Part shown: positions 1 through 64,000 of the stretch, in pieces
Numbering within the stretch: the stretch's first letter is position 1
How the letters are laid out: each line of letters begins with the position of its first letter
Assembly (NCBI RefSeq): GCF_003111665.1
Contig: NZ_CP022188.1
Location: 3,720,001 to 3,784,000 of the forward strand
Reading direction: 5' to 3'
Origin: Parazoarcus communis
GTDB taxonomy: Bacteria > Pseudomonadota > Gammaproteobacteria > Burkholderiales > Rhodocyclaceae
Length of the DNA stretch: 64,000 nt
Program-made: the position numbers and the translations under genes
The notes under the pieces: model-generated
What the model was told of the DNA's origin: nothing
What the model saw: the letters and a program-made list of their open reading frames with translations, nothing else
Database searches by the model: none

Positions 1-39
1 ATACTCGTGGCGCCGAAAGGTTGCCGACCAAGGATTAAA

Positions 40-113
40 GGCGCGATAGCAAAGCGGTTATGCACCGGATTGCAAATCCGTGTAGGTCGGTTCGACTCCG
101 GCTCGCGCCTCCA
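40..113 (+). tRNA. tRNA-Cys (GCA)
   Basis: A complete cloverleaf is visible. The 7-bp acceptor stem pairs GGCGCGA at the start with TCGCGCC near the end. The anticodon loop contains GCA (TTGCAAA), the T-arm has GGTTCGACTCC, and CCA is encoded. It lies 18 bases before tRNA-Gly, so the two are probably one transcript. The first 39 bases of the window hold no feature I can identify. Confidence 0.95.
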
Positions 114-131
114 GGCTGTAAAGGTTTTAGA

Positions 132-207
132 GCGGCAGTAGCTCAGTTGGTAGAGCGATACCTTGCCAAGGTATAGGTCGAGAGTTCGAGACTCTTCTGC
201 CGCTCCA
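132..207 (+). tRNA. tRNA-Gly (GCC)
   Basis: The acceptor stem GCGGCAG pairs with CTGCCGC. The D-arm is AGCTCAGTTGGTAGAGC, the anticodon loop is TTGCCAA (GCC), the T-arm is GAGTTCGAGACTC, and CCA is encoded. It is immediately followed by a strong intrinsic terminator, which closes the tRNA-Cys/tRNA-Gly transcript. Confidence 0.95.
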
Positions 208-215
208 GTATGCAG

Positions 216-250
216 AACCGGACAAGTGATTCACACTTGTCCGGTTTTTT
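216..250 (+). terminator. Rho-independent terminator of the tRNA-Cys/Gly unit
   Basis: A perfect 13-bp inverted repeat (AACCGGACAAGTG, 5-base loop, CACTTGTCCGGTT) runs into six T residues. It begins 8 bases after the encoded CCA of tRNA-Gly. Confidence 0.93.
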
Positions 251-269
251 GCATTTGGAGATCTGGCCG

Positions 270-1448
270 ATGCTGCATCCACCCTTTCAGTTGCCACGTG
301 GTGCCGTACTCCCTGATTTCGGTAATGGCGGGATCTTCGGACTGGCGCGCGACATCAACGGCTGGCTGCGCCATGCGGCGCCTCCGCCGCACGCATCCGG
401 ACTTCAACTGGAAGGCGGCGGGCCGGTCATCCTCATGGTCATCGATGGCCTAGGCGACGCCTTTCTCCAGCGCCACGGACAGGGCAGCACGATTCTGCGT
501 TACCGTCAGCGGCGGCTGACCTCCGTTTTTCCGAGTACCACCGCAAGCGCGGTCACGACGCTCCTCACGGGCCTTTCGCCTGCGCGGCATGGGCTGACCG
601 GCTGGTTCATGCATGATCGCCGCTTTGGCGGTGTCATCGCCCCCTTGCCACTCTACCGTCGCGGCGCAGGGGCTCTGCAAAGCCTGGCGCTGACTCCGCG
701 TCTCTTTCCGTACGACGGAATGTTCCAGTACAGCAAGGTAGCAGCGACGATGATCTCGCCGCAGGACATCGCCTGGTCACCATTCTCGTGTCGTCATGGT
801 CGCGGGGCCGAGCTCCGGGGCTATGCGTATCCGGACGCATTCGTGCCTGCTATCGTCGAGGCTGCATTGCAGCCGGGAAGTGCGAGACGGTTCATTCACG
901 CCTATTACCCGCGTTTCGATGCAGTGTGTCATCACTATGGGGCTCACTCGCCGAAGGCGATCTCGGAGTTCGCGCGTATCGACCGCTACTTCGATCAACT
1001 CCTGAACGGACTTTCAGGGCGCGGGGCCAGCGTGATTCTGACCGCTGACCACGGGTTCATCGACGCACCGGATCGCAGGCACCTCCACCTGAGCAAGACA
1101 CCGAAGCTCGAGGCCATGCTCGATTCACCCCTGTTTGGCGAACGGCGGGTGGTGTTCTGCCGCGTGCGACAAGGTGCTGAATCGGATTTTGAAGCGCTGG
1201 CGCGCGTGCAGTTGCGGGGCAGGGCGGTTGTCCAGCCTTCGGGACGATTGATCGACGCGGGCTTCTTTGGTCCCGGTCCAGTCAATCCACGACTGGCAGA
1301 ACGGTGTGGCACGCATGTCCTGCTGATGGAAGCGGGGTGGACGCTCACTGACCGCATGCCGGGTGAGCGACTGCACAGGATGACAGGGGTCCATGGGGGG
1401 CTGAGCGCGGACGAGATGTGGGTGCCGCTGGTGCACGTGCAACCCTGA
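270..1448 (+). CDS. Alkaline-phosphatase-superfamily phosphodiesterase / nucleotide pyrophosphatase-like protein
   Basis: This 392-residue protein has the type I phosphodiesterase fold signature. An early metal-binding VIDGLGDAF stands at residues 57-65. FPSTTAS (87-93) supplies the Thr nucleophile. A PRFDAVCHHYG segment lies near the middle, and TADHGFID gives the late Asp-His metal pair. I chose the ATG at 270 because GGAG sits 9 bases upstream. The in-frame ATG at 210 lies inside the tRNA terminator and would translate the hairpin. The substrate cannot be told from sequence: such proteins hydrolyse nucleotide or phospholipid phosphodiesters. No signal peptide is evident, suggesting a cytoplasmic location. 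The gene stands alone behind the tRNA terminator. Confidence 0.8.
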   Translation: MLHPPFQLPRGAVLPDFGNGGIFGLARDINGWLRHAAPPPHASGLQLEGGGPVILMVIDGLGDAFLQRHGQGSTILRYRQRRLTSVFPSTTASAVTTLLTGLSPARHGLTGWFMHDRRFGGVIAPLPLYRRGAGALQSLALTPRLFPYDGMFQYSKVAATMISPQDIAWSPFSCRHGRGAELRGYAYPDAFVPAIVEAALQPGSARRFIHAYYPRFDAVCHHYGAHSPKAISEFARIDRYFDQLLNGLSGRGASVILTADHGFIDAPDRRHLHLSKTPKLEAMLDSPLFGERRVVFCRVRQGAESDFEALARVQLRGRAVVQPSGRLIDAGFFGPGPVNPRLAERCGTHVLLMEAGWTLTDRMPGERLHRMTGVHGGLSADEMWVPLVHVQP

Positions 1449-1528
1449 TCTGTCACCACCGTGTCAAACGTTCTTCATTGCGCGGTCATGAGGTATTTCT
1501 ATCCTGCTGCCTGAATCAGGAGGCGCAT

Positions 1529-1744
1529 ATGGCTGAGAAAGCGGCAAGGAAACCCAGGCTGATCACGAATCATGACAGCGATCGCGATGCGGGCTGGCTG
1601 GAGAGGGCGCTATGGCAACTGGAGGCCGACTGGGGGCCGCTTACGGGTGTCGGTGGGCCGCTGTGTTTTGTTGTGGACGAATGTGCCGAGGTCGCTGCAA
1701 GTTTTAGTGCAGATCCTCATCTGGCGGAACTGGCAGCACAATAA
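1529..1744 (+). CDS. Small hypothetical protein (71 aa)
   Basis: A 71-codon reading frame starts at an ATG preceded by a consensus AGGAGG Shine-Dalgarno six bases upstream, the best evidence that it is translated. The product starts MAEKAARKPR and has a basic N-terminus, then a WLERALWQLEADWGPL segment and an acidic, Cys-containing tail. I recognise no family. Its last 41 bases overlap, tail to tail, the 3' end of the DUF1178 gene on the other strand, so one of the two C-termini is under double coding constraint. Confidence 0.5.
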   Translation: MAEKAARKPRLITNHDSDRDAGWLERALWQLEADWGPLTGVGGPLCFVVDECAEVAASFSADPHLAELAAQ

Positions 1745-2144
1745 TCCCTTCATCGAGCAGCTCACCCATCTCGTCACCGGAGGCTGCGCCGCGGATGCTC
1801 CGTGCCTCGGCATCTCCGCGATGAATACGGCGCGCCTCCTCGGGAAAACGGTTACCGACATCCTCTGCTTCGCGCGCAAGCTGCCGTATTGAAGCAGCAA
1901 ACGTCGCAGCCAGCTCGCCCCCAGACTGTGGCGCCGGCTGCCTGGCCGCTGCACTTGGCGCGGGAGGCGTCGATGTGCCTCTGGTCTGCACGTATGGGGC
2001 GCTGGGCAGCCGGCGGACGTCGCTGCTGGCACATATCGGGCAGGAAACCAGCTTTTGCTCGCGTTGGGTGTCAAAAGCTGATGCCGAGGCAAACCAGCCT
2101 TCGAAGCGGTGTTCCTGGGCGCAGCATAGGTCGATAACAATCAC
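1704..2144 (-). CDS. DUF1178 family protein
   Basis: A 146-residue protein. The N-terminus (MIVIDLCCAQEHRFEGWFAS) and the CPICASSDVRRLPSAPYV segment, a CxxC pair with a second Cys pair at residues 7-8, are characteristic of DUF1178, a proteobacterial family of unknown function with zinc-ribbon-like cysteines. The middle is a low-complexity Ala/Pro linker and the C-terminal half is a charged helix containing FPEEARRIHRGDAEARSI. Translation starts at GTG (2144-2142); no strong Shine-Dalgarno is visible. The gene follows the DnaJ-like gene by 110 bases on the same strand, and that gap shows nothing else. Confidence 0.8.
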   Translation of the reverse strand: MIVIDLCCAQEHRFEGWFASASAFDTQREQKLVSCPICASSDVRRLPSAPYVQTRGTSTPPAPSAAARQPAPQSGGELAATFAASIRQLAREAEDVGNRFPEEARRIHRGDAEARSIRGAASGDEMGELLDEGIIVLPVPPDEDLH

Positions 2145-2254
2145 GTTGAAATCTTTCTGGGTGTGCTGATAAGTGAGGCGTTCGCCGTGCGCCCCGGAAG
2201 GCGGCTGAATCTACTGCGGCAGGAATGGGGCGATGATGGCGCGGCGCACTTTCG

Positions 2255-3271
2255 TCATCGCAGCCACTTGTGCTCCCATGCGTTCAATGATGGCACATTG
2301 TGTGCGAGATCAGCCTCCACCTTTGCAGCCAGCGCGCCAAATAGCGCAAGCAGTTCAGGGCTCGGGTCATCGGGGAAGTGCGGCACAAGAATCACGCGGA
2401 GTGCGCCTGCAGGTCTCTTGCCTCGCCCCGGCACCCCCGAACCTTCCAGCCTGATTTCTCGTGCTTCAGTCGTGCCGGGCGCCAGCTCGACCTGAAGCTT
2501 GCCGCCCCCGGGCGCAGGAATGGCGAGAGTGCCGCCGGCCAGGAGCCGGAAGGCGCTGACCGGGCGCGTAAGGACCACATCGCGCCCCTCGAGAACAAAC
2601 AGGGGGTGCGGCTCGATCCGCACCCGCAAGCGAAGATCGCCAGGCAGGATGCCGGCATCGTCCGGTGCTTCGCCCTTGCCCTCGAGGCGCAGCTCTTCAC
2701 CCTGCAGCATGCCGCGCGGGATGCGCACCGAGAGCGTCCGGCGCGCGCCCTGCCGGCCCGAGCCGTCGCACTCGGTGCAGGTGGCGCGCTTGGAATAACC
2801 CCGGCCATCGCAGTCGGCGCACGCCACAAGGCCCGAGCCCGAGCGAATTCGGCCCGAGCCGTGACAGCCCGTGCACAGGCGGCTATGTGACAGTTCCACC
2901 ACACCGCTGCCGTCACACGCTTCGCACGAAGCCTGTGACTCGATCCAGACGGACTTCTCTCCGCCATTGAAGACCTCTTCAATACACAGTTCGAGGTCCT
3001 GGAAATGATCGGCTGCACGCGCCTTCGAGTCACTTGAGGGGGGTGTTTCAGCGTCAGTGGCAGGCGCGTCGCCTTCGCCATCTCCCTCGTGAAGCCCCAT
3101 CATCTGCACATAAGCGGCGCGCAGACGCTTGAAGGCCTCAAGCGCTTCGGGGGCGGAATTGCGGTCGGGATGCCATCGCATCGCAAGGCGGCGAAAGGCT
3201 TTCTTGATGCTGGCTGGGTCAGCATCGGCTGCCACGCCGAGCACGTCGTGGGCAGCAACGTCTTTCAGCAT
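2255..3271 (-). CDS. DnaJ-like (Hsp40) co-chaperone with J domain and Cys-rich zinc centre
   Basis: A 338-residue Hsp40. Residues 1-62 form a J domain with the HPD tripeptide (MRWHPDRN) needed to stimulate DnaK. Four CxxCxGxG zinc repeats (CEACDGSG, CTGCHGSG, CADCDGRG, CTECDGSG) follow, then the C-terminal substrate-binding beta domains. The Gly/Phe-rich linker of canonical DnaJ is missing. A short acidic, Ser/Thr/Pro-rich linker (about residues 62-85) takes its place, and the protein is about 40 residues shorter than DnaJ. It is probably an accessory DnaJ rather than the dnaK-linked one, because no dnaK or grpE is adjacent. Confidence 0.85.
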   Translation of the reverse strand: MLKDVAAHDVLGVAADADPASIKKAFRRLAMRWHPDRNSAPEALEAFKRLRAAYVQMMGLHEGDGEGDAPATDAETPPSSDSKARAADHFQDLELCIEEVFNGGEKSVWIESQASCEACDGSGVVELSHSRLCTGCHGSGRIRSGSGLVACADCDGRGYSKRATCTECDGSGRQGARRTLSVRIPRGMLQGEELRLEGKGEAPDDAGILPGDLRLRVRIEPHPLFVLEGRDVVLTRPVSAFRLLAGGTLAIPAPGGGKLQVELAPGTTEAREIRLEGSGVPGRGKRPAGALRVILVPHFPDDPSPELLALFGALAAKVEADLAHNVPSLNAWEHKWLR

Positions 3272-3376
3272 TGCATGCCCGTGCGACTCAACGTCATCTG
3301 CAAGTGGTCCGTGTTGCTGTATTCCCCGCGAACAGGACTGTGCAGCATGACGCGACTATGCGAAAATCTGCGGCTC

Positions 3377-3461
3377 GCCCGGATGGTGAAATTGGTATAC
3401 ACAGCAGACTTAAAATCTGCCGCCGCATGGCTTACGGGTTCAAGTCCCGTTCCGGGCACCA
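3377..3461 (+). tRNA. tRNA-Leu (UAA)
   Basis: A class II tRNA with a long variable arm. The acceptor stem GCCCGGA pairs with TCCGGGC and CCA is encoded. The anticodon loop CTTAAAA contains TAA, the variable arm is about GCCGCATGGC, and the T-arm is GGGTTCAAGTCCC. It sits between the divergent DnaJ-like gene and the convergent minE. Confidence 0.95.
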
Positions 3462-3520
3462 GACGAGACTTCATGTCGCGAACACCGCGCCTAGGCGCAC
3501 CCGCCCACGAGCCGCGCGTG

Positions 3521-3781
3521 TCAGCGGCCCGCCTCGGGCAGAACGATATTGACTTCCAGCACCTCGTAGTTGTCCTGCTTTTCGAGTTGAACCTTGATGT
3601 CGTCCGGATTGACCGAAACGTACTTCGAGATCACCTCGATCAGCTCTCGCTGGAGGGCGGGCATGAAGTCGGGTTGCGCGGGTCCGCCGTTGCGCTCGTG
3701 AGCAATCAGCAGTGACAGCCGGTTCTTTGCAATCTCGGCTGTTTTCTTCTTTTCGCCAAACAGGCGGGCGAGCAGAGACAT
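3521..3781 (-). CDS. minE: Cell division topological specificity factor MinE
   Basis: An 86-residue protein of typical MinE length. The N-terminal MSLLARLFG is the amphipathic membrane-targeting helix. It is followed by the anti-MinCD region ([14 protein letters not shown]) and the topological-specificity domain ending in [12 protein letters not shown]. MinE drives pole-to-pole oscillation of MinD and so confines FtsZ-ring inhibition to the poles. It is the last gene of minCDE, with one base between the minD stop and this start, indicating translational coupling. No clear terminator follows in the 59 bases before the opposing tRNA-Leu. Confidence 0.96.
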
Positions 3782-3782
3782 A

Positions 3783-4595
3783 TCACTTGCCTCCGAAAAG
3801 GCGCTTCATCAGCCCCGGTTTTTCGTAGTTTACGAAACGCAGCTCACGGTCTTCACCGAGGAAGCGCGCGACCACATCGGAATAGGCTTCGGCAACGTCC
3901 GAACCCTTGAGGTGAATGGCGGGTGTGCCCTGGTTGGAAGCGTGAAGCACGGACTCCGACTCGGGAATGACGCCAATCAGCGGCACGCGCAGCAACTCCT
4001 GCACATCCTTGTACGACAGCATTTCGCCGTCTTCGACGCGCTTGGCAGAGTAACGCGTGACCAGCAGGTGCTCCTTGACCGGCTCGCCTCCTTCACGGGC
4101 ACGCTTCGACTTCGACTGCAGGATGCCGAGGATGCGGTCCGAGTCGCGAACCGAGGAGACTTCGGGGTTGGTTGTGACGATTGCTTCGTCGGCAAAGGTG
4201 AGGGCCATCACGGCACCACGCTCGATACCGGCAGGCGAATCGCAGACCACATAGTCGAAGCCCATGTGCTCAAGATCATGCAGCACTTTCTCGACACCTT
4301 CTTCCGTCAGCGCATCCTTGTCGCGCGTCTGGGAAGCGGGAAGGATGAAGAGGTTCTCGCAGTGGCGATCCTTGATCAGTGCCTGGTTCAGCTTGGCCTC
4401 GCCATTGACCACGTTCACGAGGTCATACACGACACGGCGCTCGCACCCCATGATGAGGTCGAGGTTGCGCAGACCGACGTCGAAGTCGATCACGGCCGTC
4501 TTGAAGCCGCGCAGGGCCAGTCCTGACGAGAATGCAGCGCTGGTGGTGGTTTTACCTACGCCGCCCTTGCCAGAAGTAATGACGATGACTTTCAC
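3783..4595 (-). CDS. minD: Septum site-determining ATPase MinD
   Basis: A 270-residue ParA/MinD-family ATPase. The deviant Walker [11 protein letters not shown] is at residues 8-17 with both lysines. [13 protein letters not shown] and the switch II region [12 protein letters not shown] follow. The C-terminal MKRLFGGK is the amphipathic membrane-targeting helix. With ATP it dimerises on the inner membrane, recruits MinC, and is released by MinE. It follows minC by 29 bases and precedes minE by one base. All catalytic elements are present. Confidence 0.97.
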
Positions 4596-4624
4596 GTTTT
4601 CCCCTTGAATGTATGTATGCCGCG

Positions 4625-5413
4625 TCAGTCGAGCTGCTGCGGTTCGATTTCTATGGTCTGTGCATTCCCAGCGTCGTTCAGTCGTACCATGGCACCACGC
4701 CCGGCAATTGCCTCAGGGATGCCTTTTTCGAAGGTGCGATAAACGCCGGCGATGGAAACCAGCTCCGGACCGAAATTGGTTGCAATGATGCGCGCCTTGC
4801 TGTTTCCCTGCGCACCAGCCAGCGCACGGCCGCGCAGCGGGCCGAAGCAGTGAATGCTGCCGTCGGCGATGACCTCGGCGCCGTTACTCATGCCTGCCAG
4901 CAATACCAGGTCGCCACCACGCGCATACACCTGCTGACCGGAGCGCAGCGGACGCTCGACGAACAGCGTATTGGGAAGGGACATCGGGACAGAAGGGGCT
5001 GCGGGCGCAGGTTGCGGCGGGGCCTCCGCTTTTGGGGCGGGGGCTGGCGGCGGCGTGCGGGGTGTATCGCTTGCCGGGCGCTCGCGCAGCTCGAGGTTGT
5101 CGAGTATGGCCAGTCCGGCCTGACGTGCAGCAGCCGACAGCTCTGCGGGCAGGTTGCGTACGCCGATCGGTTGCAGCTGATAGCGCCGGAGCAGGGACAG
5201 CAGTCCGGCCCAATCCACACGTCCGGGCGCCTTGGTAATGCCGGAGAAGTCGAGAATGGTGGCTTCGCCATTGAAGAAGTCCGGCATGCCACCGAGCATC
5301 TTGTGCAGCGAGTCGGCCAGCCCGACGGGTTCGGTATCGCGCAGGACGGCAATGGTTGCGCCGAGTGTCGTATTTCGAAACTCGATGGAGCGGTTGGGCG
5401 CGGACGTGGTCAT
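4625..5413 (-). CDS. minC: Septum site-determining protein MinC
   Basis: A 262-residue FtsZ-ring inhibitor. The N-terminal MinC_N domain (residues 1 to about 110) is joined by a Pro/Ala-rich linker to the C-terminal beta-helix domain (about residues 155-255). That domain contains VLLAGMSNGAEVIADGSIHCFGPLRGRALAG, the conserved MinD-binding, dimerising right-handed helix. The longer-than-usual Pro/Ala linker is probably disordered. It is the first gene of minCDE. The 92-base upstream gap carries two direct GAGTTTAC repeats 21 bases apart (see findings). Confidence 0.95.
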   Translation of the reverse strand: MTTSAPNRSIEFRNTTLGATIAVLRDTEPVGLADSLHKMLGGMPDFFNGEATILDFSGITKAPGRVDWAGLLSLLRRYQLQPIGVRNLPAELSAAARQAGLAILDNLELRERPASDTPRTPPPAPAPKAEAPPQPAPAAPSVPMSLPNTLFVERPLRSGQQVYARGGDLVLLAGMSNGAEVIADGSIHCFGPLRGRALAGAQGNSKARIIATNFGPELVSIAGVYRTFEKGIPEAIAGRGAMVRLNDAGNAQTIEIEPQQLD

Positions 5414-5418
5414 GTGCA

Positions 5419-5447
5419 GAGTTTACCGTTTAATCGCGCGAGTTTAC
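5419..5447. promoter_or_regulatory. Paired GAGTTTAC direct repeats before minC
   Basis: GAGTTTAC occurs at 5419-5426 and again at 5440-5447. That is a 21-base period, two helical turns, directly upstream of the minC start on the minus strand (there read GTAAACTC). A role as an operator or repeated promoter element for minCDE is inferred from position only. Confidence 0.35.
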
Positions 5448-5473
5448 TGAGGGTCGGTGAATACGGCAAGAAT

Positions 5474-5493
5474 GTGACGGGCATCCGTGTCAC
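5474..5493 (-). terminator. Possible hairpin terminator of hslO
   Basis: Thirteen bases past the hslO stop the minus strand can fold GTGACACGG-ATGC-CCGTCAC, a short stem with a bulge followed by ATTCTT. The U-tract is weak, so read-through into minCDE is possible. Confidence 0.3.
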
Positions 5494-5505
5494 GCCGGCC
5501 GCGTT

Positions 5506-6366
5506 TCAGTGCAGGGTGGGGGGCTGAAACAGCGTATCGATGTCGTCTTCATCAAACCGGTAGGTGTGATTCGACAGTTCGTCATGGACCAGCACCTCGC
5601 CCTGTTCGGCAAGTACCGCGCGCACTTCGGCCTCGCCGAGCCCCTGCAGCATGGTTGCGATCTTTTCCGGCTCGGGGGGCCAGATATGGGTAACAGCCCG
5701 CGGCGGGTAGATTCTTACGTCTTCTTCGGCAAAAAGGCGGCCAAGCAGCACTTCCGGCGACAGGGTGAGCAGTTCGTCGGGGCGTACGGTCTGCGCAAGC
5801 TGCATGATGCGCGACCAGCCATCCTCGTCCTTTGCATCTGCGCCGGGCAGGCGCTGCACGAACAGCGCGGCGCTGGCCGAGGGATCGCAGGCCAGCCAGA
5901 GACCCGCAGGCTGTTGCTCGGACTGTTCGAGGTAATGGGAGAACACGCTCGCGATGCTGTCGCCTTCCAGCGGCACCAGACTCTGATAGGGCTGGTCCAT
6001 GCCCTGGATGTCGAGCGACAGTTGCAGGCGACCATCGCCGACAATCTCGCCAAGCGTATCGCCGGTAATTTCGCCTTCCGATTTCGCGTAACCGCGCAGG
6101 TTCATTTCGGCGTTGCAATCGACCACGAGCAGCCTGAGCGGACCATGCCCCTGCACCTGAAACGTCAGCCGTCCGGTTTGCTTGAGGTTGCCGGTGATGA
6201 TGGCCGATACCGCACTCATCTCGCCGAGCAGGCGGCTGACAGGCGCCGGATAGTGACGCCCGACCTGCATGGCTTTCCAGACGTCGTCAAGGCGGACGAC
6301 CGCACCGCGGATGTCGAGTTTTTCCAGCAGAAAACGCTGTACGTAGCTTGAGGGCAGGGTGCTCAT
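5506..6366 (-). CDS. hslO: Hsp33-family chaperonin lacking the redox-switch cysteines
   Basis: A 286-residue protein matching Hsp33 from end to end: N-terminal [20 protein letters not shown], central [37 protein letters not shown], and C-terminal [20 protein letters not shown]. In E. coli Hsp33 four Zn-binding cysteines (CxC and CxxC) form the oxidation switch. Here the aligned positions are Trp229, Pro231, Asp262 and Ser265, so the whole zinc centre is gone while both flanks align without gaps. A chaperone role is therefore likely, but it cannot be controlled by the classical disulfide switch. The gene overlaps the upstream ArsC-like gene by 4 bases. Confidence 0.88.
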
Positions 6367-6740
6367 TGATCTTCAGACTCTGAGGGTTTGATGAAGCTTG
6401 CAAAGAGTTGGGGGTCGAACCCCACCAGCAGGTGACCGGATGCCGTTTCGACCACGGGCCGCTTGATCAGGCTCGGGTTCTCCAGCATCAACTGCACTGC
6501 AGCGCTCTGGGTGTCGATCGCCTGCTGCTCGGGCGACAGCTTGCGCCAGGTCGTGCCGCGGGTGTTGATCAGCGTCTTCCAGCCCAGCGCCTTGCTCCAG
6601 TCATGCAGCTTGCCGGACGTGATCCCGTCCTTGCGATAGTCATGAAAGCGATATGCTGCGCCGCGCTCCGTGAGCCAGGCGATGCTCTTCTTCATGGTGT
6701 CGCAGTTCTTGATACCGTAGATCACCGTTAGCTTGTCCAT
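6363..6740 (-). CDS. yffB: ArsC-family (YffB/Spx-like) thioredoxin-fold protein
   Basis: A 125-residue ArsC/Spx-type protein starting [23 protein letters not shown]. It has a single N-terminal Cys (NCDTM) where arsenate reductases have their active-site Cys. [12 protein letters not shown] and [10 protein letters not shown] are the usual family blocks. YffB-like proteins are small glutathione-dependent reductases of unsettled substrate and are not proven arsenate reductases. The stop overlaps the hslO start by 4 bases (ATGA), so this thiol protein and the cysteine-free Hsp33 are co-translated. Confidence 0.85.
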
Positions 6741-6770
6741 TTCGTGCTCTCCAACGCGGTCAGGATCCGC

Positions 6771-9110
6771 TCACTTCTTGCGGGCGCGTGCAAAGGCGTC
6801 GGCAAACGCATTGTTGCCGGCGCTGCGCTCAGCTTGCTTGGGGCGTGCTTCCTGCGGGCGCGCCTGGCGCTGCGGGTTGCCGCGGGGCCCCTGCGGGCGC
6901 TCGGGCCGACCGCTGCCAGCATCGCCGCGCGGTGGCTGAACTTCGTCGGCCAGGCGCATGGTCAGCGCGATCCGCTTGCGGACAACATCGACCTCGAGCA
7001 CCTTCACTTTCACCACCTGACCCGCCTTGACCACCGAGTGTGGGTCCTTGACGAAGGTGTTCGACAGCGCCGAGATGTGCACTAGTCCGTCCTGATGCAC
7101 GCCGATATCGACGAAAGCGCCAAAGTTCGTGACGTTGGTCACCACGCCTTCGAGCAGCATGCCGGGCTGCAGATCCTTCAGCGTTTCGATGCCATCACGG
7201 AAGGTGGCTGTGCGGAACTCGGGGCGCGGATCGCGGCCGGGTTTCTCGAGCTCGGCAAGAATGTCCTGTACGGTCGGAAGGCCAAAGCGGTCGTCGGTGA
7301 AGTCGGCCGGTTTGAGGCTCTTCAGCATGCTGCCGTTGCCCATCAGCTCGCGAACGCTTTTCTGGACGCGCGCCAGAATGCGCTCGACCACCGGGTAGGC
7401 TTCCGGGTGCACCGAGGACGCATCGAGTGGATTGTCACCGGTCTGGATGCGCAGAAATCCGGCGGCCTGCTCGAAGGTCTTGGGGCCGAGTCGCGGCACG
7501 TCCTTCAGTGCGCTGCGACTGCGGAAGGGGCCGTTGGCGTCACGATACTCAACGATATTGCCCGCAAGCGTCGCGTTGAGACCGGAGATCCGGGCCAGCA
7601 GCGGGGCCGATGCGGTGTTGACGTCTACCCCGACGGCGTTCACGCAGTCTTCGACGACGGCGTCCAGGCTCTTGGCGAGCTTGCCCTGGTTGAGGTCGTG
7701 CTGATATTGACCAACCCCGATCGACTTCGGATCGATCTTCACCAGTTCGGCCAGCGGATCCTGCAGGCGACGCGCGATCGACACCGCACCACGCAGGCTG
7801 ACATCGACATCGGGAAACTCGCGTGCGGCCAGTTCCGACGCCGAATACACCGACGCGCCAGCCTCGGAGACCATGACCCTGGTGAGCTTGAACTCGGGGT
7901 GGCGCTGCATCAGTTCCGCCGCCAGCGCGTCGGTCTCGCGTGAGGCGGTGCCGTTGCCGATGGCGATCAGTTCGACCGCGTGCTTCTTTGCCAGCATCGC
8001 AAGGGCAGCGAGCGAGGACTCGCGGTCACGACGCGGCTCGAAGGGGTAGATGGTCGCGGTATCGACCAGCTTGCCGGTCGCATCGACAACGGCGACCTTC
8101 ACCCCGGTACGGATGCCGGGGTCGAGCCCCATCGTGGTCCGGCTGCCGGCCGGTGCGGCGAGCAGGAGATCCTTGAGGTTGCGGGCAAAGACGCGGGTTG
8201 CTTCCTCTTCGGCGCGTTCGCGCAGCTCGCTCATCAGTTCGAGTTCGAGATGGAGCGACACCTTCACGCTCCACGTCCAGCGTACCGTGTCCGCAAGCCA
8301 GCGATCCGCCGGCCGGCCCTGATTGCGGATGCCGAAGCGCACCGCGATGCGGCCTTCGCAGGGGTGAGGCGCATCGGGATCGGGGCGCTCGACATCCAGA
8401 CCGAGGCGAAGCACGCCCTCATTGCGGCCGCGCAGCAGCGCGAGCGCCCGGTGCGAGGGCATGTTTGCGATCGGCTCCTGAAAGTCGAACCAGTCGCGAA
8501 ACTTCGCACCTTCGGTTTCCTTGCCCTCAATCACGCTGGAGCGGACGAGTCCGTAATCGTGCAGATAGTTGCGCAGTTCGCCCAGCAGCGTCGCGTCCTC
8601 GGCGAACTGCTCCATCAGGATCTGGCGCGCACCGTCCAGTACGGACTTTGCATCCTCGAAACCGGCGTCCGGGTTCAGATAGCGGGCCGCCTCGACCTCA
8701 GGCGTAAGTGCCGGGTCGGCAAGCAGCGCCTCGGCGAGCGGCGCAATGCCGGCTTCGCGCGCAATCTGGGCCTTGGTGCGGCGCTTCGGCTTGAAGGGAA
8801 GGTAGAGATCTTCCAGGCGTTGCTTGGTATCGGCGTTTTCGAGCTCGGCGCGCAGTGCGGGGGTGAGTTTGCCTTGTTCGTCGACCGACGCGATGACGGT
8901 GGATCGGCGGTCTTCGAGTTCGCGCAAATACCCCAGCCGCTCTTCCAGCAATCGCAACTGGGTGTCGTCCAGGCCGCCGGTGACTTCCTTGCGGTAGCGC
9001 GAGATGAAGGGCACGGTCGCGCCTTCATCAAGCAGTTTCACGGCAGAGAAGACCTGTCTGGCGGGAACGCCGAGTTCATCGGCAATACGGTGTTCGATGG
9101 GGGGGAGCAT
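6771..9110 (-). CDS. tex: Tex RNA-binding transcription accessory protein
   Basis: About 779 residues, as usual for Tex. The order is an N-terminal helical region ([38 protein letters not shown]), a YqgF/RNase H-like domain ([19 protein letters not shown]), tandem helix-hairpin-helix motifs ([35 protein letters not shown]), and an S1 domain ([29 protein letters not shown]). The Arg/Pro/Gln-rich basic tail likely adds RNA affinity. I chose the ATG at 9110. The frame extends to a TTG at 9140, but MLPPIEHRI is the normal family start. Tex binds nucleic acid and associates with transcription. Confidence 0.95.
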
Positions 9111-9186
9111 GGCAGGGTCACCGTGGCGAGCACGGCGCAATGGTTCTCATGAAGGGCGCGATGGTGCAGCAAGCGCCGCTGCGGGA

Positions 9187-9213
9187 CAAGGGGGCGACGA
9201 CAATCGCCCCTTG
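9187..9213 (-). terminator. GC-rich hairpin behind the mutarotase gene
   Basis: Immediately past the mutarotase stop the minus strand can form CAAGGGGCGA, a short loop and TCGCCCCCTTG, about 10 bp with one bulged base. No U-tract follows, so it is either a weak terminator or an RNA 3'-end stabiliser. Confidence 0.35.
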
Positions 9214-9216
9214 CCC

Positions 9217-10062
9217 TCAGAGCGCGACCAGCGTTTGCCTGCCCCACCACTGCTGGTGCGGCGGAAGCTCGACCGCCTGATCGGCAACAGCCGCCTCGGT
9301 GCATAACATGCGGCGAAAACCGCTGTCGGGCATGTCGGCAAGTGCGGCACAGCGTGTTTCCCATGGATTCCAGATGACAACATCCGGAAAGCCTTCGGTA
9401 TTGACGCCGAGGCTGCGGCGGTGGTCGCGAACGAGGAGCGGACGGGTCACCTTGCAGTAGATGCGATCGACTTCGCCATCGACCATGATCCGCTCACCGC
9501 TTTCGCGACGGACGACGTTGCCCGCGGCGGTATCGCGATAGCTGAAACCGTAGAGCCCCTCAAGCGCGATTTCCTCCACTTCGCTGACGCGAAGATAGGT
9601 ATGCAGGGCGCCGGTAAACGAAAATGCTTCGTCGCCCGTGTTTTCGACCGAGAGTTCAAGGTCGAGGCGGTTGTCTTCCACGGCCACCGTCAGTTCGAGG
9701 GCAAAGGCGTGCGGCCAGATGGCGCGCGTCTCTTCATCGTCTACGATACGCAGCACCGCAATGGCGAAACCCTCGCCGGTGCGCTGCTCGGCGACGGTCC
9801 AGACCTTCGTACGCACAAACCCGTGCTTGGGTAACTCGCCCTGGTCGGCAAACTGCGGGAAGCAGACCGGCACCCCACCGCGAATCGGCGCGCTGCCGTC
9901 AAATACCGCCTGTTCGCTGAGGTAGAGCCACTCCTTGCCGCCGCGAGGCGTCCATGACAGCACCTGCCCACCCAGCAGGCTGACCACGACGCGCGCACCC
10001 GAAACGTCCATTGCCAAGGCCGCAAGACCCTGAAACTCCACCTGTTCTATCGTTGCATTCAT
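9217..10062 (-). CDS. yeaD: D-hexose-6-phosphate mutarotase (YeaD-like aldose 1-epimerase)
   Basis: A 281-residue galactose mutarotase-like protein of the YeaD subgroup. It shows PIRGGVPVCFPQF, GFVRTKVWTV, FTGALHTYLRVS (catalytic His) and PDVVIWNPW near the end. These enzymes interconvert alpha and beta anomers of hexose 6-phosphates in the cytoplasm. The start at 10062 lies 6 bases after the pat stop at 10068 on the same strand, so the two genes are probably co-transcribed. No functional link between sugar anomers and acetyltransferase Pat is obvious. Confidence 0.88.
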   Translation of the reverse strand: MNATIEQVEFQGLAALAMDVSGARVVVSLLGGQVLSWTPRGGKEWLYLSEQAVFDGSAPIRGGVPVCFPQFADQGELPKHGFVRTKVWTVAEQRTGEGFAIAVLRIVDDEETRAIWPHAFALELTVAVEDNRLDLELSVENTGDEAFSFTGALHTYLRVSEVEEIALEGLYGFSYRDTAAGNVVRRESGERIMVDGEVDRIYCKVTRPLLVRDHRRSLGVNTEGFPDVVIWNPWETRCAALADMPDSGFRRMLCTEAAVADQAVELPPHQQWWGRQTLVAL

Positions 10063-10067
10063 CCGGT

Positions 10068-12755
10068 TCAGTCCTGCAGGGGCAGGACGCCCACCTTGAC
10101 CGTGTTGTCTTCCGGGTCGTTGGTGAGGATGAAGCCGAGCTTGGCCACAAACTTGAGCATGCGGTCATTGTTGGAGAGAAAAACGCCGTTGATGTAGAGC
10201 AGCCCGCGGTTACGTGCGGTTTCGATCAAGACGCCCATGAGCTTGCGTGCAAGTCCGCGATGCTGCCAGTCGTCTGCCACGACAACGGCGAACTCACAGG
10301 ATTCGCTGTCCGGATTGACTGCATAGCGACACACGCCGATCTCCTTTTCCACGCCATCGACGTCCATCGTGGCGAGAAAGGCCATTTCGCGGTCGTAATC
10401 GATCTGCGTCAGTCGCGCCACCATTGCTGGCGGCAGTTCGCGCATCGTGTTCATGAAGCGGTAGTACTTGGTTTCCTGCGACAGATTGCGCACGAACTCC
10501 ACTTCGAGGTCGGCATCTTCGGGCTTGATCGGACGAATGGTCACGACCGTGCCGTCCGGCACCGTCCACTTGCTGATGAGGTGCGACGGATAGGGGTGAA
10601 TCGCCATATGGTCGTAGCGATCGGCCGTGGGCGACACGTTGTCCACAACGATGCGGGCATCGACCGCAACTGCGCCATTTTCGTCGACGATCAGCGGGTT
10701 GATGTCCATACCAGTGATCCACGGCAACTCGCAGACCATTTCCGACACGCGCAACAGCACCAGTTCCAGCGCATCCATGTCGATGGCGGGGAGATTGCGG
10801 AACTCGCCGAGGCGGACAGCAATCCGGGTGGAGCGGATCATGTCGCGCACTAGGAAGCCGTTGAGCGGCGGCAAGGCCACCGCGATATCGCGGTTGGCTT
10901 CCACCTGGTTGCCACCTTCACCGAAGGTGATGACCGGGCCGAACACCGGATCGCGCCGGACACCGATCACCAGTTCGCGACCATTGCGCTTCTGGATCAT
11001 GGGCTCGATCGAGACACCGTTGATGATGGCGTCGGGCTGGCTCTTCTTTACCGCTTCGAGAATTTCCTGGTAGGCCGAACGCACGACGGCGAGGCTTGTG
11101 AGGTTGAGCCGCACTCCGCCGACATCGGACTTGTGGATCACCGATGCGGAGTCGATCTTCATCACCACCGGCAGACCAATTTCTTCTGCCAGCACCATGG
11201 CTTCGGTTGCCGAACGTGCCACCACGGTCTGCGCAATCGGAATCCGGAATGCAGCCAGCAAGGCCTTGGATTCCATTTCGTTGAGGGTCTTGCGACGCTC
11301 GCTGAGTGCGGTTTCGATGACCAGGCGGGCGCTTTCGACCGACGGCGGCGACAGGTGGGACAGCGAGGCCGGCACCTGCATCAGCAGCTTCTGGTTGCGG
11401 TAGTAGGACGAAATGTGGCCAACCAGCTCTACTGCCGGCTCCGGCGTGCGGAAAGTCGGAATGCCCGCCTCGATGAACATGCGGCGCGATTCTGCCACCA
11501 GCTCCTCGCCCATCCAGCAGGTCACGACCGGCTTGTCTGCGGTTTTTTCGATCTCGATGACGGTCCTGGCAACCTCGCTCGGATTGGTCATGGCCTGCGG
11601 AGTCAGCATTACCAGCACGCCGTCCACGTTGGGGCCGTCGATGACCGCCTGCAGGGTCTTGCTGTAGCGATCGGGGTCAGCATCGCCCAGAATGTCGATC
11701 GGATTGCCGCGTGACCAGCCTGCAGGCAGGATGGTATTGAGTTTCTCCATCGTACTGTCGGAGAACTCGCTCAGCGGAATGCCGATATCCATTGCCCGGT
11801 CGGCAGCCATCACACCCGGTCCGCCGCCGTTGGTAATGATTGCGAGGCGGTTGCCACGCGGCCGGAAATGGGAGAACAGCGCATTGGCGGCGGCAAAGAG
11901 CTGGCCAAGGTTGTACAGGCGAATCACGCCGGCACGACGAAGTGCCGCGTCAAATACTGCGTCGTCGCCTATCGGGGCGCCCGAATGCGACAGAATGGCG
12001 CGCGAAACGTCCGGGTGACGGCCGGCCTTGATCAGCAGTACCGGCTTCACACGCGCTGCGCCTCGAAGCGCGCTCATGAAGCGGCGCGCATCGCGAATAC
12101 CTTCAACGTACAGGAAGATGCTCTCGGTACGCGGGTCCGAGATCATGAACTCGAGAACCTCGCCGAAATCGATATCGCTCGAGGTACCGAGCGACACCAC
12201 GGCTGAAAAGCCCACGTTGTTCGGTTTTGCCCAGTCAAGAATGGCGGCGCACAGCGCACCCGACTGTGAAATCAGGCCAATGCTGCCCTTGCTGGCCGTC
12301 GCATGGGCAAAAGTGGCGTTGAGGCCGAGGTCGGGCCGGATGATGCCAAGGCAGTTTGGCCCTAGCAGACGAATTTTGTGCCGGCGCGCCGCTTCGACGA
12401 CGTGACGTTCGTAAAGGGCGCCACGGGGGCCTGCTTCGGAGAATCCGGACGACAGTACGACGGCTGCCTTCACCCCGGCACGGCCGCAACTGTCGATGAT
12501 GGCCGCGACTTTCTCGGCGCGAACGGCTACGACAGCCAGGTCGAGCCGTTGTGGGACATCTTCGACGGATTTGTAGCAGATGAGGTCGAATACCTTCTCA
12601 TGCTTTGGATTGACCGCGAACAGCCGCCCCTTGTAACCCGCATCGATCATGTTGCGCATGAGTACGCTGCCAAGCGAGTTTTCGCGCTCGCTGGCACCGA
12701 TAATGGCTACCGAGCGGGGCTCGAGAAGCGGGGAAAGATAGTGTTTTTCATTCAT
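10068..12755 (-). CDS. pat: Pat-type protein lysine acetyltransferase (acyl-CoA synthetase-like domain plus GNAT)
   Basis: An 895-residue fusion. Residues 1 to about 450 are a CoA-binding Rossmann and succinyl-CoA ligase-like region (VAIIGASERENSLGSVLMRN; GPNCLGIIRP; LISQSGALCAAILDWA). Residues 480-700 are an ATP-grasp fold (GLPVVMKIDSASVIHKSDVGGV). Residues 730-895 are a GNAT acetyltransferase with an acetyl-CoA loop (DDWQHRGLARKLMGVLIETA). Homologues such as Salmonella Pat acetylate and inactivate acetyl-CoA synthetase in response to acetyl-CoA or cAMP status; the ligase half is usually catalytically dead and regulatory. The promoter has a TATAAT box and an inverted repeat centred near -42. 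Confidence 0.92.
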   Translation of the reverse strand: MNEKHYLSPLLEPRSVAIIGASERENSLGSVLMRNMIDAGYKGRLFAVNPKHEKVFDLICYKSVEDVPQRLDLAVVAVRAEKVAAIIDSCGRAGVKAAVVLSSGFSEAGPRGALYERHVVEAARRHKIRLLGPNCLGIIRPDLGLNATFAHATASKGSIGLISQSGALCAAILDWAKPNNVGFSAVVSLGTSSDIDFGEVLEFMISDPRTESIFLYVEGIRDARRFMSALRGAARVKPVLLIKAGRHPDVSRAILSHSGAPIGDDAVFDAALRRAGVIRLYNLGQLFAAANALFSHFRPRGNRLAIITNGGGPGVMAADRAMDIGIPLSEFSDSTMEKLNTILPAGWSRGNPIDILGDADPDRYSKTLQAVIDGPNVDGVLVMLTPQAMTNPSEVARTVIEIEKTADKPVVTCWMGEELVAESRRMFIEAGIPTFRTPEPAVELVGHISSYYRNQKLLMQVPASLSHLSPPSVESARLVIETALSERRKTLNEMESKALLAAFRIPIAQTVVARSATEAMVLAEEIGLPVVMKIDSASVIHKSDVGGVRLNLTSLAVVRSAYQEILEAVKKSQPDAIINGVSIEPMIQKRNGRELVIGVRRDPVFGPVITFGEGGNQVEANRDIAVALPPLNGFLVRDMIRSTRIAVRLGEFRNLPAIDMDALELVLLRVSEMVCELPWITGMDINPLIVDENGAVAVDARIVVDNVSPTADRYDHMAIHPYPSHLISKWTVPDGTVVTIRPIKPEDADLEVEFVRNLSQETKYYRFMNTMRELPPAMVARLTQIDYDREMAFLATMDVDGVEKEIGVCRYAVNPDSESCEFAVVVADDWQHRGLARKLMGVLIETARNRGLLYINGVFLSNNDRMLKFVAKLGFILTNDPEDNTVKVGVLPLQD

Positions 12756-12840
12756 GGAAGGGCTGCCCTGTAAGGGTACGACGCCGCCGGCTCAAGCCTT
12801 CAAGGTCAGTTGACCATAGCGGGTCGTCGATAATGAGCAA

Positions 12841-12883
12841 ATTATACTGCAGTGCACAATAAGCCTGACTAGGGATTTCCCTA
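12841..12883 (-). promoter_or_regulatory. pat promoter: TATAAT box with upstream inverted repeat
   Basis: On the minus strand a perfect -10 hexamer TATAAT lies at 12846-12841, giving a predicted start near 12834 and an 80-base leader to pat. The perfect inverted repeat TAGGG-AAAT-CCCTA at 12883-12870 is centred about 42.5 bases upstream of that start, the class II activator position. No good -35 hexamer is present. The regulator is unknown. Confidence 0.55.
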
Positions 12884-12956
12884 AATCGCGAAAAGGATCC
12901 GCCTTTGCCGCGCGGCACATTGTGTATCGATTTCGATGCACGAGAATTGACGCTTG

Positions 12957-14558
12957 TCACAAGGTGAAGTAGAAACGTGCGCCACGACCCGGTTCTGCTT
13001 CGGCTCGTATGCTTCCGCCATGACGCTGAATGATGCGTTGAACGGTCGCAAGACCGATTCCGGTTCCAGCAAACTCCGCGCTGTTGTGCAAACGGCTGAA
13101 AGGCCGAAAAAGGTTCGCAGCGAAGGCCATGTCAAACCCGGCCCCATTGTCTTCAACGCAGAAAATCCGCCGCTCTCCCTCGAGGCTGACGCCGAAGCTG
13201 ATTTTTGCGTCAGCCTTGCCTGCCGAGAATTTCCACGCATTGCGCAACAGGTTCTCTAGCATCACTCTCACAAGCACCCGATCCGCGCTGACGATCATTT
13301 CACGTGTCACTTCGAACTCCACCGTGCGATCGGGTTCCTCCGAGCGAATCTCGTCAATGACCTGCAGCGCGAGCTCGGACAGGTTGACAGCTTCTTTGTG
13401 TACCGTTTGACGGGTCAGGCGCGCGAGTTCGATGAGCGCGTCGATCAGGTGCGCCATACGGTGAGTGGCACGACGGATGCGTTCGATATAGTCGGTGGTG
13501 GCGGGCGTGAGCTGTCCGCTAAGATCCTCCTCGAGAATGCGGGCAAAGCCATCAATGGCGCGCAAAGGGGCGCGCAGATCGTGAGACACCGAATAGGAGA
13601 AGGCTTCGAGCTCACGATTGGCGGCTTCCATCTCCGCAGTGCGGAGACGAACTCTGGATTCAAGCTCCTGATTGACGTTTTTGAGCGTGAGTTCGGCGAC
13701 CTTGCGTGAGGAGATGTCATCCAGGGTTCCGGCAATACCCCTGATCTGACCCTTGTCACCGATCAGCGGCCGGCCCGATGCCTCGATCCACCGGATTTCT
13801 CCCTTTCGGGTGCGGAGCCGGGTCTGGCAGGTGCACTCCGAAATTTCGCCCGCCATGATTTGTGCGAGCATGTGGCGGACGCCCGGGCAGTCGTCGGGGT
13901 GCAGAAAATCCGTGAGCGGTTTGCCCAGACTGCGGTCGGTCTTGTGTCCGGTGAGACGGTGCCATACCCCGTTCAGAAAACTCAGGCGCCCCTCGGAATC
14001 GGTCTGGAATATCACCTCGTTTACTGACTCAACCACGTCGTGGTAGCGCTGCTCGCTTTCGCCCAGCGCCCGCTCGGCACTGACCCGCGAGGTCACGCTG
14101 CGTCCGATGCCGTGGTAGCCGACGAACACCCCCGCCCTGAAGACGGGACTCCCGACGAGTTCGAAGTAGTGGGTTCCGTTGTCGCTGGCCTGGTGCGAAA
14201 AGACCAGGCTGGCTCGCTCATGCTGATCGAGCCGTCGACGGTATTCGACCCAGTCCTGTTCGGCGGCGTGAATTGCCGGGCTATCCCATGGAGGACAGCC
14301 GATCAGGCGCTGCGGATCCTCCCCGGTCTGCTGCTGGAAGCCAGCACTGACGTCGGTGTAGCAATGCGAGTGGTCGGTTGCCCAGCGCCAGTCGCTGGCG
14401 AGTTCGAGCAATTCGCGCAGCCTGTTGCGTTCTTCAATCAGCTTGCGATCGGGGCGCACGCGTTTGCGGGCCTTGCCGCGCAGCAGTCCAAGCGTAAGCA
14501 TGCCCGCCACCACAAGTGACGGGAATGCGAGAATGCTCAACCAGTCAGGGTTATTCAC
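12957..14558 (-). CDS. PAS-domain sensor histidine kinase (orphan)
   Basis: A 533-residue kinase. An N-terminal membrane anchor (LSILAFPSLVVAGMLTLGLL) precedes two PAS domains, the second with a PAC motif (LRTRKGEIRWIEASGRPLIGDKG). A coiled coil follows, then the HisKA H-box (SVSHDLRAPLRAIDGF) and an ATPase domain with N, G1 and G2 boxes (ENLLRNAWKF, EDNGAGFD, GTGIGLATVQRI). I chose the GTG at 14558 because GGAG precedes it at good spacing; the frame also opens at a TTG at 14600. The H-box resembles the bacteriophytochrome/PAS-kinase subgroup. No response regulator is adjacent, so its partner lies elsewhere. Confidence 0.88.
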   Translation of the reverse strand: MNNPDWLSILAFPSLVVAGMLTLGLLRGKARKRVRPDRKLIEERNRLRELLELASDWRWATDHSHCYTDVSAGFQQQTGEDPQRLIGCPPWDSPAIHAAEQDWVEYRRRLDQHERASLVFSHQASDNGTHYFELVGSPVFRAGVFVGYHGIGRSVTSRVSAERALGESEQRYHDVVESVNEVIFQTDSEGRLSFLNGVWHRLTGHKTDRSLGKPLTDFLHPDDCPGVRHMLAQIMAGEISECTCQTRLRTRKGEIRWIEASGRPLIGDKGQIRGIAGTLDDISSRKVAELTLKNVNQELESRVRLRTAEMEAANRELEAFSYSVSHDLRAPLRAIDGFARILEEDLSGQLTPATTDYIERIRRATHRMAHLIDALIELARLTRQTVHKEAVNLSELALQVIDEIRSEEPDRTVEFEVTREMIVSADRVLVRVMLENLLRNAWKFSAGKADAKISFGVSLEGERRIFCVEDNGAGFDMAFAANLFRPFSRLHNSAEFAGTGIGLATVQRIIQRHGGSIRAEAEPGRGARFYFTL

Positions 14559-14737
14559 CCTGCTGTCTCCGTCAATCCGGCGCCTGACGGGCCGTTCCAA
14601 CGCGCCTGCCGTTTACCTTGAGTGAGTCCGGGATCTGCCTGAACCATTTCTGCTCCTTCATCAACGCGGGTGCGCCGGTAGAATGAGGTGGCCGACTATT
14701 GCTGTTTCCTCAATGATAATGCCTTCCAGAGCGGACA

Positions 14738-15319
14738 ATGACCGAATTCAACCAGTCTCTTAACCCGTCAGGCTGCGCGGGACATGGCGCCGGTGGAGAT
14801 CCATCGGCGTGGGTGCGCCGTTTCAGCGCCTTGATTCCAGTGGGCGGACACGTGCTTGATTATGCCTGCGGCGGCGGGCGCCACGCCCTGTGGCTTGCCC
14901 GCCACGGCTATCGCGTCGAGGCGGCTGACCGTAATCGCGATGCTTTGGCGGGTCTGGCGCAAGAAGAAGGTATTTCCACGCGCGAAGTTGACCTCGAATC
15001 GAGCGAGTGGCCCTACGCTGGCCAGTCTTTTGATGCGGTGGTGGTATGCAATTACCTGTACCGGCCGGGCTTCGAGCGCCTGCTCGACCTGTTGCCCGAG
15101 GCCGGGGTGCTCATCTACGAGACCTTCATGGCAGGAAACGAGCAGTTTGGCAGGCCGGCGAGCCCCGAGTTTCTTCTGCAGGCTGGCGAGCTTCTGACGC
15201 GCTGCGCGGGATGGCAGATCGTCGGCTTCGAGCAGGGGATCGTGAGCAGCCCCCGTCAGGCCGCGATCCAGCGCATCTGCGCAGTTCGCGGCCCAGCGGT
15301 CGCAACGATCCTGCCCTGA
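14738..15319 (+). CDS. SAM-dependent class I methyltransferase (TehB/YrrT-like)
   Basis: A 193-residue protein with the SAM-binding motif I VLDYACGGGRHALWLA (about residues 39-54), motif II VEAADRNRDAL, and DAVVVCNYLYRPGFERLLDLL. The size and motif spacing fit the small TehB-like/class I methyltransferases, often annotated as tellurite-resistance methyltransferases, but the substrate cannot be assigned. It is divergent from the histidine kinase. It ends one base before the convergent mnmH stop, so the two 3' ends abut with no terminator between. Confidence 0.8.
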   Translation: MTEFNQSLNPSGCAGHGAGGDPSAWVRRFSALIPVGGHVLDYACGGGRHALWLARHGYRVEAADRNRDALAGLAQEEGISTREVDLESSEWPYAGQSFDAVVVCNYLYRPGFERLLDLLPEAGVLIYETFMAGNEQFGRPASPEFLLQAGELLTRCAGWQIVGFEQGIVSSPRQAAIQRICAVRGPAVATILP

Positions 15320-16372
15320 TCAGCCCGGCAGTCTGGCCAGAATCTGCTGTGCCAGCAGGTCGATGCCCGCCGGCGAGAGGTCGCCGGTCTCAAATGCGGG
15401 TGCATCGATCAGGCCAGGAAAGTTGCCGCCCTGCGAGCGACGATAGAGCGGGTCGTAGTGCAGGTCGATGAACTCTCCAAACAGGGTCGGCAAGTCGCCG
15501 CGTTCGGCAAGCTGCCGCCAACGCGCCAGCGTTTCGTTGCTCTGCAGACTTCTCAGGCGTTCGATGTTCTGCAGCAGGGTGGGGATGTCATCGCCCAGAT
15601 AGGCATAGTCACGGATCAGGAAGCTTAGCCTGGCGTCGCGTTCTGCCTCGATCCGGATGCACGGTGCGGCGCGCATTGCGCCGATCAGCGGCTCCGGAAT
15701 ATGGGTGCGGCCAATCTTGCGGCTTTCGGCTTCGACAAACACAGGCCGTGCCGGATCGAGTTTGCGGATGCGGTCATACAGCGTCGTCTCAAAGCCTTTC
15801 TGTGTCGGTTGGGGACGGTCGGGCAGGGCGCCGAGCACCGAGCCCTTGTGCGCTGCGATGTCCTCGAGGTCGAGCACCTGGGCGCCATGCCGGGCAAGCG
15901 CTTCGAGAATGCGTGTTTTCCCGCTTCCGGTTGCGCCGCAGATCATGCGCAATTGCAGTTGCGGTGCCAGTGCCTCGATCTGTTCGATCACCAGGTGCCT
16001 GAATTGCTTGTAGCCACCGGCGAGTTGATGCGCGTCCCATCCGATCAGGCGCAGCCAGGTCACGAACGAGCCGCTGCGTTGGCCTCCGCGCCAGCAGTAG
16101 ACGAGAGGCCGCCAGCTGCGCGGCTTGTCCTGCATGTAGCCCGAGACATGGCGGGCGATGTTCTCTGCCACCATCGCGCCACCGATGCGACGGGCTTCGA
16201 AGGCTGATTTCTGCTTGTAAATGGTTCCGACAACGATACGCTGCTCGTTGTCCAGCACCGGCAGGTTGATGGCGCCGGGTACGTGATCCTCGGCAAATTC
16301 GGCGGGGGTGCGGACGTCGATGATCTCGTCAAAGGTTTCCAGCTGTGCTACGGTCGCGACGCCTTTCTGCAT
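15320..16372 (-). CDS. mnmH: tRNA 2-selenouridine synthase MnmH
   Basis: A 350-residue protein. The N-terminal rhodanese domain (EIIDVRTPAEFAEDHVPGAINLPV) has its active Cys in VYCWRGGQRSGSF near residue 92. It is followed by a P-loop domain (CGATGSGKTRILEALARHG, about residues 146-163). MnmH geranylates and then selenates 2-thiouridine at tRNA wobble position 34 (Lys, Glu, Gln) using selenophosphate. That donor is made by SelD, whose gene is divergently transcribed 56 bases away. The active Cys and P-loop are both intact. Confidence 0.94.
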   Translation of the reverse strand: MQKGVATVAQLETFDEIIDVRTPAEFAEDHVPGAINLPVLDNEQRIVVGTIYKQKSAFEARRIGGAMVAENIARHVSGYMQDKPRSWRPLVYCWRGGQRSGSFVTWLRLIGWDAHQLAGGYKQFRHLVIEQIEALAPQLQLRMICGATGSGKTRILEALARHGAQVLDLEDIAAHKGSVLGALPDRPQPTQKGFETTLYDRIRKLDPARPVFVEAESRKIGRTHIPEPLIGAMRAAPCIRIEAERDARLSFLIRDYAYLGDDIPTLLQNIERLRSLQSNETLARWRQLAERGDLPTLFGEFIDLHYDPLYRRSQGGNFPGLIDAPAFETGDLSPAGIDLLAQQILARLPG

Positions 16373-16428
16373 GTATTGTTACGGGCAAGGTCGCAATTTT
16401 GCCGACTGCCCCGTACTCCCTTCAGGTC

Positions 16429-17469
16429 ATGGATCAGATCAAACTTACCCAATTCTCCCACGGCGGTGGATGTGGCTGCAAAATTGCCCCCGGCGTCCTC
16501 TCTGAACTGCTGTCGCAAATGCCGGCCGGCCTTGTCCCGCCCGATCTGCTGGTCGGCACCGATACCGCGGACGATGCGGCGGTGTATCGCCTCAACGACC
16601 GCCAGGCCGTGGTGGCAACCACGGACTTCTTTACCCCGATCGTCGATGACCCGCGCGACTTTGGTCGCATTGCGGCCACCAACGCCCTGTCCGACGTTTA
16701 TGCGATGGGCGGCACCCCGATCTTTGCACTGGCCATTGTCGGCATGCCGCTCGACAAGCTCCCGGGCGAGGTGATCGGCCGCATTCTCGAGGGCGGCGCC
16801 TCCGTGTGTCGCGAAGCGGGCATTCCCGTGGCCGGTGGGCACTCGATCGATGTGCTCGAGCCCATCTACGGCCTCGTCGGGATCGGGGTGGTCGATCCCG
16901 CGCGCGTTCGCACCAATTCCGGCGCACACGAAGGCGATGCACTGATCCTTAGCAAGCCACTGGGGATCGGCATTCTGTCGGCCGGCCTGAAGAAGGGCAT
17001 CCTAAGTCCAGAGGGCTATGCCGAAATGCTGCGATGGACCACGACGCTGAACCGTGTCGGCGCGAAACTTGCCGATCTGGAAGGCGTGCACGCCATGACC
17101 GACGTAACCGGCTTTGGTCTTGCGGGCCACCTGCTCGAGATGTGTCGCGGGGCAGGGCTTGCGGCCGAGGTCGAGTTCGACAGCCTGCCCGTGATTCCGG
17201 AAGCGCTGCACCTCGTTCGCGATGGCGTCGCAACCGGCGCGTCGACCCGCAACTGGGCAAGCTACGGCGCTTCGGTGTCGATGCGCGGAGATGCGCCCGA
17301 GTGGCAGCGCAAGCTGGTCACCGATCCGCAGACCTCGGGCGGCTTGCTGATCTCATGCGCGCCAGAGCTTGCGAACGAGGTGCTGGCACTGATCGAGGCG
17401 GAGCAGGGCAATGCAGCTCGCGTCATCGGCCACATGCGAGCAGGTTTGCCTGTGCTGACCGTAGCCTGA
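16429..17469 (+). CDS. selD: Selenide, water dikinase SelD
   Basis: A 346-residue AIR synthase-like enzyme that makes selenophosphate from selenide and ATP. The catalytic N-terminal glycine-rich segment is SHGGGCGCKI, so this is a cysteine form, not a selenocysteine (TGA) form. It is followed by DDAAVYRLNDRQAVVATTDFFTPIVDDP and VAGGHSIDVLEPIYGLVGIGVVDP. I chose the ATG at 16429 (MDQIKLTQFSH, the normal family start); the frame is open upstream to 16345. It shares a short divergent promoter region with mnmH, consistent with supply of selenophosphate for selenouridine. selA and selB are not in the window. Confidence 0.96.
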   Translation: MDQIKLTQFSHGGGCGCKIAPGVLSELLSQMPAGLVPPDLLVGTDTADDAAVYRLNDRQAVVATTDFFTPIVDDPRDFGRIAATNALSDVYAMGGTPIFALAIVGMPLDKLPGEVIGRILEGGASVCREAGIPVAGGHSIDVLEPIYGLVGIGVVDPARVRTNSGAHEGDALILSKPLGIGILSAGLKKGILSPEGYAEMLRWTTTLNRVGAKLADLEGVHAMTDVTGFGLAGHLLEMCRGAGLAAEVEFDSLPVIPEALHLVRDGVATGASTRNWASYGASVSMRGDAPEWQRKLVTDPQTSGGLLISCAPELANEVLALIEAEQGNAARVIGHMRAGLPVLTVA

Positions 17470-17474
17470 TCCAC

Positions 17475-18098
17475 TCAACGTTTTGCGGTCGCTTGCCCGA
17501 GCATCGGTTTGAGCGCCGCCCAAACGGTGTCGAGTACCCGGAACTGGGCCTCTGCGGTAGGGTGTATGCCGTCGGAAAGAAAGAACTCGGGACGGTCGGC
17601 AAAGCCCTCCAGCAGGAAAGGCACCAGGGGCACACCCGCTGTCCGGGCGACCTCGGCATAGGCAGCGGAAAAACTGCGCGTGTAGGCAGGGCCATAGTTT
17701 GGCGGCATCTGCATGCCCACAAGCAGGATCTTGCTACCGGCCTTGCGCGCTTCCGAGACCATCGCATCAAGGTTCGCGGCCAGCAGCTTCGTGGGCAGGC
17801 CGCGCAGGCCATCATTGGCGCCAAGCTCGATAATGACGACGTCGGGCTTGTGCGTGTTCAGTGCAGCGGGCAGGCGGGAGCGTCCGCCCGCCGAGGTTTC
17901 ACCGGAAACACTGGCATTCACCACCCGATGGGGGAACCCTTCCGTCTCCAGGCGCGTCTGCAACAGGGTGGGCCAGGCTTCTTCGGCTTTGAGCCCGTAG
18001 CCGGCAGAAAGGCTGTCCCCCCATACCATGATCGTTGCTGCCTGAGCGGCACCGGCAAACAGAAAAAGCAGGAAGGTGAGCATGGATCGCAGCGGCAT
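17475..18098 (-). CDS. tesA: Periplasmic SGNH esterase / lysophospholipase TesA
   Basis: A 207-residue protein with a signal peptide ([20 protein letters not shown]) and the SGNH blocks: GDSLSAGYG (Ser nucleophile, about residue 29), GETSAGG, ELGANDGLRG and DGIHPT (catalytic Asp/His). TesA is a periplasmic arylesterase/thioesterase/lysophospholipase L1. As in E. coli, it is divergent from a YbbA-like ABC ATPase gene, and here the two 5' ends overlap by 17 bases. Both promoters must therefore lie inside the opposing gene or be arranged face to face. Confidence 0.93.
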   Translation of the reverse strand: MPLRSMLTFLLFLFAGAAQAATIMVWGDSLSAGYGLKAEEAWPTLLQTRLETEGFPHRVVNASVSGETSAGGRSRLPAALNTHKPDVVIIELGANDGLRGLPTKLLAANLDAMVSEARKAGSKILLVGMQMPPNYGPAYTRSFSAAYAEVARTAGVPLVPFLLEGFADRPEFFLSDGIHPTAEAQFRVLDTVWAALKPMLGQATAKR

Positions 18099-18807
18099 TC
18101 AAATCTCCAGTCCGGTCCTCGAAGTCGAGGATCTGAGTAAAAGTGTAACGATGGCCGATGGCAAGGGCGAGTTGCATATTCTCAACAGGATCTGTTTCGC
18201 GGTCGGTTCGGGCGAGTCGGTGGCAATCGTCGGCGCATCGGGTTCGGGCAAATCCACCCTGCTCGGATTGCTTGCGGGGCTGGATGTTCCCGTCAGCGGC
18301 AGTGTGCGAATACTCGGCACCCAGCTGTTCGAGCTCGACGAGGATGAGCGGGCCGCGCTGCGCGGGGAGTCCGTCGGCTTCGTTTTCCAGTCCTTCCAGC
18401 TGTTACCGGCACTCACTGCGCTCGAAAACGTGATGCTCCCGCTGGAGCTGGCCGGCAACACCGACGCCGAGGGCATCGCGACCCAATGGCTGGAGCGCGT
18501 CGGCCTGGGCAGTCGGATCACGCATTACCCCAAGCATCTTTCCGGCGGCGAGCAGCAGCGCGTGGCGCTTGCGCGGGCCTTTGCCGCCAGTCCCAGGCTG
18601 CTCCTTGCCGATGAACCGACCGGCAATCTCGACGCCACAACGGGTCAGGCGATCATCGAGCTGATGTTCACGCTCAACCGCGAAGCGGGTACAACGCTGA
18701 TTCTGGTGACGCATGACGAGTCTCTGGCGCAGCGCTGCGGTCGAATTCTGCGCATGACGGCCGGCGAGCTTGCCGAGGTCGAAGCCGAAGTGACTGCGCC
18801 AGGCTGA
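18082..18807 (+). CDS. ybbA: LolD/YbbA-type ABC transporter ATPase
   Basis: A 241-residue ATPase with Walker [11 protein letters not shown]-loop [21 protein letters not shown], signature [14 protein letters not shown], Walker [13 protein letters not shown] and H-loop VTHD. It belongs to the MacB/LolD/YbbA group that powers FtsX-like permeases. I chose the ATG at 18082, 6 bases after GGAAG; a GTG at 18076 is also in frame. In E. coli the next gene is the permease ybbP, but here the next gene is hpnE on the opposite strand, so its permease partner must lie elsewhere. Confidence 0.88.
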
Positions 18808-18934
18808 GCCTGTCTGCGATCACGGCCTCCGCTGCACCCGGTGCAGACTTTCCCGGTGTCAGCGGATCATGCGGGCCGCGCAAGAACGCGCACCCGCTCA
18901 GGCGCCACGCATCCGGCGGCGGACGAAAGGGGGC

Positions 18935-20263
18935 TCAGGTGCGCCCCGTGTGCGCGGGCGTTCCAGCAAGCCTTGCACGAATCGCCTCGGCGCACGCCAC
19001 GCCCGAGCGCACCGCCGACTCAAGGGTTGCCGGGTAGTCGGAGTCGATGTAATCGCCCGCAAGCCACAAACCGGGTACCGGCGTGCGGATGCCGGGACGG
19101 AGAAGATCCGGACGGCACGCAAAAGTCGCACGTTTCTCCACGATTACCTGCGACCACCGGGGCGCCGGAAGGCGGCGTCCGAGCTCGCGCTCGAGCTGGG
19201 CAAGCACGGCGAGGATCAGCTCATCGTGCGACCAGCCTTCGTACTCACCGTGCGCACTGATGACGCAGGCCAGCAACCCCGCTTCGCCGCCAAAGCGGCC
19301 GCGGTCGAACGCCCACTGGGCGGGGCCGTCCGCCAGCCCGATCATCGCTTCCGGCAGGGTCTGACCTTCACCCAGCGCCAGATAGACGGTTGCGATCGGC
19401 TCGTGCGGCAGTGCCTCGATCTGCGTCACCAGGCGATCGCACGCGCCCGTTGACGCGAGCAGACTGGTGGCGTGGTAGGGCGCGGTGGCGATGACGACCT
19501 GGGTCCAGGGCTGGCTTCCCGGATCTCCATTGAGCCAGAACCCGCTCTCACTCGGGGTGATCGCGTCAATACCGTTTCCGGTGCGCAGCTTGCCCCTTCG
19601 GGTTGCCAGATAGCGCGCAGCGGCGACCGGGAACAGCTCCGACAGATCGATGCGCGGAATCAGCAATTCGCTGGCGGAGGCCGATGCGGCAAGGCTGTCG
19701 CGCAACACGTTCGCAAAGATCTGTGCCGAGGCTTCGGCGCTCGGCGTATTGAGTGCCGCCACGCACAGAGGCACCCAGACCAGTTCGCACAGGTTTGCGG
19801 TCTGGCGCGTGGTCCTGAGCATGTCGTCTACCGTCATGCCGGCTGCGACACGGAAGCCGGCCTTGCGCAGCCAGCGCATCAACCGCAGCATGGCGAAGCG
19901 ATCCTGCCAGTCAAGGCCCTTTGCCAAGAGCAACCCGACAGCAAGGTGGAAGGGAGCGGGCAGGGGGGCTGCCTTCAGGCTCATGCGGCCCGGAACATGC
20001 AATGTGAGGGGCAGGCGTTCGAGCTGCTTGGGCGAGCCGCCCGTCAGGCGCAGAAGCCGCGTCAGCTCGGTATAGGCGCCAATCAGGATGTGCTGACCAT
20101 TGTCGATTTCCCGCCCATCCTTGCGGACGACCCGTGCCCTGCCGCCGAGCGTGAGCGAACGTTCGAACACGGTGGCATGAATTCCGTGCCGCGTCAGCTC
20201 GACCGCACAGGCGAGGCCTGCATAGCCGGCTCCGATGATTGCGACTGCAGGGACCCCGCTCAT
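18935..20263 (-). CDS. hpnE: Hydroxysqualene dehydroxylase HpnE
   Basis: A 442-residue FAD-dependent amine oxidase/phytoene desaturase-like protein with the dinucleotide-binding motif VAIIGAGYAGLACAVELTRHG at the N-terminus. The C-terminal GLWLAGDYIDSDYPATLESAVRSG contacts FAD. HpnE reduces hydroxysqualene to squalene, the last step of the HpnCDE route that supplies squalene for hopanoids. It lies one base behind hpnD. No squalene-hopene cyclase is in the window. Confidence 0.93.
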   Translation of the reverse strand: MSGVPAVAIIGAGYAGLACAVELTRHGIHATVFERSLTLGGRARVVRKDGREIDNGQHILIGAYTELTRLLRLTGGSPKQLERLPLTLHVPGRMSLKAAPLPAPFHLAVGLLLAKGLDWQDRFAMLRLMRWLRKAGFRVAAGMTVDDMLRTTRQTANLCELVWVPLCVAALNTPSAEASAQIFANVLRDSLAASASASELLIPRIDLSELFPVAAARYLATRRGKLRTGNGIDAITPSESGFWLNGDPGSQPWTQVVIATAPYHATSLLASTGACDRLVTQIEALPHEPIATVYLALGEGQTLPEAMIGLADGPAQWAFDRGRFGGEAGLLACVISAHGEYEGWSHDELILAVLAQLERELGRRLPAPRWSQVIVEKRATFACRPDLLRPGIRTPVPGLWLAGDYIDSDYPATLESAVRSGVACAEAIRARLAGTPAHTGRT

Positions 20264-20264
20264 C

Positions 20265-21098
20265 TCAACCCTTCATCCAGGTCCAGCCGGCGAGCCAGAC
20301 CTTGCGCACCGGGGTCAGCGAGGTGCGACGGTCGAGTACGAGGAAGCCATCGCGGGCAATCTCCTTCAGCAGCGTGCGGTAGATCGCTGCCATGACCAGG
20401 CCGGGACGCTGACTCTTGCGGTCAACCGCCGGCAGGCTGGCGAAGGCCTGATCGTAGAACTGCTCGGCACGCTCCGTCTGAAACGCCATCAGCTCACGGA
20501 AATTGTCCGAATACTTGGCTTCGAGGATATCGCTTGCCGGGACGTTGAAGCGCTGCAGGTCCTCGATCGGCAGGTAGATCCGGCCGCGGCGGGCATCCTC
20601 ACCAACATCGCGAATGATGTTGGTGAGCTGGAACGCCATGCCGAGATCATGCGCGTACTTCTGCGTCTGGCGATCGGTGTAGCCGAAAATCTCGGCCGCG
20701 AGCAGGCCGACCACGCTGGCCACGCGATAACAGTAGAGCTGCAGGCCCTTGAAATCGAGGTAACGCGTCTGCTGCAGATCCATCTCCATGCCGTCGATGA
20801 TCTCGAGCAGTTGTTCCTGCGGCAGGCTGAATTGAGCGCTGACGTCCTGAAGCGCGTGACCGACCGGGTGCGTCGGCGTCCCGCCAAACACGCGTCCGAT
20901 CTCATGTCGCCACCAGTCGAGCTTGGTGTGTGCAAGGGAGACGTCGTGGCATTCATCGACCACGTCGTCCACCTCGCGACAGAATGCATACAGTGCGGTG
21001 ATCGCCCGGCGCCGCTCGGGCGGCAGGAACATGAAGCTGTAGTAGAAGCTGGAGCCACTCTTGGCGGCCTTGTCCTGGCAGTAATCGTGGGGATTCAT
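20265..21098 (-). CDS. hpnD: Presqualene diphosphate synthase HpnD
   Basis: A 277-residue trans-isoprenyl diphosphate synthase of the squalene/phytoene synthase fold. Both Asp-rich motifs are present: FCREVDDVVDE (about residues 43-53) and LTNIIRDVGEDARRGRIYLP. It condenses two farnesyl diphosphates to presqualene diphosphate. I chose the ATG at 21098 (MNPHDYCQDKAAKSGSSFYYSF, the family start). It overlaps the hpnC stop by 4 bases, indicating translational coupling; the frame itself is open upstream to 21203. Confidence 0.94.
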   Translation of the reverse strand: MNPHDYCQDKAAKSGSSFYYSFMFLPPERRRAITALYAFCREVDDVVDECHDVSLAHTKLDWWRHEIGRVFGGTPTHPVGHALQDVSAQFSLPQEQLLEIIDGMEMDLQQTRYLDFKGLQLYCYRVASVVGLLAAEIFGYTDRQTQKYAHDLGMAFQLTNIIRDVGEDARRGRIYLPIEDLQRFNVPASDILEAKYSDNFRELMAFQTERAEQFYDQAFASLPAVDRKSQRPGLVMAAIYRTLLKEIARDGFLVLDRRTSLTPVRKVWLAGWTWMKG

Positions 21099-21928
21099 TG
21101 TTTTTTCTCTTGAAACAGGGCGCGCCAGGCGATTCGCACCCAGTCGGTCTTGCCCAGTACCGGGCGATGGCGGAACACATCGTAACCGGCCGACTCGATG
21201 CAATCCAGAATTCGCAGGCCACCGGCGATGACCAGCCGCAGTTCCCAGCCCACCCTGCCGGGCAGACGCAGTGCGAGCGGGGCGCCTTCGAGCATCATCG
21301 CGCGCGCGCGCTTCACCTCGAAGGCAAGCAGCGCGCGCCAGCGCTCGTCACACCGGGCGGCTTCGATATCGGATGCTTCGACACCAAAACGCACCAGATC
21401 CTCGTGCGGGATGTAGATGCGATCCTTACGCCAATCGACCGCGACATCCTGCCAGAAGTTGATCAGTTGCAGGCTGCTGCAGATGCAGTCTGAAAGATGA
21501 AAGTTGTCGCCTTCCGTCCTGTCATACAGATGAAGCAGCAGCCGCCCGACCGGATTCGCCGACCGTCGACAGTAATCGAGCAGTTCGGGGAAATCTGCGT
21601 AGCGCGTCTTGCCAACGTCCTGGCTGAATGCATCGAGCAGGTCGCGTAACAACTGTACGGGCAAGTCGAATTCGCGGACAGCCCGGCCCAGGCGTTCGAA
21701 CATCGGCGCGAGCGTGGCATCGCGGATGGTTTCACCGCGCTCCATCGCGTTGAGTGCGTTGCGGTAGTCGTTCAGTCGCGCCAGGCGCATCACCGCCGTG
21801 GCGTCGCCCTCGTCGGCGATGTCGTCCGCGCTGCGGGCAAAGACATAGATCGCTTCGACCGGTTCGCGCAGACGCGCGGGCAGCAGAAATGACGCAACGG
21901 GGAAGTTTTCGTAGTGATCGACGGGCAT
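21095..21928 (-). CDS. hpnC: Hydroxysqualene synthase HpnC
   Basis: A 277-residue paralogue of HpnD that converts presqualene diphosphate to hydroxysqualene. It has the motifs FARSADDIADEGD (about residues 30-42) and LINFWQDVAVDWRKDRIYIP. The starting MPVDHYENFPVASFLLP is typical of HpnC. It is the first gene of hpnC-hpnD-hpnE. Upstream is the divergent ABC ATPase gene at 22031, leaving about 100 bases for both promoters. Confidence 0.94.
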   Translation of the reverse strand: MPVDHYENFPVASFLLPARLREPVEAIYVFARSADDIADEGDATAVMRLARLNDYRNALNAMERGETIRDATLAPMFERLGRAVREFDLPVQLLRDLLDAFSQDVGKTRYADFPELLDYCRRSANPVGRLLLHLYDRTEGDNFHLSDCICSSLQLINFWQDVAVDWRKDRIYIPHEDLVRFGVEASDIEAARCDERWRALLAFEVKRARAMMLEGAPLALRLPGRVGWELRLVIAGGLRILDCIESAGYDVFRHRPVLGKTDWVRIAWRALFQEKKQ

Positions 21929-22030
21929 CGGAGCAGGCAGGAAGCACGGATTTTGGCGCGGATGACGCGGGCGGAGTATAAGCGAAGACGCCCTTCGGGC
22001 ACTTTCTACGTCTTCGGCAGTCAGGTTGCC

Positions 22031-22711
22031 ATGCTCAAAATCGCAAAACTCGGCAAGACCCTCGCGACGGTGCCGCCCCGCAAACTCTTCGACCTGCTCA
22101 ACCTCGAAGTTGGCGCTGGCGAATGCGTGGCCATCATCGGCGAATCCGGGGTCGGGAAATCAACGCTGCTCAACTGCATTTCCGGTCTCGAGCCTGTCAG
22201 CAGCGGCAGTATCCGCGTTGGCGACACCGAACTGGCTGGGCTTGGCGACGACGCCTTGTCCCGCCTGCGCCGTGACCGTTTCGGTTTCGTGTTTCAGGCC
22301 TTTCACGTTCTTCCTCATCTCACCTTGCTCCAGAACGTGGCGGTGCCGCTGTGGCTGCAAGGCCGGCAGGGCGCCGAAGCAGACCGGTGTGCGCAGGACA
22401 TGCTGGAGCGTGTCGGGCTCGGCAAGCGTGCGGGCGACTGGCCTGGAAATCTGTCTGGCGGGGAATTGCAGCGTGTCGCCATTGCACGGGCCCTGGTGCA
22501 CCGGCCCATGGTAGTGCTCGCGGATGAACCTACCGGCAACCTCGACCCGGCACGGGCGATGGACGTGCTCGACCTGCTTCTGAGCAGCATCCGCACCGGC
22601 GGTGCAGCGGGCGTGCTGGTCACGCATTCGCGTGCGGCGGCTCAGCGCGCTGACCGGGTGTTCGAACTGCGGCAGGACGGACTGGTGCAGGTGGTGGTCG
22701 CTGCGCAATGA
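22031..22711 (+). CDS. ABC transporter ATPase of an FtsX-permease/CrtC-like (AttEFGH-type) system
   Basis: A 226-residue ATPase with Walker A GESGVGKST, Q-loop FVFQAFHVLPHLTLLQNVAVP, signature LSGGELQRVAIARAL, Walker [13 protein letters not shown] and H-loop VTHS. It is the MacB/LolD type. I chose the ATG at 22031 (MLKIAKLGKT); an upstream ATG at 21914 would read through the hpnC promoter and N-terminus. It overlaps the permease gene by 4 bases, so it is the dedicated energy subunit of the next two products. Confidence 0.9.
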   Translation: MLKIAKLGKTLATVPPRKLFDLLNLEVGAGECVAIIGESGVGKSTLLNCISGLEPVSSGSIRVGDTELAGLGDDALSRLRRDRFGFVFQAFHVLPHLTLLQNVAVPLWLQGRQGAEADRCAQDMLERVGLGKRAGDWPGNLSGGELQRVAIARALVHRPMVVLADEPTGNLDPARAMDVLDLLLSSIRTGGAAGVLVTHSRAAAQRADRVFELRQDGLVQVVVAAQ

Positions 22712-25227
22712 ATCCAGCCTTGATCCGCCTCTTTGCCGCCAGTCTTGGGCGCCGGCGATTGGCCACCGCGCTTGCCTTGATCGCCATTGCACTTGGGGTG
22801 GCACTCGGGCTCGCAGTGCAGCTGATTCATGAGGCAGCGCTCGACGAGTTCGGGCGGGGAATGCGCGAACTCGCGGGGGAGGCCGATCTTCAGGTCAGGT
22901 CCGGGCGGGGCGGGTTCGATGAGAACCTCTACCTCACCCTCGCCCAGCGGCCCGAGGTGGCTGAAGCGAGTCCGGTGCTGGAAGTTGAGGCGCGTTTGCC
23001 GGGCCGGGCGGGCACGCTGCGGATTCTTGGCATTGATCTCTTTCGCATCGCCCAGGTCCAGCCCGCGCTCATGCCTGTGGCCGATGATCGCGATGCCCGC
23101 TTCGCGGCCTTGCAGCCCAACACGGTCTTTCTCAGCGTCGCTGCCCGGGAGAAAGGGGTGACCGAAGGAGCGCATGTGCTGCGCGTGCAGGCGGGGCTGG
23201 AGGTCGTCAGTTTCCGGGTGGCGGGCACCGTGCCCGGCGCGGGTGCCAGGCAGGCGCTTGGGGTGATGGATATCGCCGCGGCACAGGAGGCCTTTGGCCA
23301 GGTCGGTCGGCTCACGCGCATCGACCTGAAACTCGCCCCGGGTGTGGGGCGCGAGCAGGCCATTGCCCGTCTGGCGCCACTGTTGCCTGCAGGGACCAGC
23401 ATGAGTCAGCCCGAAGCCTCGGGCACCGAGGCGGCGGCGCTCTCCCGCGCGTACCGCGTCAACCTCACCATGCTTGCCGCAATCGCCTTGCTGACTGGCG
23501 GTTTTTTGGTGTTCTCCACTCAATGGCTATCGGTGGTGCGACGTCGGCGCGAATTTGCGCTGTTCCGTGCGCTTGGCATGACGCGCGGAACCCTGTTGCG
23601 GGGGTTGCTGCTGGAAGGTGCAATCACCGGCCTCGCAGGCGGTATCGCAGGCGTCGCGCTTGGGCACCTGTTTGCCGGTCTCGCCTTTCGCCTTTTCGGG
23701 GGCGACCTCGGTGCCGGCTATTTCGAGGGCATTCGCCCTTCACTTCAGTTTTCCCCTGCTGTAACCGGTTTCTACATCGCACTTGGCGTTGTCGCGGGGA
23801 TTGCCGGTGCGTGGGTTCCTGCGCGCGACGCGGCATTCATGTGGCCCGCCTCTGGTTTGAAGGCGGGGGCAACCGAAGTGGCCGTGCTCGGAGCTGGAAA
23901 GTCACGGGGCGGCCTCGCGCTGCTGTGCTTCGGGCTGGGTCTGCTGGCCTGCCTGCTGCCACCGCTGAGCGGGATTCCCGTCGGAGGGTACCTGGCAGTT
24001 GCACTGGCTTTGGCGTGTGCGGTACTGGTTCTGCCGGGAGCGACCCGGGTCGCAATGCAGGTGCTGAACATCGGGCACGGGGCCGTGTGGCGTCTTGCCC
24101 ATTCGCGCCTCGCGGCAGCGCCCGGACAAGCCGTGGTTGCAGGGGCCGGCGTGGTTGCAAGCGTTGCACTCGCGGTATCGATGGCGATCATGGTCAGCTC
24201 GTTCCGGGTGTCGGTTGATGACTGGCTGAGCACGGTGTTACCTGCAGATCTGTACCTGCGAGCATCGAGCGCAGGGGCCAGCGGCTTCTTTGATGCTGAT
24301 GCCCTGGAGCGGGTCAAAATGACCCCCGGCGTCGAATTCACCGATACGGTGCGAGCAACAGAGTTGAGACTTATCGACGGTCGTCCGCCCGTGACCCTCA
24401 TCGCGCGTGCAGTCAGCCGCGGCTGGGGTTTGCCACTGGTGTCGGGCAGTCTGGCTCCGCCATCAGGGGGGGCTGCCTCGGAGATGCCATCTGCCTGGAT
24501 CTCCGAGGCCGTCGCGGATCTGATGCAGCTGGCTCCTGAGCGCACGATTGAACTCCCGATCGCGGGGCGCATGATTCAGTTCAGGGTGGCCGGCGTGTGG
24601 CGTGACTACGCGCGCCAGAACGGGGCTGTCGTTATTGATCGCGACGTGTATCGCCGGTTGTCCGGTGACCTGAAGGTGAATGACGTCGCGATCCGTCTAA
24701 GCACCGGCACATCCGCAGACGAAGTGGCGTTTGCGCTGCGCGAGCACTTCGGTGACGAGCTCGTCGAAATTGCGCTGCCAGGCGAAATACGCAAGATCAG
24801 CCTGGAGATCTTCGACCGGACATTTCTGGTGACCTATCTCATGGAAGCGGTCGCAATCATGATCGGTCTGTTCGGCATTGCAAGCACCTTCGCCGCGCTG
24901 TCGACTGCGCGCAGGGGTGAGTTCGGCATGCTCAGGCACCTTGGGATGACCCGCACGGAAATCGGGCGGTTGATCGCGCTCGAAGGCGGGCTGACGGCGG
25001 CTGTCGGGGTCGGGGTCGGGTTGATCGCGGGCGGCGGGATTGCCTGGATTCTGATCGAGGTGGTTAATCGCCAGAGTTTTCACTGGAGCATGGATTTTCA
25101 CGTTCCTTACGCCGGCCTGGCATTGTTCTCGTTCGGGCTGGTTGCCCTTGCCACGATGGTGGCGCGATTGGCCGGATACCGGGCCATGCGTCAGTCTGCG
25201 GTGCTCGCAGTTCGGGAGGACTGGTAA
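22708..25227 (+). CDS. FtsX-like ABC transporter permease (839 aa)
   Basis: A long MacB/FtsX-type permease. An N-terminal membrane segment (RRRLATALALIAIALGVALGLAVQLI) is followed by a large extracytoplasmic domain and a first FtsX block (about residues 255-420, with GALGMTRGTLLRGLLLEGAITG-type elements). A second extracytoplasmic domain and a second FtsX block (MEAVAIMIGLFGIASTFAALSTARRGEFGMLRHLGM) follow. The duplicated FtsX architecture in one chain, about 840 residues, is typical of proteins partnered with a CrtC/lipocalin-like protein. Such systems export or extract lipid-like substrates mechanically; the substrate is unknown. The stop TAATG overlaps the next start by one base. Confidence 0.88.
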   Translation: MNPALIRLFAASLGRRRLATALALIAIALGVALGLAVQLIHEAALDEFGRGMRELAGEADLQVRSGRGGFDENLYLTLAQRPEVAEASPVLEVEARLPGRAGTLRILGIDLFRIAQVQPALMPVADDRDARFAALQPNTVFLSVAAREKGVTEGAHVLRVQAGLEVVSFRVAGTVPGAGARQALGVMDIAAAQEAFGQVGRLTRIDLKLAPGVGREQAIARLAPLLPAGTSMSQPEASGTEAAALSRAYRVNLTMLAAIALLTGGFLVFSTQWLSVVRRRREFALFRALGMTRGTLLRGLLLEGAITGLAGGIAGVALGHLFAGLAFRLFGGDLGAGYFEGIRPSLQFSPAVTGFYIALGVVAGIAGAWVPARDAAFMWPASGLKAGATEVAVLGAGKSRGGLALLCFGLGLLACLLPPLSGIPVGGYLAVALALACAVLVLPGATRVAMQVLNIGHGAVWRLAHSRLAAAPGQAVVAGAGVVASVALAVSMAIMVSSFRVSVDDWLSTVLPADLYLRASSAGASGFFDADALERVKMTPGVEFTDTVRATELRLIDGRPPVTLIARAVSRGWGLPLVSGSLAPPSGGAASEMPSAWISEAVADLMQLAPERTIELPIAGRMIQFRVAGVWRDYARQNGAVVIDRDVYRRLSGDLKVNDVAIRLSTGTSADEVAFALREHFGDELVEIALPGEIRKISLEIFDRTFLVTYLMEAVAIMIGLFGIASTFAALSTARRGEFGMLRHLGMTRTEIGRLIALEGGLTAAVGVGVGLIAGGGIAWILIEVVNRQSFHWSMDFHVPYAGLALFSFGLVALATMVARLAGYRAMRQSAVLAVREDW

Positions 25228-26384
25228 TGCTGAGATGGTATTCGCGCGTGATGGCGGCCTGGCTATTCGGCGCCGTGTTCATGTCAAGTGCAGCCTGCCT
25301 GGCTGCCAACGATACCGAGGCGCTGCGCGGTGTGGGGCTTCCCTATCCCGCGGTCACTCCCGGTGCAGCACTTGCGTTTCCGCGTGACCATGGTGCGCAT
25401 CCCGAGTTTCGGACCGAATGGTGGTACATCACCGGATGGTTGAGTGACGAAGCCGGCGTAGAACGTGGCTTTCAGCTGACCTTCTTTCGGGTGCGACCGC
25501 GCATCGGAGAAGGAAGCCCCAGTCGCTTCAGCCCCAGCCAGTTGATGCTGGCGCATGCGGCGGTGGCCGATCCTGGCAAGGGGCGTTTGCTCCATGCGGA
25601 ACGCGCCGAGCGCAGTCTCCCGCCACTGGCAGGCGCCGGCGAAGCGCATACCGATGTGCGCATCCGCGACTGGTCGCTGACCTGGAGCGAAGCGCCTGAC
25701 ACGCCGGGCGTTTACCGCGCACGGGTCGGCGCAGGCGAGTTTGCCTTCGATCTCGAACTGCGCCCGGATGGGGTGCCGGTCCTGAACGGGGAGGGGGGCT
25801 ACAGCCGCAAGGCACCTGACCCGAAACATGCGAGCTACTACTACAGCCGTCCGCACCTGAAGGTCAGCGGACAACTGCGTGCGGGGCAGGGCAGCCATCG
25901 TGTCACCGGCACGGCATGGCTCGATCATGAATGGTCGAGCGAGATCATGCCGGCGGATGCACGGGGCTGGGACTGGATCGGCATCAACCTGAATGACGGT
26001 GGCGCCTTGATGGCATTTCGCATGCGGGGCGATAAGGACATACCGGTCTGGAGCGCGGCCACGCTGCGTGATGCAGATGGCAGTTTGCGCACACTCGAGT
26101 TCGATGAGGTCCGTTTCGTGCCCAGGCGGGAATGGCGCTCGCTGCGCTCGGGGGCCACCTACCCGGTAGAGTGGAGCCTCCGTCTCGCAGGTACGGACGA
26201 TGCGCCGGAGCGTACTTTCCGCATCGTTCCGCTGATGGATGACCAGGAACTGGACAGCCGGGCGTCGACCGGTGCGATCTACTGGGAGGGTGCGGTGCGA
26301 CTGTTCGAGGGCGACACTGAACTGCGCGAAATCGGCAAGGGCTACCTTGAGATGACGGGGTATGCCGAACGGCTTGAAATGTAA
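25227..26384 (+). CDS. CrtC/AttH-like lipocalin-domain exported protein
   Basis: A 385-residue protein. An N-terminal signal sequence (VMAAWLFGAVFMSSAACLA) is followed by the CrtC (carotenoid 1,2-hydratase/AttH) beta domain. It contains HPEFRTEWWYITGWL, GFQLTFFRVRP, HASYYYSRPHLKVSG, GTAWLDHEWSSE and GWDWIGINLNDGGALMAFRMR. True carotenoid hydratases share this fold, but no carotenoid genes are nearby and the ABC context argues for a lipid-binding periplasmic partner. The Ala-Cys at the signal end could be a lipobox-like site (SSAAC), making it a possible lipoprotein. It is the last gene of the ATPase-permease-CrtC operon. Confidence 0.85.
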   Translation: MLRWYSRVMAAWLFGAVFMSSAACLAANDTEALRGVGLPYPAVTPGAALAFPRDHGAHPEFRTEWWYITGWLSDEAGVERGFQLTFFRVRPRIGEGSPSRFSPSQLMLAHAAVADPGKGRLLHAERAERSLPPLAGAGEAHTDVRIRDWSLTWSEAPDTPGVYRARVGAGEFAFDLELRPDGVPVLNGEGGYSRKAPDPKHASYYYSRPHLKVSGQLRAGQGSHRVTGTAWLDHEWSSEIMPADARGWDWIGINLNDGGALMAFRMRGDKDIPVWSAATLRDADGSLRTLEFDEVRFVPRREWRSLRSGATYPVEWSLRLAGTDDAPERTFRIVPLMDDQELDSRASTGAIYWEGAVRLFEGDTELREIGKGYLEMTGYAERLEM

Positions 26385-26402
26385 GCGCAGCCCTGTTCGA
26401 AG

Positions 26403-28466
26403 CTAATCGGTCAAGGGAACAGCTTTTACGACCAGATCACCCTGAGCGTAATTGAATCCGTAGTCGCGCAGGGAATCATGTAGCAGCGCGTCGTCGACTT
26501 CCGAGGCAATCACGGGAATCGACAGCGCGGCCGCCATTCCGCACAGGGCCTGAGCGACATTGCAGCCGGCCTCCAATCCAAAAGATTCCACCAGGGATTT
26601 CAGGCTGATCTTGACGAAGTCCGGATGCAGCGATGGCAGCAGCGCGGTTGCTCCACCGTCGAGCCTCTCGATTGCAATCCGCATCCCGATCTGGTGAGCC
26701 TGTTCGAATAAAAGCCGGCACTCTTCGGGCGCCTGCTCGGTCAGCCGGGCAGGAAACTCAAGGATGACCATCGAGGGCGACAACTCAGCCTCAGTGAGCA
26801 GAGTGACCAGTCTGGGCAGGTAAGCCTGTGGATTGGCCACCGTGGCCGGGGTGAGATTGAGGCTGAACTGTTTGACGTCCGACTGACGTGAAATCAGGCG
26901 GCAGGCGTGCTCCGCCACCCACAGGTCAAGTTCGAGCAGCGCATCGGGAGCGTCGATGCCGGATAGCAACTCCATGGGGGAGTGCATGCCGCCGGTGGTG
27001 TCGCTGACCCGCAGCAAGACTTCGTACCATTCACCCTGAACGGTGTCGTCGAGGTCCTTGATCGCTTGCTTGAAGAGCGACAGGCGCTGATAGGGAATCG
27101 CGCCCGAAATCGTCATGCCCGCTGCGGGGAGATCGGTCTTCCGTCGGTTGCCAGAGGGCTCTGCAGAGTGTTCCACCACCTGATTACGACCGGCCTTCTT
27201 TGCTGCATAGCAGGCAAGGTCGGCTGCTACAAGCAGGTCGGACGCACTGCTGGTCCGGCCGTCGATTCGCACCAGTCCGATACTGGCACCCACCGTAAAG
27301 CGCCGTTCCTCCCAATGGAAGCGGTAGGTGGACACGACTTCGCGCAAACTCTCGGCCAGGCCCCGCGCATCGGTCGGACTGCATTCGTGGAGGATAAGCG
27401 CGAACTCGTCCCCGCCAATGCGGCTGATCAGATCGCCAGTTCGTACTCGCTGCCGGATCAGGCGTGCGATGTTCTGCAGCAACTCATCGCCTGCAGCATG
27501 CCCGCAACTGTCATTCACGATCTTGAAACGGTCCAGGTCGATGAAGCAGAGCGTTGCATGATCACCAGATCTGCGGGAGCGCGTAACCGCATTCTCGAGC
27601 GCCTGCTCGAAGGCACGTCGGTTAGGCAGACCTGTCAGTGGGTCATGAAGCGCCTGATATGCGAGTTTCGACGTTGCCTCATCGATGCGGGCCTGCAGAT
27701 TGCTGTGCGCCTGCGCAATCGACTGTGCCATGTTGTTGAATCCGCGCTGCAGGGCTCTCAATTCGTCGCTCGGGGCGTCGTCAGCCACCGCGACATCGAG
27801 CTCGCCGGCGCCGATGCGACTGACCGCCTCGACCAGCCTCGCCAATGGCTTCCCCACCGACGAGGCCAGACGGGACGCAAGCAAGCCCGCCAGCCCCATC
27901 CCGATGATGAACAGACTGAGTGCGGTCAGAATCACATCCTGTTTGCGCCCTTCGATTGCCTGATTGCTGAGCTCGACATAGACCCAGCCAATATTCTCCC
28001 GCTCACTCATACCGCTCTTACGGAGTTGCGGCTCGAAAACGTCGTTCATTACCAGCGGTTCAGCTACGACCGGGGCCGCATAGCCAATACGCTTCGTATT
28101 GCGCCCGATATTCCGAGGGTGTTCAGTTTGAGTGACCAACCCGGGATGGACGAGCTCCATCCGGCCGCTGACGGCAAGCAAGCCCCCATCCCTGTCGAAC
28201 AGCGCCGCGCCAGTAACGTCTGGCTGGTCCAGCACCGCCTGCAGCAGCCCCATTTGAGTCAATCGGTTTCCCGAAATCACCGCATATTCGGAGGCGGGCG
28301 CAAGGAAGCTGACGATTGCGATCCCTCGATCGTCGAGCGCCGCATCGATCGACTGTGTTCCGCGCCAGAAGAACAGACCAGCGATACAGGTTGCAAGCAG
28401 CGCGGCAGGCAGCAGCCCGACCAGGAGAAGACGCTGCCGAAGCGAAAGTTTTCTGAACAAACTCAT
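26403..28466 (-). CDS. HAMP-GGDEF-degenerate EAL membrane c-di-GMP protein
   Basis: A 687-residue protein with two membrane segments bracketing a periplasmic sensor region (about residues 35-180), HAMP (SSVGKPLARLVEAVSRIGAGELDV), GGDEF and EAL-like domains. The GGDEF active site (RIGGDEFALI) and the RxxD inhibitory site five residues before it (RTGD) are intact, so it may make c-di-GMP. The EAL domain keeps YEVLLR, LNLT and a Lys (DFVKIS) but has ERLDGG in place of the DDFGTG metal-binding loop, so phosphodiesterase activity is unlikely. It overlaps the upstream binding-protein gene by 4 bases, suggesting ligand-coupled signalling. Confidence 0.88.
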   Translation of the reverse strand: MSLFRKLSLRQRLLLVGLLPAALLATCIAGLFFWRGTQSIDAALDDRGIAIVSFLAPASEYAVISGNRLTQMGLLQAVLDQPDVTGAALFDRDGGLLAVSGRMELVHPGLVTQTEHPRNIGRNTKRIGYAAPVVAEPLVMNDVFEPQLRKSGMSERENIGWVYVELSNQAIEGRKQDVILTALSLFIIGMGLAGLLASRLASSVGKPLARLVEAVSRIGAGELDVAVADDAPSDELRALQRGFNNMAQSIAQAHSNLQARIDEATSKLAYQALHDPLTGLPNRRAFEQALENAVTRSRRSGDHATLCFIDLDRFKIVNDSCGHAAGDELLQNIARLIRQRVRTGDLISRIGGDEFALILHECSPTDARGLAESLREVVSTYRFHWEERRFTVGASIGLVRIDGRTSSASDLLVAADLACYAAKKAGRNQVVEHSAEPSGNRRKTDLPAAGMTISGAIPYQRLSLFKQAIKDLDDTVQGEWYEVLLRVSDTTGGMHSPMELLSGIDAPDALLELDLWVAEHACRLISRQSDVKQFSLNLTPATVANPQAYLPRLVTLLTEAELSPSMVILEFPARLTEQAPEECRLLFEQAHQIGMRIAIERLDGGATALLPSLHPDFVKISLKSLVESFGLEAGCNVAQALCGMAAALSIPVIASEVDDALLHDSLRDYGFNYAQGDLVVKAVPLTD

Positions 28467-29395
28467 TTCTTTCGGGTGCCTGCAATGCGTTCCATCAACT
28501 CCGTGTCACTTGGCACATCCAGTCCGAGTGAGCGCGCAACCTGTCGATTTACAGCAACCGAAAATCGGACCGGATTCAGAACAAGCGGTTGACTCAAACT
28601 CTCTGGTCCGGCGGTGCGCAGCCACGCCGCAAAATCTCCCGCTACATCTTCGGGCGAGCTATACACCGCAGCGAGTGCGCCAGCCTGAACGTAGGCCTGC
28701 GAGTAGGCGAGGATTGGCTTACGGTAGCGATAACTTGTCAGCAGGATGGTGCGCGCCGAGGCCTGCGAGGCGACGATGGGATCGGGAATCATCAACAATG
28801 CATCACTGGCCTGCAGCAATTGTTCAAGCTGAGGAAGGAGATCCTCGACCGTGCCAATGCGCCGGGAAAGCAAGCTGACGCCAGAATCGGCTGCGGCCGT
28901 CGAGAACACCTTTTCGAGATCGAGGCTGTCCGGGCCGATGATCAAGCCGACCGTTCGCACGTTCGGCGCCACCGCGCTTGCCAGCCGCATATGCCGCGCA
29001 GCCGGATGATCCAGCACCATTGCAGACAGCTCCGCGTCCGGAAACGCAGCGATCAGGCTTCGGTGCTGGGCCCGGCTGACAAGAACTGAAAGTATGGGGC
29101 CACGAAACTTCTTCAGTATTTCCTCGGTTGCGCGCGCGCCGACAGCGACGATCACATCGGCCTGCTCGAGAACGGGGGTGTTAAGGCCTTCGTCGACGCT
29201 GCCACCATCGGCAATATGATGGGAGAGGGGCGTGACCGATCGCTGCAACGCCTCCAGAAACTGCCGGTGCGGACCGGATGACTGGGACAACGCAAGCGCG
29301 ACATCCATCGCACATGCCGGCGCAGAAAGCGCAAGCACGGTAGCTAATACCGGCAGCAGGAAGAACGTTCTCCAACCTCTAAGCATGTCGGACAA
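28463..29395 (-). CDS. Periplasmic ABC-type substrate-binding-like protein, partner of the GGDEF protein
   Basis: A 310-residue protein with a signal peptide (FFLLPVLATVLALSAPACA) and the two-lobe fold of the TrpX/PF04392-type substrate-binding proteins (VIVAVGARATEEILKKFRGPILSVLVS; VGLIIGPDSLDLEKVFSTAAADSGVSLL; LLMIPDPIV). No ABC permease or ATPase is adjacent. Instead its stop overlaps the start of the GGDEF/EAL gene (ATGA). The likely job is to sense a small periplasmic ligand and present it to the membrane c-di-GMP protein. The ligand is unknown. Confidence 0.8.
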   Translation of the reverse strand: MSDMLRGWRTFFLLPVLATVLALSAPACAMDVALALSQSSGPHRQFLEALQRSVTPLSHHIADGGSVDEGLNTPVLEQADVIVAVGARATEEILKKFRGPILSVLVSRAQHRSLIAAFPDAELSAMVLDHPAARHMRLASAVAPNVRTVGLIIGPDSLDLEKVFSTAAADSGVSLLSRRIGTVEDLLPQLEQLLQASDALLMIPDPIVASQASARTILLTSYRYRKPILAYSQAYVQAGALAAVYSSPEDVAGDFAAWLRTAGPESLSQPLVLNPVRFSVAVNRQVARSLGLDVPSDTELMERIAGTRKK

Positions 29396-29699
29396 GCGAA
29401 TAGACCTGTTGGCTAAGTTTGTTAACCAAGTTCGGTACGCGCAGGACTGGAGTGATTGCAGGGGAACGGTATAAGCCTTGTCTCATTCTGTGGTACGCGA
29501 CCCCAGGGTGCGACTGCAGGTCGTTTCAACACCAGTGCGCACATTCATAAATAGGGTTTCATATCGCATTTTTTGTACCCTTCGCAGGCTCTCACGGGGG
29601 ATGCGGTACGGTCAAGCAATCTGTCGAGCTCTCGGTGCCGATGCGCATGTGACGCCGCGCCTGTGTATAATTCGCGGCCGCGCGTCGTCGCGGCACCTC
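29396..29699. other. 304-base non-coding gap before tRNA-Leu(UAG)
   Basis: No credible gene is seen on either strand. The left part (about 29396-29480) should hold the minus-strand promoter of the binding-protein/GGDEF operon and is AT-richer than its surroundings. The right end holds a perfect TATAAT at 29666-29671, placed correctly for tRNA-Leu transcription. The middle shows no hairpin with a U-tract. Confidence 0.6.
29666..29671 (+). promoter_or_regulatory. -10 box (TATAAT) of tRNA-Leu(UAG)
   Basis: A consensus TATAAT lies 28 bases before the mature tRNA 5' end, followed by a GC-rich discriminator (TCGCGGCCGCG) as in stringently controlled stable-RNA promoters. A recognisable -35 hexamer is not obvious. 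Confidence 0.6.
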
Positions 29700-29784
29700 G
29701 CGAGGGTGGCGGAATTGGTAGACGCACTGGATTTAGGTTCCAGCGCCGCAAGGCGTGAGAGTTCGAGTCTCTTCCCTCGCACCA
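29700..29784 (+). tRNA. tRNA-Leu (UAG)
   Basis: A class II tRNA. The acceptor GCGAGGG pairs with CCCTCGC, the anticodon loop ATTTAGG contains TAG, and there is a long variable arm (CGCCGCAAGGCG). The T-arm is GAGTTCGAGTCTC and CCA is encoded. It is a second leucine isoacceptor alongside tRNA-Leu(UAA) at 3377. Confidence 0.95.
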
Positions 29785-29925
29785 GGATTTCAGACCCATC
29801 AGAAACGCCGGGCAGTTCATGGCTGCCCCGTGTTCGGCATGGGGCGGTATCGTCCGGCAGTGCAGCGTCCTGCCAACTGTCGCGAAACAAGAGCTGACGT
29901 ACGCGCATCAGGCGTGAGTACGTGC

Positions 29926-30393
29926 TCAGTTCTCGATGTCCAGGTACAGCGTTTCCTTCAGCTCTTCCATTACCACGTAGCTTCTCGACTCCGCTGCAGA
30001 TGGCAACTGGGTCAGCAGATCGCCGAGCAGTCGGCGGTATTCGCTCATCTCGCCAATCCGGGCCTTGATCAGATAGTCGAAATCACCCGAGACCAGGTGG
30101 CACTCCATCACCTCGGGGATCGTCGTGAGTTCCTTGCGGACGCGCTCGAATACCTCGCCCGACCGGGTCGACAACTTGATCTCAATGAAAACCAGCAGAC
30201 TCTTGCCCAGCGCCTGCGGATCCAGGTGAGCGTGATAGCCAGTGATGATTCCGTCTCGCTCAAGCCTGCGCACGCGCTCGGTACACGGCGTTGCCGACAA
30301 GCCGATCCGCTGTGCGAGTTCCGTCATTGAAACTCGGCCGTTCTTCTGCAGTTCTACAAGGATTTTCCGGTCGATTCGATCGAGATTCTGCAT
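29926..30393 (-). CDS. Lrp/AsnC-family transcriptional regulator, probable dadA regulator
   Basis: About 155 residues from the ATG at 30393 ([20 protein letters not shown], the standard Lrp start); the frame is open up to 30438. The N-terminal helix-turn-helix is [30 protein letters not shown]. The C-terminal RAM/effector domain contains [18 protein letters not shown], close to E. coli Lrp. It is divergent from dadA, as DadR-type regulators of alanine catabolism are, and alanine or leucine binding is inferred. The shared intergenic region carries a perfect 8-bp inverted repeat. Confidence 0.9.
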
Positions 30394-30463
30394 TTCACCA
30401 TCCATTGATACCGAAAGCATATATTCGGAAGTATTCACTGCTTTCTTACTGTACTTTAGTGTC

Positions 30464-30496
30464 TTTCGCTACTCAACAGTCAATACACTAGCGAAA
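30464..30496. promoter_or_regulatory. Inverted repeat between lrp-type regulator and dadA
   Basis: TTTCGCTA (30464-30471) is repeated as its exact reverse complement TAGCGAAA (30489-30496) with 17 bases between. Nearby TAGTGT and ACACTA form a second, interleaved pair. The site lies 31 bases before dadA and is a candidate Lrp-family operator. Confidence 0.45.
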
Positions 30497-30526
30497 TTCT
30501 ACTACTTTGAGTTCAGGAGAAAGGTC

Positions 30527-31828
30527 ATGCGTGTTCTGGTTCTCGGCAGCGGTGTGGTTGGAACGACGACCGCCTATTTTCTGGCGCGTGCCGGAGCAAA
30601 GGTGACGGTTATCGATCGCCAGCCGGCGCCTGCCATGGAGACCAGTTTTGCGAACGCAGGACAGGTTTCTCCTGGATACTCGACACCCTGGGCGGCACCC
30701 GGCATTCCCCTGAAAGCACTGAAGTGGCTTTTTCAGCGTCATGCGCCACTGGCCATCCGCGCCGATGGCAGCCTGTTCCAGTTGCGCTGGATGATGGAGA
30801 TGCTTCGCAACTGTACAGCCGAGCGTTATGCCGAGAACAAGGCAAGAATGATGCGTCTGTCCGAGTACAGTCGCGACTGCTTGCGCACCCTGCGCAGCGA
30901 TACCGGATTGCACTATGAAGAGCGGAGCAAGGGCACCCTGCAATTGTTCCGGTCCGCGGCACAACTGGAGTCTGCGCGCCAGGACATCCGCGTACTCGAG
31001 GAGTTTGGCGTTCCTTTTGAACTGCTCGACCGCGATGGGCTCATTCGTGCGGAACCCGCGCTTGCCCGGGCAGATGCGCAGCTCGTCGGCGGCTTGCGCC
31101 TCCCCAATGACGAAACGGGCGATTGCCAGCTGTTCACAACGCGGCTTGCTGAGATGGCCCGCGACCTGGGCGTCGAATACCGTTTCGGCGTTTCAGTGGA
31201 CGAAATCATGACCGGAGGTGGCGGGATCATCGGCGTTCGCGTCGGTGACGATGTCCTCTCTGCCGATCGCTACGTGCTCGCTCTTGGCAGCTATTCGCGC
31301 AGTCTGCTCGCACCCTTGGGGCTGGACCTCCCGGTCTATCCGCTCAAGGGCTATTCCCTTACGATCCCGCTCGCAGACGAAAGCGCCGCCCCGGTTTCGA
31401 CGGTTCTGGATGAAACCTACAAGGTGGCCATCACGCGCTTCGACCAGCGGATCAGGGTAGGGGGGATGGCCGAACTTGGTGGCTTCGATCTTGGTTTGAA
31501 TCCACGCCGCCGCGAGACCCTTGAAATGGTCGTGGGCAGCCTTTTTGGTGGCTGTGGCGACCTGTCTGCGGCAGAGTTCTGGACCGGGCTGCGACCGATG
31601 ACACCGGACGGTACTCCGATCGTGGGTGCAACCGCGTACCCCGACCTGTACATCAATACCGGGCACGGCACCCTCGGCTGGACCATGGCCTGCGGATCTG
31701 GGCAGTTGCTGGCCGATGTCATCACCGGTCGTCAGCCGGCGATCCGTCACGACGACCTGGCGATCTCTCGTTACGCCAAAAAGTCAGCGAGTGGCAGCAA
31801 ACTCCCAAACCTGCAGCCTGCGGGGTAA
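30527..31828 (+). CDS. dadA: D-amino acid dehydrogenase (small subunit) DadA
   Basis: A 433-residue FAD-dependent oxidoreductase with the N-terminal FAD motif [30 protein letters not shown] and a C-terminal [25 protein letters not shown] block. DadA oxidatively deaminates D-amino acids, chiefly D-alanine to pyruvate, at the inner membrane with electrons going to the respiratory chain. I chose the ATG at 30527, which has AGGAGA 7 bases upstream and the normal MRVLVLG start; the open frame reaches further upstream through the regulatory region. No alanine racemase gene (dadX) follows. Confidence 0.94.
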
Positions 31829-31852
31829 AGGCACCCAGTACTCAATAAGCCA

Positions 31853-32512
31853 TCAGAACGGCGGCTCGCTCGAGAAAGATAGCAGGCGGCCGTTGTCCGG
31901 GTGTTGAAGCTCAAGGCTGGATGCGTGCAGTAGCAGGCGTCCAGCCTTGTCTATTTCGGGGGTGCCATAGAGTGCATCACCGAGAATCGGGTGACCCAGG
32001 GTCAGCATGTGCACCCGGAGTTGATGCGTACGGCCCGTGATCGGCGTGAGCTCAACCCGTGTCAAATCGGCACTGGCATCGCGCGCAAGCACACGGTAGT
32101 GGGTCGTCGACGGTTTGCCGAAATCGAAATCCACCTTCTGTAACGGACGATTCGGCCAGTCAGCGATCAGCGGGTAGTCGAGAGTTGCTTCGTCGCTGGC
32201 AAGCAGGCCGCTGACGACTGCGAGGTAACGCTTGTGAACCTCGCGTTCCTGGAACATCACACTCAGCCGCCGATGCGCCACCGTATTGCGAGCAAGCACG
32301 ATCAGTCCGGAGGTTTCCATATCGAGGCGGTGGACAATCAAGGCATCGGGGAAATCGGCCTGCACGCGGGAGACCAGGCAATCCGCCTTTTCCGGGCCAC
32401 GTCCGGGAACCGACAGCAGTCCGCCAGGCTTGACCACGACCAACATCGAAGCATCGACATGGAGGTAATCGAGTGGCTCGGGTGGTGGCGGAGAATATGG
32501 TGCGGGGCTCAT
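31853..32512 (-). CDS. RluA-family RNA pseudouridine synthase
   Basis: A 219-residue single-domain RluA-type enzyme without an S4 domain. The catalytic motif ALIVHRLDMETSGLIVLARN holds the invariant Asp. KRYLAVVSG, TGRTHQLRVHMLTLGHPILGD and LLLHASSLEL are the usual following blocks. The size and lack of S4 fit RluA/TruC-like subgroups, which modify 23S rRNA U746/tRNA U32 or tRNA U65; I cannot decide the target. It faces dadA tail to tail with a 24-base gap and no terminator. Confidence 0.88.
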   Translation of the reverse strand: MSPAPYSPPPPEPLDYLHVDASMLVVVKPGGLLSVPGRGPEKADCLVSRVQADFPDALIVHRLDMETSGLIVLARNTVAHRRLSVMFQEREVHKRYLAVVSGLLASDEATLDYPLIADWPNRPLQKVDFDFGKPSTTHYRVLARDASADLTRVELTPITGRTHQLRVHMLTLGHPILGDALYGTPEIDKAGRLLLHASSLELQHPDNGRLLSFSSEPPF

Positions 32513-32623
32513 GCCGGAAATTCGGTACTCGTAAGCGGGTGGCGATTGTCACCGCGAAAGCAGCACGGAGTAAATCGCATTCTTTGGATTGCGGCAGACT
32601 CGATACTATGAATCTATAACCGC

Positions 32624-32639
32624 CATAATGTGTATTATG
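32624..32639. repeat. AT-rich inverted repeat CATAAT-GTGT-ATTATG
   Basis: A perfect 6-bp inverted repeat in the 177-base gap between radA and the pseudouridine synthase gene, inside a markedly AT-rich patch (about 32600-32660). It is upstream of the pseudouridine synthase on the minus strand. It is a candidate operator or promoter region; no U-tract, so not an obvious terminator. Confidence 0.35.
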
Positions 32640-32689
32640 TAAACTTAAGTGCATTCTTTGCAAACCAACACCTGCTTCCTGCCAGGCAA

Positions 32690-34066
32690 TCACTCACTCA
32701 AACCCTTCGCAACGTCCAGCGCCTGATCGATGCGCTCCACTGCATGGATCTCCATTCCCTCGATCGGATGTCGCGGCATGTTTGCCTTGGGCACGATCGC
32801 GGTGTCGAATCCGAGCTTTGCCGCTTCCTTCAGTCGCTCCTGCCCGCGAGGCGCGGGACGGATCTCGCCTGCAAGGCCGACTTCGCCAAACACGGCGAGC
32901 CCTTGCTTGAGCGGCCGGTCGCGCAAGGACGAGACCGTGGCCAGCAGTATCGCAAGATCGGCCGCAGGCTCGGTGATCTTGACGCCGCCGACTGCGTTTA
33001 CGAACACGTCCTGATCGAAGCAGACGATACCGGCGTGCCGGTGCATGACTGCAAGCAGCATCGCCAGTCGGGTCTGTTCGAGCCCGACCGAAAGCCTGCG
33101 GGGGTTTGGACTCTGTGCGCCATCGACCAGCGCCTGGATCTCAACCAGCAAGGGGCGCGTACCTTCCTGGGTGACGAGAACACAACTGCCCGAGACCTGC
33201 TCTGCGTGCTGCGACAGAAAAAGCGCTGACGGATTGGAGACGCCTCTCAAGCCGCGATCAGTCATCGCGAACACGCCGAGTTCATTGACCGCACCGAAGC
33301 GATTCTTGAACGCGCGCACAAGACGGAAGCTCGAATGATTGTCGCCCTCGAAGTACAGCACCGTATCGACGATGTGTTCGAGCACGCGCGGACCGGCCAG
33401 GGTGCCATCCTTGGTGACATGTCCGACCAGAATCAGGGTCGTGCCACTTTGCTTCGCAAAGCGCGTGAGCTGTGCGGCACACTCCCTCACCTGCCCCACA
33501 GAGCCCGGCGCTGACTGCAGGCTTTCGGAGTAGACCGTCTGAATCGAGTCGATCACCGCAACCCTGGGCGCAGCGGTTTTGAGCGTATCAAGAATACGCT
33601 CGAGATTGATTTCTGCAAGCAGCTGCAGCTCTCCGGCCTGCAACTGCAGGCGCTGAGCCCGCAATGCAACCTGTTCGCCGGACTCTTCGCCGCTGACATA
33701 GACCACGGGATGCGTCGCGGCGAGGTGGCACAGCGCCTGTAGCAAGAGCGTCGATTTGCCGATGCCAGGGTCGCCCCCGATGAGTACGACGCCACCTGCC
33801 ACCAGCCCTCCGCCGAGGACACGGTCGAACTCGTCGATGCCCGTCGGTGTTCTGGGCTCTTCTCTGGGCTGAAGGGCGGACAGGGGCTGAAGTCTGGAGG
33901 CCGCGCCGGCAAGGGCAGCGAAACGGCTGGGTGCGCCCCCTCCCCCACGTTCGATGACGGTTTCGGTCAGTGTGTTCCATGCCTGGCACTGCGGACACTG
34001 GCCTTGCCAGCGAGGTGTCTGTGCGCCGCAATCGGAGCACACATAGGCCGACTTGGCTTTCGCCAT
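32690..34066 (-). CDS. radA: DNA repair/recombination protein RadA
   Basis: A 458-residue protein. It has an N-terminal zinc finger (CSDCGAQTPRWQGQCPQC), a RecA-like core with Walker A GGDPGIGKSTLL, and the RadA-specific KNRFG motif (RAFKNRFGAVNELGVF). A C-terminal Lon-protease-like domain (about residues 280-458) follows. RadA is a DnaB-like helicase/branch-migration factor in recombination. Its start abuts the stop of the LysR-type regulator, sharing base 34066, which suggests co-transcription. Confidence 0.96.
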   Translation of the reverse strand: MAKAKSAYVCSDCGAQTPRWQGQCPQCQAWNTLTETVIERGGGGAPSRFAALAGAASRLQPLSALQPREEPRTPTGIDEFDRVLGGGLVAGGVVLIGGDPGIGKSTLLLQALCHLAATHPVVYVSGEESGEQVALRAQRLQLQAGELQLLAEINLERILDTLKTAAPRVAVIDSIQTVYSESLQSAPGSVGQVRECAAQLTRFAKQSGTTLILVGHVTKDGTLAGPRVLEHIVDTVLYFEGDNHSSFRLVRAFKNRFGAVNELGVFAMTDRGLRGVSNPSALFLSQHAEQVSGSCVLVTQEGTRPLLVEIQALVDGAQSPNPRRLSVGLEQTRLAMLLAVMHRHAGIVCFDQDVFVNAVGGVKITEPAADLAILLATVSSLRDRPLKQGLAVFGEVGLAGEIRPAPRGQERLKEAAKLGFDTAIVPKANMPRHPIEGMEIHAVERIDQALDVAKGLSE

Positions 34067-35004
34067 CAGCTAAGGCCTTGTTCGGCTGCCCGCGTAGCCA
34101 CCGTTGCAGCCATCTCCGTGAGCTCGGCACAGGCATGCTCGGCAAAGGTGGTGATCAGGCGCGACCGGAACTTGTCGCGCGGGATGATGACTTCAAGCGG
34201 GGTGTAAAGCCGGGGCTCAAGCGGGATGCCCACCAGTTTGCCCTCGCGAAGATCGCGCAGAATGGCGGCTCGGGATGCGACTGCGTAGCCCATGCCCTCG
34301 GCTGCAAGGTGCTTTACCGTGGCGAGGCTGCCGAGTTCGGCGCAGATGTTGATTTCGCTCATCGGCACGCCTGCGGCTTCGAAGAACTGCTCTGCAAGCT
34401 CCCTGATCGCATTGCCGGGGTCGCGGGTGATGAAGGGGTGCTCGATCAGGTCTTCCGCCTTCAGCGAAGTGGCTTGCGCCAGCGCGTGCGTCGGCGCACA
34501 GATGACCAGCAGGTCATCCTGAGCCGCGCTGAAGCGTTCGATTGCAGGCTGATCAGACACGATTTCAATCAGCCCGATATCGAGATCGCGTGCGGCGACA
34601 CGATCTTCGGTGAGCTGCGAATTACCCACCACGACCCGTGGCACCACGCGCGGAAACCGGCGCTTGAAGCTCTCCAGCAGGCGCGGCAGCCAGTAGGCAG
34701 CGATGGTGGTACTGGTGCCGATATTGATGGCACCTGACAACTCGTCGGTCAGCTCGGATACGCGCGACTCGAGTTCGTCAGACAGGCCAAGGATGCGCTC
34801 GGCGTATGCGAGCACAAGCTCACCTGTCGGTGTCAGTGAGATGTGGCCATGACCGCGCTCGAGGAGTCGGGTGTTGAAGTGCTCTTCCAGTTGCTTGATC
34901 TGAAAGGTCACGGCGGGCTGTGTCATGAACAAATGCTCGGCTGCGCGCGTGAACGAGCCGTGCTTTGCCACAGCGTGAAAAACTTGCAACCGACGATCTG
35001 CCAT
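34066..35004 (-). CDS. LysR-family transcriptional regulator
   Basis: A 312-residue LysR regulator. The N-terminal winged helix-turn-helix is LQVFHAVAKHGSFTRAAEHLFMTQPAVTFQIKQLEEHF. The effector domain contains GAINIGTSTTIAAYWLPRLLESFKRRFP, a segment like the CysB/CbbR-type regulators of Rhodocyclales. Its target is unknown; lplT lies divergent 146 bases away and radA directly downstream. A perfect inverted repeat sits 10 bases before the start codon and may be an autoregulatory site. Confidence 0.88.
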   Translation of the reverse strand: MADRRLQVFHAVAKHGSFTRAAEHLFMTQPAVTFQIKQLEEHFNTRLLERGHGHISLTPTGELVLAYAERILGLSDELESRVSELTDELSGAINIGTSTTIAAYWLPRLLESFKRRFPRVVPRVVVGNSQLTEDRVAARDLDIGLIEIVSDQPAIERFSAAQDDLLVICAPTHALAQATSLKAEDLIEHPFITRDPGNAIRELAEQFFEAAGVPMSEINICAELGSLATVKHLAAEGMGYAVASRAAILRDLREGKLVGIPLEPRLYTPLEVIIPRDKFRSRLITTFAEHACAELTEMAATVATRAAEQGLS

Positions 35005-35013
35005 GATTATTCA

Positions 35014-35028
35014 ATAAACCTTGTTTAT
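35014..35028. promoter_or_regulatory. Inverted repeat ATAAAC-N3-GTTTAT before the LysR gene
   Basis: A perfect 6-bp inverted repeat with a 3-base spacer lies immediately upstream of the LysR-type start, in the lplT/lysR divergent region. It resembles the short dyads bound by LysR regulators for autorepression; binding itself is inferred. Confidence 0.4.
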
Positions 35029-35149
35029 ATGGAGGATTACACCACAGATCACGTTTCAACTCACCCCGGTTTGCGCAAGGCCGTAACAAGTTTCTTCCCT
35101 TCGTGATATAAACCGCGCTTCCGCTAACGCGACGGTGTGTACCGCAACG

Positions 35150-36400
35150 ATGCCGCTCGGCTTTTATATCATCATGGCAGCGCAGTTCTTTTCTGCGCTC
35201 GCTGACAACGCTCTGCTGATCGTCGCCATCGCGCTTTTACGGGATATGGCGTCTCCTGCGGAGTACGAGCCACTGCTCAAGCTGTTCTTCACAGTGTCAT
35301 ACGTGGCGCTGGCGGCTTTTGTGGGCGCATTCGCGGACTCGATGCCCAAGTGGCGGGTCATGCTGATCAGCAATACGATCAAGATCGGCGGATGCCTGAT
35401 GCTTTTCCTCAGCGCACACCCCTTGCTCGCCTATGCGGTGATCGGCCTGGGTGCAGCCGCATACTCCCCGGCCAAGTACGGCATCCTCACCGAATATCTT
35501 CCACATCGGCTGCTCGTGGTCGCCAATGGCTGGATTGAAGGCCTGACCGTTGGTGCGATCATTGTCGGCACGGTGATGGGTGGCCTGCTGATCCGTGAAG
35601 ACGTTTCAGGCTGGCTGCTTGCGCTTCACCTGCCCTTCGTCACCTCGGCGTTCGAGGCCAGCGTGCTTGCAATCGGCACCCTTTACCTGGTCGCCGCCTG
35701 GTTCAACTTCCACATTCCCGATACCGGCGTTGACCACAAGCCGCTCAAGAACAACCCGCTGTACCTGATTCACGACTTCAATCACTGCCTGAAGCTGCTC
35801 TGGCGCGACAAGCTCGGCCAGATCTCGCTTGCCGTCACCACCCTGTTCTGGGGCGCTGGCGCGACGCTGCAGTTTATCGTCATCAAGTGGGCCGAACACA
35901 ATCTGGGTCTCGGCCTGTCGGAGGCGTCGATGCTGCAGGGCGTGGTCGCGATTGGTGTGGCCGTGGGTGCAATTCTCGCCGCACGCTTTGTGACCCTGAG
36001 ACGTTCGGTCAGGGTCATTCCTTTGGGTATTGCCATGGGCCTGATGGTGCTGCTCATGACCGCCGTGACCAATACCACCATCGCGATGGTATTGATGGTC
36101 GTGGTCGGCGCACTGGCCGGATTCTTCGTTGTGCCGATGAATGCACTGCTGCAGCACCGCGGACATATCCTGATGGGCGCCGGGCACTCGATTGCGGTAC
36201 AGAATTTCAACGAGAACCTGTCCATCCTGATCATGACGGGCGGCTACGCGCTGCTGATCATGTTCGGTCTTTCGATCAATATCGTGATCGTTCTCTTCGG
36301 GCTCTTCGTCGCCTCTTCAATGTTCTTCGTCAAGCTCCGCCATGAAGCGAACCAGCGAGTGAAGGACGACGTCGGGCAACTTGAAGATCTGCACCACTGA
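35150..36400 (+). CDS. lplT: Lysophospholipid transporter LplT
   Basis: A 416-residue MFS protein with about 11-12 membrane segments. AQFFSALADNALLIVAIALL near the N-terminus, LGAAAYSPAKYGILTEYLP and NGWIEGLTVGAIIVGT are characteristic of LplT. It flips lysophosphatidylethanolamine across the inner membrane for reacylation. In E. coli lplT is followed by aas (acyltransferase/acyl-ACP synthetase); here no aas follows. I chose the ATG at 35150; a GTG at 35135 is also in frame and neither has a strong Shine-Dalgarno. Confidence 0.9.
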   Translation: MPLGFYIIMAAQFFSALADNALLIVAIALLRDMASPAEYEPLLKLFFTVSYVALAAFVGAFADSMPKWRVMLISNTIKIGGCLMLFLSAHPLLAYAVIGLGAAAYSPAKYGILTEYLPHRLLVVANGWIEGLTVGAIIVGTVMGGLLIREDVSGWLLALHLPFVTSAFEASVLAIGTLYLVAAWFNFHIPDTGVDHKPLKNNPLYLIHDFNHCLKLLWRDKLGQISLAVTTLFWGAGATLQFIVIKWAEHNLGLGLSEASMLQGVVAIGVAVGAILAARFVTLRRSVRVIPLGIAMGLMVLLMTAVTNTTIAMVLMVVVGALAGFFVVPMNALLQHRGHILMGAGHSIAVQNFNENLSILIMTGGYALLIMFGLSINIVIVLFGLFVASSMFFVKLRHEANQRVKDDVGQLEDLHH

Positions 36401-36421
36401 TCAAGCAGATCCGTGCCCCCG

Positions 36422-37291
36422 CTACTCCGGGGACACCAGGCCGCGAGCGAAACACAGATCCTCCCACGCCTTGCCCTTGTCCTGCGGATTACGCAGCAGG
36501 TAGGCGGGGTGATAGGTGACCACCACCGGAACACCCTGACGCTCGAAGCGCTTTCCGCGTGCAGCGCCGATGCTGATCCCGGTATCCAGGAGTGCCTGCG
36601 CCGCCGGGCGCCCGAGCGCAATCAACAAGCCCGGCTGGACCAGTTCGATCTGGCGCTGAAGGAAGGGTAGACAGGCCGCGATTTCGTCCGCCTCGGGCGT
36701 GCGGTTGTGCGGCGGCCGGCACTTGACCGCATTGGCAATGAAGACCTGATGTGCCCGCGTCATCCCCAGCGCACCGAGCATGTTGTCGAGCAGTTTGCCC
36801 GCCTGCCCGACAAAGGGTTCCCCGAGGCGATCCTCGTCCGCGCCTGGCCCCTCGCCCACCAGCATCCAGCTTGCGCTGCGGTCGCCAACACCGGGCACCG
36901 CCTGCCTGCGCTTCTCGCACAGTCTGCAGGCGCGACAGGCACGGATTTCGTCTTCGAGGCCGGCCCAGTCGAGACCGGCGATGCGCGCACTTCTGAGCGG
37001 GTCAGGCGTCGTTTGTTGTGGTGAGGCGGGCGCTGGTGCTCGGGCGGGAGGCGCGGATTTTTCCGTAACGGGGGCCGGCGCCGGTCGCTGCACGACAGGC
37101 CTCTCCTGAGGCTTTGGAGTGCTGATTTGCCCGGCGGGATCGACGCGCGCATGCCGCGTCGCAGGCACCACCTCGGCGCGATGACCGGCAGGCCGCGGCT
37201 CAGGGACGACATCAGCCTTCGGGCTGCTACGGAGCCGCCACAAGGGCGCGAGCCCCATCTCCCTTAGCAAGGCAGCGCGCTGCGGTGTCAC
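36422..37291 (-). CDS. Family 4-type Fe-S uracil-DNA glycosylase with a HolD-like N-terminal peptide
   Basis: A 289-residue protein. Residues 115-289 are a family 4 uracil-DNA glycosylase. They have cluster cysteines (CRACRLC, NAVKC, ACLPF), motif 1 GEGPGADEDRLGEPFVGQAGKLL and motif 2 HPAYLLRNP. Residues 25-110 are a Pro/Ala-rich, probably disordered linker. Residues 5-21 read RAALLREMGLAPLWRLR. This resembles the N-terminus of E. coli HolD (psi: RRDWQLQQLGITQWSLR), the peptide that binds HolC (chi). Like holD in E. coli, the gene adjoins rimI. It may therefore tether uracil repair to the polymerase III clamp loader, an inference. It overlaps rimI by 4 bases. Confidence 0.87.
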   Translation of the reverse strand: MTPQRAALLREMGLAPLWRLRSSPKADVVPEPRPAGHRAEVVPATRHARVDPAGQISTPKPQERPVVQRPAPAPVTEKSAPPARAPAPASPQQTTPDPLRSARIAGLDWAGLEDEIRACRACRLCEKRRQAVPGVGDRSASWMLVGEGPGADEDRLGEPFVGQAGKLLDNMLGALGMTRAHQVFIANAVKCRPPHNRTPEADEIAACLPFLQRQIELVQPGLLIALGRPAAQALLDTGISIGAARGKRFERQGVPVVVTYHPAYLLRNPQDKGKAWEDLCFARGLVSPE

Positions 37292-37743
37292 AGGGCCGCC
37301 TTCATCACGATCGCATCTTCACGCCCGTCGGCTGCAGGGTAATAGCCCTTGCGGCGGCCGATCTCGATGAATCCGGACCGGTTGTAAAGCGCAAGCGCAG
37401 GCTGGTTCGACGGACGTACTTCAAGGAAGAATTCACGCGCGCCACTATGCCTTGCCTGCGAAAACAGGTGCGCGAGCAGCCTGCCCCCGCGCCCCTGGCC
37501 CTGAGCATCGCGTACGATGCTGATATTGAGCAGGTGCGCTTCATCGAGCACCCCGAGCACAATGCTGTAGCCAATCGGACGTCCCGCCTCGTGCATGATC
37601 CAGCTGGCGTACCCGGCAGCAAGTGCATCCGCAAAATTTCCCTTGGACCACGGGAATGGATGCAGACTGGCCTCTTGGTCGCTGACCCAATCGAGGTCAT
37701 CTTCAGACATCGGCGTGAAGACGGTCGTCTCGCACACGGTCAT
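37288..37743 (-). CDS. rimI: Ribosomal protein bS18 N-acetyltransferase RimI
   Basis: A 151-residue GNAT enzyme. SLHPFPWSKGNFADAL is the RimI-type N-terminal block. The acetyl-CoA loop is RDAQGQGRGGRLLAHLF, and FLEVRPSNQPALALYNRSGFIEIGRRKGYY is highly typical of RimI. It acetylates the N-terminal alanine of ribosomal protein bS18. It is translationally coupled on both sides (4-base overlaps with tsaB upstream and the glycosylase downstream). Confidence 0.93.
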   Translation of the reverse strand: MTVCETTVFTPMSEDDLDWVSDQEASLHPFPWSKGNFADALAAGYASWIMHEAGRPIGYSIVLGVLDEAHLLNISIVRDAQGQGRGGRLLAHLFSQARHSGAREFFLEVRPSNQPALALYNRSGFIEIGRRKGYYPAADGREDAIVMKAAL

Positions 37744-38429
37744 GCCTTGCCCCCGCGCGCGAGGCGTTCGGCTGTCGTCAGTGCGACCTTGTCGCGCACG
37801 TAAAGTGGCGCCGCGCGCTCAGCGGGCAAGACTTTTCCGAGACGGACCTGCTCCGCGGCCAGCAGCGCGACATCGCGTGCACGCGGCACCGCGTCAGCAT
37901 CGCTCCCGAGCAATTGGTCATGGAAGCGTTCGCTCAGCCTGTCGCCATACGCCTTGAAGGCAGAGCCGATTCCCCACCATTTTCCATCCGGCAACTCCAG
38001 CGCATCGGGGCCAGCGCATCCAGCGTCGCTGCGCGGTCGCGCAAGCCCGTTCTCGACAACACAGGCGCGAAAATAGATCTCGCCCATTCGTGCATCAGTG
38101 GCGGCCAGGACGTTTGCTTCCGGCGCCTGCATCGCAAGCGCGTCAAGGCTGCATACTGGAACCACACCAAGCCCTGCGCCAAGCGCAAGCCCCTGCGCAA
38201 TTCCGCAGGACAGACGCAAACCGGTGAATGCACCGGGGCCACTGCCAAAGGCCACCGCATCCAGACGATTTACGCCGATACCGCCATCGGCCAGTAACTG
38301 ACGGATGACGGACAGGATGTACTCGGAGTGATTGGCGTGCCCCTCGAGCAGCTGCTCCCGGAGATCTCCGTCCATGTACAGCGCAACACTGGCGTGTTCG
38401 CAGGAAGTTTCGAGGGAGAGTAAATTCAT
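37740..38429 (-). CDS. tsaB: tRNA threonylcarbamoyladenosine biosynthesis protein TsaB
   Basis: A 229-residue ASKHA-fold protein with NLLSLETSCEHASVALYMDG at the N-terminus and AFGSGPGAFTGLRLSCGIAQGLA in the middle. It is the non-catalytic partner that, with TsaD and TsaE, makes t6A37 on ANN-decoding tRNAs. It is the first gene of tsaB-rimI-udg, and the tsaB-rimI pairing is common in proteobacteria. Confidence 0.94.
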   Translation of the reverse strand: MNLLSLETSCEHASVALYMDGDLREQLLEGHANHSEYILSVIRQLLADGGIGVNRLDAVAFGSGPGAFTGLRLSCGIAQGLALGAGLGVVPVCSLDALAMQAPEANVLAATDARMGEIYFRACVVENGLARPRSDAGCAGPDALELPDGKWWGIGSAFKAYGDRLSERFHDQLLGSDADAVPRARDVALLAAEQVRLGKVLPAERAAPLYVRDKVALTTAERLARGGKA

Positions 38430-38497
38430 GGTGCCGATATTCTACCGGCTGTCAGCCCGATCAGCCCGTTTTGGTGCGGCGATGGGGCGCAACGGCG

Positions 38498-38836
38498 TCA
38501 GCGCGAGCGCCCGTCGTCCTGGTCTGCGTTGACGTTGCGCATGACCGCGCGCAAATCACGGTGCAGCGCCTCGCGCTCTTCCTGACTCAGCCTGCGGCGG
38601 CTCGGAATAGCGCCCTGTTGCAGATTCGACTCAAGCGCCCGACGCAACTCGGCGCGTCGCTGGGCTGGCCGAACGACAATCGTCTCCGGCACAATCTCGG
38701 TCACCTCTGGCACAGGTTCAGCATGCGCGGAAACACTCATCACGCCAGCAACAGCACACACGGCAAGGCCAGGCATGAAGCTTGACATCGCGGAAAGGGG
38801 GCCGGCGTGGAAAATTGAGCGTTTCGGGATCATCAT
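38498..38836 (-). CDS. Small exported hypothetical protein
   Basis: About 112 residues from the ATG at 38836. The N-terminus contains a signal sequence (MPGLAVCAVAGVMSVSAHA, cleavage after AHA). The mature part is short: a Pro/Val/Glu stretch (EPVPEVTEIVPETIVVRP) and a very basic helix rich in Arg, Gln and Glu (RRRLSQEEREALHRDLRAVMR). I recognise no family; the helix could bind lipids or envelope partners. A start at 38785 or 38788, just before the signal core, is also possible. It lies 68 bases upstream of tsaB on the same strand. Confidence 0.55.
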   Translation of the reverse strand: MMIPKRSIFHAGPLSAMSSFMPGLAVCAVAGVMSVSAHAEPVPEVTEIVPETIVVRPAQRRAELRRALESNLQQGAIPSRRRLSQEEREALHRDLRAVMRNVNADQDDGRSR

Positions 38837-39045
38837 CAAAACTCTGCGCAGAACTCACCCATGTGAGTACAAGCGTAAAAATAGCGGACAACGAGGCCCG
38901 CGCCTAGCTCAAAAGCACTAATCACAGGCGCCATTGTAAGGGGATGTTGCCCTGAGGCGGCGCCTTACGAAGCGTTACGCAGCGGGCCTGCGCGTGAGCG
39001 CTACAACGCTGGCGAGGCGCCAGAACACACGATAGGATGCGCGTC

Positions 39046-39783
39046 ATGAACGGAAAAACAAGATACCGCGTTTTGCTCGTAGACGATGACGCTCGTCTGC
39101 GCGACCTTCTGTCGCGTTACCTCCAGGAACAGGGGTTCGCCGTAAAGGCCGTCAACGATGCACCGATGATGGACCGAGCCCTTCATCGCGAGCACTTTGA
39201 TCTCATCGTCCTTGACCTGATGCTTCCCGGAGAGGACGGGCTGTCGATCTGCCGTCGGCTGCGTGCTGCAGAAAGCGTGATACCAATCATCATGCTGACC
39301 GCCAAGGGCGATGATGTGGATCGCATCGTGGGCCTGGAGATGGGTGCTGACGACTATCTTGGCAAGCCATTCAATCCCCGCGAACTCGTCGCTCGCATTC
39401 AGGCGGTGATGCGTCGGCAGCCTCCCCCGCTTCCGGGCGCGCCGACGGCAGAAGATGAGATCGTCGTGTTCGGGCGCATTCGCGTTAATCTCGGTACACG
39501 CACGCTGCAGCGCGACGGAGAGGAAATCCAGCTCACGACCGGCGAATTTTCGTTGCTGAAGGTTTTGCTTCAGCACCCGCGGCAACCCTTGTCGCGTGAC
39601 AAGCTGATGGAGCTCGCGCGTGGTCGTGAGTACGGCGTTTTCGACCGCGCCATCGATGTTCAGGTGTCCAGGCTGCGCAAGCTGGTCGAGGATGATCCCG
39701 CCAAGCCGCGCTATATCCAGACCGTCTGGGGATTCGGCTACGTCTTTGTGCCGGACGACAACAAGCCGGCAAGCAGTGACTGA
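39046..39783 (+). CDS. ompR: OmpR-family response regulator
   Basis: A 245-residue regulator. The receiver domain has acidic pocket DDD at 13-15, phospho-acceptor Asp57 in LIVLDLMLPGEDG and Lys in LGKPF. The winged-helix output domain ends QTVWGFGYVFVPDD. EnvZ-OmpR homologues adjust porins and other envelope genes to osmolarity. I chose the ATG at 39046 with AGGA 8 bases upstream; an ATG at 39037 is in frame. The stop overlaps the envZ start by 8 bases. Confidence 0.93.
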   Translation: MNGKTRYRVLLVDDDARLRDLLSRYLQEQGFAVKAVNDAPMMDRALHREHFDLIVLDLMLPGEDGLSICRRLRAAESVIPIIMLTAKGDDVDRIVGLEMGADDYLGKPFNPRELVARIQAVMRRQPPPLPGAPTAEDEIVVFGRIRVNLGTRTLQRDGEEIQLTTGEFSLLKVLLQHPRQPLSRDKLMELARGREYGVFDRAIDVQVSRLRKLVEDDPAKPRYIQTVWGFGYVFVPDDNKPASSD

Positions 39784-41200
39784 TTCCGAACGGCCGGCCC
39801 AGACGGGCGCGCCCCGGCTCCGTACCCTGCCGGGGTGGCTGCCGCGCACGCTCCTGTGGCAGACTTTTCTGCTCGTCGCCCTGCTGCTCACACTGGCACT
39901 TGCCGCCTGGAGCCAGATCTTCCGATACTTCGAAGAAGCCCCGCGCGCCCGCGATCTCGCCCAGATGGTCGTCAGCGTGGTCAACCTCACGCGCACCGCA
40001 CTGATCAACGCCGACTCCGCACGGCGTCGGGAGCTGCTTATCGAACTCGCGGCGCTCGAGGGCATTCGCGTCTATCCCGCTGAGGCCTCGGACGAGATTC
40101 AGCCACTGCCGGACAGCCGTCCGATGCGCCTGCTGATCGCAGAGGTGAGGCGCAGCCTCGGCGAGCACACCCGGTTCGCCTCACGCTGGAAAACGCTCGA
40201 CGGATTCTGGATCAGCTTCCGGCTCGATCCGGATGATCGCGACGAGTACTGGGCCATGGTCCCCCCCGACCGGATCGAGAAGCCCCATGCTCTGGAGTGG
40301 CTGTCATGGGGCGGGGCTGCCCTGCTGGCTGCCCTGCTCGGCGCCTATTTGATCGTTTCGCGCATTGGTGCCCCACTGCGCCAGATGGCACGTGCCGCGA
40401 GAGTGGTCGGCAGCGGACAGACCCCTCAGGCACTGCCAGAGACCGGGCCGCAGGAAATTGCAGTCGTTGCCCGTGCGTTCAACCAGATGGCGGGAGACCT
40501 TGCACGAACGGACGCTGACCGCGCCCTGATTCTTGCCGGCGTCTCCCACGATCTGCGCACTCCGCTTGCCCGGCTTCGACTCGGTGTCGAGATGTCGGGC
40601 GCACCCGAGGACGAAGTAACGGCAATGGTGACGGATATCGAGGAGATGGACCGTATCATCGGGCAGTTTCTCGATTTCGGCCGTGGCGCGCCGCAGGAGC
40701 CGCCCCAGGCGATCGACCTGACGGCACTCGTAGCCGATCTGGCAGAGCCCTACCGTCTGCGCGGGGTCGCTTTGAACCTGTCCTTGCCCGATCAGCTGGA
40801 AGCGCCCGGGCGCAGTCTTTCACTCAGACGTGCGTTGGCCAATCTGATCGACAACGCCTTGCGTTACGCCGGAGAGGACAAACCGCTCGACGTAACGCTA
40901 TTCGAGGAAGGAGGCGCTGCCTGTATCGAGGTCGCAGACCGCGGCCCCGGCATTCCAGAGGACCAGGTGGAGCGCATGCGCCACCCGTTTACGCGTCTTG
41001 AGGGCGCGCGCAGTAACACCAAGGGCGCAGGACTTGGACTCGCGATTGTCGAGCGCGTAATACGTGCGCACGAAGGGCGCCTCGACCTGCTTCCCCGTGA
41101 AGGAGGAGGCTTGCGCGCGATCCTTCGGATTCCGCTCACCTCATCGTCATCCTCCCGCGTTAGAATGCCTGCGGTTACGGCTGGAGCCCATCGCGCATGA
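39776..41200 (+). CDS. envZ: EnvZ-like osmosensor histidine kinase
   Basis: A 474-residue kinase from the GTG at 39776, in frame with an upstream ATG that lies inside ompR. Two membrane segments (about residues 28-47 and 176-195) flank a periplasmic sensor of about 130 residues. HAMP follows (SRIGAPLRQMARAARVVGSG), then the H-box GVSHDLRTPLARLRL with phosphorylated His258. The ATPase domain has ANLIDNALRYAG and DRGPGIPEDQVERM. It is the cognate kinase of the overlapping ompR. The coding region overlaps the downstream persulfide dioxygenase by 4 bases. Confidence 0.92.
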   Translation: MTDSERPAQTGAPRLRTLPGWLPRTLLWQTFLLVALLLTLALAAWSQIFRYFEEAPRARDLAQMVVSVVNLTRTALINADSARRRELLIELAALEGIRVYPAEASDEIQPLPDSRPMRLLIAEVRRSLGEHTRFASRWKTLDGFWISFRLDPDDRDEYWAMVPPDRIEKPHALEWLSWGGAALLAALLGAYLIVSRIGAPLRQMARAARVVGSGQTPQALPETGPQEIAVVARAFNQMAGDLARTDADRALILAGVSHDLRTPLARLRLGVEMSGAPEDEVTAMVTDIEEMDRIIGQFLDFGRGAPQEPPQAIDLTALVADLAEPYRLRGVALNLSLPDQLEAPGRSLSLRRALANLIDNALRYAGEDKPLDVTLFEEGGAACIEVADRGPGIPEDQVERMRHPFTRLEGARSNTKGAGLGLAIVERVIRAHEGRLDLLPREGGGLRAILRIPLTSSSSSRVRMPAVTAGAHRA

Positions 41201-41910
41201 ACATCGTTTTCCGGCAGCTTTTTGACGAACAAAGCTGCACCCTCACCTATCTTCTGGCTGACCCGATGACCGGCGATGCAGTCCTGATCGACTCGGTGCG
41301 CGAACACGTCGGGCGCTATCTCACCCTGCTGCAGGAATTGAATCTGCAACTGGTCTGGCTGCTCGAAACACACGCCCATGCCGATCACATCACGGGTGCC
41401 GCCGGTATGCGTGAGGTAACCGGTGCACGCAGTGCAAGCGGTGAGCACTCAGGCATCAGTTGCGCCGATCGCCACTTGAAGGACGGCGATTTCATCGTGT
41501 TCGGCGGTGAGGTATTGCGGGCCATCGCCACGCCTGGTCATACCCCGGGGTGCACAAGCTTTCTCTGGCGCGACCGCCTGTTTACCGGTGACACACTGAT
41601 GATCGGTGGCTGCGGCCGCACCGACTTCCAGGGCGGGGACGCGGGTACGCTGTTCGACAGCATCGGCCGTATCCTGTCGCACCCCGGAGAAACCCTCGTC
41701 TATCCGGGGCACGATTACAAGAACATGCGGGTAAGCTCGGTCGAACAGGAACGTCTCAGTAATGTCCGCATCAAGGATCAGACACGGGAATCCTTCATCG
41801 AGCTGATGAACAACCTGAACCTGCCGCGCCCCCGGCTCATCGACGAGGCGGTGCCGGCCAACCTGCGCTGCGGCCGCAACGAGGATATGATTGACATCCA
41901 TGCAGTCTGA
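41197..41910 (+). CDS. ETHE1-like persulfide dioxygenase (metallo-beta-lactamase fold)
   Basis: A 237-residue protein with the metal-binding ETHAHADHITGAAG (HxHxDH), ATPGHTPGCTSF, FTGDTLMIGGCGRTDFQGG and VYPGHDYKNMRVSS, the signature of ETHE1/persulfide dioxygenases rather than glyoxalase II. These use iron to oxidise glutathione persulfide to sulfite, a sulfide-detoxifying step. Translation begins at the ATGA shared with the envZ stop and ends 11 bases into the trHb gene, so three unrelated activities are tied into one overlapping transcript. Confidence 0.9.
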   Translation: MNIVFRQLFDEQSCTLTYLLADPMTGDAVLIDSVREHVGRYLTLLQELNLQLVWLLETHAHADHITGAAGMREVTGARSASGEHSGISCADRHLKDGDFIVFGGEVLRAIATPGHTPGCTSFLWRDRLFTGDTLMIGGCGRTDFQGGDAGTLFDSIGRILSHPGETLVYPGHDYKNMRVSSVEQERLSNVRIKDQTRESFIELMNNLNLPRPRLIDEAVPANLRCGRNEDMIDIHAV

Positions 41911-42313
41911 TTCAAACAAGCTACCCGTTTCCACGCCCTACGACCAAATCGGTGGCGAGGCCACCGTGCGCGCACTGGTCGACCGATTTTACCAACTGAT
42001 GAACGACCTGCCCGAAACCTACGGCATCAGAAAGATGCATGCCGAGGACCTCTCCGGCTCGGCAGAAAAGCTCTTTCTCTTCCTGTCCGGCTGGTTTGGC
42101 GGCCCCCAGTTGTATGTCGAGCGCTTCGGCCCGCCTTTCCTGCGCGCAAGGCACCTTCCCTTCGCCATCGGTACATCCGAGCGCGACCAGTGGATGATGT
42201 GCATGACCCAGGCGCTCGAAGAGACTATTGCGGATGCCGCCCTGCGAGCGCGCCTTCACGAATCATTTTCTGCGCTGGCCAGCCACATGCGGAACCAGGC
42301 CGAGCAGGTCTGA
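41900..42313 (+). CDS. Group II truncated haemoglobin
   Basis: A 137-residue globin of the 2-over-2 fold. YDQIGGEATVRALVDRFYQLM forms helices A-B with the B10 Tyr. FLSGWFGGPQLYVERFGPPFLRARHLPFAIGTSERDQWMMCM carries the proximal His (ARHLPF) and the group II Trp. Such globins bind O2, NO or sulfide-related ligands. The ATG at 41900 overlaps the stop of the persulfide dioxygenase gene, supporting co-translation and perhaps a shared role in sulfide or reactive nitrogen protection. An earlier TTG at 41891 is less likely. Confidence 0.9.
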   Translation: MQSDSNKLPVSTPYDQIGGEATVRALVDRFYQLMNDLPETYGIRKMHAEDLSGSAEKLFLFLSGWFGGPQLYVERFGPPFLRARHLPFAIGTSERDQWMMCMTQALEETIADAALRARLHESFSALASHMRNQAEQV

Positions 42314-42349
42314 GTCAACCGATCCACCTCGAATCAAGTCATCAAGCAC

Positions 42350-42958
42350 ATGAAGTTTCTTTTCGACCTGCTGCCGGTCATCCTGTTCTTTGCAGCCTAC
42401 AAATTTGCCGGAGCCGATCCCGACGCTTCGCTCGCACTCGCCTCGAGCCTGCTCGGGGATGGCATCGTGGCGACGCAGGCCCCCATTCTCATTGCCACCG
42501 TTGTCGCGATTGTTTCCACCTTTCTGCAGATTCTCATTGTCTGGTTGAAGCACCGCAAGGTTGACCGCATGCTGTGGGTCAGCCTGGCGATCATCGTGGT
42601 CTTCGGTGGTGCGACGCTGTTCTTCCACAATCCAACCTTCATCAAGTGGAAACCGACTGCGCTCTACTGGCTTTTCAGTGGCGTCCTTGTGTTTTCCGCC
42701 CTGCTGCTGAAGCGCAACCTCATCCGCAACATGCTGGAAGCCCAGATTCAGCTCCCCGAGTTGGTATGGTCGAGGCTTAACCTCGCCTGGGCACTCTTTT
42801 TCGTCTGCATGGGGGTACTCAATCTCTATGTCGCCTACAACTTCTCGGAAGAAGCCTGGGTCAATTTCAAGCTGTTCGGCGGGATGGGCCTGATGCTCGC
42901 CTTCGTGCTTGGGCAAGGCTTCTACCTTTCAAAGCATATGCAGGAGGATGCAAGCTGA
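42350..42958 (+). CDS. yciB: Inner membrane septation protein YciB (IspZ)
   Basis: A 202-residue protein with about five or six membrane segments ([64 protein letters not shown]). [24 protein letters not shown] is the typical YciB C-terminus. YciB influences envelope and septum synthesis. Its stop codon (TGATG) overlaps the yciI start by one base, beginning the yciB-yciI-bolA-ppiC block. Confidence 0.93.
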
Positions 42959-43257
42959 TGCTTTACGTTCTGATGGGTGAAGACGTACCGAATTCGCTGG
43001 AGAAGAGAAAGGCCGCGCGCCCCGAACATCTCCTGCGCCTTGAAAAGCTGCGTGACGAGGGTCGCCTGATTCTCGTCGGACCGATGCCCGCGATCGACTC
43101 GGCAGACCCTGGCCCTGCAGGGTTTGTCGGCAGCCTGGTCGTTGCCGAGTTCGCCTCGCAGGCCGATGCCGAAGCCTGGCTGGCCGATGACCCTTACGCC
43201 AAGCAGGGCGTGTTCGAACGGACTTCGGTTCGCCCGTTCATCAAGGTCATGCCGTGA
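42958..43257 (+). CDS. yciI: YciI family protein
   Basis: A 99-residue ferredoxin-like YCII-domain protein with PEHLLRLEKLRDEGRLILVGPMPAID and the conserved WLADDPYAKQGVF. Members are proposed to be small hydrolases or dehalogenase-like proteins; no reaction is established. It follows yciB with a one-base overlap and shares GTGA with bolA. Confidence 0.88.
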   Translation: MLYVLMGEDVPNSLEKRKAARPEHLLRLEKLRDEGRLILVGPMPAIDSADPGPAGFVGSLVVAEFASQADAEAWLADDPYAKQGVFERTSVRPFIKVMP

Positions 43258-43529
43258 GCGTTCCGGACCGCATCCGGGCCAAGCTCGCCGCCTTCGAGCC
43301 CTCACTGATCGAGGTGGAAGACGACAGCCATCTTCATGCAGGGCACGCCGGTGCAAGAAGCGGTGGAGGCCATTACAATCTGCATATCGTATCCGATGCA
43401 TTTATCGGCAAGAATACCGTTGCGCGGCATCGAATGATCTATACCGCGCTCGGCGAAATGATGAAAGGCGAGATTCACGCACTTGCCATTCGTGCTCAAA
43501 CGGCTGAAGAAGCCAAACAATCCAACTGA
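43254..43529 (+). CDS. BolA family transcription/Fe-S regulator
   Basis: A 91-residue BolA-fold protein starting at GTG (43254) inside the yciI stop. IRAKLAAFEPSLIEVEDDSHLHAGHAGA and the class-specific HYNLHIVSDAFIGKNTVARHRMIYTALGEMM carry the invariant His used for [2Fe-2S] binding with glutaredoxins. The variable C-terminal loop has no Cys in the BolA1 position; it is closest to BolA1/YrbA-like proteins. It is co-transcribed with yciI and ppiC. Confidence 0.9.
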   Translation: MSVPDRIRAKLAAFEPSLIEVEDDSHLHAGHAGARSGGGHYNLHIVSDAFIGKNTVARHRMIYTALGEMMKGEIHALAIRAQTAEEAKQSN

Positions 43530-43538
43530 GGAACACCG

Positions 43539-44321
43539 ATGAAAACTTTCCCGAGCCGTCTGGCTATCGCCCTCCTTGCGGGCTTCATCACACAGGCGAG
43601 CTTCGCGGCCGATTCCCTTGCTACGGTTAACGGCAAGGCCATTCCTGCCGCGCGTGCGGAAGCGATGATCAGCGAACAGCGCGCACAAGGCGCACCCGAT
43701 AGCCCGCAGTTGCGTGAAGCGGTACGTGAAGAACTGGTTCGCCGTGAGATTCTCGGCCAGGAAGCGGTCAACAAGGGCCTCGACAAGAAGGGTGACGTAC
43801 AGGCTCAGATGGAACTTGCACGTCAGGCAATCCTGATCCGCGCCTATCTGCAAGACTACGTCAAGAACAATGCCGTCTCGGAAGCCGACATCAAGAAGGA
43901 ATACGATGCGGTCAAGGGACGTATGGGCGACAAGGAGTACAAGCCCCGCCACGTTCTGCTCGAGACCGAAGAGCAAGCGAAGGAAGTGATCGCGAAGCTT
44001 CAGGCAGGTACCAAGATCGAAGATCTGGCCAAGGACTCGCGCGATCCCGGCTCCAAGGAGCGTGGTGGCGATCTGGGCTGGAGCAATCCCGGCATGTTCG
44101 TCGCGCCTTTCTCCGAAGCCATGGTAAAACTGAGCAAGGGCAAATTCACGACCACCCCGGTGAAGAGCGATTTCGGCTATCACGTCATCATGCTTGAAGA
44201 CGTGCGTGACCTTAAGGCGCCCCCCTACGAGGAGGTGAAGCCCCAGATTCAGCAGCGCCTGCAACAGCAGAAAGTCGAAAAGCACATCCTCGACCTGAGG
44301 GCCAAGGCCAAGGTTCAGTAA
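43539..44321 (+). CDS. Periplasmic PpiC/parvulin-type peptidyl-prolyl isomerase
   Basis: A 260-residue exported isomerase. It has a signal peptide (LAIALLAGFITQASFA), a SurA-like N-terminal helical region (residues 25-125), and a parvulin domain (about residues 135-230). That domain contains PRHVLLETEEQAKEVIAKL, GSKERGGDLGWSNPGMFVAPFSEAM and TTTPVKSDFGYHVIMLEDV. It helps fold outer-membrane and periplasmic proteins. It is the last gene of the yciB block and is followed 18 bases later by a strong terminator. Confidence 0.92.
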   Translation: MKTFPSRLAIALLAGFITQASFAADSLATVNGKAIPAARAEAMISEQRAQGAPDSPQLREAVREELVRREILGQEAVNKGLDKKGDVQAQMELARQAILIRAYLQDYVKNNAVSEADIKKEYDAVKGRMGDKEYKPRHVLLETEEQAKEVIAKLQAGTKIEDLAKDSRDPGSKERGGDLGWSNPGMFVAPFSEAMVKLSKGKFTTTPVKSDFGYHVIMLEDVRDLKAPPYEEVKPQIQQRLQQQKVEKHILDLRAKAKVQ

Positions 44322-44338
44322 GCCCTGCCTGAACAAAA

Positions 44339-44376
44339 AAACGGCTGGTGGAGCAATCCACCAGCCGTTTTTTGTT
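44339..44376 (+). terminator. Rho-independent terminator after ppiC
   Basis: AACGGCTGGTGGA, loop GCAA, TCCACCAGCCGTT: a 13-bp perfect stem followed by a T-run, and preceded by an A-run, so it can terminate in both directions. It separates ppiC from the convergent acyl-CoA dehydrogenase gene. Confidence 0.93.
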
Positions 44377-44412
44377 GGTGGTCTGCGGAGTTGCGCAGAC
44401 CACGCCGCCTGA

Positions 44413-46206
44413 TTAGAACAGCTCTTCTGGCAGTTCCAGCGCGCCAGCAGCACCATTCACAACCGCATACGCAAGGCCGGGTGCCTGAGCCATGACATGG
44501 TCTGCGTAGAAACGGGCCGTAGCCAGCTTTGCTGTGTAGAAACCGGCTTCTCCGGCCTGCTCGGCGAGCTTCTTCTTCGCCACGAGTGCTGCACGAGCCA
44601 TCTGCCAACCGCCCGCCACGATACCCAGCAGTTTCAGGAAGGGGACCGAACCGACCGAGGCTGCCTTGATGTCTTCGTTGTAGGTCGAAAGAATGTAGGC
44701 AACAGCCTCTTCCACGGCCGTGACACCCGCAGACAGCGAGCGGCGAATAGCAGCCAACGCCGGATCCGCGGCATCGAGCTGAGCTTCGACTTGACGCATC
44801 TCGGCAACCAGAGCCTTGATGGTCACGCCGTTCTCGCGGGCAATCTTGCGCCCGATCAGGTCGTTGGCCTGGATCGCAGTCGTACCTTCGTAAATCGTGG
44901 TAATCCGGGCATCCCGCAAATGCTGGGCCGCACCGGTTTCCTCGATGAAGCCCATGCCGCCATGTACCTGAACGCCCGTTGAGGCGACTTCGATCGAATT
45001 CTCGGTCAGCCAGCCCTTGACGACAGGAATCATCAGATCGACGAAGGCCTGCTTCTGCGCACGTACAGCCTGATCGCCGTGATGATGGGCAAAGTCGGTC
45101 GCCGCGCCGACCACGTATGCGAGTGCTCGCATGGCTTCGGTCTGGCTCTTCATCGACATCAGCATCCGGCGTACGTCGGCATGATGAATGATGCTGACCT
45201 TCGGGCCGCCGCGAACACCTGCTTCCGTGCCCTGGATACGGTCCTTCGCATACTGCAGCGCGTGCTGATACGCACGCTCGGACAGAGCGAGGCCTTCCAT
45301 GCCGACTGCGAAACGGGCCTCATTCATCATGATGAACATGTACTCGAGGCCGCGATTGGCTTCGCCAATCAGGGTGCCCACGGCACCACCGTTGTCGCCG
45401 AATGCGAGTACGCAGGTCGGGCTGGCATGAATGCCGAGTTTGTGTTCGATGGAAACGCAATGCACGTCGTTGCGCGCACCGAGGCTACCATCGGCGTTGA
45501 CCATGAACTTCGGCACGACGAACAGGGAAATGCCCTTCACCCCTTCGGGTGCATCCGGCAAACGCGCCAGCACCAGATGGATGATGTTGTCGGTCATGTC
45601 GTGATCACCGTAGGTGATGAAGATCTTCTGACCCGAAATCAGGTAGGTGCCGTCGCCCTGCGGTTCTGCCTTGGTGCGCACCGCGGCAAGGTCCGAGCCC
45701 GCCTGCGGTTCGGTCAGGTTCATGGTGCCGGTCCACTCGCCACTCACCATCTTCGGCAGGTACATCGTTTTCTGTTCGTCGCTGCCGCGCAGCATCAGTG
45801 ACTCGATCGCACCGGTGGTCAGCATCGGGCACAGCGAGAAAGCCATGTTGGCCGACTTCCACATCTCCATGACTGCTGTAGACAGCAGCTTGGGCAGACC
45901 CTGACCGCCATACTCCGGGTCACAGGCGAGTGCAGTCCAACCCGACTCGGCAAACTGGCGGTAGGCGTCCTTCCAGCCCGTAGCCGTCTTCACATTACCT
46001 TCGTTCCAGCTCGCGCCTTCCTGGTCGCCGCTCCAGTTGAGCGGTGCCAGCACACCGCTGGCAAACTTGTTCGCCTCTTCCAGAATTGCATCGACAAGAT
46101 CGGACGACACCTCATCGTTACCGGGTAACGCTGCGACGCCGTCAAAGTCGGCCAGTTCATTCATCACGAACTGCATGTCGCGAATCGGGGCGGTGTAGTT
46201 ACTCAT
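44413..46206 (-). CDS. Long acyl-CoA dehydrogenase (DmdC-like subgroup)
   Basis: A 597-residue flavoprotein, about 200 residues longer than short-chain acyl-CoA dehydrogenases, with the extended C-terminal domain. MNLTEPQAGSDLAAVRTKAEPQ, QVHGGMGFIEETGAAQHLRDARITTIYEGTTAIQANDL (catalytic Glu in YEGT) and QKIFITYGDHDM are visible. This subgroup includes 3-methylmercaptopropionyl-CoA dehydrogenase DmdC and long-chain fatty acyl-CoA dehydrogenases; substrate is not determinable here. It passes electrons to the EtfAB encoded 2 kb upstream. Confidence 0.9.
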   Translation of the reverse strand: MSNYTAPIRDMQFVMNELADFDGVAALPGNDEVSSDLVDAILEEANKFASGVLAPLNWSGDQEGASWNEGNVKTATGWKDAYRQFAESGWTALACDPEYGGQGLPKLLSTAVMEMWKSANMAFSLCPMLTTGAIESLMLRGSDEQKTMYLPKMVSGEWTGTMNLTEPQAGSDLAAVRTKAEPQGDGTYLISGQKIFITYGDHDMTDNIIHLVLARLPDAPEGVKGISLFVVPKFMVNADGSLGARNDVHCVSIEHKLGIHASPTCVLAFGDNGGAVGTLIGEANRGLEYMFIMMNEARFAVGMEGLALSERAYQHALQYAKDRIQGTEAGVRGGPKVSIIHHADVRRMLMSMKSQTEAMRALAYVVGAATDFAHHHGDQAVRAQKQAFVDLMIPVVKGWLTENSIEVASTGVQVHGGMGFIEETGAAQHLRDARITTIYEGTTAIQANDLIGRKIARENGVTIKALVAEMRQVEAQLDAADPALAAIRRSLSAGVTAVEEAVAYILSTYNEDIKAASVGSVPFLKLLGIVAGGWQMARAALVAKKKLAEQAGEAGFYTAKLATARFYADHVMAQAPGLAYAVVNGAAGALELPEELF

Positions 46207-46248
46207 TGGTCTCCCTCCGGATAGTGCGTTATGAACGACCCGAGAACC

Positions 46249-46914
46249 TTATTTGTTCCACAGGTAGCGGCGGTCATCGAATGCCACTACCCATTCGGGT
46301 CGGTAGATCACCATGACTGTGATCAATGCGCCACTCAGCCAGCCTTCGGCAAAGCCGAGAAACAGAAAATAGGGCAGGTACTCATTGATCAGGAACATCG
46401 CCGGGTAAGCACCTGACAGCACCATCGCCGCAGAGGTGATTACCCCCTGCAGCATGATCGTCAGGGCCGACCCAGCGAAGCCAACAACAAAAATGAAAAC
46501 GAAGAAATGCGCTGGCAGATAGCGCACGACAAAGCGATGAATGCCGTGGGCAATCATCACTGGCAATGCAGCCATCAGCATGAAGTTGATGGGCCATGCC
46601 TGCCACTCAACGGAACCATTGAGGGTGATCACGCTGAGGGTGAGCGCAAGCGCAATGATCGCCAGTCGCGGACCGAGTGTCAGCGTGACCGCCATCGCAC
46701 CAAGCATGTGCAGATTGAGCCCGGGCTTGACCCCGGCCTTCAGACTCCAGGTCAGCCCCAGCCCGATCACAAAGCCCAGCAGGAGATTGAGTTGCGTCCC
46801 CTGACTGAGCCTTTTCCACGGTGCTTTCAGAACACTCTGATACAGCACCAGTAGCGCAAGCGCAGCAGCAATCCAGTGCCACGTTGTCGAAAACAACGAA
46901 GCCGGAAGATTCAT
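46249..46914 (-). CDS. Orphan CbiM-like energy-coupling-factor membrane protein
   Basis: A 221-residue protein with six or seven membrane segments. GLNLHMLGAMAVTLTLGPRLAIIALAL matches the core of CbiM/NikM S-components of Co/Ni ECF transporters. Its N-terminus is MNLPASLFSTTWHW, not the MHI(P/M) whose His2 binds metal in CbiM. No CbiN, CbiQ, CbiO or cobalamin gene is adjacent, and no cobalamin riboswitch is apparent. It lies between the acyl-CoA dehydrogenase and etfA genes on the same strand (21-42-base gaps). Its function and partners are unknown. Confidence 0.75.
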   Translation of the reverse strand: MNLPASLFSTTWHWIAAALALLVLYQSVLKAPWKRLSQGTQLNLLLGFVIGLGLTWSLKAGVKPGLNLHMLGAMAVTLTLGPRLAIIALALTLSVITLNGSVEWQAWPINFMLMAALPVMIAHGIHRFVVRYLPAHFFVFIFVVGFAGSALTIMLQGVITSAAMVLSGAYPAMFLINEYLPYFLFLGFAEGWLSGALITVMVIYRPEWVVAFDDRRYLWNK

Positions 46915-46935
46915 CTGTGCGCCCTGCCCCCTGCC

Positions 46936-47868
46936 TTAGCCCAGTGCCTTCGTCAGTTCGGGAATGACGCTGAACAGATCACCCACCAGACCATAGTCGG
47001 CAACCTGGAAGATCGGCGCTTCCGGATCCTTGTTGATCGCCACGATCACCTTGGAGTCCTTCATCCCGGCCAGGTGCTGGATCGCACCCGAGATACCCAC
47101 CGCGATGTAGAGCTGCGGGGCGACGATCTTGCCGGTCTGACCGACCTGGTAGTCGTTGGGCACGTAACCGGCGTCGACCGCGGCACGGCTGGCGCCGAGG
47201 GCGGCACCGAGCTTGTCGGCCAGCGGCTCGAGCATGGCGTGGTAGTTCTCGCCGCTGCCCACACCGCGACCACCGGAGACGATGATCTTGGCCGCGCCCA
47301 GTTCGGGGCGGGCGCTCTTGACGATCTCGCGGCTCACCAGCGTGGCCAGTCCGAGGTCGGCCGGCGCGGTAACGGCTTCGATGGCGGCAGCACCGCCCTC
47401 GCCCGCCGCTTCAAACGCGGTGGTGCGTACCGTGATGAGCTTGATCGCGTCCGCACTCTTGACCGTGGCCAGCGCGTTGCCGGCGTAGATCGGGCGCACG
47501 AAGGTGTCGGCATCTTCGATGGCGACGATGTCGCTGATCTGGGCCACGTCCAGCTGTGCCGCCACGCGCGGCAGCATGTTCTTGCCCGCGCTGCTGGCCG
47601 GCACCAGGATGTGGCTGTAGCCCGAGGCCAGACCCTTCACCAGTTCGGCGACGTTCTCGGCGGTCTGCGCTTCGAGGTGGGCGGCGTCGGCCACCAGCAC
47701 CTTGGCCACACCCGCGATCTTCGCCGCGGCTTCGGCCGCTGCACCGCAGGCACTGCCGGCGACCAGCACGTGCACGTCGCTGCCAAGCGCAGCGGCGGCG
47801 GTGACGGTGTTGAGGGTGGCTGCCTTGATGGCCTGATTGTCGTGTTCGGCAATTACAAGAATGGACAT
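46936..47868 (-). CDS. etfA: Electron transfer flavoprotein alpha subunit
   Basis: A 310-residue FAD-binding subunit. The N-terminal domain starts [22 protein letters not shown]. The C-terminal FAD domain has [72 protein letters not shown]. With EtfB it carries electrons from acyl-CoA dehydrogenases to the quinone pool via ETF-QO. It follows etfB by one base. Confidence 0.96.
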
Positions 47869-47869
47869 G

Positions 47870-48619
47870 TCAGATCACCTTCGCTTCGTTCTTGAGTTTC
47901 TCAACCAGCTGGGCCACGTCGGCCACGCGCACACCGGCGCTGCGCTTCGGCGGCTCGGAGACCTTGAGCGTGGTGAGGCGCGGGGCCACATCCACGCCGA
48001 GGTCGGCCGGCTTCACCGTCTCGAGCGGCTTCTTCTTGGCCTTCATGATGTTGGGCAGCGTGGCGTAGCGCGGCTCGTTCAGGCGCAGGTCGGTGGTCAC
48101 CACCGCCGGCAGCGAGATCGCCAGGGTCTCCAGACCGCCGTCGATTTCCCGCATCACGTTGGCCTTGCCGTCAGCCAGCGTCAGCTTGGAGGCAAACGTG
48201 GCCTGCGGCCAGCCATTGAGCGCCGCCAGCATCTGACCGGTCTGGTTGGCATCGTCGTCGATCGCCTGCTTGCCGCAGATCACCAGCGTCGGGCCTTCCT
48301 TGTCGCACACGGCCTTGAGCAGCTTGGCCACGGCCAGCGGCTGCAGCTCGACATCGGTCTCGACCAGAATGCCGCGGTCCGCACCAATGGCCATCGCAGC
48401 GCGCACTGTTTCCTGACATGCCGTCACGCCGCACGACACCACCACCACTTCGGTGGCCACGCCGGCTTCTTTCAGACGCACCGCCTCTTCAACCGCGATC
48501 TCGTCGAACGGGTTCATGCTCATCTTGACGTTGGCGATGTCCACACCGCTACCGTCCGCCTTGACGCGGACCTTTACGTTGTAATCAACAACGCGTTTGA
48601 CCGGGACCAGAATCTTCAA
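47870..48619 (-). CDS. etfB: Electron transfer flavoprotein beta subunit
   Basis: A 249-residue protein starting [27 protein letters not shown], with the AMP-binding segment [27 protein letters not shown] and the ETF-QO/dehydrogenase recognition loop. It is the first gene of etfBA. It is divergent from a TetR regulator, and the shared intergenic region holds two inverted-repeat operators at 48717-48776. Confidence 0.96.
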
Positions 48620-48716
48620 TGTCGCGCTCCTTTGGATATTTCGTTGTCTCCCCGCTCCGCTGTTCAGCAGACGAGCCGAACTATTATGTCACTGCGGACG
48701 AGGCTTTACACCCATG

Positions 48717-48776
48717 CCGATACGTATGACGTCTGCGACCATACGCATCGGTACGGGACACATACGGTAGCGTATG
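48717..48776. promoter_or_regulatory. Two inverted-repeat operators between etfB and the TetR-family gene
   Basis: Site 1: CCGATACGTATGA (48717-48729) and CCATACGCATCGG (48739-48751) are near-perfect inverted copies (11 of 13 bases) with a 9-base spacer. Site 2: CATACG-GTAG-CGTATG (48761-48776) is perfect. CGTATG or its complement occurs five times in 84 bases (48723, 48740, 48761, 48771, 48801). Control of both etfBA and the TetR gene is inferred. Confidence 0.6.
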
Positions 48777-48803
48777 GAAACAGAATCGTCAATACTATGC
48801 CGT

Positions 48804-49403
48804 ATGGACAAAACCCCGAACAAACCAAGAACTCAGCTCGACCGCGAAGCGTGGGTCAATGCCGCCATCGAAGTCCTTGCCGAGGAAGGCATCGCCGGGC
48901 TACGGGTTGAAGTGCTGGCGAAACGCCTGAAAGTCACAAAGGGCAGTTTCTACTGGCATTTTCAGGACCGCCGCGACCTCCTGATTGCCATCCTTGGCCT
49001 GTGGAAGGACGGACGGATACGCGACATCATCAAGCAGACGGCCGCCGAACCCGGCAAGGAGCTCGCGCAGATCTACCACGTCATCGACGTCTATAGTGCG
49101 AACCGAAGCCGGCGGGGCATGATGATCGAACTCGCGGTGCGTGACTGGGCGCGCCGGGACGCAGACGCCGCAGCCATCGTCGCCGAAGTCGATGATGTTC
49201 GCCTGCGCTGCGCTCGCGACCTGTTCCTCGCCTGTGGCGTACCGATGGAAGAAGCGTCGAGCCGCTGCATGCTCCTCTACGCTTATGTGTTCGGTGTGTC
49301 CCTGATGAGCTACGAAAAGTTCGACAGCGATGTTGCGCGCCTGAAGCATGACATCGCCGATCTTATCGCCCGTTCGTGCGTGGGCGCGGCTGCTTCCACT
49401 TAG
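48804..49403 (+). CDS. TetR-family transcriptional regulator
   Basis: A 199-residue regulator. The N-terminal helix-turn-helix is VLAEEGIAGLRVEVLAKRLKVTKGSFYWHFQDRRDLLIAIL (about residues 22-62). The helical ligand domain has no recognised signature. The ATG at 48804 lies inside the CGTATG motif; an in-frame ATG at 48774 lies inside operator site 2 and would add ten residues. The divergent etfBA suggests it responds to acyl-CoA or fatty acid and controls beta-oxidation. The stop overlaps the convergent tatD stop by 4 bases. Confidence 0.88.
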   Translation: MDKTPNKPRTQLDREAWVNAAIEVLAEEGIAGLRVEVLAKRLKVTKGSFYWHFQDRRDLLIAILGLWKDGRIRDIIKQTAAEPGKELAQIYHVIDVYSANRSRRGMMIELAVRDWARRDADAAAIVAEVDDVRLRCARDLFLACGVPMEEASSRCMLLYAYVFGVSLMSYEKFDSDVARLKHDIADLIARSCVGAAAST

Positions 49404-50182
49404 ACCGCCGCACTGCTCACATCGAGCCCAGGCAGGGCTGCGCGCGCGTTGACACTAGTCGCACGGATCACTTCTTCGACAGGCAAGCCCCGAAGGTCGG
49501 CAAGAATCCGTGCGTAGCGTGCAATATTGGCAGGGACGTTGGGGAGGCCCTGCCCCCAGGCTGGCGCCATGTCGGGCGCATCGGTTTCAAGCACGATCGA
49601 CTCAAGTGGTAGTTCGGTCGCCAGACGGCGGATGCGCTGTGAGCCTTCAAAACTCATCGCCCCGCCGAATCCGAGCTTGAAGCCGAGCTTGATGAAAGCA
49701 TCCGCTTGCTGCCGGCTGCCGTTGAAGGCATGTGCGATTCCTCCGCAGACCGCATGCAGGCGGAGCTGCTTCAGCACTGCGTCCTGCGCCCGGCGCAGGT
49801 GCAGAATGACCGGAAGCTTGTAACGCTGAGCAATACGAAGCTGGGCAACAAAGAAAAGCAGTTGCTGCTCACGATCGACATCTTCGACGAAATGATCGAG
49901 GCCGATTTCTCCGACCGCAACACATTTTTCGCGACCTAGCTCGTATTCCAGCAGTTCAAGATCAGCCTGGGTCGCCTCACCGGTGTACAGGGGATGAATT
50001 CCCAGCGCCGGGTGAATATCGCGGTTTGCTGACGCAAGTGCCGCAACGCGCCTGAAACTCTCCCGATCCACCGCAGGAACGACAAATGCGCCAACGCCGG
50101 CGGCCCTTGCGTCGATCAGCACCTTCTCCCGATTGCCGTCGAACTCTGAGGCGTCGAGATGGATGTGCGTATCGATCAGCAT
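49400..50182 (-). CDS. tatD: TatD-family metal-dependent hydrolase
   Basis: A 260-residue amidohydrolase-fold protein with metal ligands in LIDTHIHLDASEF, a conserved Glu in VAVGEIGLDHFVED, and VLETDAPDMAPAW. TatD-type proteins are Mg-dependent 3'-5' exonucleases/DNases. I chose the ATG at 50182; the frame also opens at a TTG at 50194. It follows the enoyl-CoA hydratase-like gene by 22 bases on the same strand, so co-transcription is possible but no functional link is known. Confidence 0.9.
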   Translation of the reverse strand: MLIDTHIHLDASEFDGNREKVLIDARAAGVGAFVVPAVDRESFRRVAALASANRDIHPALGIHPLYTGEATQADLELLEYELGREKCVAVGEIGLDHFVEDVDREQQLLFFVAQLRIAQRYKLPVILHLRRAQDAVLKQLRLHAVCGGIAHAFNGSRQQADAFIKLGFKLGFGGAMSFEGSQRIRRLATELPLESIVLETDAPDMAPAWGQGLPNVPANIARYARILADLRGLPVEEVIRATSVNARAALPGLDVSSAAV

Positions 50183-50204
50183 GGCCGCCGCCAAGCTCTT
50201 GAGC

Positions 50205-51005
50205 TCAGCACCCCTTCCATTCGGGTTTGCGCTTGCCGACGAAGGCGTCTATGCCCTCGGCCGCATCGTTCGTCATCATGTTGCAGGCCATGGTTTCTGC
50301 CGCCATCTGATAGGCCGCATCCATGCCCATCTCGAGTTGGCGGTAAAACATCTGCTTGCCCATGCTTACTGCCACCGGCGACTTGGCAACGATCGCTGCC
50401 GCGAGCCTTGCGACCTCATCATCCAATTGGTCGAGCGCGACCACGCGGTTCACCAGACCGCGTCGCTGTGCCTCATGCGCATCGATGAAATCGCCCGTGA
50501 CAAGCATCTCGAAGGCCTCTTTGCGCCCCATGTTGCGCGACAGCCCGACACTAGGGGTGGCACAGAACAGACCGACATTGATGCCCGAAACCGCAAACTT
50601 GGCGACATCGGACGCCACCGCGAGGTCGCACATCGACACCAACTGACAACCGGCAGCCGTTGCAATGCCGTGAATGCGCGCGATGACCGGCTGCGGAATC
50701 TCGGTGAGTCGCACCATGAACTTTCCGCACAGGCGGAAGAGCTCCTGCTGGAAGCCCAGGTTGTGGTTGGCCCGCATCTCCTTGAGATCGTGCCCCGCGC
50801 AAAATGCCTTGCCCTCTCCAGCCAACACCACCACGCGGACACTCTTGTCAGCAGCAATGGCATCGATCTCGGTGAGCAGGGTTTCGAGCATCGCCTTTGA
50901 CAGCGAATTGAACTGCATCGGCCGATTCAGCGTCAGCGTTGTCACACCCGCTTCGTCTCGACGAAGCAGCATCTGTTCATCGGCTTGATTGGGAACTGCG
51001 CTCAT
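50205..51005 (-). CDS. Crotonase-family enoyl-CoA hydratase-like protein without catalytic glutamates
   Basis: A 266-residue crotonase-fold protein with oxyanion-hole segments GKAFCAGHDLKEM and IATAAGCQLVSMCD. In enoyl-CoA hydratase the catalytic glutamates lie in GGGCELAMMCD and FGQPE. Here the matching positions are Gln121 (AAGCQ) and Gly141 (FAVSG), so ordinary hydration is unlikely. GINVGLFCATPSVGLSRNMGRKEAFEMLVTG is the pattern of the ECHDC3-like subgroup, whose function is unknown. AGGAGG (GGAGGAG region) precedes the ATG at 51005. An ACGTTAACGT palindrome and a large hairpin lie just upstream. Confidence 0.88.
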   Translation of the reverse strand: MSAVPNQADEQMLLRRDEAGVTTLTLNRPMQFNSLSKAMLETLLTEIDAIAADKSVRVVVLAGEGKAFCAGHDLKEMRANHNLGFQQELFRLCGKFMVRLTEIPQPVIARIHGIATAAGCQLVSMCDLAVASDVAKFAVSGINVGLFCATPSVGLSRNMGRKEAFEMLVTGDFIDAHEAQRRGLVNRVVALDQLDDEVARLAAAIVAKSPVAVSMGKQMFYRQLEMGMDAAYQMAAETMACNMMTNDAAEGIDAFVGKRKPEWKGC

Positions 51006-51023
51006 GTCTCCTCCTTTTGATTT

Positions 51024-51033
51024 ACGTTAACGT
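51024..51033. promoter_or_regulatory. Palindrome ACGTTAACGT before the enoyl-CoA hydratase-like gene
   Basis: A perfect 10-bp palindrome within TTTACGTTAACGTCAA, 19-28 bases upstream of the start codon. The form TTGACGTTAACGTAAA resembles the operators I recall for LiuR, the MerR-type repressor of branched-chain amino acid and acyl-CoA catabolism in proteobacteria. That assignment is from memory and unproven. Confidence 0.45.
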
Positions 51034-51037
51034 CAAC

Positions 51038-51073
51038 GGCCGATCATGTTAGCGCGAAGCCACATGATCGGCC
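51038..51073 (-). repeat. 12-bp hairpin between acyl-CoA ligase and enoyl-CoA hydratase-like gene
   Basis: GGCCGATCATGT and ACATGATCGGCC form a perfect 12-bp stem with a 12-base loop. It is 29 bases behind the acyl-CoA ligase stop, in the direction of transcription. No U-tract follows, so it is an mRNA stabiliser, processing site or attenuator rather than a classical terminator. Confidence 0.6.
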
Positions 51074-51102
51074 ATCCCGAACGAATTATTATTTTTACAA
51101 AC

Positions 51103-52755
51103 TCATTCGAAAGACGCGGACGACCTCGCCTGCTCGCGCAGCACGAACTTCTGGATCTTGCCCGTCGACGTCTTTGGCAGTTCCCCGAAGATAACCTTCT
51201 TCGGAACCTTGAAGCCGGCCAGGTGTTCACGACAATGGGCGCGAATCTCGTCCTCGGTTGCGGATGCACCGTTCCGAAGTTCGACAAAGGCACATGGCAC
51301 CTCGCCCCACTTCTCGTCCGGCAGCGCAACAACGGCAGCAGCCATCACTGCAGGATGCCGGTACAGCGCATCCTCGACTTCGATCGAGGAGATGTTCTCG
51401 CCACCGGAGATGATGACGTCCTTCGACCGATCCTTGATCTTCACGTAGCCATCGGGTTGCATGACCGCGAGGTCGCCGGTGTGATACCAGCCGCCGCGGA
51501 AAGACTCCTCGGAAGCCTTCTCGTTCTTCAGGTAGCCCTTCATGACCAGATTGCCGCGGAACATGATCTCGCCCATGGTTTCGTTGTCCCATGGGACCGG
51601 TTCCATCGTCTCCGGGTCGAGAACGGTAATGCCTTCCTGCGCGTGATAGCGCACGCCCTGACGCCCGTTCTTCACGACCTGTTCCGCCAGCGAAAGCTCG
51701 GCCCATTCATCGTGCTTGGCACACACGGCTGCGGGACCGTAGGTTTCGGTGAGGCCATAGACGTGGGTAACATCGAAGCCGATCTTTGCCATGCCCTCGA
51801 TAACCGCTGCCGGAGGCGGCGCTGCGGCCACCAGTCCCGACACCTTGTGATTGATGCCTTCGCGCCATTCTTCGGGCGCATTGGCGAGCATGGAATGGAC
51901 AATCGGCGCGCCGCAATAATGGGTGACCTTGTGTTCGCGGATGGCGTCAAAGATCAGACGCGGATCGACCCTGCGCAGGCAGACATTGACACCGGCATTG
52001 GCAGCCATCGTCCATGCGAAACACCAGCCGTTGCAGTGGAACATCGGTAGCGTCCACAGGTAAACCGATTGCGGCGGCATGCCCCAGGAGACGATGTTGG
52101 ACATCGAGTTGAGATAGGCGCCGCGATGGTGGTAGACCACGCCTTTCGGGTTGCCGGTCGTGCCCGACGTGTAGTTGAGCGAGATCGCATCCCATTCGTC
52201 GGCAGGCTGTTCGAAGTCGAATTCCGGGCTGCCGGTCGCCAGCAGGGCTTCGTATTCGATGGTGCCGACACGCTCCCCGGGACCGGTGTATTCAGGGTCG
52301 TCCACATCGATGACGATCATGTCGGGGCGGTTCGCCAGCTCGATGGCTTTCTTCATCATGCGTGAGTATTCACGGTCAGTGATGAGGACCTTTGCCTCGC
52401 CATGATTGAGAATGAAGGCCACACCCTCTGCATCAAGCCGGGTGTTGATCGTATTGAGCACTGCGCCGCACCCGGGCACGCCAAAATGCGCCTCAAACAT
52501 CTCCGGCGTGTTGTTCAGAACCACGGCCACCGTGTCCTGACTTCCAACACCGAGCTGCTTCAGTGCGGACGCGAGACGGCGGCTGCGATTAAAACTCTCG
52601 GACCAGGTATAACGCCGCTGACCGTGGATGACCGCCACTCGATCAGGGTAGATATAGGCGCTGCGCTCAATGAAGGTGAGCGGCGTGATCGGCACATAGT
52701 TTGCCGCATTCTTGTCCATGCCCTGGTCGTAGGGCGACGCTTTCCTCTCGGTCAT
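51103..52755 (-). CDS. Acyl-CoA synthetase (AMP-forming, DmdB/medium-chain fatty acid type)
   Basis: A 550-residue AMP-binding enzyme. The P-loop is LNYTSGTTGNPKGVVYHH (about residues 174-191), with YGLTETYGPAAV, GWYHTGDLAVMQPDGY and the C-terminal catalytic Lys in PKTSTGKIQKFVLR. It activates a carboxylate to its acyl-CoA. I chose the ATG at 52755 because GGGAG lies 5 bases upstream; an ATG-containing frame extends to 52842. The length matches medium-chain acyl-CoA synthetases such as AlkK and DmdB. It lies upstream of the crotonase gene on the same strand, so it may feed acyl-CoA to the oxidation genes. Confidence 0.9.
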   Translation of the reverse strand: MTERKASPYDQGMDKNAANYVPITPLTFIERSAYIYPDRVAVIHGQRRYTWSESFNRSRRLASALKQLGVGSQDTVAVVLNNTPEMFEAHFGVPGCGAVLNTINTRLDAEGVAFILNHGEAKVLITDREYSRMMKKAIELANRPDMIVIDVDDPEYTGPGERVGTIEYEALLATGSPEFDFEQPADEWDAISLNYTSGTTGNPKGVVYHHRGAYLNSMSNIVSWGMPPQSVYLWTLPMFHCNGWCFAWTMAANAGVNVCLRRVDPRLIFDAIREHKVTHYCGAPIVHSMLANAPEEWREGINHKVSGLVAAAPPPAAVIEGMAKIGFDVTHVYGLTETYGPAAVCAKHDEWAELSLAEQVVKNGRQGVRYHAQEGITVLDPETMEPVPWDNETMGEIMFRGNLVMKGYLKNEKASEESFRGGWYHTGDLAVMQPDGYVKIKDRSKDVIISGGENISSIEVEDALYRHPAVMAAAVVALPDEKWGEVPCAFVELRNGASATEDEIRAHCREHLAGFKVPKKVIFGELPKTSTGKIQKFVLREQARSSASFE

Positions 52756-52816
52756 CTTGACTCCCGCTGCAATATTTTTGTGGTCTGCATTTTCCCCGCA
52801 ATGACGCGACGATAAA

Positions 52817-53437
52817 TCACGCACGACATTGCGTTCTTCCATTCAACCCTTGTCCGGATCCGCGGTCAAGTTCGCCAAGCCATTCGACAAGCGCCTCTGA
52901 CAGTTGGCGGGAGAGGCTCCGGTAGGCGGCCACGCCCTGTTCTGCGGTGGCAGGGCTACTGACTTGGGCCAATCGAAACTCCTTGCGTGCCAGCGCCTTG
53001 TCGCTGCGCGCGGGGAGCCACGCTGCGCGCGCCACAATTTCCACCCGGGCGCTGCTCTCGCTGTCGAACACCTGCACGAATTCGTCGAGATCAATTCGAA
53101 GCCGGCAATCGTTTGCCACCGGGTTGCTACCAAGGATCGCACGATCGAGCGAGCGCGCAAGCAACTCGGATGGATTCGCCACCCACCGGCTCTCGACAAA
53201 CGCGCGGCGCTGAAATGGGCGGTCCCACTCGAGCCGATACTGCATCGCAGAACTGTTGAGCCACGACGGTGCATGCAGCTGAATCTGGGACGGCGCCTGG
53301 CCGGCCGGCATCGCCAGGGATTCGACAATCCCCAGGTCGTACAGCGCAACGGCCTTGGGCGCGACCACAAGACCGTTGCAGCCGGCCAGAAGCAGGCCGA
53401 GCAAGGGAATCAACAACATCTTCAAGTAAGCTTGCAT
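52817..53437 (-). CDS. ABC-type transport auxiliary lipoprotein (PqiC-like) of the Mla/Mce operon
   Basis: A 206-residue lipoprotein. MQAYLKMLLIPLLGLLLAGC is the signal with lipobox LLAGC, followed by the family domain (AVALYDLGIVESLAMPAGQAPSQIQLHAPSWLNSSAMQYRLEWD, about residues 30-80). I chose the ATG at 53437, with AAGGA 7 bases upstream, because a start at 53488 would put a cytoplasmic tail before the signal. PqiC-like lipoproteins act with Mce proteins at the outer membrane. This is the last gene of the mlaE-F-D operon, where MlaC normally stands. Confidence 0.85.
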   Translation of the reverse strand: MQAYLKMLLIPLLGLLLAGCNGLVVAPKAVALYDLGIVESLAMPAGQAPSQIQLHAPSWLNSSAMQYRLEWDRPFQRRAFVESRWVANPSELLARSLDRAILGSNPVANDCRLRIDLDEFVQVFDSESSARVEIVARAAWLPARSDKALARKEFRLAQVSSPATAEQGVAAYRSLSRQLSEALVEWLGELDRGSGQGLNGRTQCRA

Positions 53438-53488
53438 GGTGTCCTTCTTTACGGCCCTGAGGCGTTGCTCAAAGTAGTCGGTTGGCAA

Positions 53489-54427
53489 TCAGCGTCCCTT
53501 GAAACCGGCCTCGCCGGGGCCGGGTGTTCGTTCCGCCGGGCCAGTCAGCAACATCTGGGGCGTGACTTCAACTTCCTCAATCAAACGGCCGAGCCGTCGC
53601 GAGGTGACCGTCAGGTCGCGCAGCAACTCGTTCAGCTGCGGCAAGGTGCCGTCGATGAGGCCATCGCCGGCCGCAATCGCCGCGCGATCGACACGTGCCG
53701 ACATTTCGGAAAGCTGAATCAGAAGCCCGCGCAACTCGACCACCGTCGGCTCGGCAGCAGCACTGGTCCGCTCGAGGTTTGCGAGCGTACTCGACAGCTT
53801 CGCCATGTTCTGCTCGCTGAAGGCACTACGGATGGCCGCCAGGGTTCGCGGGGCGTCGGCAAACGTTTTATCAATGCCCGCGATGGCCGACTCGAGACGC
53901 TCGAGCGACCCACGCAGACGGTCGGCATTCTCGTCATTGAACAGGATCGAAATCCGGTCGGCGACTTCCTTGAAGCGCTTTGCGGCTGCCAGCGCACTGT
54001 CGGCAATCTGGTCGATCAGTCCTGACTCAAGGGCGATTCGCGGCGGCCTGCCGGCTTCGTCAACCAGCGGAACCCCGCCCTCACCCGTCTCATTGAGCTG
54101 GACGTAGGCCAGCCCGGTAACGCCTTGCGTGCCCAGGCTCGCCCGGGTCTTGTCCGTGACTGGCAGGTCGGCACGAATGCGAATCCGTACCAGGATCTGG
54201 CCAGGGTTCTCGGGGTCAATGCCGATATCGGTCACACTGCCGGCAGACATGCCGCGATAGCGCACGCGAGCCTGCACATTGAGCCCGTTCACCGTGCTGT
54301 TCGATACCAGAACATAGTCTCGTGTCAGTTCCCTGTCTTCCGAGAACCACCAAAGGGACACGACCAGAATACAGCCCAGAAAGAGGGCAAAAAGGCCGGT
54401 CGCAATCGCATGGGCGCGATTTTCCAT
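53489..54427 (-). CDS. mlaD: MlaD-family MCE substrate-binding protein
   Basis: A 312-residue membrane-anchored protein. The N-terminal anchor is IATGLFALFLGCILVVSLWWF. The MCE domain (about residues 40-120) contains TVNGLNVQARVRYRGMSAGSVTDI and TQGVTGLAYVQL. A long helical region (about residues 140-290) is predicted to form a periplasmic coiled bundle. It is longer than E. coli MlaD (183 aa) and more like the Mce proteins of the PqiB/LetB group. It is 3 bases behind mlaF. Confidence 0.9.
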   Translation of the reverse strand: MENRAHAIATGLFALFLGCILVVSLWWFSEDRELTRDYVLVSNSTVNGLNVQARVRYRGMSAGSVTDIGIDPENPGQILVRIRIRADLPVTDKTRASLGTQGVTGLAYVQLNETGEGGVPLVDEAGRPPRIALESGLIDQIADSALAAAKRFKEVADRISILFNDENADRLRGSLERLESAIAGIDKTFADAPRTLAAIRSAFSEQNMAKLSSTLANLERTSAAAEPTVVELRGLLIQLSEMSARVDRAAIAAGDGLIDGTLPQLNELLRDLTVTSRRLGRLIEEVEVTPQMLLTGPAERTPGPGEAGFKGR

Positions 54428-54430
54428 TAT

Positions 54431-55222
54431 TCAGTTTCCTCCTTGGACCTGTGCCAGTGCACGTCGGCCCTGCGCGCCACGAAAGAAGCGTTCGATAAAG
54501 GGATGATCTACCTTGATCGTGTCTTCCAGCGAGGCGTAGCTCAGAATTTTCCGATCGGCGAGCACCGCCACCTTGCTCGACATCGCCGCAAGGGTATCGA
54601 GGTCGTGCGTAACCAGGACGACAGTGAGACCGAGTTCGTCGCGAAGCGACAGAATCAGACGCACAAAGCTCGCACTGCGGTCGGGATCAAGCCCTGCCGT
54701 GGGTTCGTCGAGCAGCAGCAGTTCGGGCTCGAGTGCCAATGCGCGGGCCAAGGCTGCACGCTTGACCATGCCGCCCGAAAGTTCCGCGGGCATCAGCAAG
54801 GCATGCTGCGGTTCCATTTCGACCATGGCGAGCTTGAGCGTCACCAACTGACGAATTTCGTCATCGGTCGCGATTCGCTCTTCGCGAATGGGAAAGGCGA
54901 TGTTCTCCCCAACGCTGAACGCCGAGAAGAGCGCTCCCTGTTGAAAAAGCACGCCGAACCGCCTTCGGCGGGCAATCTGTTCATGCGTACTTCCAGAGTG
55001 CAGCGCTTCGCCGAAAAGTGAGACCTCGCCCGCGGCCGGGCGTGTCAGCCCGATGATATGACGCAACAGGGTGGTCTTGCCGCTCCCCGAGCCGCCGACG
55101 AGGGAGACAATCTCACCTTTGGCAATGTCCAGATCAAGTCCGTCATGCACAAGATTCTTGCCGAAGCGTGTCACCACGCCCGAGAGCGAGATGACCGGCG
55201 AGGAATCGGGCTCAGTACTCAT
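54431..55222 (-). CDS. mlaF: Lipid-transport ABC ATPase MlaF
   Basis: A 263-residue ATPase with Walker A GGSGSGKTTLLRHI, Q-loop FQQGALFSAFSVGENIAFP, signature LSGGMVKRAALARALALEPELLLLDEPTAGLDP and VTHDLDTL. The SGG-M-VKR signature and Q-loop are those of MlaF (retrograde phospholipid transport from outer to inner membrane). It overlaps the mlaE gene by 4 bases, so the ATPase and permease are co-translated. Confidence 0.93.
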   Translation of the reverse strand: MSTEPDSSPVISLSGVVTRFGKNLVHDGLDLDIAKGEIVSLVGGSGSGKTTLLRHIIGLTRPAAGEVSLFGEALHSGSTHEQIARRRRFGVLFQQGALFSAFSVGENIAFPIREERIATDDEIRQLVTLKLAMVEMEPQHALLMPAELSGGMVKRAALARALALEPELLLLDEPTAGLDPDRSASFVRLILSLRDELGLTVVLVTHDLDTLAAMSSKVAVLADRKILSYASLEDTIKVDHPFIERFFRGAQGRRALAQVQGGN

Positions 55223-56337
55223 GCAGGCACCCCGATCGAACGCGTTGCGATGGCGAAAACAGCATCAACCAGAATCACGATGGTGATCGCCGACACCACC
55301 GACGCCGTCGTATTCGACGAAAGACTTTCGGTATTGGGGCGCACCCTCAAACCGAAATGACATGCAACGAGCGAGATCAGCAAGCCGAAGGCTGCACCTT
55401 TCGCCAGCCCGATAAAAACGTTTGCAATGGGCACGACCCGAGGCAAGGTCTCGATAAAGAAGCCGAAGCTCATGCCAAGATCGATGCGTGCAGACACCAT
55501 GCCGCCAAAAAGTGCGATACCCGACGTCCAGAGCACCAGCAGCGGCATTGCGAGCGTCAGCGCCACGACCTTGGGCAGCACCAGTCGCAGCGTGCGTGAC
55601 ACCCCCATCGCGGACAACGCGTCGATTTCCTCGGTAACCCGCATGACCCCAAGCTGCGCAGTCATCGCCGAGCCTGAGCGGCCTGCGACGAGCACCGACA
55701 CGAGTACTGGACCAAGCTCACGAATGATGCCAAGGCCGAGGATGTTGACGATGAAGACATCCGCCCCGAAAGCCTTGAGTTGCAGCGCGGAAAGGTACGA
55801 CAGGACGACGCCGATGAGGAAACCCACCAGTGCTGTCACCGGCATCGCCTTTACGCCGACCTTGAAGAGGTTTGCGGAGATCTCGAGTAGCGGCCATTCG
55901 CGCGGATGCCGGAGCAGGTGCAGGATGTCGAGACACAACTGGCCGAGCAGGGCGAGAAAGGCCAGAACGTGGTCGCGAAAGACGAACAATGCATAGCCGA
56001 GTGTTGCGATTGCATCGAGCGCGGTGAAACCCGGTGCAGCGGGGAGCTGGCGAGCGTTGGCCTGGGCTACGCGCTCGATGACCACGCGGTGCGACTCGCT
56101 GAGCTCGACCTTCTCCGGCCAGCGTCGTTGCCAGCCTCCCCACAGGAGGGTGGCGCCGAAACTGTCGATTCGTCTCAGGCCGACGAGATCCCACCGTGCA
56201 TCGTGCGGCAGGGCCGCCAGCGTTCGGCGAATCAGCGCGATCTGTGGCGACAGCGCACGCAGCGTCCAGTCGCCACTCAGGCGCCAGACGCCGGACTCTG
56301 CATCCAAGGCAATCCCGGGAGAGATTGTGCCGGACAT
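55219..56337 (-). CDS. mlaE: STAS-MlaE fusion permease (MlaB-MlaE)
   Basis: A 372-residue protein. Residues 1 to about 110 are a STAS domain like MlaB (DLVGLRRIDSFGATLLWGGWQRRWP). The rest is an MlaE permease (VGVKAMPVTALVGFLIGVVLSYLSALQLKAFG; LGIIRELGPVLVSVLVAGRSGSAMTAQLGVMRVTEEIDALSAMGV) with about six membrane segments. In E. coli MlaB is a separate gene; here it is fused to MlaE, which explains the absence of mlaB. The start is 6 bases after the ppx stop, indicating co-transcription with ppx. Confidence 0.92.
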   Translation of the reverse strand: MSGTISPGIALDAESGVWRLSGDWTLRALSPQIALIRRTLAALPHDARWDLVGLRRIDSFGATLLWGGWQRRWPEKVELSESHRVVIERVAQANARQLPAAPGFTALDAIATLGYALFVFRDHVLAFLALLGQLCLDILHLLRHPREWPLLEISANLFKVGVKAMPVTALVGFLIGVVLSYLSALQLKAFGADVFIVNILGLGIIRELGPVLVSVLVAGRSGSAMTAQLGVMRVTEEIDALSAMGVSRTLRLVLPKVVALTLAMPLLVLWTSGIALFGGMVSARIDLGMSFGFFIETLPRVVPIANVFIGLAKGAAFGLLISLVACHFGLRVRPNTESLSSNTTASVVSAITIVILVDAVFAIATRSIGVPA

Positions 56338-56343
56338 TGGCGC

Positions 56344-57846
56344 CTAGCCTGCCACTGCGCGATTGGCCATGCTGCGAATGTAGAGGCCGCGACCGACAGA
56401 CATCCACTGGCGCTGCTCATCGTCGAGCGCAGCTGCGGTCAGTGGCAGCTTTTGCAGCCAGGTTGCGGGCGTATTGACCGAGAAGCCCCTGCCTTCTCGA
56501 GCAATCGTGATTGGCGGAATGCCGCGTGCGTCGCGCGCACGATGAATGACGACCGCAAGCCGAAGACAGGCGATCAGCAGCCAGTCAGAGCTCGCCGGAT
56601 CGATTGCGGCCACCCGCTCCAGCTTGCCGCGGTGCGCCAGCACGAGACGTGACAGCCGCCCCTGGTCCATGCGCGAAAACCCCGGCATGTCGGCATTGCC
56701 GAGAATGTAGGCGCTGTGCTTGTGATAACTCGAATGTGCGACGGAGATGCCGATCTCGTGCAGCAGCGCAGCCCAGCGCAGGAAGCGACGATCGGTTTCG
56801 TCTGTCTTCTCACCATTGGGGTCGAGCTGGCTCAGCAGATAGCTCGCGGTGTCGGCCACCTGCTCGGCCTGACGCCGGTCCACCCGGTAGCGCGTGCCGA
56901 ATACCGAGACCGTTGCGTCGCGCAGGTCGTCATGGTGATACCGACCAAGGAGATCGTAGAGCACCCCCTGGCGCAATGCGCCCTCGGAGAACACCATACG
57001 ATCGAGCCCGAACTCCTTGAAGATCGCGCTCATGATGGAGAACCCGCCGAGGATGACCGGAATACGGTCGCCCTTGAGGCCGGGAAGATCGAGCGCGTCG
57101 ATATGGCCCGCCCGCAGGAAGATGGTTTTCAGCTTCTCCAGACCGTCACGCGTGATGCCGCCGGCGGACAGGCCGTTCTGCTCGAGAATCTCGACCAGCG
57201 CCTTCGCTGAGCCGCTCGACCCTACCGCCTCTTCCCAGCCTGTTTCGCGGTAGACGTGGGCAATCGCCTGCAGTTCGCGCCTTGCAGCCAGTTCGGCTTC
57301 CTTGAGCCCGCGTTTTTCGATCTTGCCTTCGGGGAAATAATTGAGGCTGTAACCCACACAACCCATGTACAGCGACTCAAGCTGCAGTGGCTCGAAACTC
57401 TTGCCGATGATGAATTCTGTCGATCCCCCGCCGATGTCCACAACCAGCTGCTGCTTGTGGGGGTCGGGCAGCGTATGCGCGACACCGACGTAGATCAGGC
57501 GTGCCTCTTCGCGGCCGGCAATCACCTCGATGGGAAAGCCGAGCGCGGCCTCGGCACGGATCAGAAACTCGGACGCGTTCTTTGCGACGCGCATGGTGTT
57601 GGTCGCAACCACCCTCACCGAGTCGCGCGAGAACCCGCCAAGCCGCTCATGAAAACGCTGCAACGCTGCGACACCGCGCTGCTGTGAGGCCATGTCGAGC
57701 CACTTCTCGGGCGACAGGCCAGCCGCAAGCCGCACCGGCTCCTTCAAGCCATCCAGTGGATAGATCTGGTCATTGACGATCCGTCCCACCTGGAGACGGA
57801 AACTGTTGGAGCCGAGGTCAATCGCGGCGATCAAGTCTTGCATCAT
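56344..57846 (-). CDS. ppx: Exopolyphosphatase Ppx/GppA
   Basis: A 500-residue ASKHA-fold phosphatase with MQDLIAAIDLGSNSFRLQVG at the N-terminus and VVDIGGGSTEFIIG (phosphate loop). A C-terminal HD-like helical domain carries DETDRRFLRWAALLHEIGISVAHSSYHKHSAYIL. It hydrolyses long polyphosphate and possibly pppGpp. I used the ATG at 57846 (with a second at 57843); upstream of these the frame continues antisense through ppk and is not coding. No good Shine-Dalgarno is seen. It heads the ppx-mlaE-mlaF-mlaD-lipoprotein transcript and is divergent from ppk. Confidence 0.93.
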   Translation of the reverse strand: MMQDLIAAIDLGSNSFRLQVGRIVNDQIYPLDGLKEPVRLAAGLSPEKWLDMASQQRGVAALQRFHERLGGFSRDSVRVVATNTMRVAKNASEFLIRAEAALGFPIEVIAGREEARLIYVGVAHTLPDPHKQQLVVDIGGGSTEFIIGKSFEPLQLESLYMGCVGYSLNYFPEGKIEKRGLKEAELAARRELQAIAHVYRETGWEEAVGSSGSAKALVEILEQNGLSAGGITRDGLEKLKTIFLRAGHIDALDLPGLKGDRIPVILGGFSIMSAIFKEFGLDRMVFSEGALRQGVLYDLLGRYHHDDLRDATVSVFGTRYRVDRRQAEQVADTASYLLSQLDPNGEKTDETDRRFLRWAALLHEIGISVAHSSYHKHSAYILGNADMPGFSRMDQGRLSRLVLAHRGKLERVAAIDPASSDWLLIACLRLAVVIHRARDARGIPPITIAREGRGFSVNTPATWLQKLPLTAAALDDEQRQWMSVGRGLYIRSMANRAVAG

Positions 57847-57946
57847 GAGGGAGAGGGATCCGTGCCACAAAGCGCCGTAGAGCATGCATTCTAGCATCCG
57901 GGCTGCCTGCACCACAGCGATCGAAAATGCATTAACAACGCTGCTG

Positions 57947-57980
57947 CAGTCATTGAAATGTAATGGAAATGTCACATAAT
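57947..57980 (+). promoter_or_regulatory. Pho-box-like repeats and -10 box of ppk
   Basis: CAGTCAT (57947-57953), ATGTAAT (57958-57964) and ATGTCAC (57969-57975) are three copies of a CTGTCAT-like heptamer, each followed by a 4-base spacer: 11-base periodicity as in PhoB boxes. The first two end 10 bases before a CATAAT -10 box (57975-57980), the normal distance. PhoB activation of ppk in phosphate starvation is inferred. Confidence 0.6.
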
Positions 57981-58008
57981 TAGGGGACGTCACTCCAGCG
58001 GATGCCAA

Positions 58009-60087
58009 ATGTACAGACCGGTCAATCAATCGAACTTTCCTGCCGAACACTTCATCAACCGCGAACTCTCCCTGCTGCAGTTCCAGCGCAGAGTGCTTGC
58101 CCAGGCAGGGGATGAGACGGTTCCGCTGCTCGAAAGACTCCGCTTCCTGTGCATCGTGTCGAGCAACCTCGACGAGTTTTTCGAGATCCGGGTCTCGGGC
58201 ATCAAGGAGCAGATCAGGCTTGGCAGTCATGCGTCCAGCAATGACGGCATCCAGCCGAACGAGTTGCTGGCCCGGGTCAGCACCGAGGTGCATCAGACCA
58301 TCGCCAACCAGTACCTGATGCTCAACGAAGAGATCCTGCCCGCGCTTGCGGCAGAGGGTATCGTCTTCCTGCGGCGCAGCCTCTGGAATGACGAGCAGCG
58401 GGCCTGGATCAGGGACTACTTCAACCGTGAAGTCATGCCGGTTCTCACCCCGATCGGACTGGACCCGGCTCACCCCTTCCCGCGCGTGCTCAACAAGAGT
58501 CTGAACTTTGCTGTCGAACTCGAAGGACGTGACGCCTTCGGTCGCGACTCGGGCGCAGCGATCGTGCAGGCCCCGCGCGCCCTGCCCAGGGTCATCAGGC
58601 TGCCCAACGAGATCAGCGATCAACCCTATACCTTCGTATTCCTGTCGTCCGTCCTGCATGCGCATGTAGGACAGCTGTTCAGCGGCATGAACGTACTCGG
58701 CTGCTACCAGTTCCGCGTTACCCGCAACTCCGACCTTTTTGTGGACGAGGAAGAGGTCAAGGACTTGCGCGCTTCGCTCAAGGGCGAACTCCAGCAGCGC
58801 CATTTCGGCGACGCGGTCCGCCTTGAGGTTGCCGACAACTGCTCGGAAGAGATGGCCGACTTCCTTCTGCAGCATTTCCGCCTTGGCCGCGCCGACCTCT
58901 ACCGCACCCCCGGGATCGTCAACCTGGTCAGGCTGATGCAGGTGCCGGACTGGGTCGAACGTCCCGACCTGAAGTACGGCAACTTCCAGCCTGGCCTGCC
59001 CAAGCCGCTCGACAGCAGACGCGAGATCTTTGCCGCGATTCGCAGCCAGGACATCCTGCTGCACCACCCCTTCCAGAGTTTCGAGCCGGTGATCGACCTG
59101 CTGCGTGCAGCAGCGGACGACCCTCAGGTGGTCGCGATCAAGATGACCATCTACCGCACGGGCACCGACTCGGTGCTGATGGAGTTGCTGTCGCGCGCCG
59201 CACAGAAGGGCAAGGAGGTCACCGTCGTTTTGGAGCTGATGGCGCGATTCGACGAGGAAGCCAACATCACCTGGGCGAACCGGCTGGAAGAGGTCGGTGC
59301 CCACGTCGTGTACGGCGTGTTCGGCTACAAGGTGCATGCCAAGCTGCTGATGCTGGTGCGCCGCGAGGAAGACGGACTGCGTCGGTACTGCCATCTCGGC
59401 ACGGGCAACTACCATCCCCGTACCACGCGTTTCTACACCGACTTCGGGCTGCTCACGAGCAACGCTGAAATCGGCGAGGACGTTGCCGATGTCTTCAAGC
59501 AGCTCACCGGCCTGGGCAAGGCGACCACGCTATGCCACCTGTGGCAGGCGCCGTTTTCGCTGCAACCCAACGTGGTCAAGGCCATCAAGCGCGAGGCGGC
59601 GATTGCAGCCGAAGGGCGCCGTGGTCGCATCATTGCCAAGATGAATGCGCTGCTCGAGCCGGAAACCATCGAGGCGCTCTATGAAGCGTCGCAGGCGGGG
59701 GTCGAAGTGGATCTGATCATCCGTGGCCCCTGTGCGCTGCGCCCCGGCGTACCGGGTCTGTCGGACAACATCCGCGTGCGCTCGGTCGTGGGCCGTTTCC
59801 TCGAGCATCACCGCATCTTCCACTTCCATGCCGACGGTGAGGATCAGATGTATCTGTCGAGTGCCGACTGGATGGATCGTAACTTCTTCCGCCGCATCGA
59901 GATTGCGTTCCCGATTCTCGATCCGCGCATCAAGCGACGGGTCATGAAGGAAGGCCTTCGTCCCTACCTGGGTGACAACAGCCAGTCGTGGGAAATGCAG
60001 TCGGACGGGAGCTACAAGAAGAAGATGCCGCGTGGTACCCGCCGCGTGGCGCAGATGATCCTGCTGGGTGAGTTGGCTGCACGCTGA
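58009..60087 (+). CDS. ppk: Polyphosphate kinase Ppk1
   Basis: A 692-residue kinase that makes polyphosphate from ATP and reverses. It has the N-terminal domain (INRELSLLQFQRRVLAQA), head domain, and two phospholipase-D-like C-terminal domains. YCHLGTGNYHPRTTRFYTDFGL contains the autophosphorylated His, and DWMDRNFFRRIEIAFPI closes the C-terminal lobe. Length is normal for Ppk1 (E. coli 688). It is divergent from ppx, with a Pho-box-like promoter, and followed by a bidirectional terminator. Confidence 0.97.
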   Translation: MYRPVNQSNFPAEHFINRELSLLQFQRRVLAQAGDETVPLLERLRFLCIVSSNLDEFFEIRVSGIKEQIRLGSHASSNDGIQPNELLARVSTEVHQTIANQYLMLNEEILPALAAEGIVFLRRSLWNDEQRAWIRDYFNREVMPVLTPIGLDPAHPFPRVLNKSLNFAVELEGRDAFGRDSGAAIVQAPRALPRVIRLPNEISDQPYTFVFLSSVLHAHVGQLFSGMNVLGCYQFRVTRNSDLFVDEEEVKDLRASLKGELQQRHFGDAVRLEVADNCSEEMADFLLQHFRLGRADLYRTPGIVNLVRLMQVPDWVERPDLKYGNFQPGLPKPLDSRREIFAAIRSQDILLHHPFQSFEPVIDLLRAAADDPQVVAIKMTIYRTGTDSVLMELLSRAAQKGKEVTVVLELMARFDEEANITWANRLEEVGAHVVYGVFGYKVHAKLLMLVRREEDGLRRYCHLGTGNYHPRTTRFYTDFGLLTSNAEIGEDVADVFKQLTGLGKATTLCHLWQAPFSLQPNVVKAIKREAAIAAEGRRGRIIAKMNALLEPETIEALYEASQAGVEVDLIIRGPCALRPGVPGLSDNIRVRSVVGRFLEHHRIFHFHADGEDQMYLSSADWMDRNFFRRIEIAFPILDPRIKRRVMKEGLRPYLGDNSQSWEMQSDGSYKKKMPRGTRRVAQMILLGELAAR

Positions 60088-60107
60088 GTCGCGATCACCA
60101 TCCACTG

Positions 60108-60150
60108 AAACTGCCCGGTCTGCAAAACCTGCGACCGGGCAGTTTTGTTT
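60108..60150. terminator. Bidirectional terminator between ppk and relA
   Basis: AAACTGCCCGGTC and GACCGGGCAGTTTT form a 12- to 13-bp stem around a 12-base loop. T-runs follow in the plus direction (TTTTGTTT) and A-runs precede it, giving a U-tract for minus-strand transcripts as well. It lies 20 bases past ppk and abuts the relA stop at 60151. Confidence 0.88.
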
Positions 60151-62352
60151 CTACTTGCGCTGAGCGTCGATCACGCCATTCACCTCGCGGATCAGCGTGA
60201 TTGCACGCTGCAGCTGGGTGATGCCGCCAACCTCCATGGTGAAGCGCATGAAGGCCGTACCCTTCTTGGTCAGGGTATTGACCGCCGTCACATTGAGCTT
60301 TTCGCGCGACAACACTTCGGAGATGTCACGCAACAACCCTTGGCGGTCGCTCGCCTGTACCGCGACATCAACCGGAAACACCGCCTGACGGTTGTTGTAG
60401 GCCTGATCGCCCCACTCGGCTGCAATCACCCGCTCGGGCTGCTGACGCGCAAGCAACTGGAAATCGTGACAGTCGACACGGTGAATCGAAATCCCGCGCC
60501 CGCGGGTCACGAAGCCTTCGATCGCATCGGGTGGAGCGGGCTTGCAGCAGCGCGACAGGGAGGTCAGCAGCTTTCCAACGCCGACAATCAGGATCTTGTC
60601 GGAGTTGTCGCCGGTACGGCTGCGTCCGACCACCATCTCGGGCTCTTCGTGCGCCTCAGCCGGTGCATCTGCCTCCCGCAGGGCCATCTGAACTGCACGC
60701 GGGCCAACTTCGCCACGTCCGGCAGCAACGTAGAGCGCATCGGCGTTCTTGAACCCGAGGCGGTCAGCGAGGCCCTCGATATTGGCCTGGGAATGACCAT
60801 CGCGCTGCATCTCGCGGGCAACGAAACTCCGCCCGCGAATCAGGAGTTCTTCTTCGTCCTGCGCACTGAAATACTGCTTGATCTTGGTTTTTGCACGCGA
60901 TGTGACGACGTAGTGCTGACGCGGGTCGAGCCAGTCGCGGGAGGGCCCACCCTCCTTCGCGGTCATGATCTCGACCGTCTGGCCGTTCTCGAGCGGGGTG
61001 TTGAGTGTCACCAGGTGACCGTCGATCTTGGCTCCCCGGCAATGGTGCCCGACGTCAGTGTGCAGCCGATAGGCGAAGTCGATCGGGGTGGCGCCGCGGG
61101 GAAGGTCGACAACCCGGCCCTGAGGCGTCAGCACATACAGGGTGTCGTCGAGCGAGGCGCGCTTGAACTGTTCGAGCCATTGCGCAGAGTCGGCCACTTC
61201 GTCGCGCCACGACAGCAGATTGCGCAGAAGCGCGATCTTGTCGTCGTAGTCGCCGCCGTGACCGCTGCCTTCCTTGTAGCGCCAGTGCGCTGCAACGCCA
61301 AGCTCGGCGTGCTTGTGCATGTCGTAGGTGCGAACCTGCACCTCGAGGGCACGACCGTCTCCGGCCAGCACAGCCGTATGCAGCGACTGGTAATTGTTGC
61401 CCTTCGGCTTGGTGATGTAGTCGTCGAATTCCTTGCTGATCGGCTGCCAGATCTGATGCACCAGCCCGAGTACGGTGTAGCAGTCGCGCACCTCTTCCAC
61501 CAGCACACGTAGCGCACGGATGTCGTACACCTGCGAAAAATCGAGCCGTTTCGCACGCATCTTGTTGTAGATGCTGTAGATGTGCTTTGGCCGGCCGGTG
61601 ATCTCGGCCTTGATCCCGACCGCGGCGATCTCCGTCCGCAAACGCTCAATCGCGTTGTGGATGAACTCTTCACGTTCGGAGCGACGCTCATCGAGCATCT
61701 TGGCAATGCGTTTGTAGGTATCCGGCTCGAGAAAGCGGAACGACAGGTCTTCCAGTTCCCACTTGAGTTGCCAGACGCCAAGCCGGTTGGCCAGGGGTGC
61801 ATAGATATCGAGGCTTTCACGCGCCACATCCACGCGGGATTCGCTCGGCGTTTCGGTGAAATACCGCAGGGTCTGGGTGCGCGATGCAATGCGCAACAGG
61901 ACGACGCGGATATCCTCGACCATCGCCAGCAGCATCTTGCGCAGCGTTTCGGTCTGGGCGCGGATCTCGGGCCCGGTCGCGCTCGTTGTCTTGCGCGTGA
62001 TCACGCGCAACCCGTTGAGCTTGTGCAAGCCTTCCACCAGACGCGCCACGTGCACGCCGAAGCGCGACGCCACCTGCTCGGCAGCGTCGTCGATGTACTC
62101 ACCGACTGCAAACAGCAATGCAGCGACCCGGGTGTCGGCGTCGAGCCTGAGGGAAGCGACAATGAGGGCCGTGCCGAGCGCATGAGTCCATGCCGACTCG
62201 CCCGTACCCAGCACCCTGCCTTCGTAAGCCTCGGCAGCCAGTTCGAGCGCCTGCTCGATAGTCGCCCGCTCAAGCGGCGTCATTCCTTCCGCGAGCAGTT
62301 CGATTGGTGGCCCTGACGCATCCTGGGCAATAGCGTGTGTAACGAAAACCAT
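60151..62352 (-). CDS. relA: RelA-type (p)ppGpp synthetase
   Basis: A 733-residue Rel/Spo homologue. The N-terminal pseudo-hydrolase domain reads ALLFAVGEYIDDAAEQVASRFG where SpoT has the HD..ED metal motif, so hydrolase activity is lost and it is a monofunctional synthetase. The synthetase domain has GRPKHIYSIYNKMRAKRLDF and KPKGNNYQSLHTAVL. A TGS domain (VLTPQGRVVDLPRGATPIDFAYRLHTDVGHHC) and a C-terminal ACT domain (about residues 655-733) follow. It senses uncharged tRNA on ribosomes. The N-terminus at 62352 is MVFVTHAIAQ. Confidence 0.93.
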   Translation of the reverse strand: MVFVTHAIAQDASGPPIELLAEGMTPLERATIEQALELAAEAYEGRVLGTGESAWTHALGTALIVASLRLDADTRVAALLFAVGEYIDDAAEQVASRFGVHVARLVEGLHKLNGLRVITRKTTSATGPEIRAQTETLRKMLLAMVEDIRVVLLRIASRTQTLRYFTETPSESRVDVARESLDIYAPLANRLGVWQLKWELEDLSFRFLEPDTYKRIAKMLDERRSEREEFIHNAIERLRTEIAAVGIKAEITGRPKHIYSIYNKMRAKRLDFSQVYDIRALRVLVEEVRDCYTVLGLVHQIWQPISKEFDDYITKPKGNNYQSLHTAVLAGDGRALEVQVRTYDMHKHAELGVAAHWRYKEGSGHGGDYDDKIALLRNLLSWRDEVADSAQWLEQFKRASLDDTLYVLTPQGRVVDLPRGATPIDFAYRLHTDVGHHCRGAKIDGHLVTLNTPLENGQTVEIMTAKEGGPSRDWLDPRQHYVVTSRAKTKIKQYFSAQDEEELLIRGRSFVAREMQRDGHSQANIEGLADRLGFKNADALYVAAGRGEVGPRAVQMALREADAPAEAHEEPEMVVGRSRTGDNSDKILIVGVGKLLTSLSRCCKPAPPDAIEGFVTRGRGISIHRVDCHDFQLLARQQPERVIAAEWGDQAYNNRQAVFPVDVAVQASDRQGLLRDISEVLSREKLNVTAVNTLTKKGTAFMRFTMEVGGITQLQRAITLIREVNGVIDAQRK

Positions 62353-62456
62353 GGGAGCGATTATCCCATATCAGATGCAGGGCAGTGCTAACATCCACAC
62401 GGATTTCCTGCGATGCCCACAGCATCGTTTTACCTGTCACTCACTCCCCGCCTCTC

Positions 62457-64000
62457 ATGCAGCAATCTCCCGAAGCCCGCTCCTCCCAACGCACCCGACC
62501 GCTGCGATGGCTTGTCCTGCTGTGTCTTGTCGCTGCCATCGGCGCAGGCATCATGCTGCTTGCGGAGGAAATGCGCACATCAGCCCTGCAGGCCCGCTAT
62601 CTCAGCAAGATTGCAAGTGAAACCGGATTCCAGCTGGAGGCGGGAGCGGGCGAACTCGTGCCTGCGCCACCCGGCCCCTACGATAGCCGCCTCGGATACA
62701 ACCAGATGCCTGCCTTCGTGCAGCGACTCAGCAGCCGGGGTTACACGGTTACCCGGCAGGCACGCGCGAGCGCGCGGCTGGTGGAGTTGAACGACCTCGG
62801 CCTGTTTCCGATTTACCGCGAAAAGAATCAGGGCGGCCTCACTCTGCTCGACTGCCAGGCGAACCCGCTGCACGTGTCGCGCTACCCGGAGCGCACCTAC
62901 CCTGCCTTCGAGGACGTGCCCCGCCTCCTCGTCGACACGCTGCTGTTCATCGAGAACCGCGAACTGCTCGACCCCGGTCGCCCCAAACGCAACCCGGCGG
63001 TCGAATGGGACCGCTTTGCACGGGCCGCCTTTGACCAGCTCCTCGGCCTGATCGACGAGAACCGCAGTACTCCGGGCGGCAGTACGCTGGCCACACAGAT
63101 CGAAAAATATCGCCACTCTCCGGATGGGCGCACGAGTTCACGCGAGCAAAAACTCAAGCAGATGGCCAGTGCGTCCCTGAGGTCCTACCTCGAAGGCGAG
63201 GACACACTCGCAGCGCGCAGGCGCATCGTCACCGACTACCTCAATACCGTGCCGCTTTCGGCAAAGACCGGTTTTGGCGAGGTCAACGGCATTGGCGACG
63301 GGCTGTGGGCGTGGTACGAACGAGACTTCGGTGAAGTCAACACCCTGCTCGAGGCGCAATCGAACACCTCAGGAACGCGCAAGATCAGGTTCCAGGATTC
63401 AGGCGATGAGGATCTGCTGGGACAGGCGCTCGCCTACAAGCAGGCCCTGTCCCTGATGATCGCGCAACGCCGTCCGTCCTATTATCTTGCCGGCAACGCG
63501 CAGAGCCTCGGCAGTCTCACCGACAGCTATCTGCGTCTTCTTACCGAAGCCGGCATCATTCAGCCAGCGCTTCGCGATGCGGCGCTTGCCCTGCCACTCA
63601 AGCTGCGCGAGGGGCCCGCAGTCCCTCCGCAAACCGCCTTCGTCACACGAAAGGCCGGCAACGCCCTGCGGACCCATCTGTCGAGCCAGCTTGGCATTGC
63701 ACGTTTCTACGACCTCGACCGGCTCGATCTCACTGCTGGAAGCACGCTGCACGGCGGCATCCAGTCGGCGGTGACAACCCTGTTGCGCGGCATCAGCGAT
63801 CCGGCGCAAGCGGAAGCGCTCGGCTTGATCGGGCCACGCATGTTTGCCCCCGGGCAGGATCCTTCCCGCGTGCTGTTCAGCTTCACCCTTTACGAGCGCG
63901 TTGGCGCAGCCAATCTCCTGCGGATTCAGACAGATAGCTATGACCAACCCTTCGACATCAACGAGGGCGCCAAACTCGACCTCGGCTCGACAGCCAAGCT
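62457..64000 (+). CDS. Class A penicillin-binding protein-like (GT51 transglycosylase/transpeptidase), partial
   Basis: The first 514 codons of a gene that runs off the window. A cytoplasmic tail and one membrane anchor (WLVLLCLVAAIGAGIMLLA) precede a GT51 domain. That domain has LLFIENRELLD (the ED-motif, here EN), TPGGSTLATQIEKYRHS, and REQKLKQMASASL. YLNTVPLSAKTGFG-VNGIGDGLW matches the later GT51 block. The transpeptidase begins with LDLGSTAK (the SxxK Ser). The second catalytic Glu of GT51 (RKxKE) appears replaced by Leu (REQKL), see findings. The ATG at 62457 has no obvious Shine-Dalgarno. Confidence 0.8.
   Translation, partial: MQQSPEARSSQRTRPLRWLVLLCLVAAIGAGIMLLAEEMRTSALQARYLSKIASETGFQLEAGAGELVPAPPGPYDSRLGYNQMPAFVQRLSSRGYTVTRQARASARLVELNDLGLFPIYREKNQGGLTLLDCQANPLHVSRYPERTYPAFEDVPRLLVDTLLFIENRELLDPGRPKRNPAVEWDRFARAAFDQLLGLIDENRSTPGGSTLATQIEKYRHSPDGRTSSREQKLKQMASASLRSYLEGEDTLAARRRIVTDYLNTVPLSAKTGFGEVNGIGDGLWAWYERDFGEVNTLLEAQSNTSGTRKIRFQDSGDEDLLGQALAYKQALSLMIAQRRPSYYLAGNAQSLGSLTDSYLRLLTEAGIIQPALRDAALALPLKLREGPAVPPQTAFVTRKAGNALRTHLSSQLGIARFYDLDRLDLTAGSTLHGGIQSAVTTLLRGISDPAQAEALGLIGPRMFAPGQDPSRVLFSFTLYERVGAANLLRIQTDSYDQPFDINEGAKLDLGSTAK

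Follow-up and report, generated by a model that had tools for sequence, protein, structure and literature searches.

In Escherichia coli, the N-terminus of the clamp-loader subunit psi (HolD) is reported to bind the three tau subunits at their domain III, and SSB is bound by chi (HolC) (PMC3290774). The N-terminal part of psi is described as disordered, conserved, and required for clamp-loader binding; in Pseudomonas aeruginosa it is long and disordered and is followed by the core, and removal of the first 85 residues does not abolish the co-purification of psi with chi (PMC3197488). Two HolC residues, W57 and F64, lie buried where HolC and HolD of E. coli meet (PMC8378479, PMC4636137). According to the account in PMC3290774, alpha-, beta-, and gammaproteobacteria have chi genes, whereas psi has been recognized in gammaproteobacteria alone; chi without psi might be explained by undetected divergence or by direct chi-tau binding; PMC3197488 also states, citing a structure paper, that chi is present where psi cannot be found. 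Family-4 uracil-DNA glycosylases (UDG4; TIGR00758), among them T. thermophilus UDGa (1ui0) and the T. maritima enzyme (1vk2), are the second system with which the present locus was compared. Here, we report that a uracil-repair enzyme, seemingly intact and bearing a conserved psi-like docking tail, appears to serve as the long-missing psi in the clamp loaders of many beta- and gammaproteobacteria, and that the small E. coli psi seems to be the eroded descendant of a UDG-type enzyme.

The gene under study lies at positions 36422..37291, minus strand, of the window, by which we mean the whole 64,000-nucleotide stretch of Parazoarcus communis DNA that was analysed; it was identified by its open reading frame and by matches to TIGR00758, PF03167, and a psi profile. 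Read from 37291 to 36422, the frame starts with GTG and encodes 289 amino acids, and we refer to the product, a family-4 uracil-DNA glycosylase with a psi-like N-terminal peptide, as psi-UDG. It belongs to an overlapping gene run, tsaB-rimI-UDG, in which tsaB (37740..38429, minus strand; TIGR03725, 1.1e-46) is upstream of rimI (37288..37743, minus strand), encoding ribosomal protein S18-alanine N-acetyltransferase (TIGR01575, 114.2 bits, over the cut-off). The rimI stop and the psi-UDG start share the four bases GTGA (37288..37291, minus strand), an overlap that suggests translational coupling of the two genes. The first-pass annotation had likened this setting to that of E. coli holD; the 4-base overlap and the holD-like place beside rimI were borne out, but rimI lies upstream here, unlike in the E. 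coli holD-rimI arrangement.

The database copy of the protein (P0001, 278 aa) starts at Met12, within the docking peptide, and the start of P0004 is placed in the same way. Because R5, L9, R10, and E11 are conserved (0.73 to 0.88), the longer GTG form is favored, and the comparison of sequences supports the GTG overlapping rimI as a better start than Met12. Relatives are named uracil-DNA glycosylase, DNA polymerase, DNA polymerase III (one case), or hypothetical protein in the databases; their annotation would change in name and, for P0001 and P0004, in the start placed inside the peptide.

Consistent with the intact family-4 glycosylase recognized at the outset, psi-UDG matched TIGR00758 with 194.1 bits (curated cut-off, 125.3) and PF03167 with 6.3e-38. 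The catalytic core, residues 106-282 (36446..36976, minus strand), contains the FeS cysteines C119, C122, C191, and C207 as well as E147, P149, G150, N187, H261, and P262, each of which is kept in 79 or 80 of 80 relatives. Conserved columns and residue counts marked out UDG motif 1, GEGPGADE (residues 146-153; 36833..36856, minus strand), and the motif HPAYLLR with the catalytic His261 (residues 261-267; 36491..36511, minus strand); the catalytic residues of UDG are those named in PMC5387724, placed on psi-UDG by motif. The core is thus seemingly that of an intact family-4 UDG, for which uracil excision is predicted from sequence. The 50 matches listed in a fold search with the psi-UDG model were UDG-superfamily enzymes together with 9qhs_A (a phage DNA polymerase) and 3ikb_A, and psi was absent among them. 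In the four closest solved UDG4 enzymes, the match starts at chain residue 7-24, which leaves no space for the peptide and the long linker that psi-UDG carries ahead of its core.

The psi-like peptide (residues 5-21; 37229..37279, minus strand) reads RAALLREMGLAPLWRLR and was defined by conservation, by regex and HMM tests, and by an AF2 model, in which the region forms two short predicted helices (residues 3-11 and 15-21) at a mean pLDDT of 72-75. It is followed by a variable Pro/Ala-rich linker (residues 22-105; 36977..37228, minus strand), of which residues 25-56 have a pLDDT below 50. Mean identity to 49 relatives was 0.72 in the peptide and 0.75 in the core but 0.20 in the linker, in a set that may favor peptide-bearing members because the relatives were found using the whole protein. 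This comparison of N-termini across UDG4s agrees with the earlier description of a psi-like peptide followed by a disordered Pro/Ala linker. Within the peptide, L9, G13, and W18 match L9, G13, and W17 of E. coli psi with one residue inserted. The one-residue offset, already noticed in the first-pass annotation, proved to be a feature of the lineage: one extra residue (MGLxPxW) is the rule in the window's order, whereas most peptides of the class read YLxxMGIxxWxxR and have exactly the spacing of E. coli HolD (RRDWQLQQLGITQWSLR). By eye, about seven class loci have Tyr in place of the peptide Trp.

A resemblance between short amphipathic peptides may arise by chance, and the original match, made by eye, comprised only L-x-x-[LM]-G-[IL] and W-x-LR, offset; moreover, the psi-UDG peptide alone scored weakly against the peptide HMMs (0.6 and 3.1 bits). 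We therefore weighed this reading against counts in which loci were drawn using the UDG4 core model alone, and from which the loci of the 80 relatives, found partly by a peptide word, were left out. A regex of the type L-x-x-M-G-I-x(2,3)-W, placed ahead of the core, picked out the peptide at 94 of the 110 class loci, where shuffled sequences gave a mean of 1.9 and a maximum of 7, and in 54 of 66 order loci (shuffled mean, 1.6). The counts vary by script with the regex and the domain chosen (92 or 94 for the class, 55 or 54 for the order), and at least one match, at L113, looks like chance. All 75 matches (E<=1) of an HMM built from 25 distinct HolD N-peptides fell within the 110 UDG4s, and none in 2463 other ORFs. 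Conversely, an HMM from 90 UDG4 peptides recovered 55 of 56 HolD/psi proteins at E<=1e-3, but it matched only 9 of the 66 order members at E<=1. The specificity of the HolD-peptide HMM, together with the regex counts against shuffled sequences, ruled out a chance match for practical purposes, and we regard it as scarcely credible.

PF03603 did not match psi-UDG at E<=0.1, and at that threshold Pfam gave PF03167 alone and NCBIfam gave UDG models alone. A whole psi profile, which includes nine bridging psi proteins (see below), matched it with 29.2 bits (E 4.4e-11, one sequence), with peptide and core colinear. What ties the window's order to psi is the orthology of its UDG4s with the others, the gene position, and this whole profile.

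The distribution of UDG4 was then analyzed in an even sample of 143 genomes of the class, of which 107 have a UDG4 over the cut-off and 117 any match. The 110 class loci were read from 109 genomes, and four of these loci (L198-L201) fall short of the family cut-off; for the order, one locus was read in each of 66 of the 77 genomes with a match, three of these loci falling short as well, with G000 and G107 left out. The first-pass annotation had regarded the fusion as a betaproteobacterial feature, a restriction that had to be dropped, as the 94 peptide-bearing loci come from the whole class. rimI adjoins UDG4 in 79/110 class loci and 63/66 order loci. UDG4 stands ahead of rimI in 78/110 class loci, which is the E. 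coli holD-rimI order, and rimI lies upstream of UDG in 60/66 order loci, as in Parazoarcus communis; in 28/110 class loci, no rimI was found in the stretch read, some contigs ending early. HolC was found in 119 of the 143 class genomes and a PF03603 HolD in 6. None of these 6 HolD genomes has a UDG4 over the cut-off, versus 107 of the 137 others (Fisher p 1.8e-4, uncorrected for phylogeny), and the two proteins were thus mutually exclusive in the sample. Weak TIGR00758 matches in two HolD genomes (G112 and G139) were considered as HolD itself and rejected, since the HolD proteins there have no TIGR00758 match. Three of the six HolD genomes (G037, G102, and G135) gave no HolC match by PF04364, so that either HolC has diverged or been missed there, or psi acts without chi.

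Outside the class, the 27 best-scoring UDG4 loci of the phylum search (L285-L311) showed neither the Trp motif (0/27) nor a rimI neighbor (0/27). A conserved N-terminal tail, L[RK][EQ]IGV, lacking the Trp, was present in 15 of them and is perhaps an older form of the clamp-loader dock.

Six class UDG4s (L193, L196-L199, and L201) have lost at least 3 of the 11 FeS/catalytic residues. All six keep the peptide and four lie directly beside rimI, and a noncatalytic function therefore seems to be under selection. One of them, L193 (G025:C1:443900-447500), is devoid of the FeS cysteines and retains the catalytic motifs along with the N-terminal peptide. In the order set, two loci have lost at least 3 of the 11 residues, L281 with the motif and L283 without it. 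L200 (G133:C32:31000-35700) was excluded from the decayed set: this UDG4 is split by an apparent intein just before the FeS cysteine of its CRPP motif, and its profile match falls in two pieces of one 616-aa open frame.

Fifteen genomes lacking both a UDG4 over the cut-off and a PF03603 match were chosen, and a rimI-type match was obtained in 14. At nine of these 14 loci, the ORF just upstream of rimI matched the psi profile (E<=2e-5, in a small search), and three of the nine (L234, L240, and L244) also had a UDG4-profile match in the core; at the remaining five, no convincing match to the psi profile was seen upstream. From their sequences, the ORFs upstream of rimI (L234, L236, L240, L244, and others) look like further unannotated psi proteins. 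The frame of the psi-like ORF at L234 is broken into two pieces.

Bridging psi proteins, such as those of the P0121 family, which match both psi and UDG4 profiles, together with the psi profile on the psi-UDG core and with the fold, indicated that the globular domains of psi and UDG4 are homologous. W276, in the helix after HPAYLLR, is the counterpart in the alignment of the C-terminal Trp conserved in psi. The predicted model of a PF03603 protein, P0121, has a UDG-like fold; built on 5 sequences, it gave a modest match to psi (8.1, with Argonaute-type chains at 7.4-7.5), and in Foldseek it retrieved 1em8_B at E 0.015 amid unrelated folds of similar E-value. A direct hhalign comparison of the E. 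coli-type HolD core, with the peptide removed, against UDG4 was weak (2.6% probability; score 21.8, shuffled maximum 20.7, n=60), and the link to E. coli psi hence runs via the intermediates and the fold. In a FastTree tree, bridging psi fell on a long branch beside the decayed UDG4s L201 and L198 (support 0.88), a placement that may reflect long-branch attraction and was given no weight. The idea of a psi peptide fused to a glycosylase, put forward in the first-pass annotation, was rejected in favor of homology on the strength of the bridging proteins and the fold: psi itself looks like a degenerate UDG4, and the relation is one of common descent.

The weakness of the direct similarity between the E. 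coli psi core and UDG4 would also suit a different history, in which an ordinary UDG4 has convergently acquired a psi-like peptide that recruits the enzyme to DnaX, and psi is another, unrecognized protein. Short linear motifs evolve readily. The disordered N-terminal tail of eukaryotic UNG2 is reported to carry PCNA and RPA sites (PMC9266487). However, the same rimI neighborhood and the mutual exclusion with HolD go beyond a shared motif, and so do the bridging proteins, which match both profiles, and the UDG-like fold predicted for the PF03603 protein. Furthermore, a separate HolD elsewhere in the psi-UDG genome, envisaged at the outset as an argument against the assignment, was not found with PF03603 or with HolD profile A3, which includes bridging psi proteins. 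We consider such convergence improbable.

The peptide had been proposed to bind HolC. This part of the claim was not supported, as the psi N-terminus binds tau domain III (PMC3290774) and the truncated P. aeruginosa psi still co-purifies with chi (PMC3197488). By homology with the psi N-terminus, residues 5-21 of psi-UDG should dock to DnaX rather than to HolC, which fits the presence of peptide-bearing UDG4s in some genomes without a HolC match (e.g., G063 and G097). Among 20 HolCs chosen from the 119 genomes, that of the psi-UDG genome (C1:4803347-4803745) included, W57 is kept in 20 and F64 in 19. This conservation supports, without proving, a psi partner, since YoaA binding needs the same two residues (PMC8378479).

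In another reading, psi and UDG4 are homologous but UDG4 acts here in repair only, the peptide serving an older function (e.g., DnaX docking for repair) and HolC binding tau directly or only YoaA. Direct chi-tau binding, or chi roles outside the clamp loader, had been raised by Robinson et al. (PMC3290774), and the genomes with the peptide but no HolC match are in keeping with it. Against this stand the six decayed class UDG4s, all with the peptide and mostly beside rimI, and the persistence of HolC W57/F64, for which YoaA could nonetheless account. This reading is, in our view, unlikely.

We consider it probable that psi-UDG is a bifunctional replisome component, a psi (HolD) orthologue retaining an intact family-4 UDG domain. 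Its N-terminal peptide (residues ~5-21) would dock in the tau/DnaX collar (domain III) like the E. coli psi N-terminus, whose peptide occupies a pocket of the collar in 3GLI, and the flexible linker of ~85 residues would reach out from the clamp loader. The UDG domain, corresponding to the psi fold, would be held by HolC, which binds SSB, and psi-UDG would thereby bridge the clamp loader to SSB-coated single-stranded DNA. Uracil repair would thus plausibly be tethered to the replisome, as first suggested, with the glycosylase kept at the fork, where dUMP incorporation or cytosine deamination yields uracil. Decay of the enzyme, with loss of the FeS cysteines, GExPG, and the catalytic His, would have taken place in enterobacteria and in several further lineages; the peptide, the Trp helix at the C-terminus, and the place beside rimI would have been spared, leaving a small psi as in E. 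coli. On a wider scale, we lean toward the view that psi is an exapted family-4 UDG, still an enzyme in most gamma- and betaproteobacteria, whose clamp loader would carry uracil repair between DnaX and HolC-SSB. The derived exception would then be E. coli and its kin, with the enzyme dead and the scaffold left, and the L[RK][EQ]IGV tail would be an older dock.

The protein is therefore a candidate for the missing psi and suggests an evolutionary origin for psi; uracil repair is accordingly predicted to be an integral part of the replisome in a large fraction of Proteobacteria. P. aeruginosa holD is reported to be spared by transposon insertion, and growth is strongly impaired when it is depleted, whereas insertions in holC could mostly be recovered (PMC8879598); given this need for holD, the UDG4 gene could prove essential for reasons unrelated to uracil. 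Among openly licensed PMC articles, searched by titles and abstract openings, none linking psi with a uracil glycosylase was found, and the shared fold may have been remarked on in the literature or in a database. The novelty would be a psi that is still an enzyme.

Vaccinia virus UDG is a viral enzyme that works with the viral protein A20 and is not known to be related to the bacterial clamp loader. Eukaryotic UNG2 belongs to a different UDG family, has PCNA and RPA as its partners, and is not known to be a clamp-loader subunit. It nevertheless resembles psi-UDG in being a uracil glycosylase with replication-protein sites on a disordered N-terminal tail (PMC9266487). HolD/psi of E. coli and P. 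aeruginosa resemble psi-UDG in the N-terminal L-x-x-[LM]-G-[IL]-...-W peptide, which on its own scores weakly in psi-UDG, and in the C-terminal K-x-x-x-W helix; E. coli holD likewise lies beside rimI in a genome with HolC, and a long, disordered N-terminal stretch is also present in P. aeruginosa psi (PMC3197488). Unlike the known psi proteins, psi-UDG has one extra residue in the peptide and rimI upstream rather than downstream, and, beyond the reach of PF03603, it possesses a complete UDG4 globular part with FeS cysteines and catalytic motifs.
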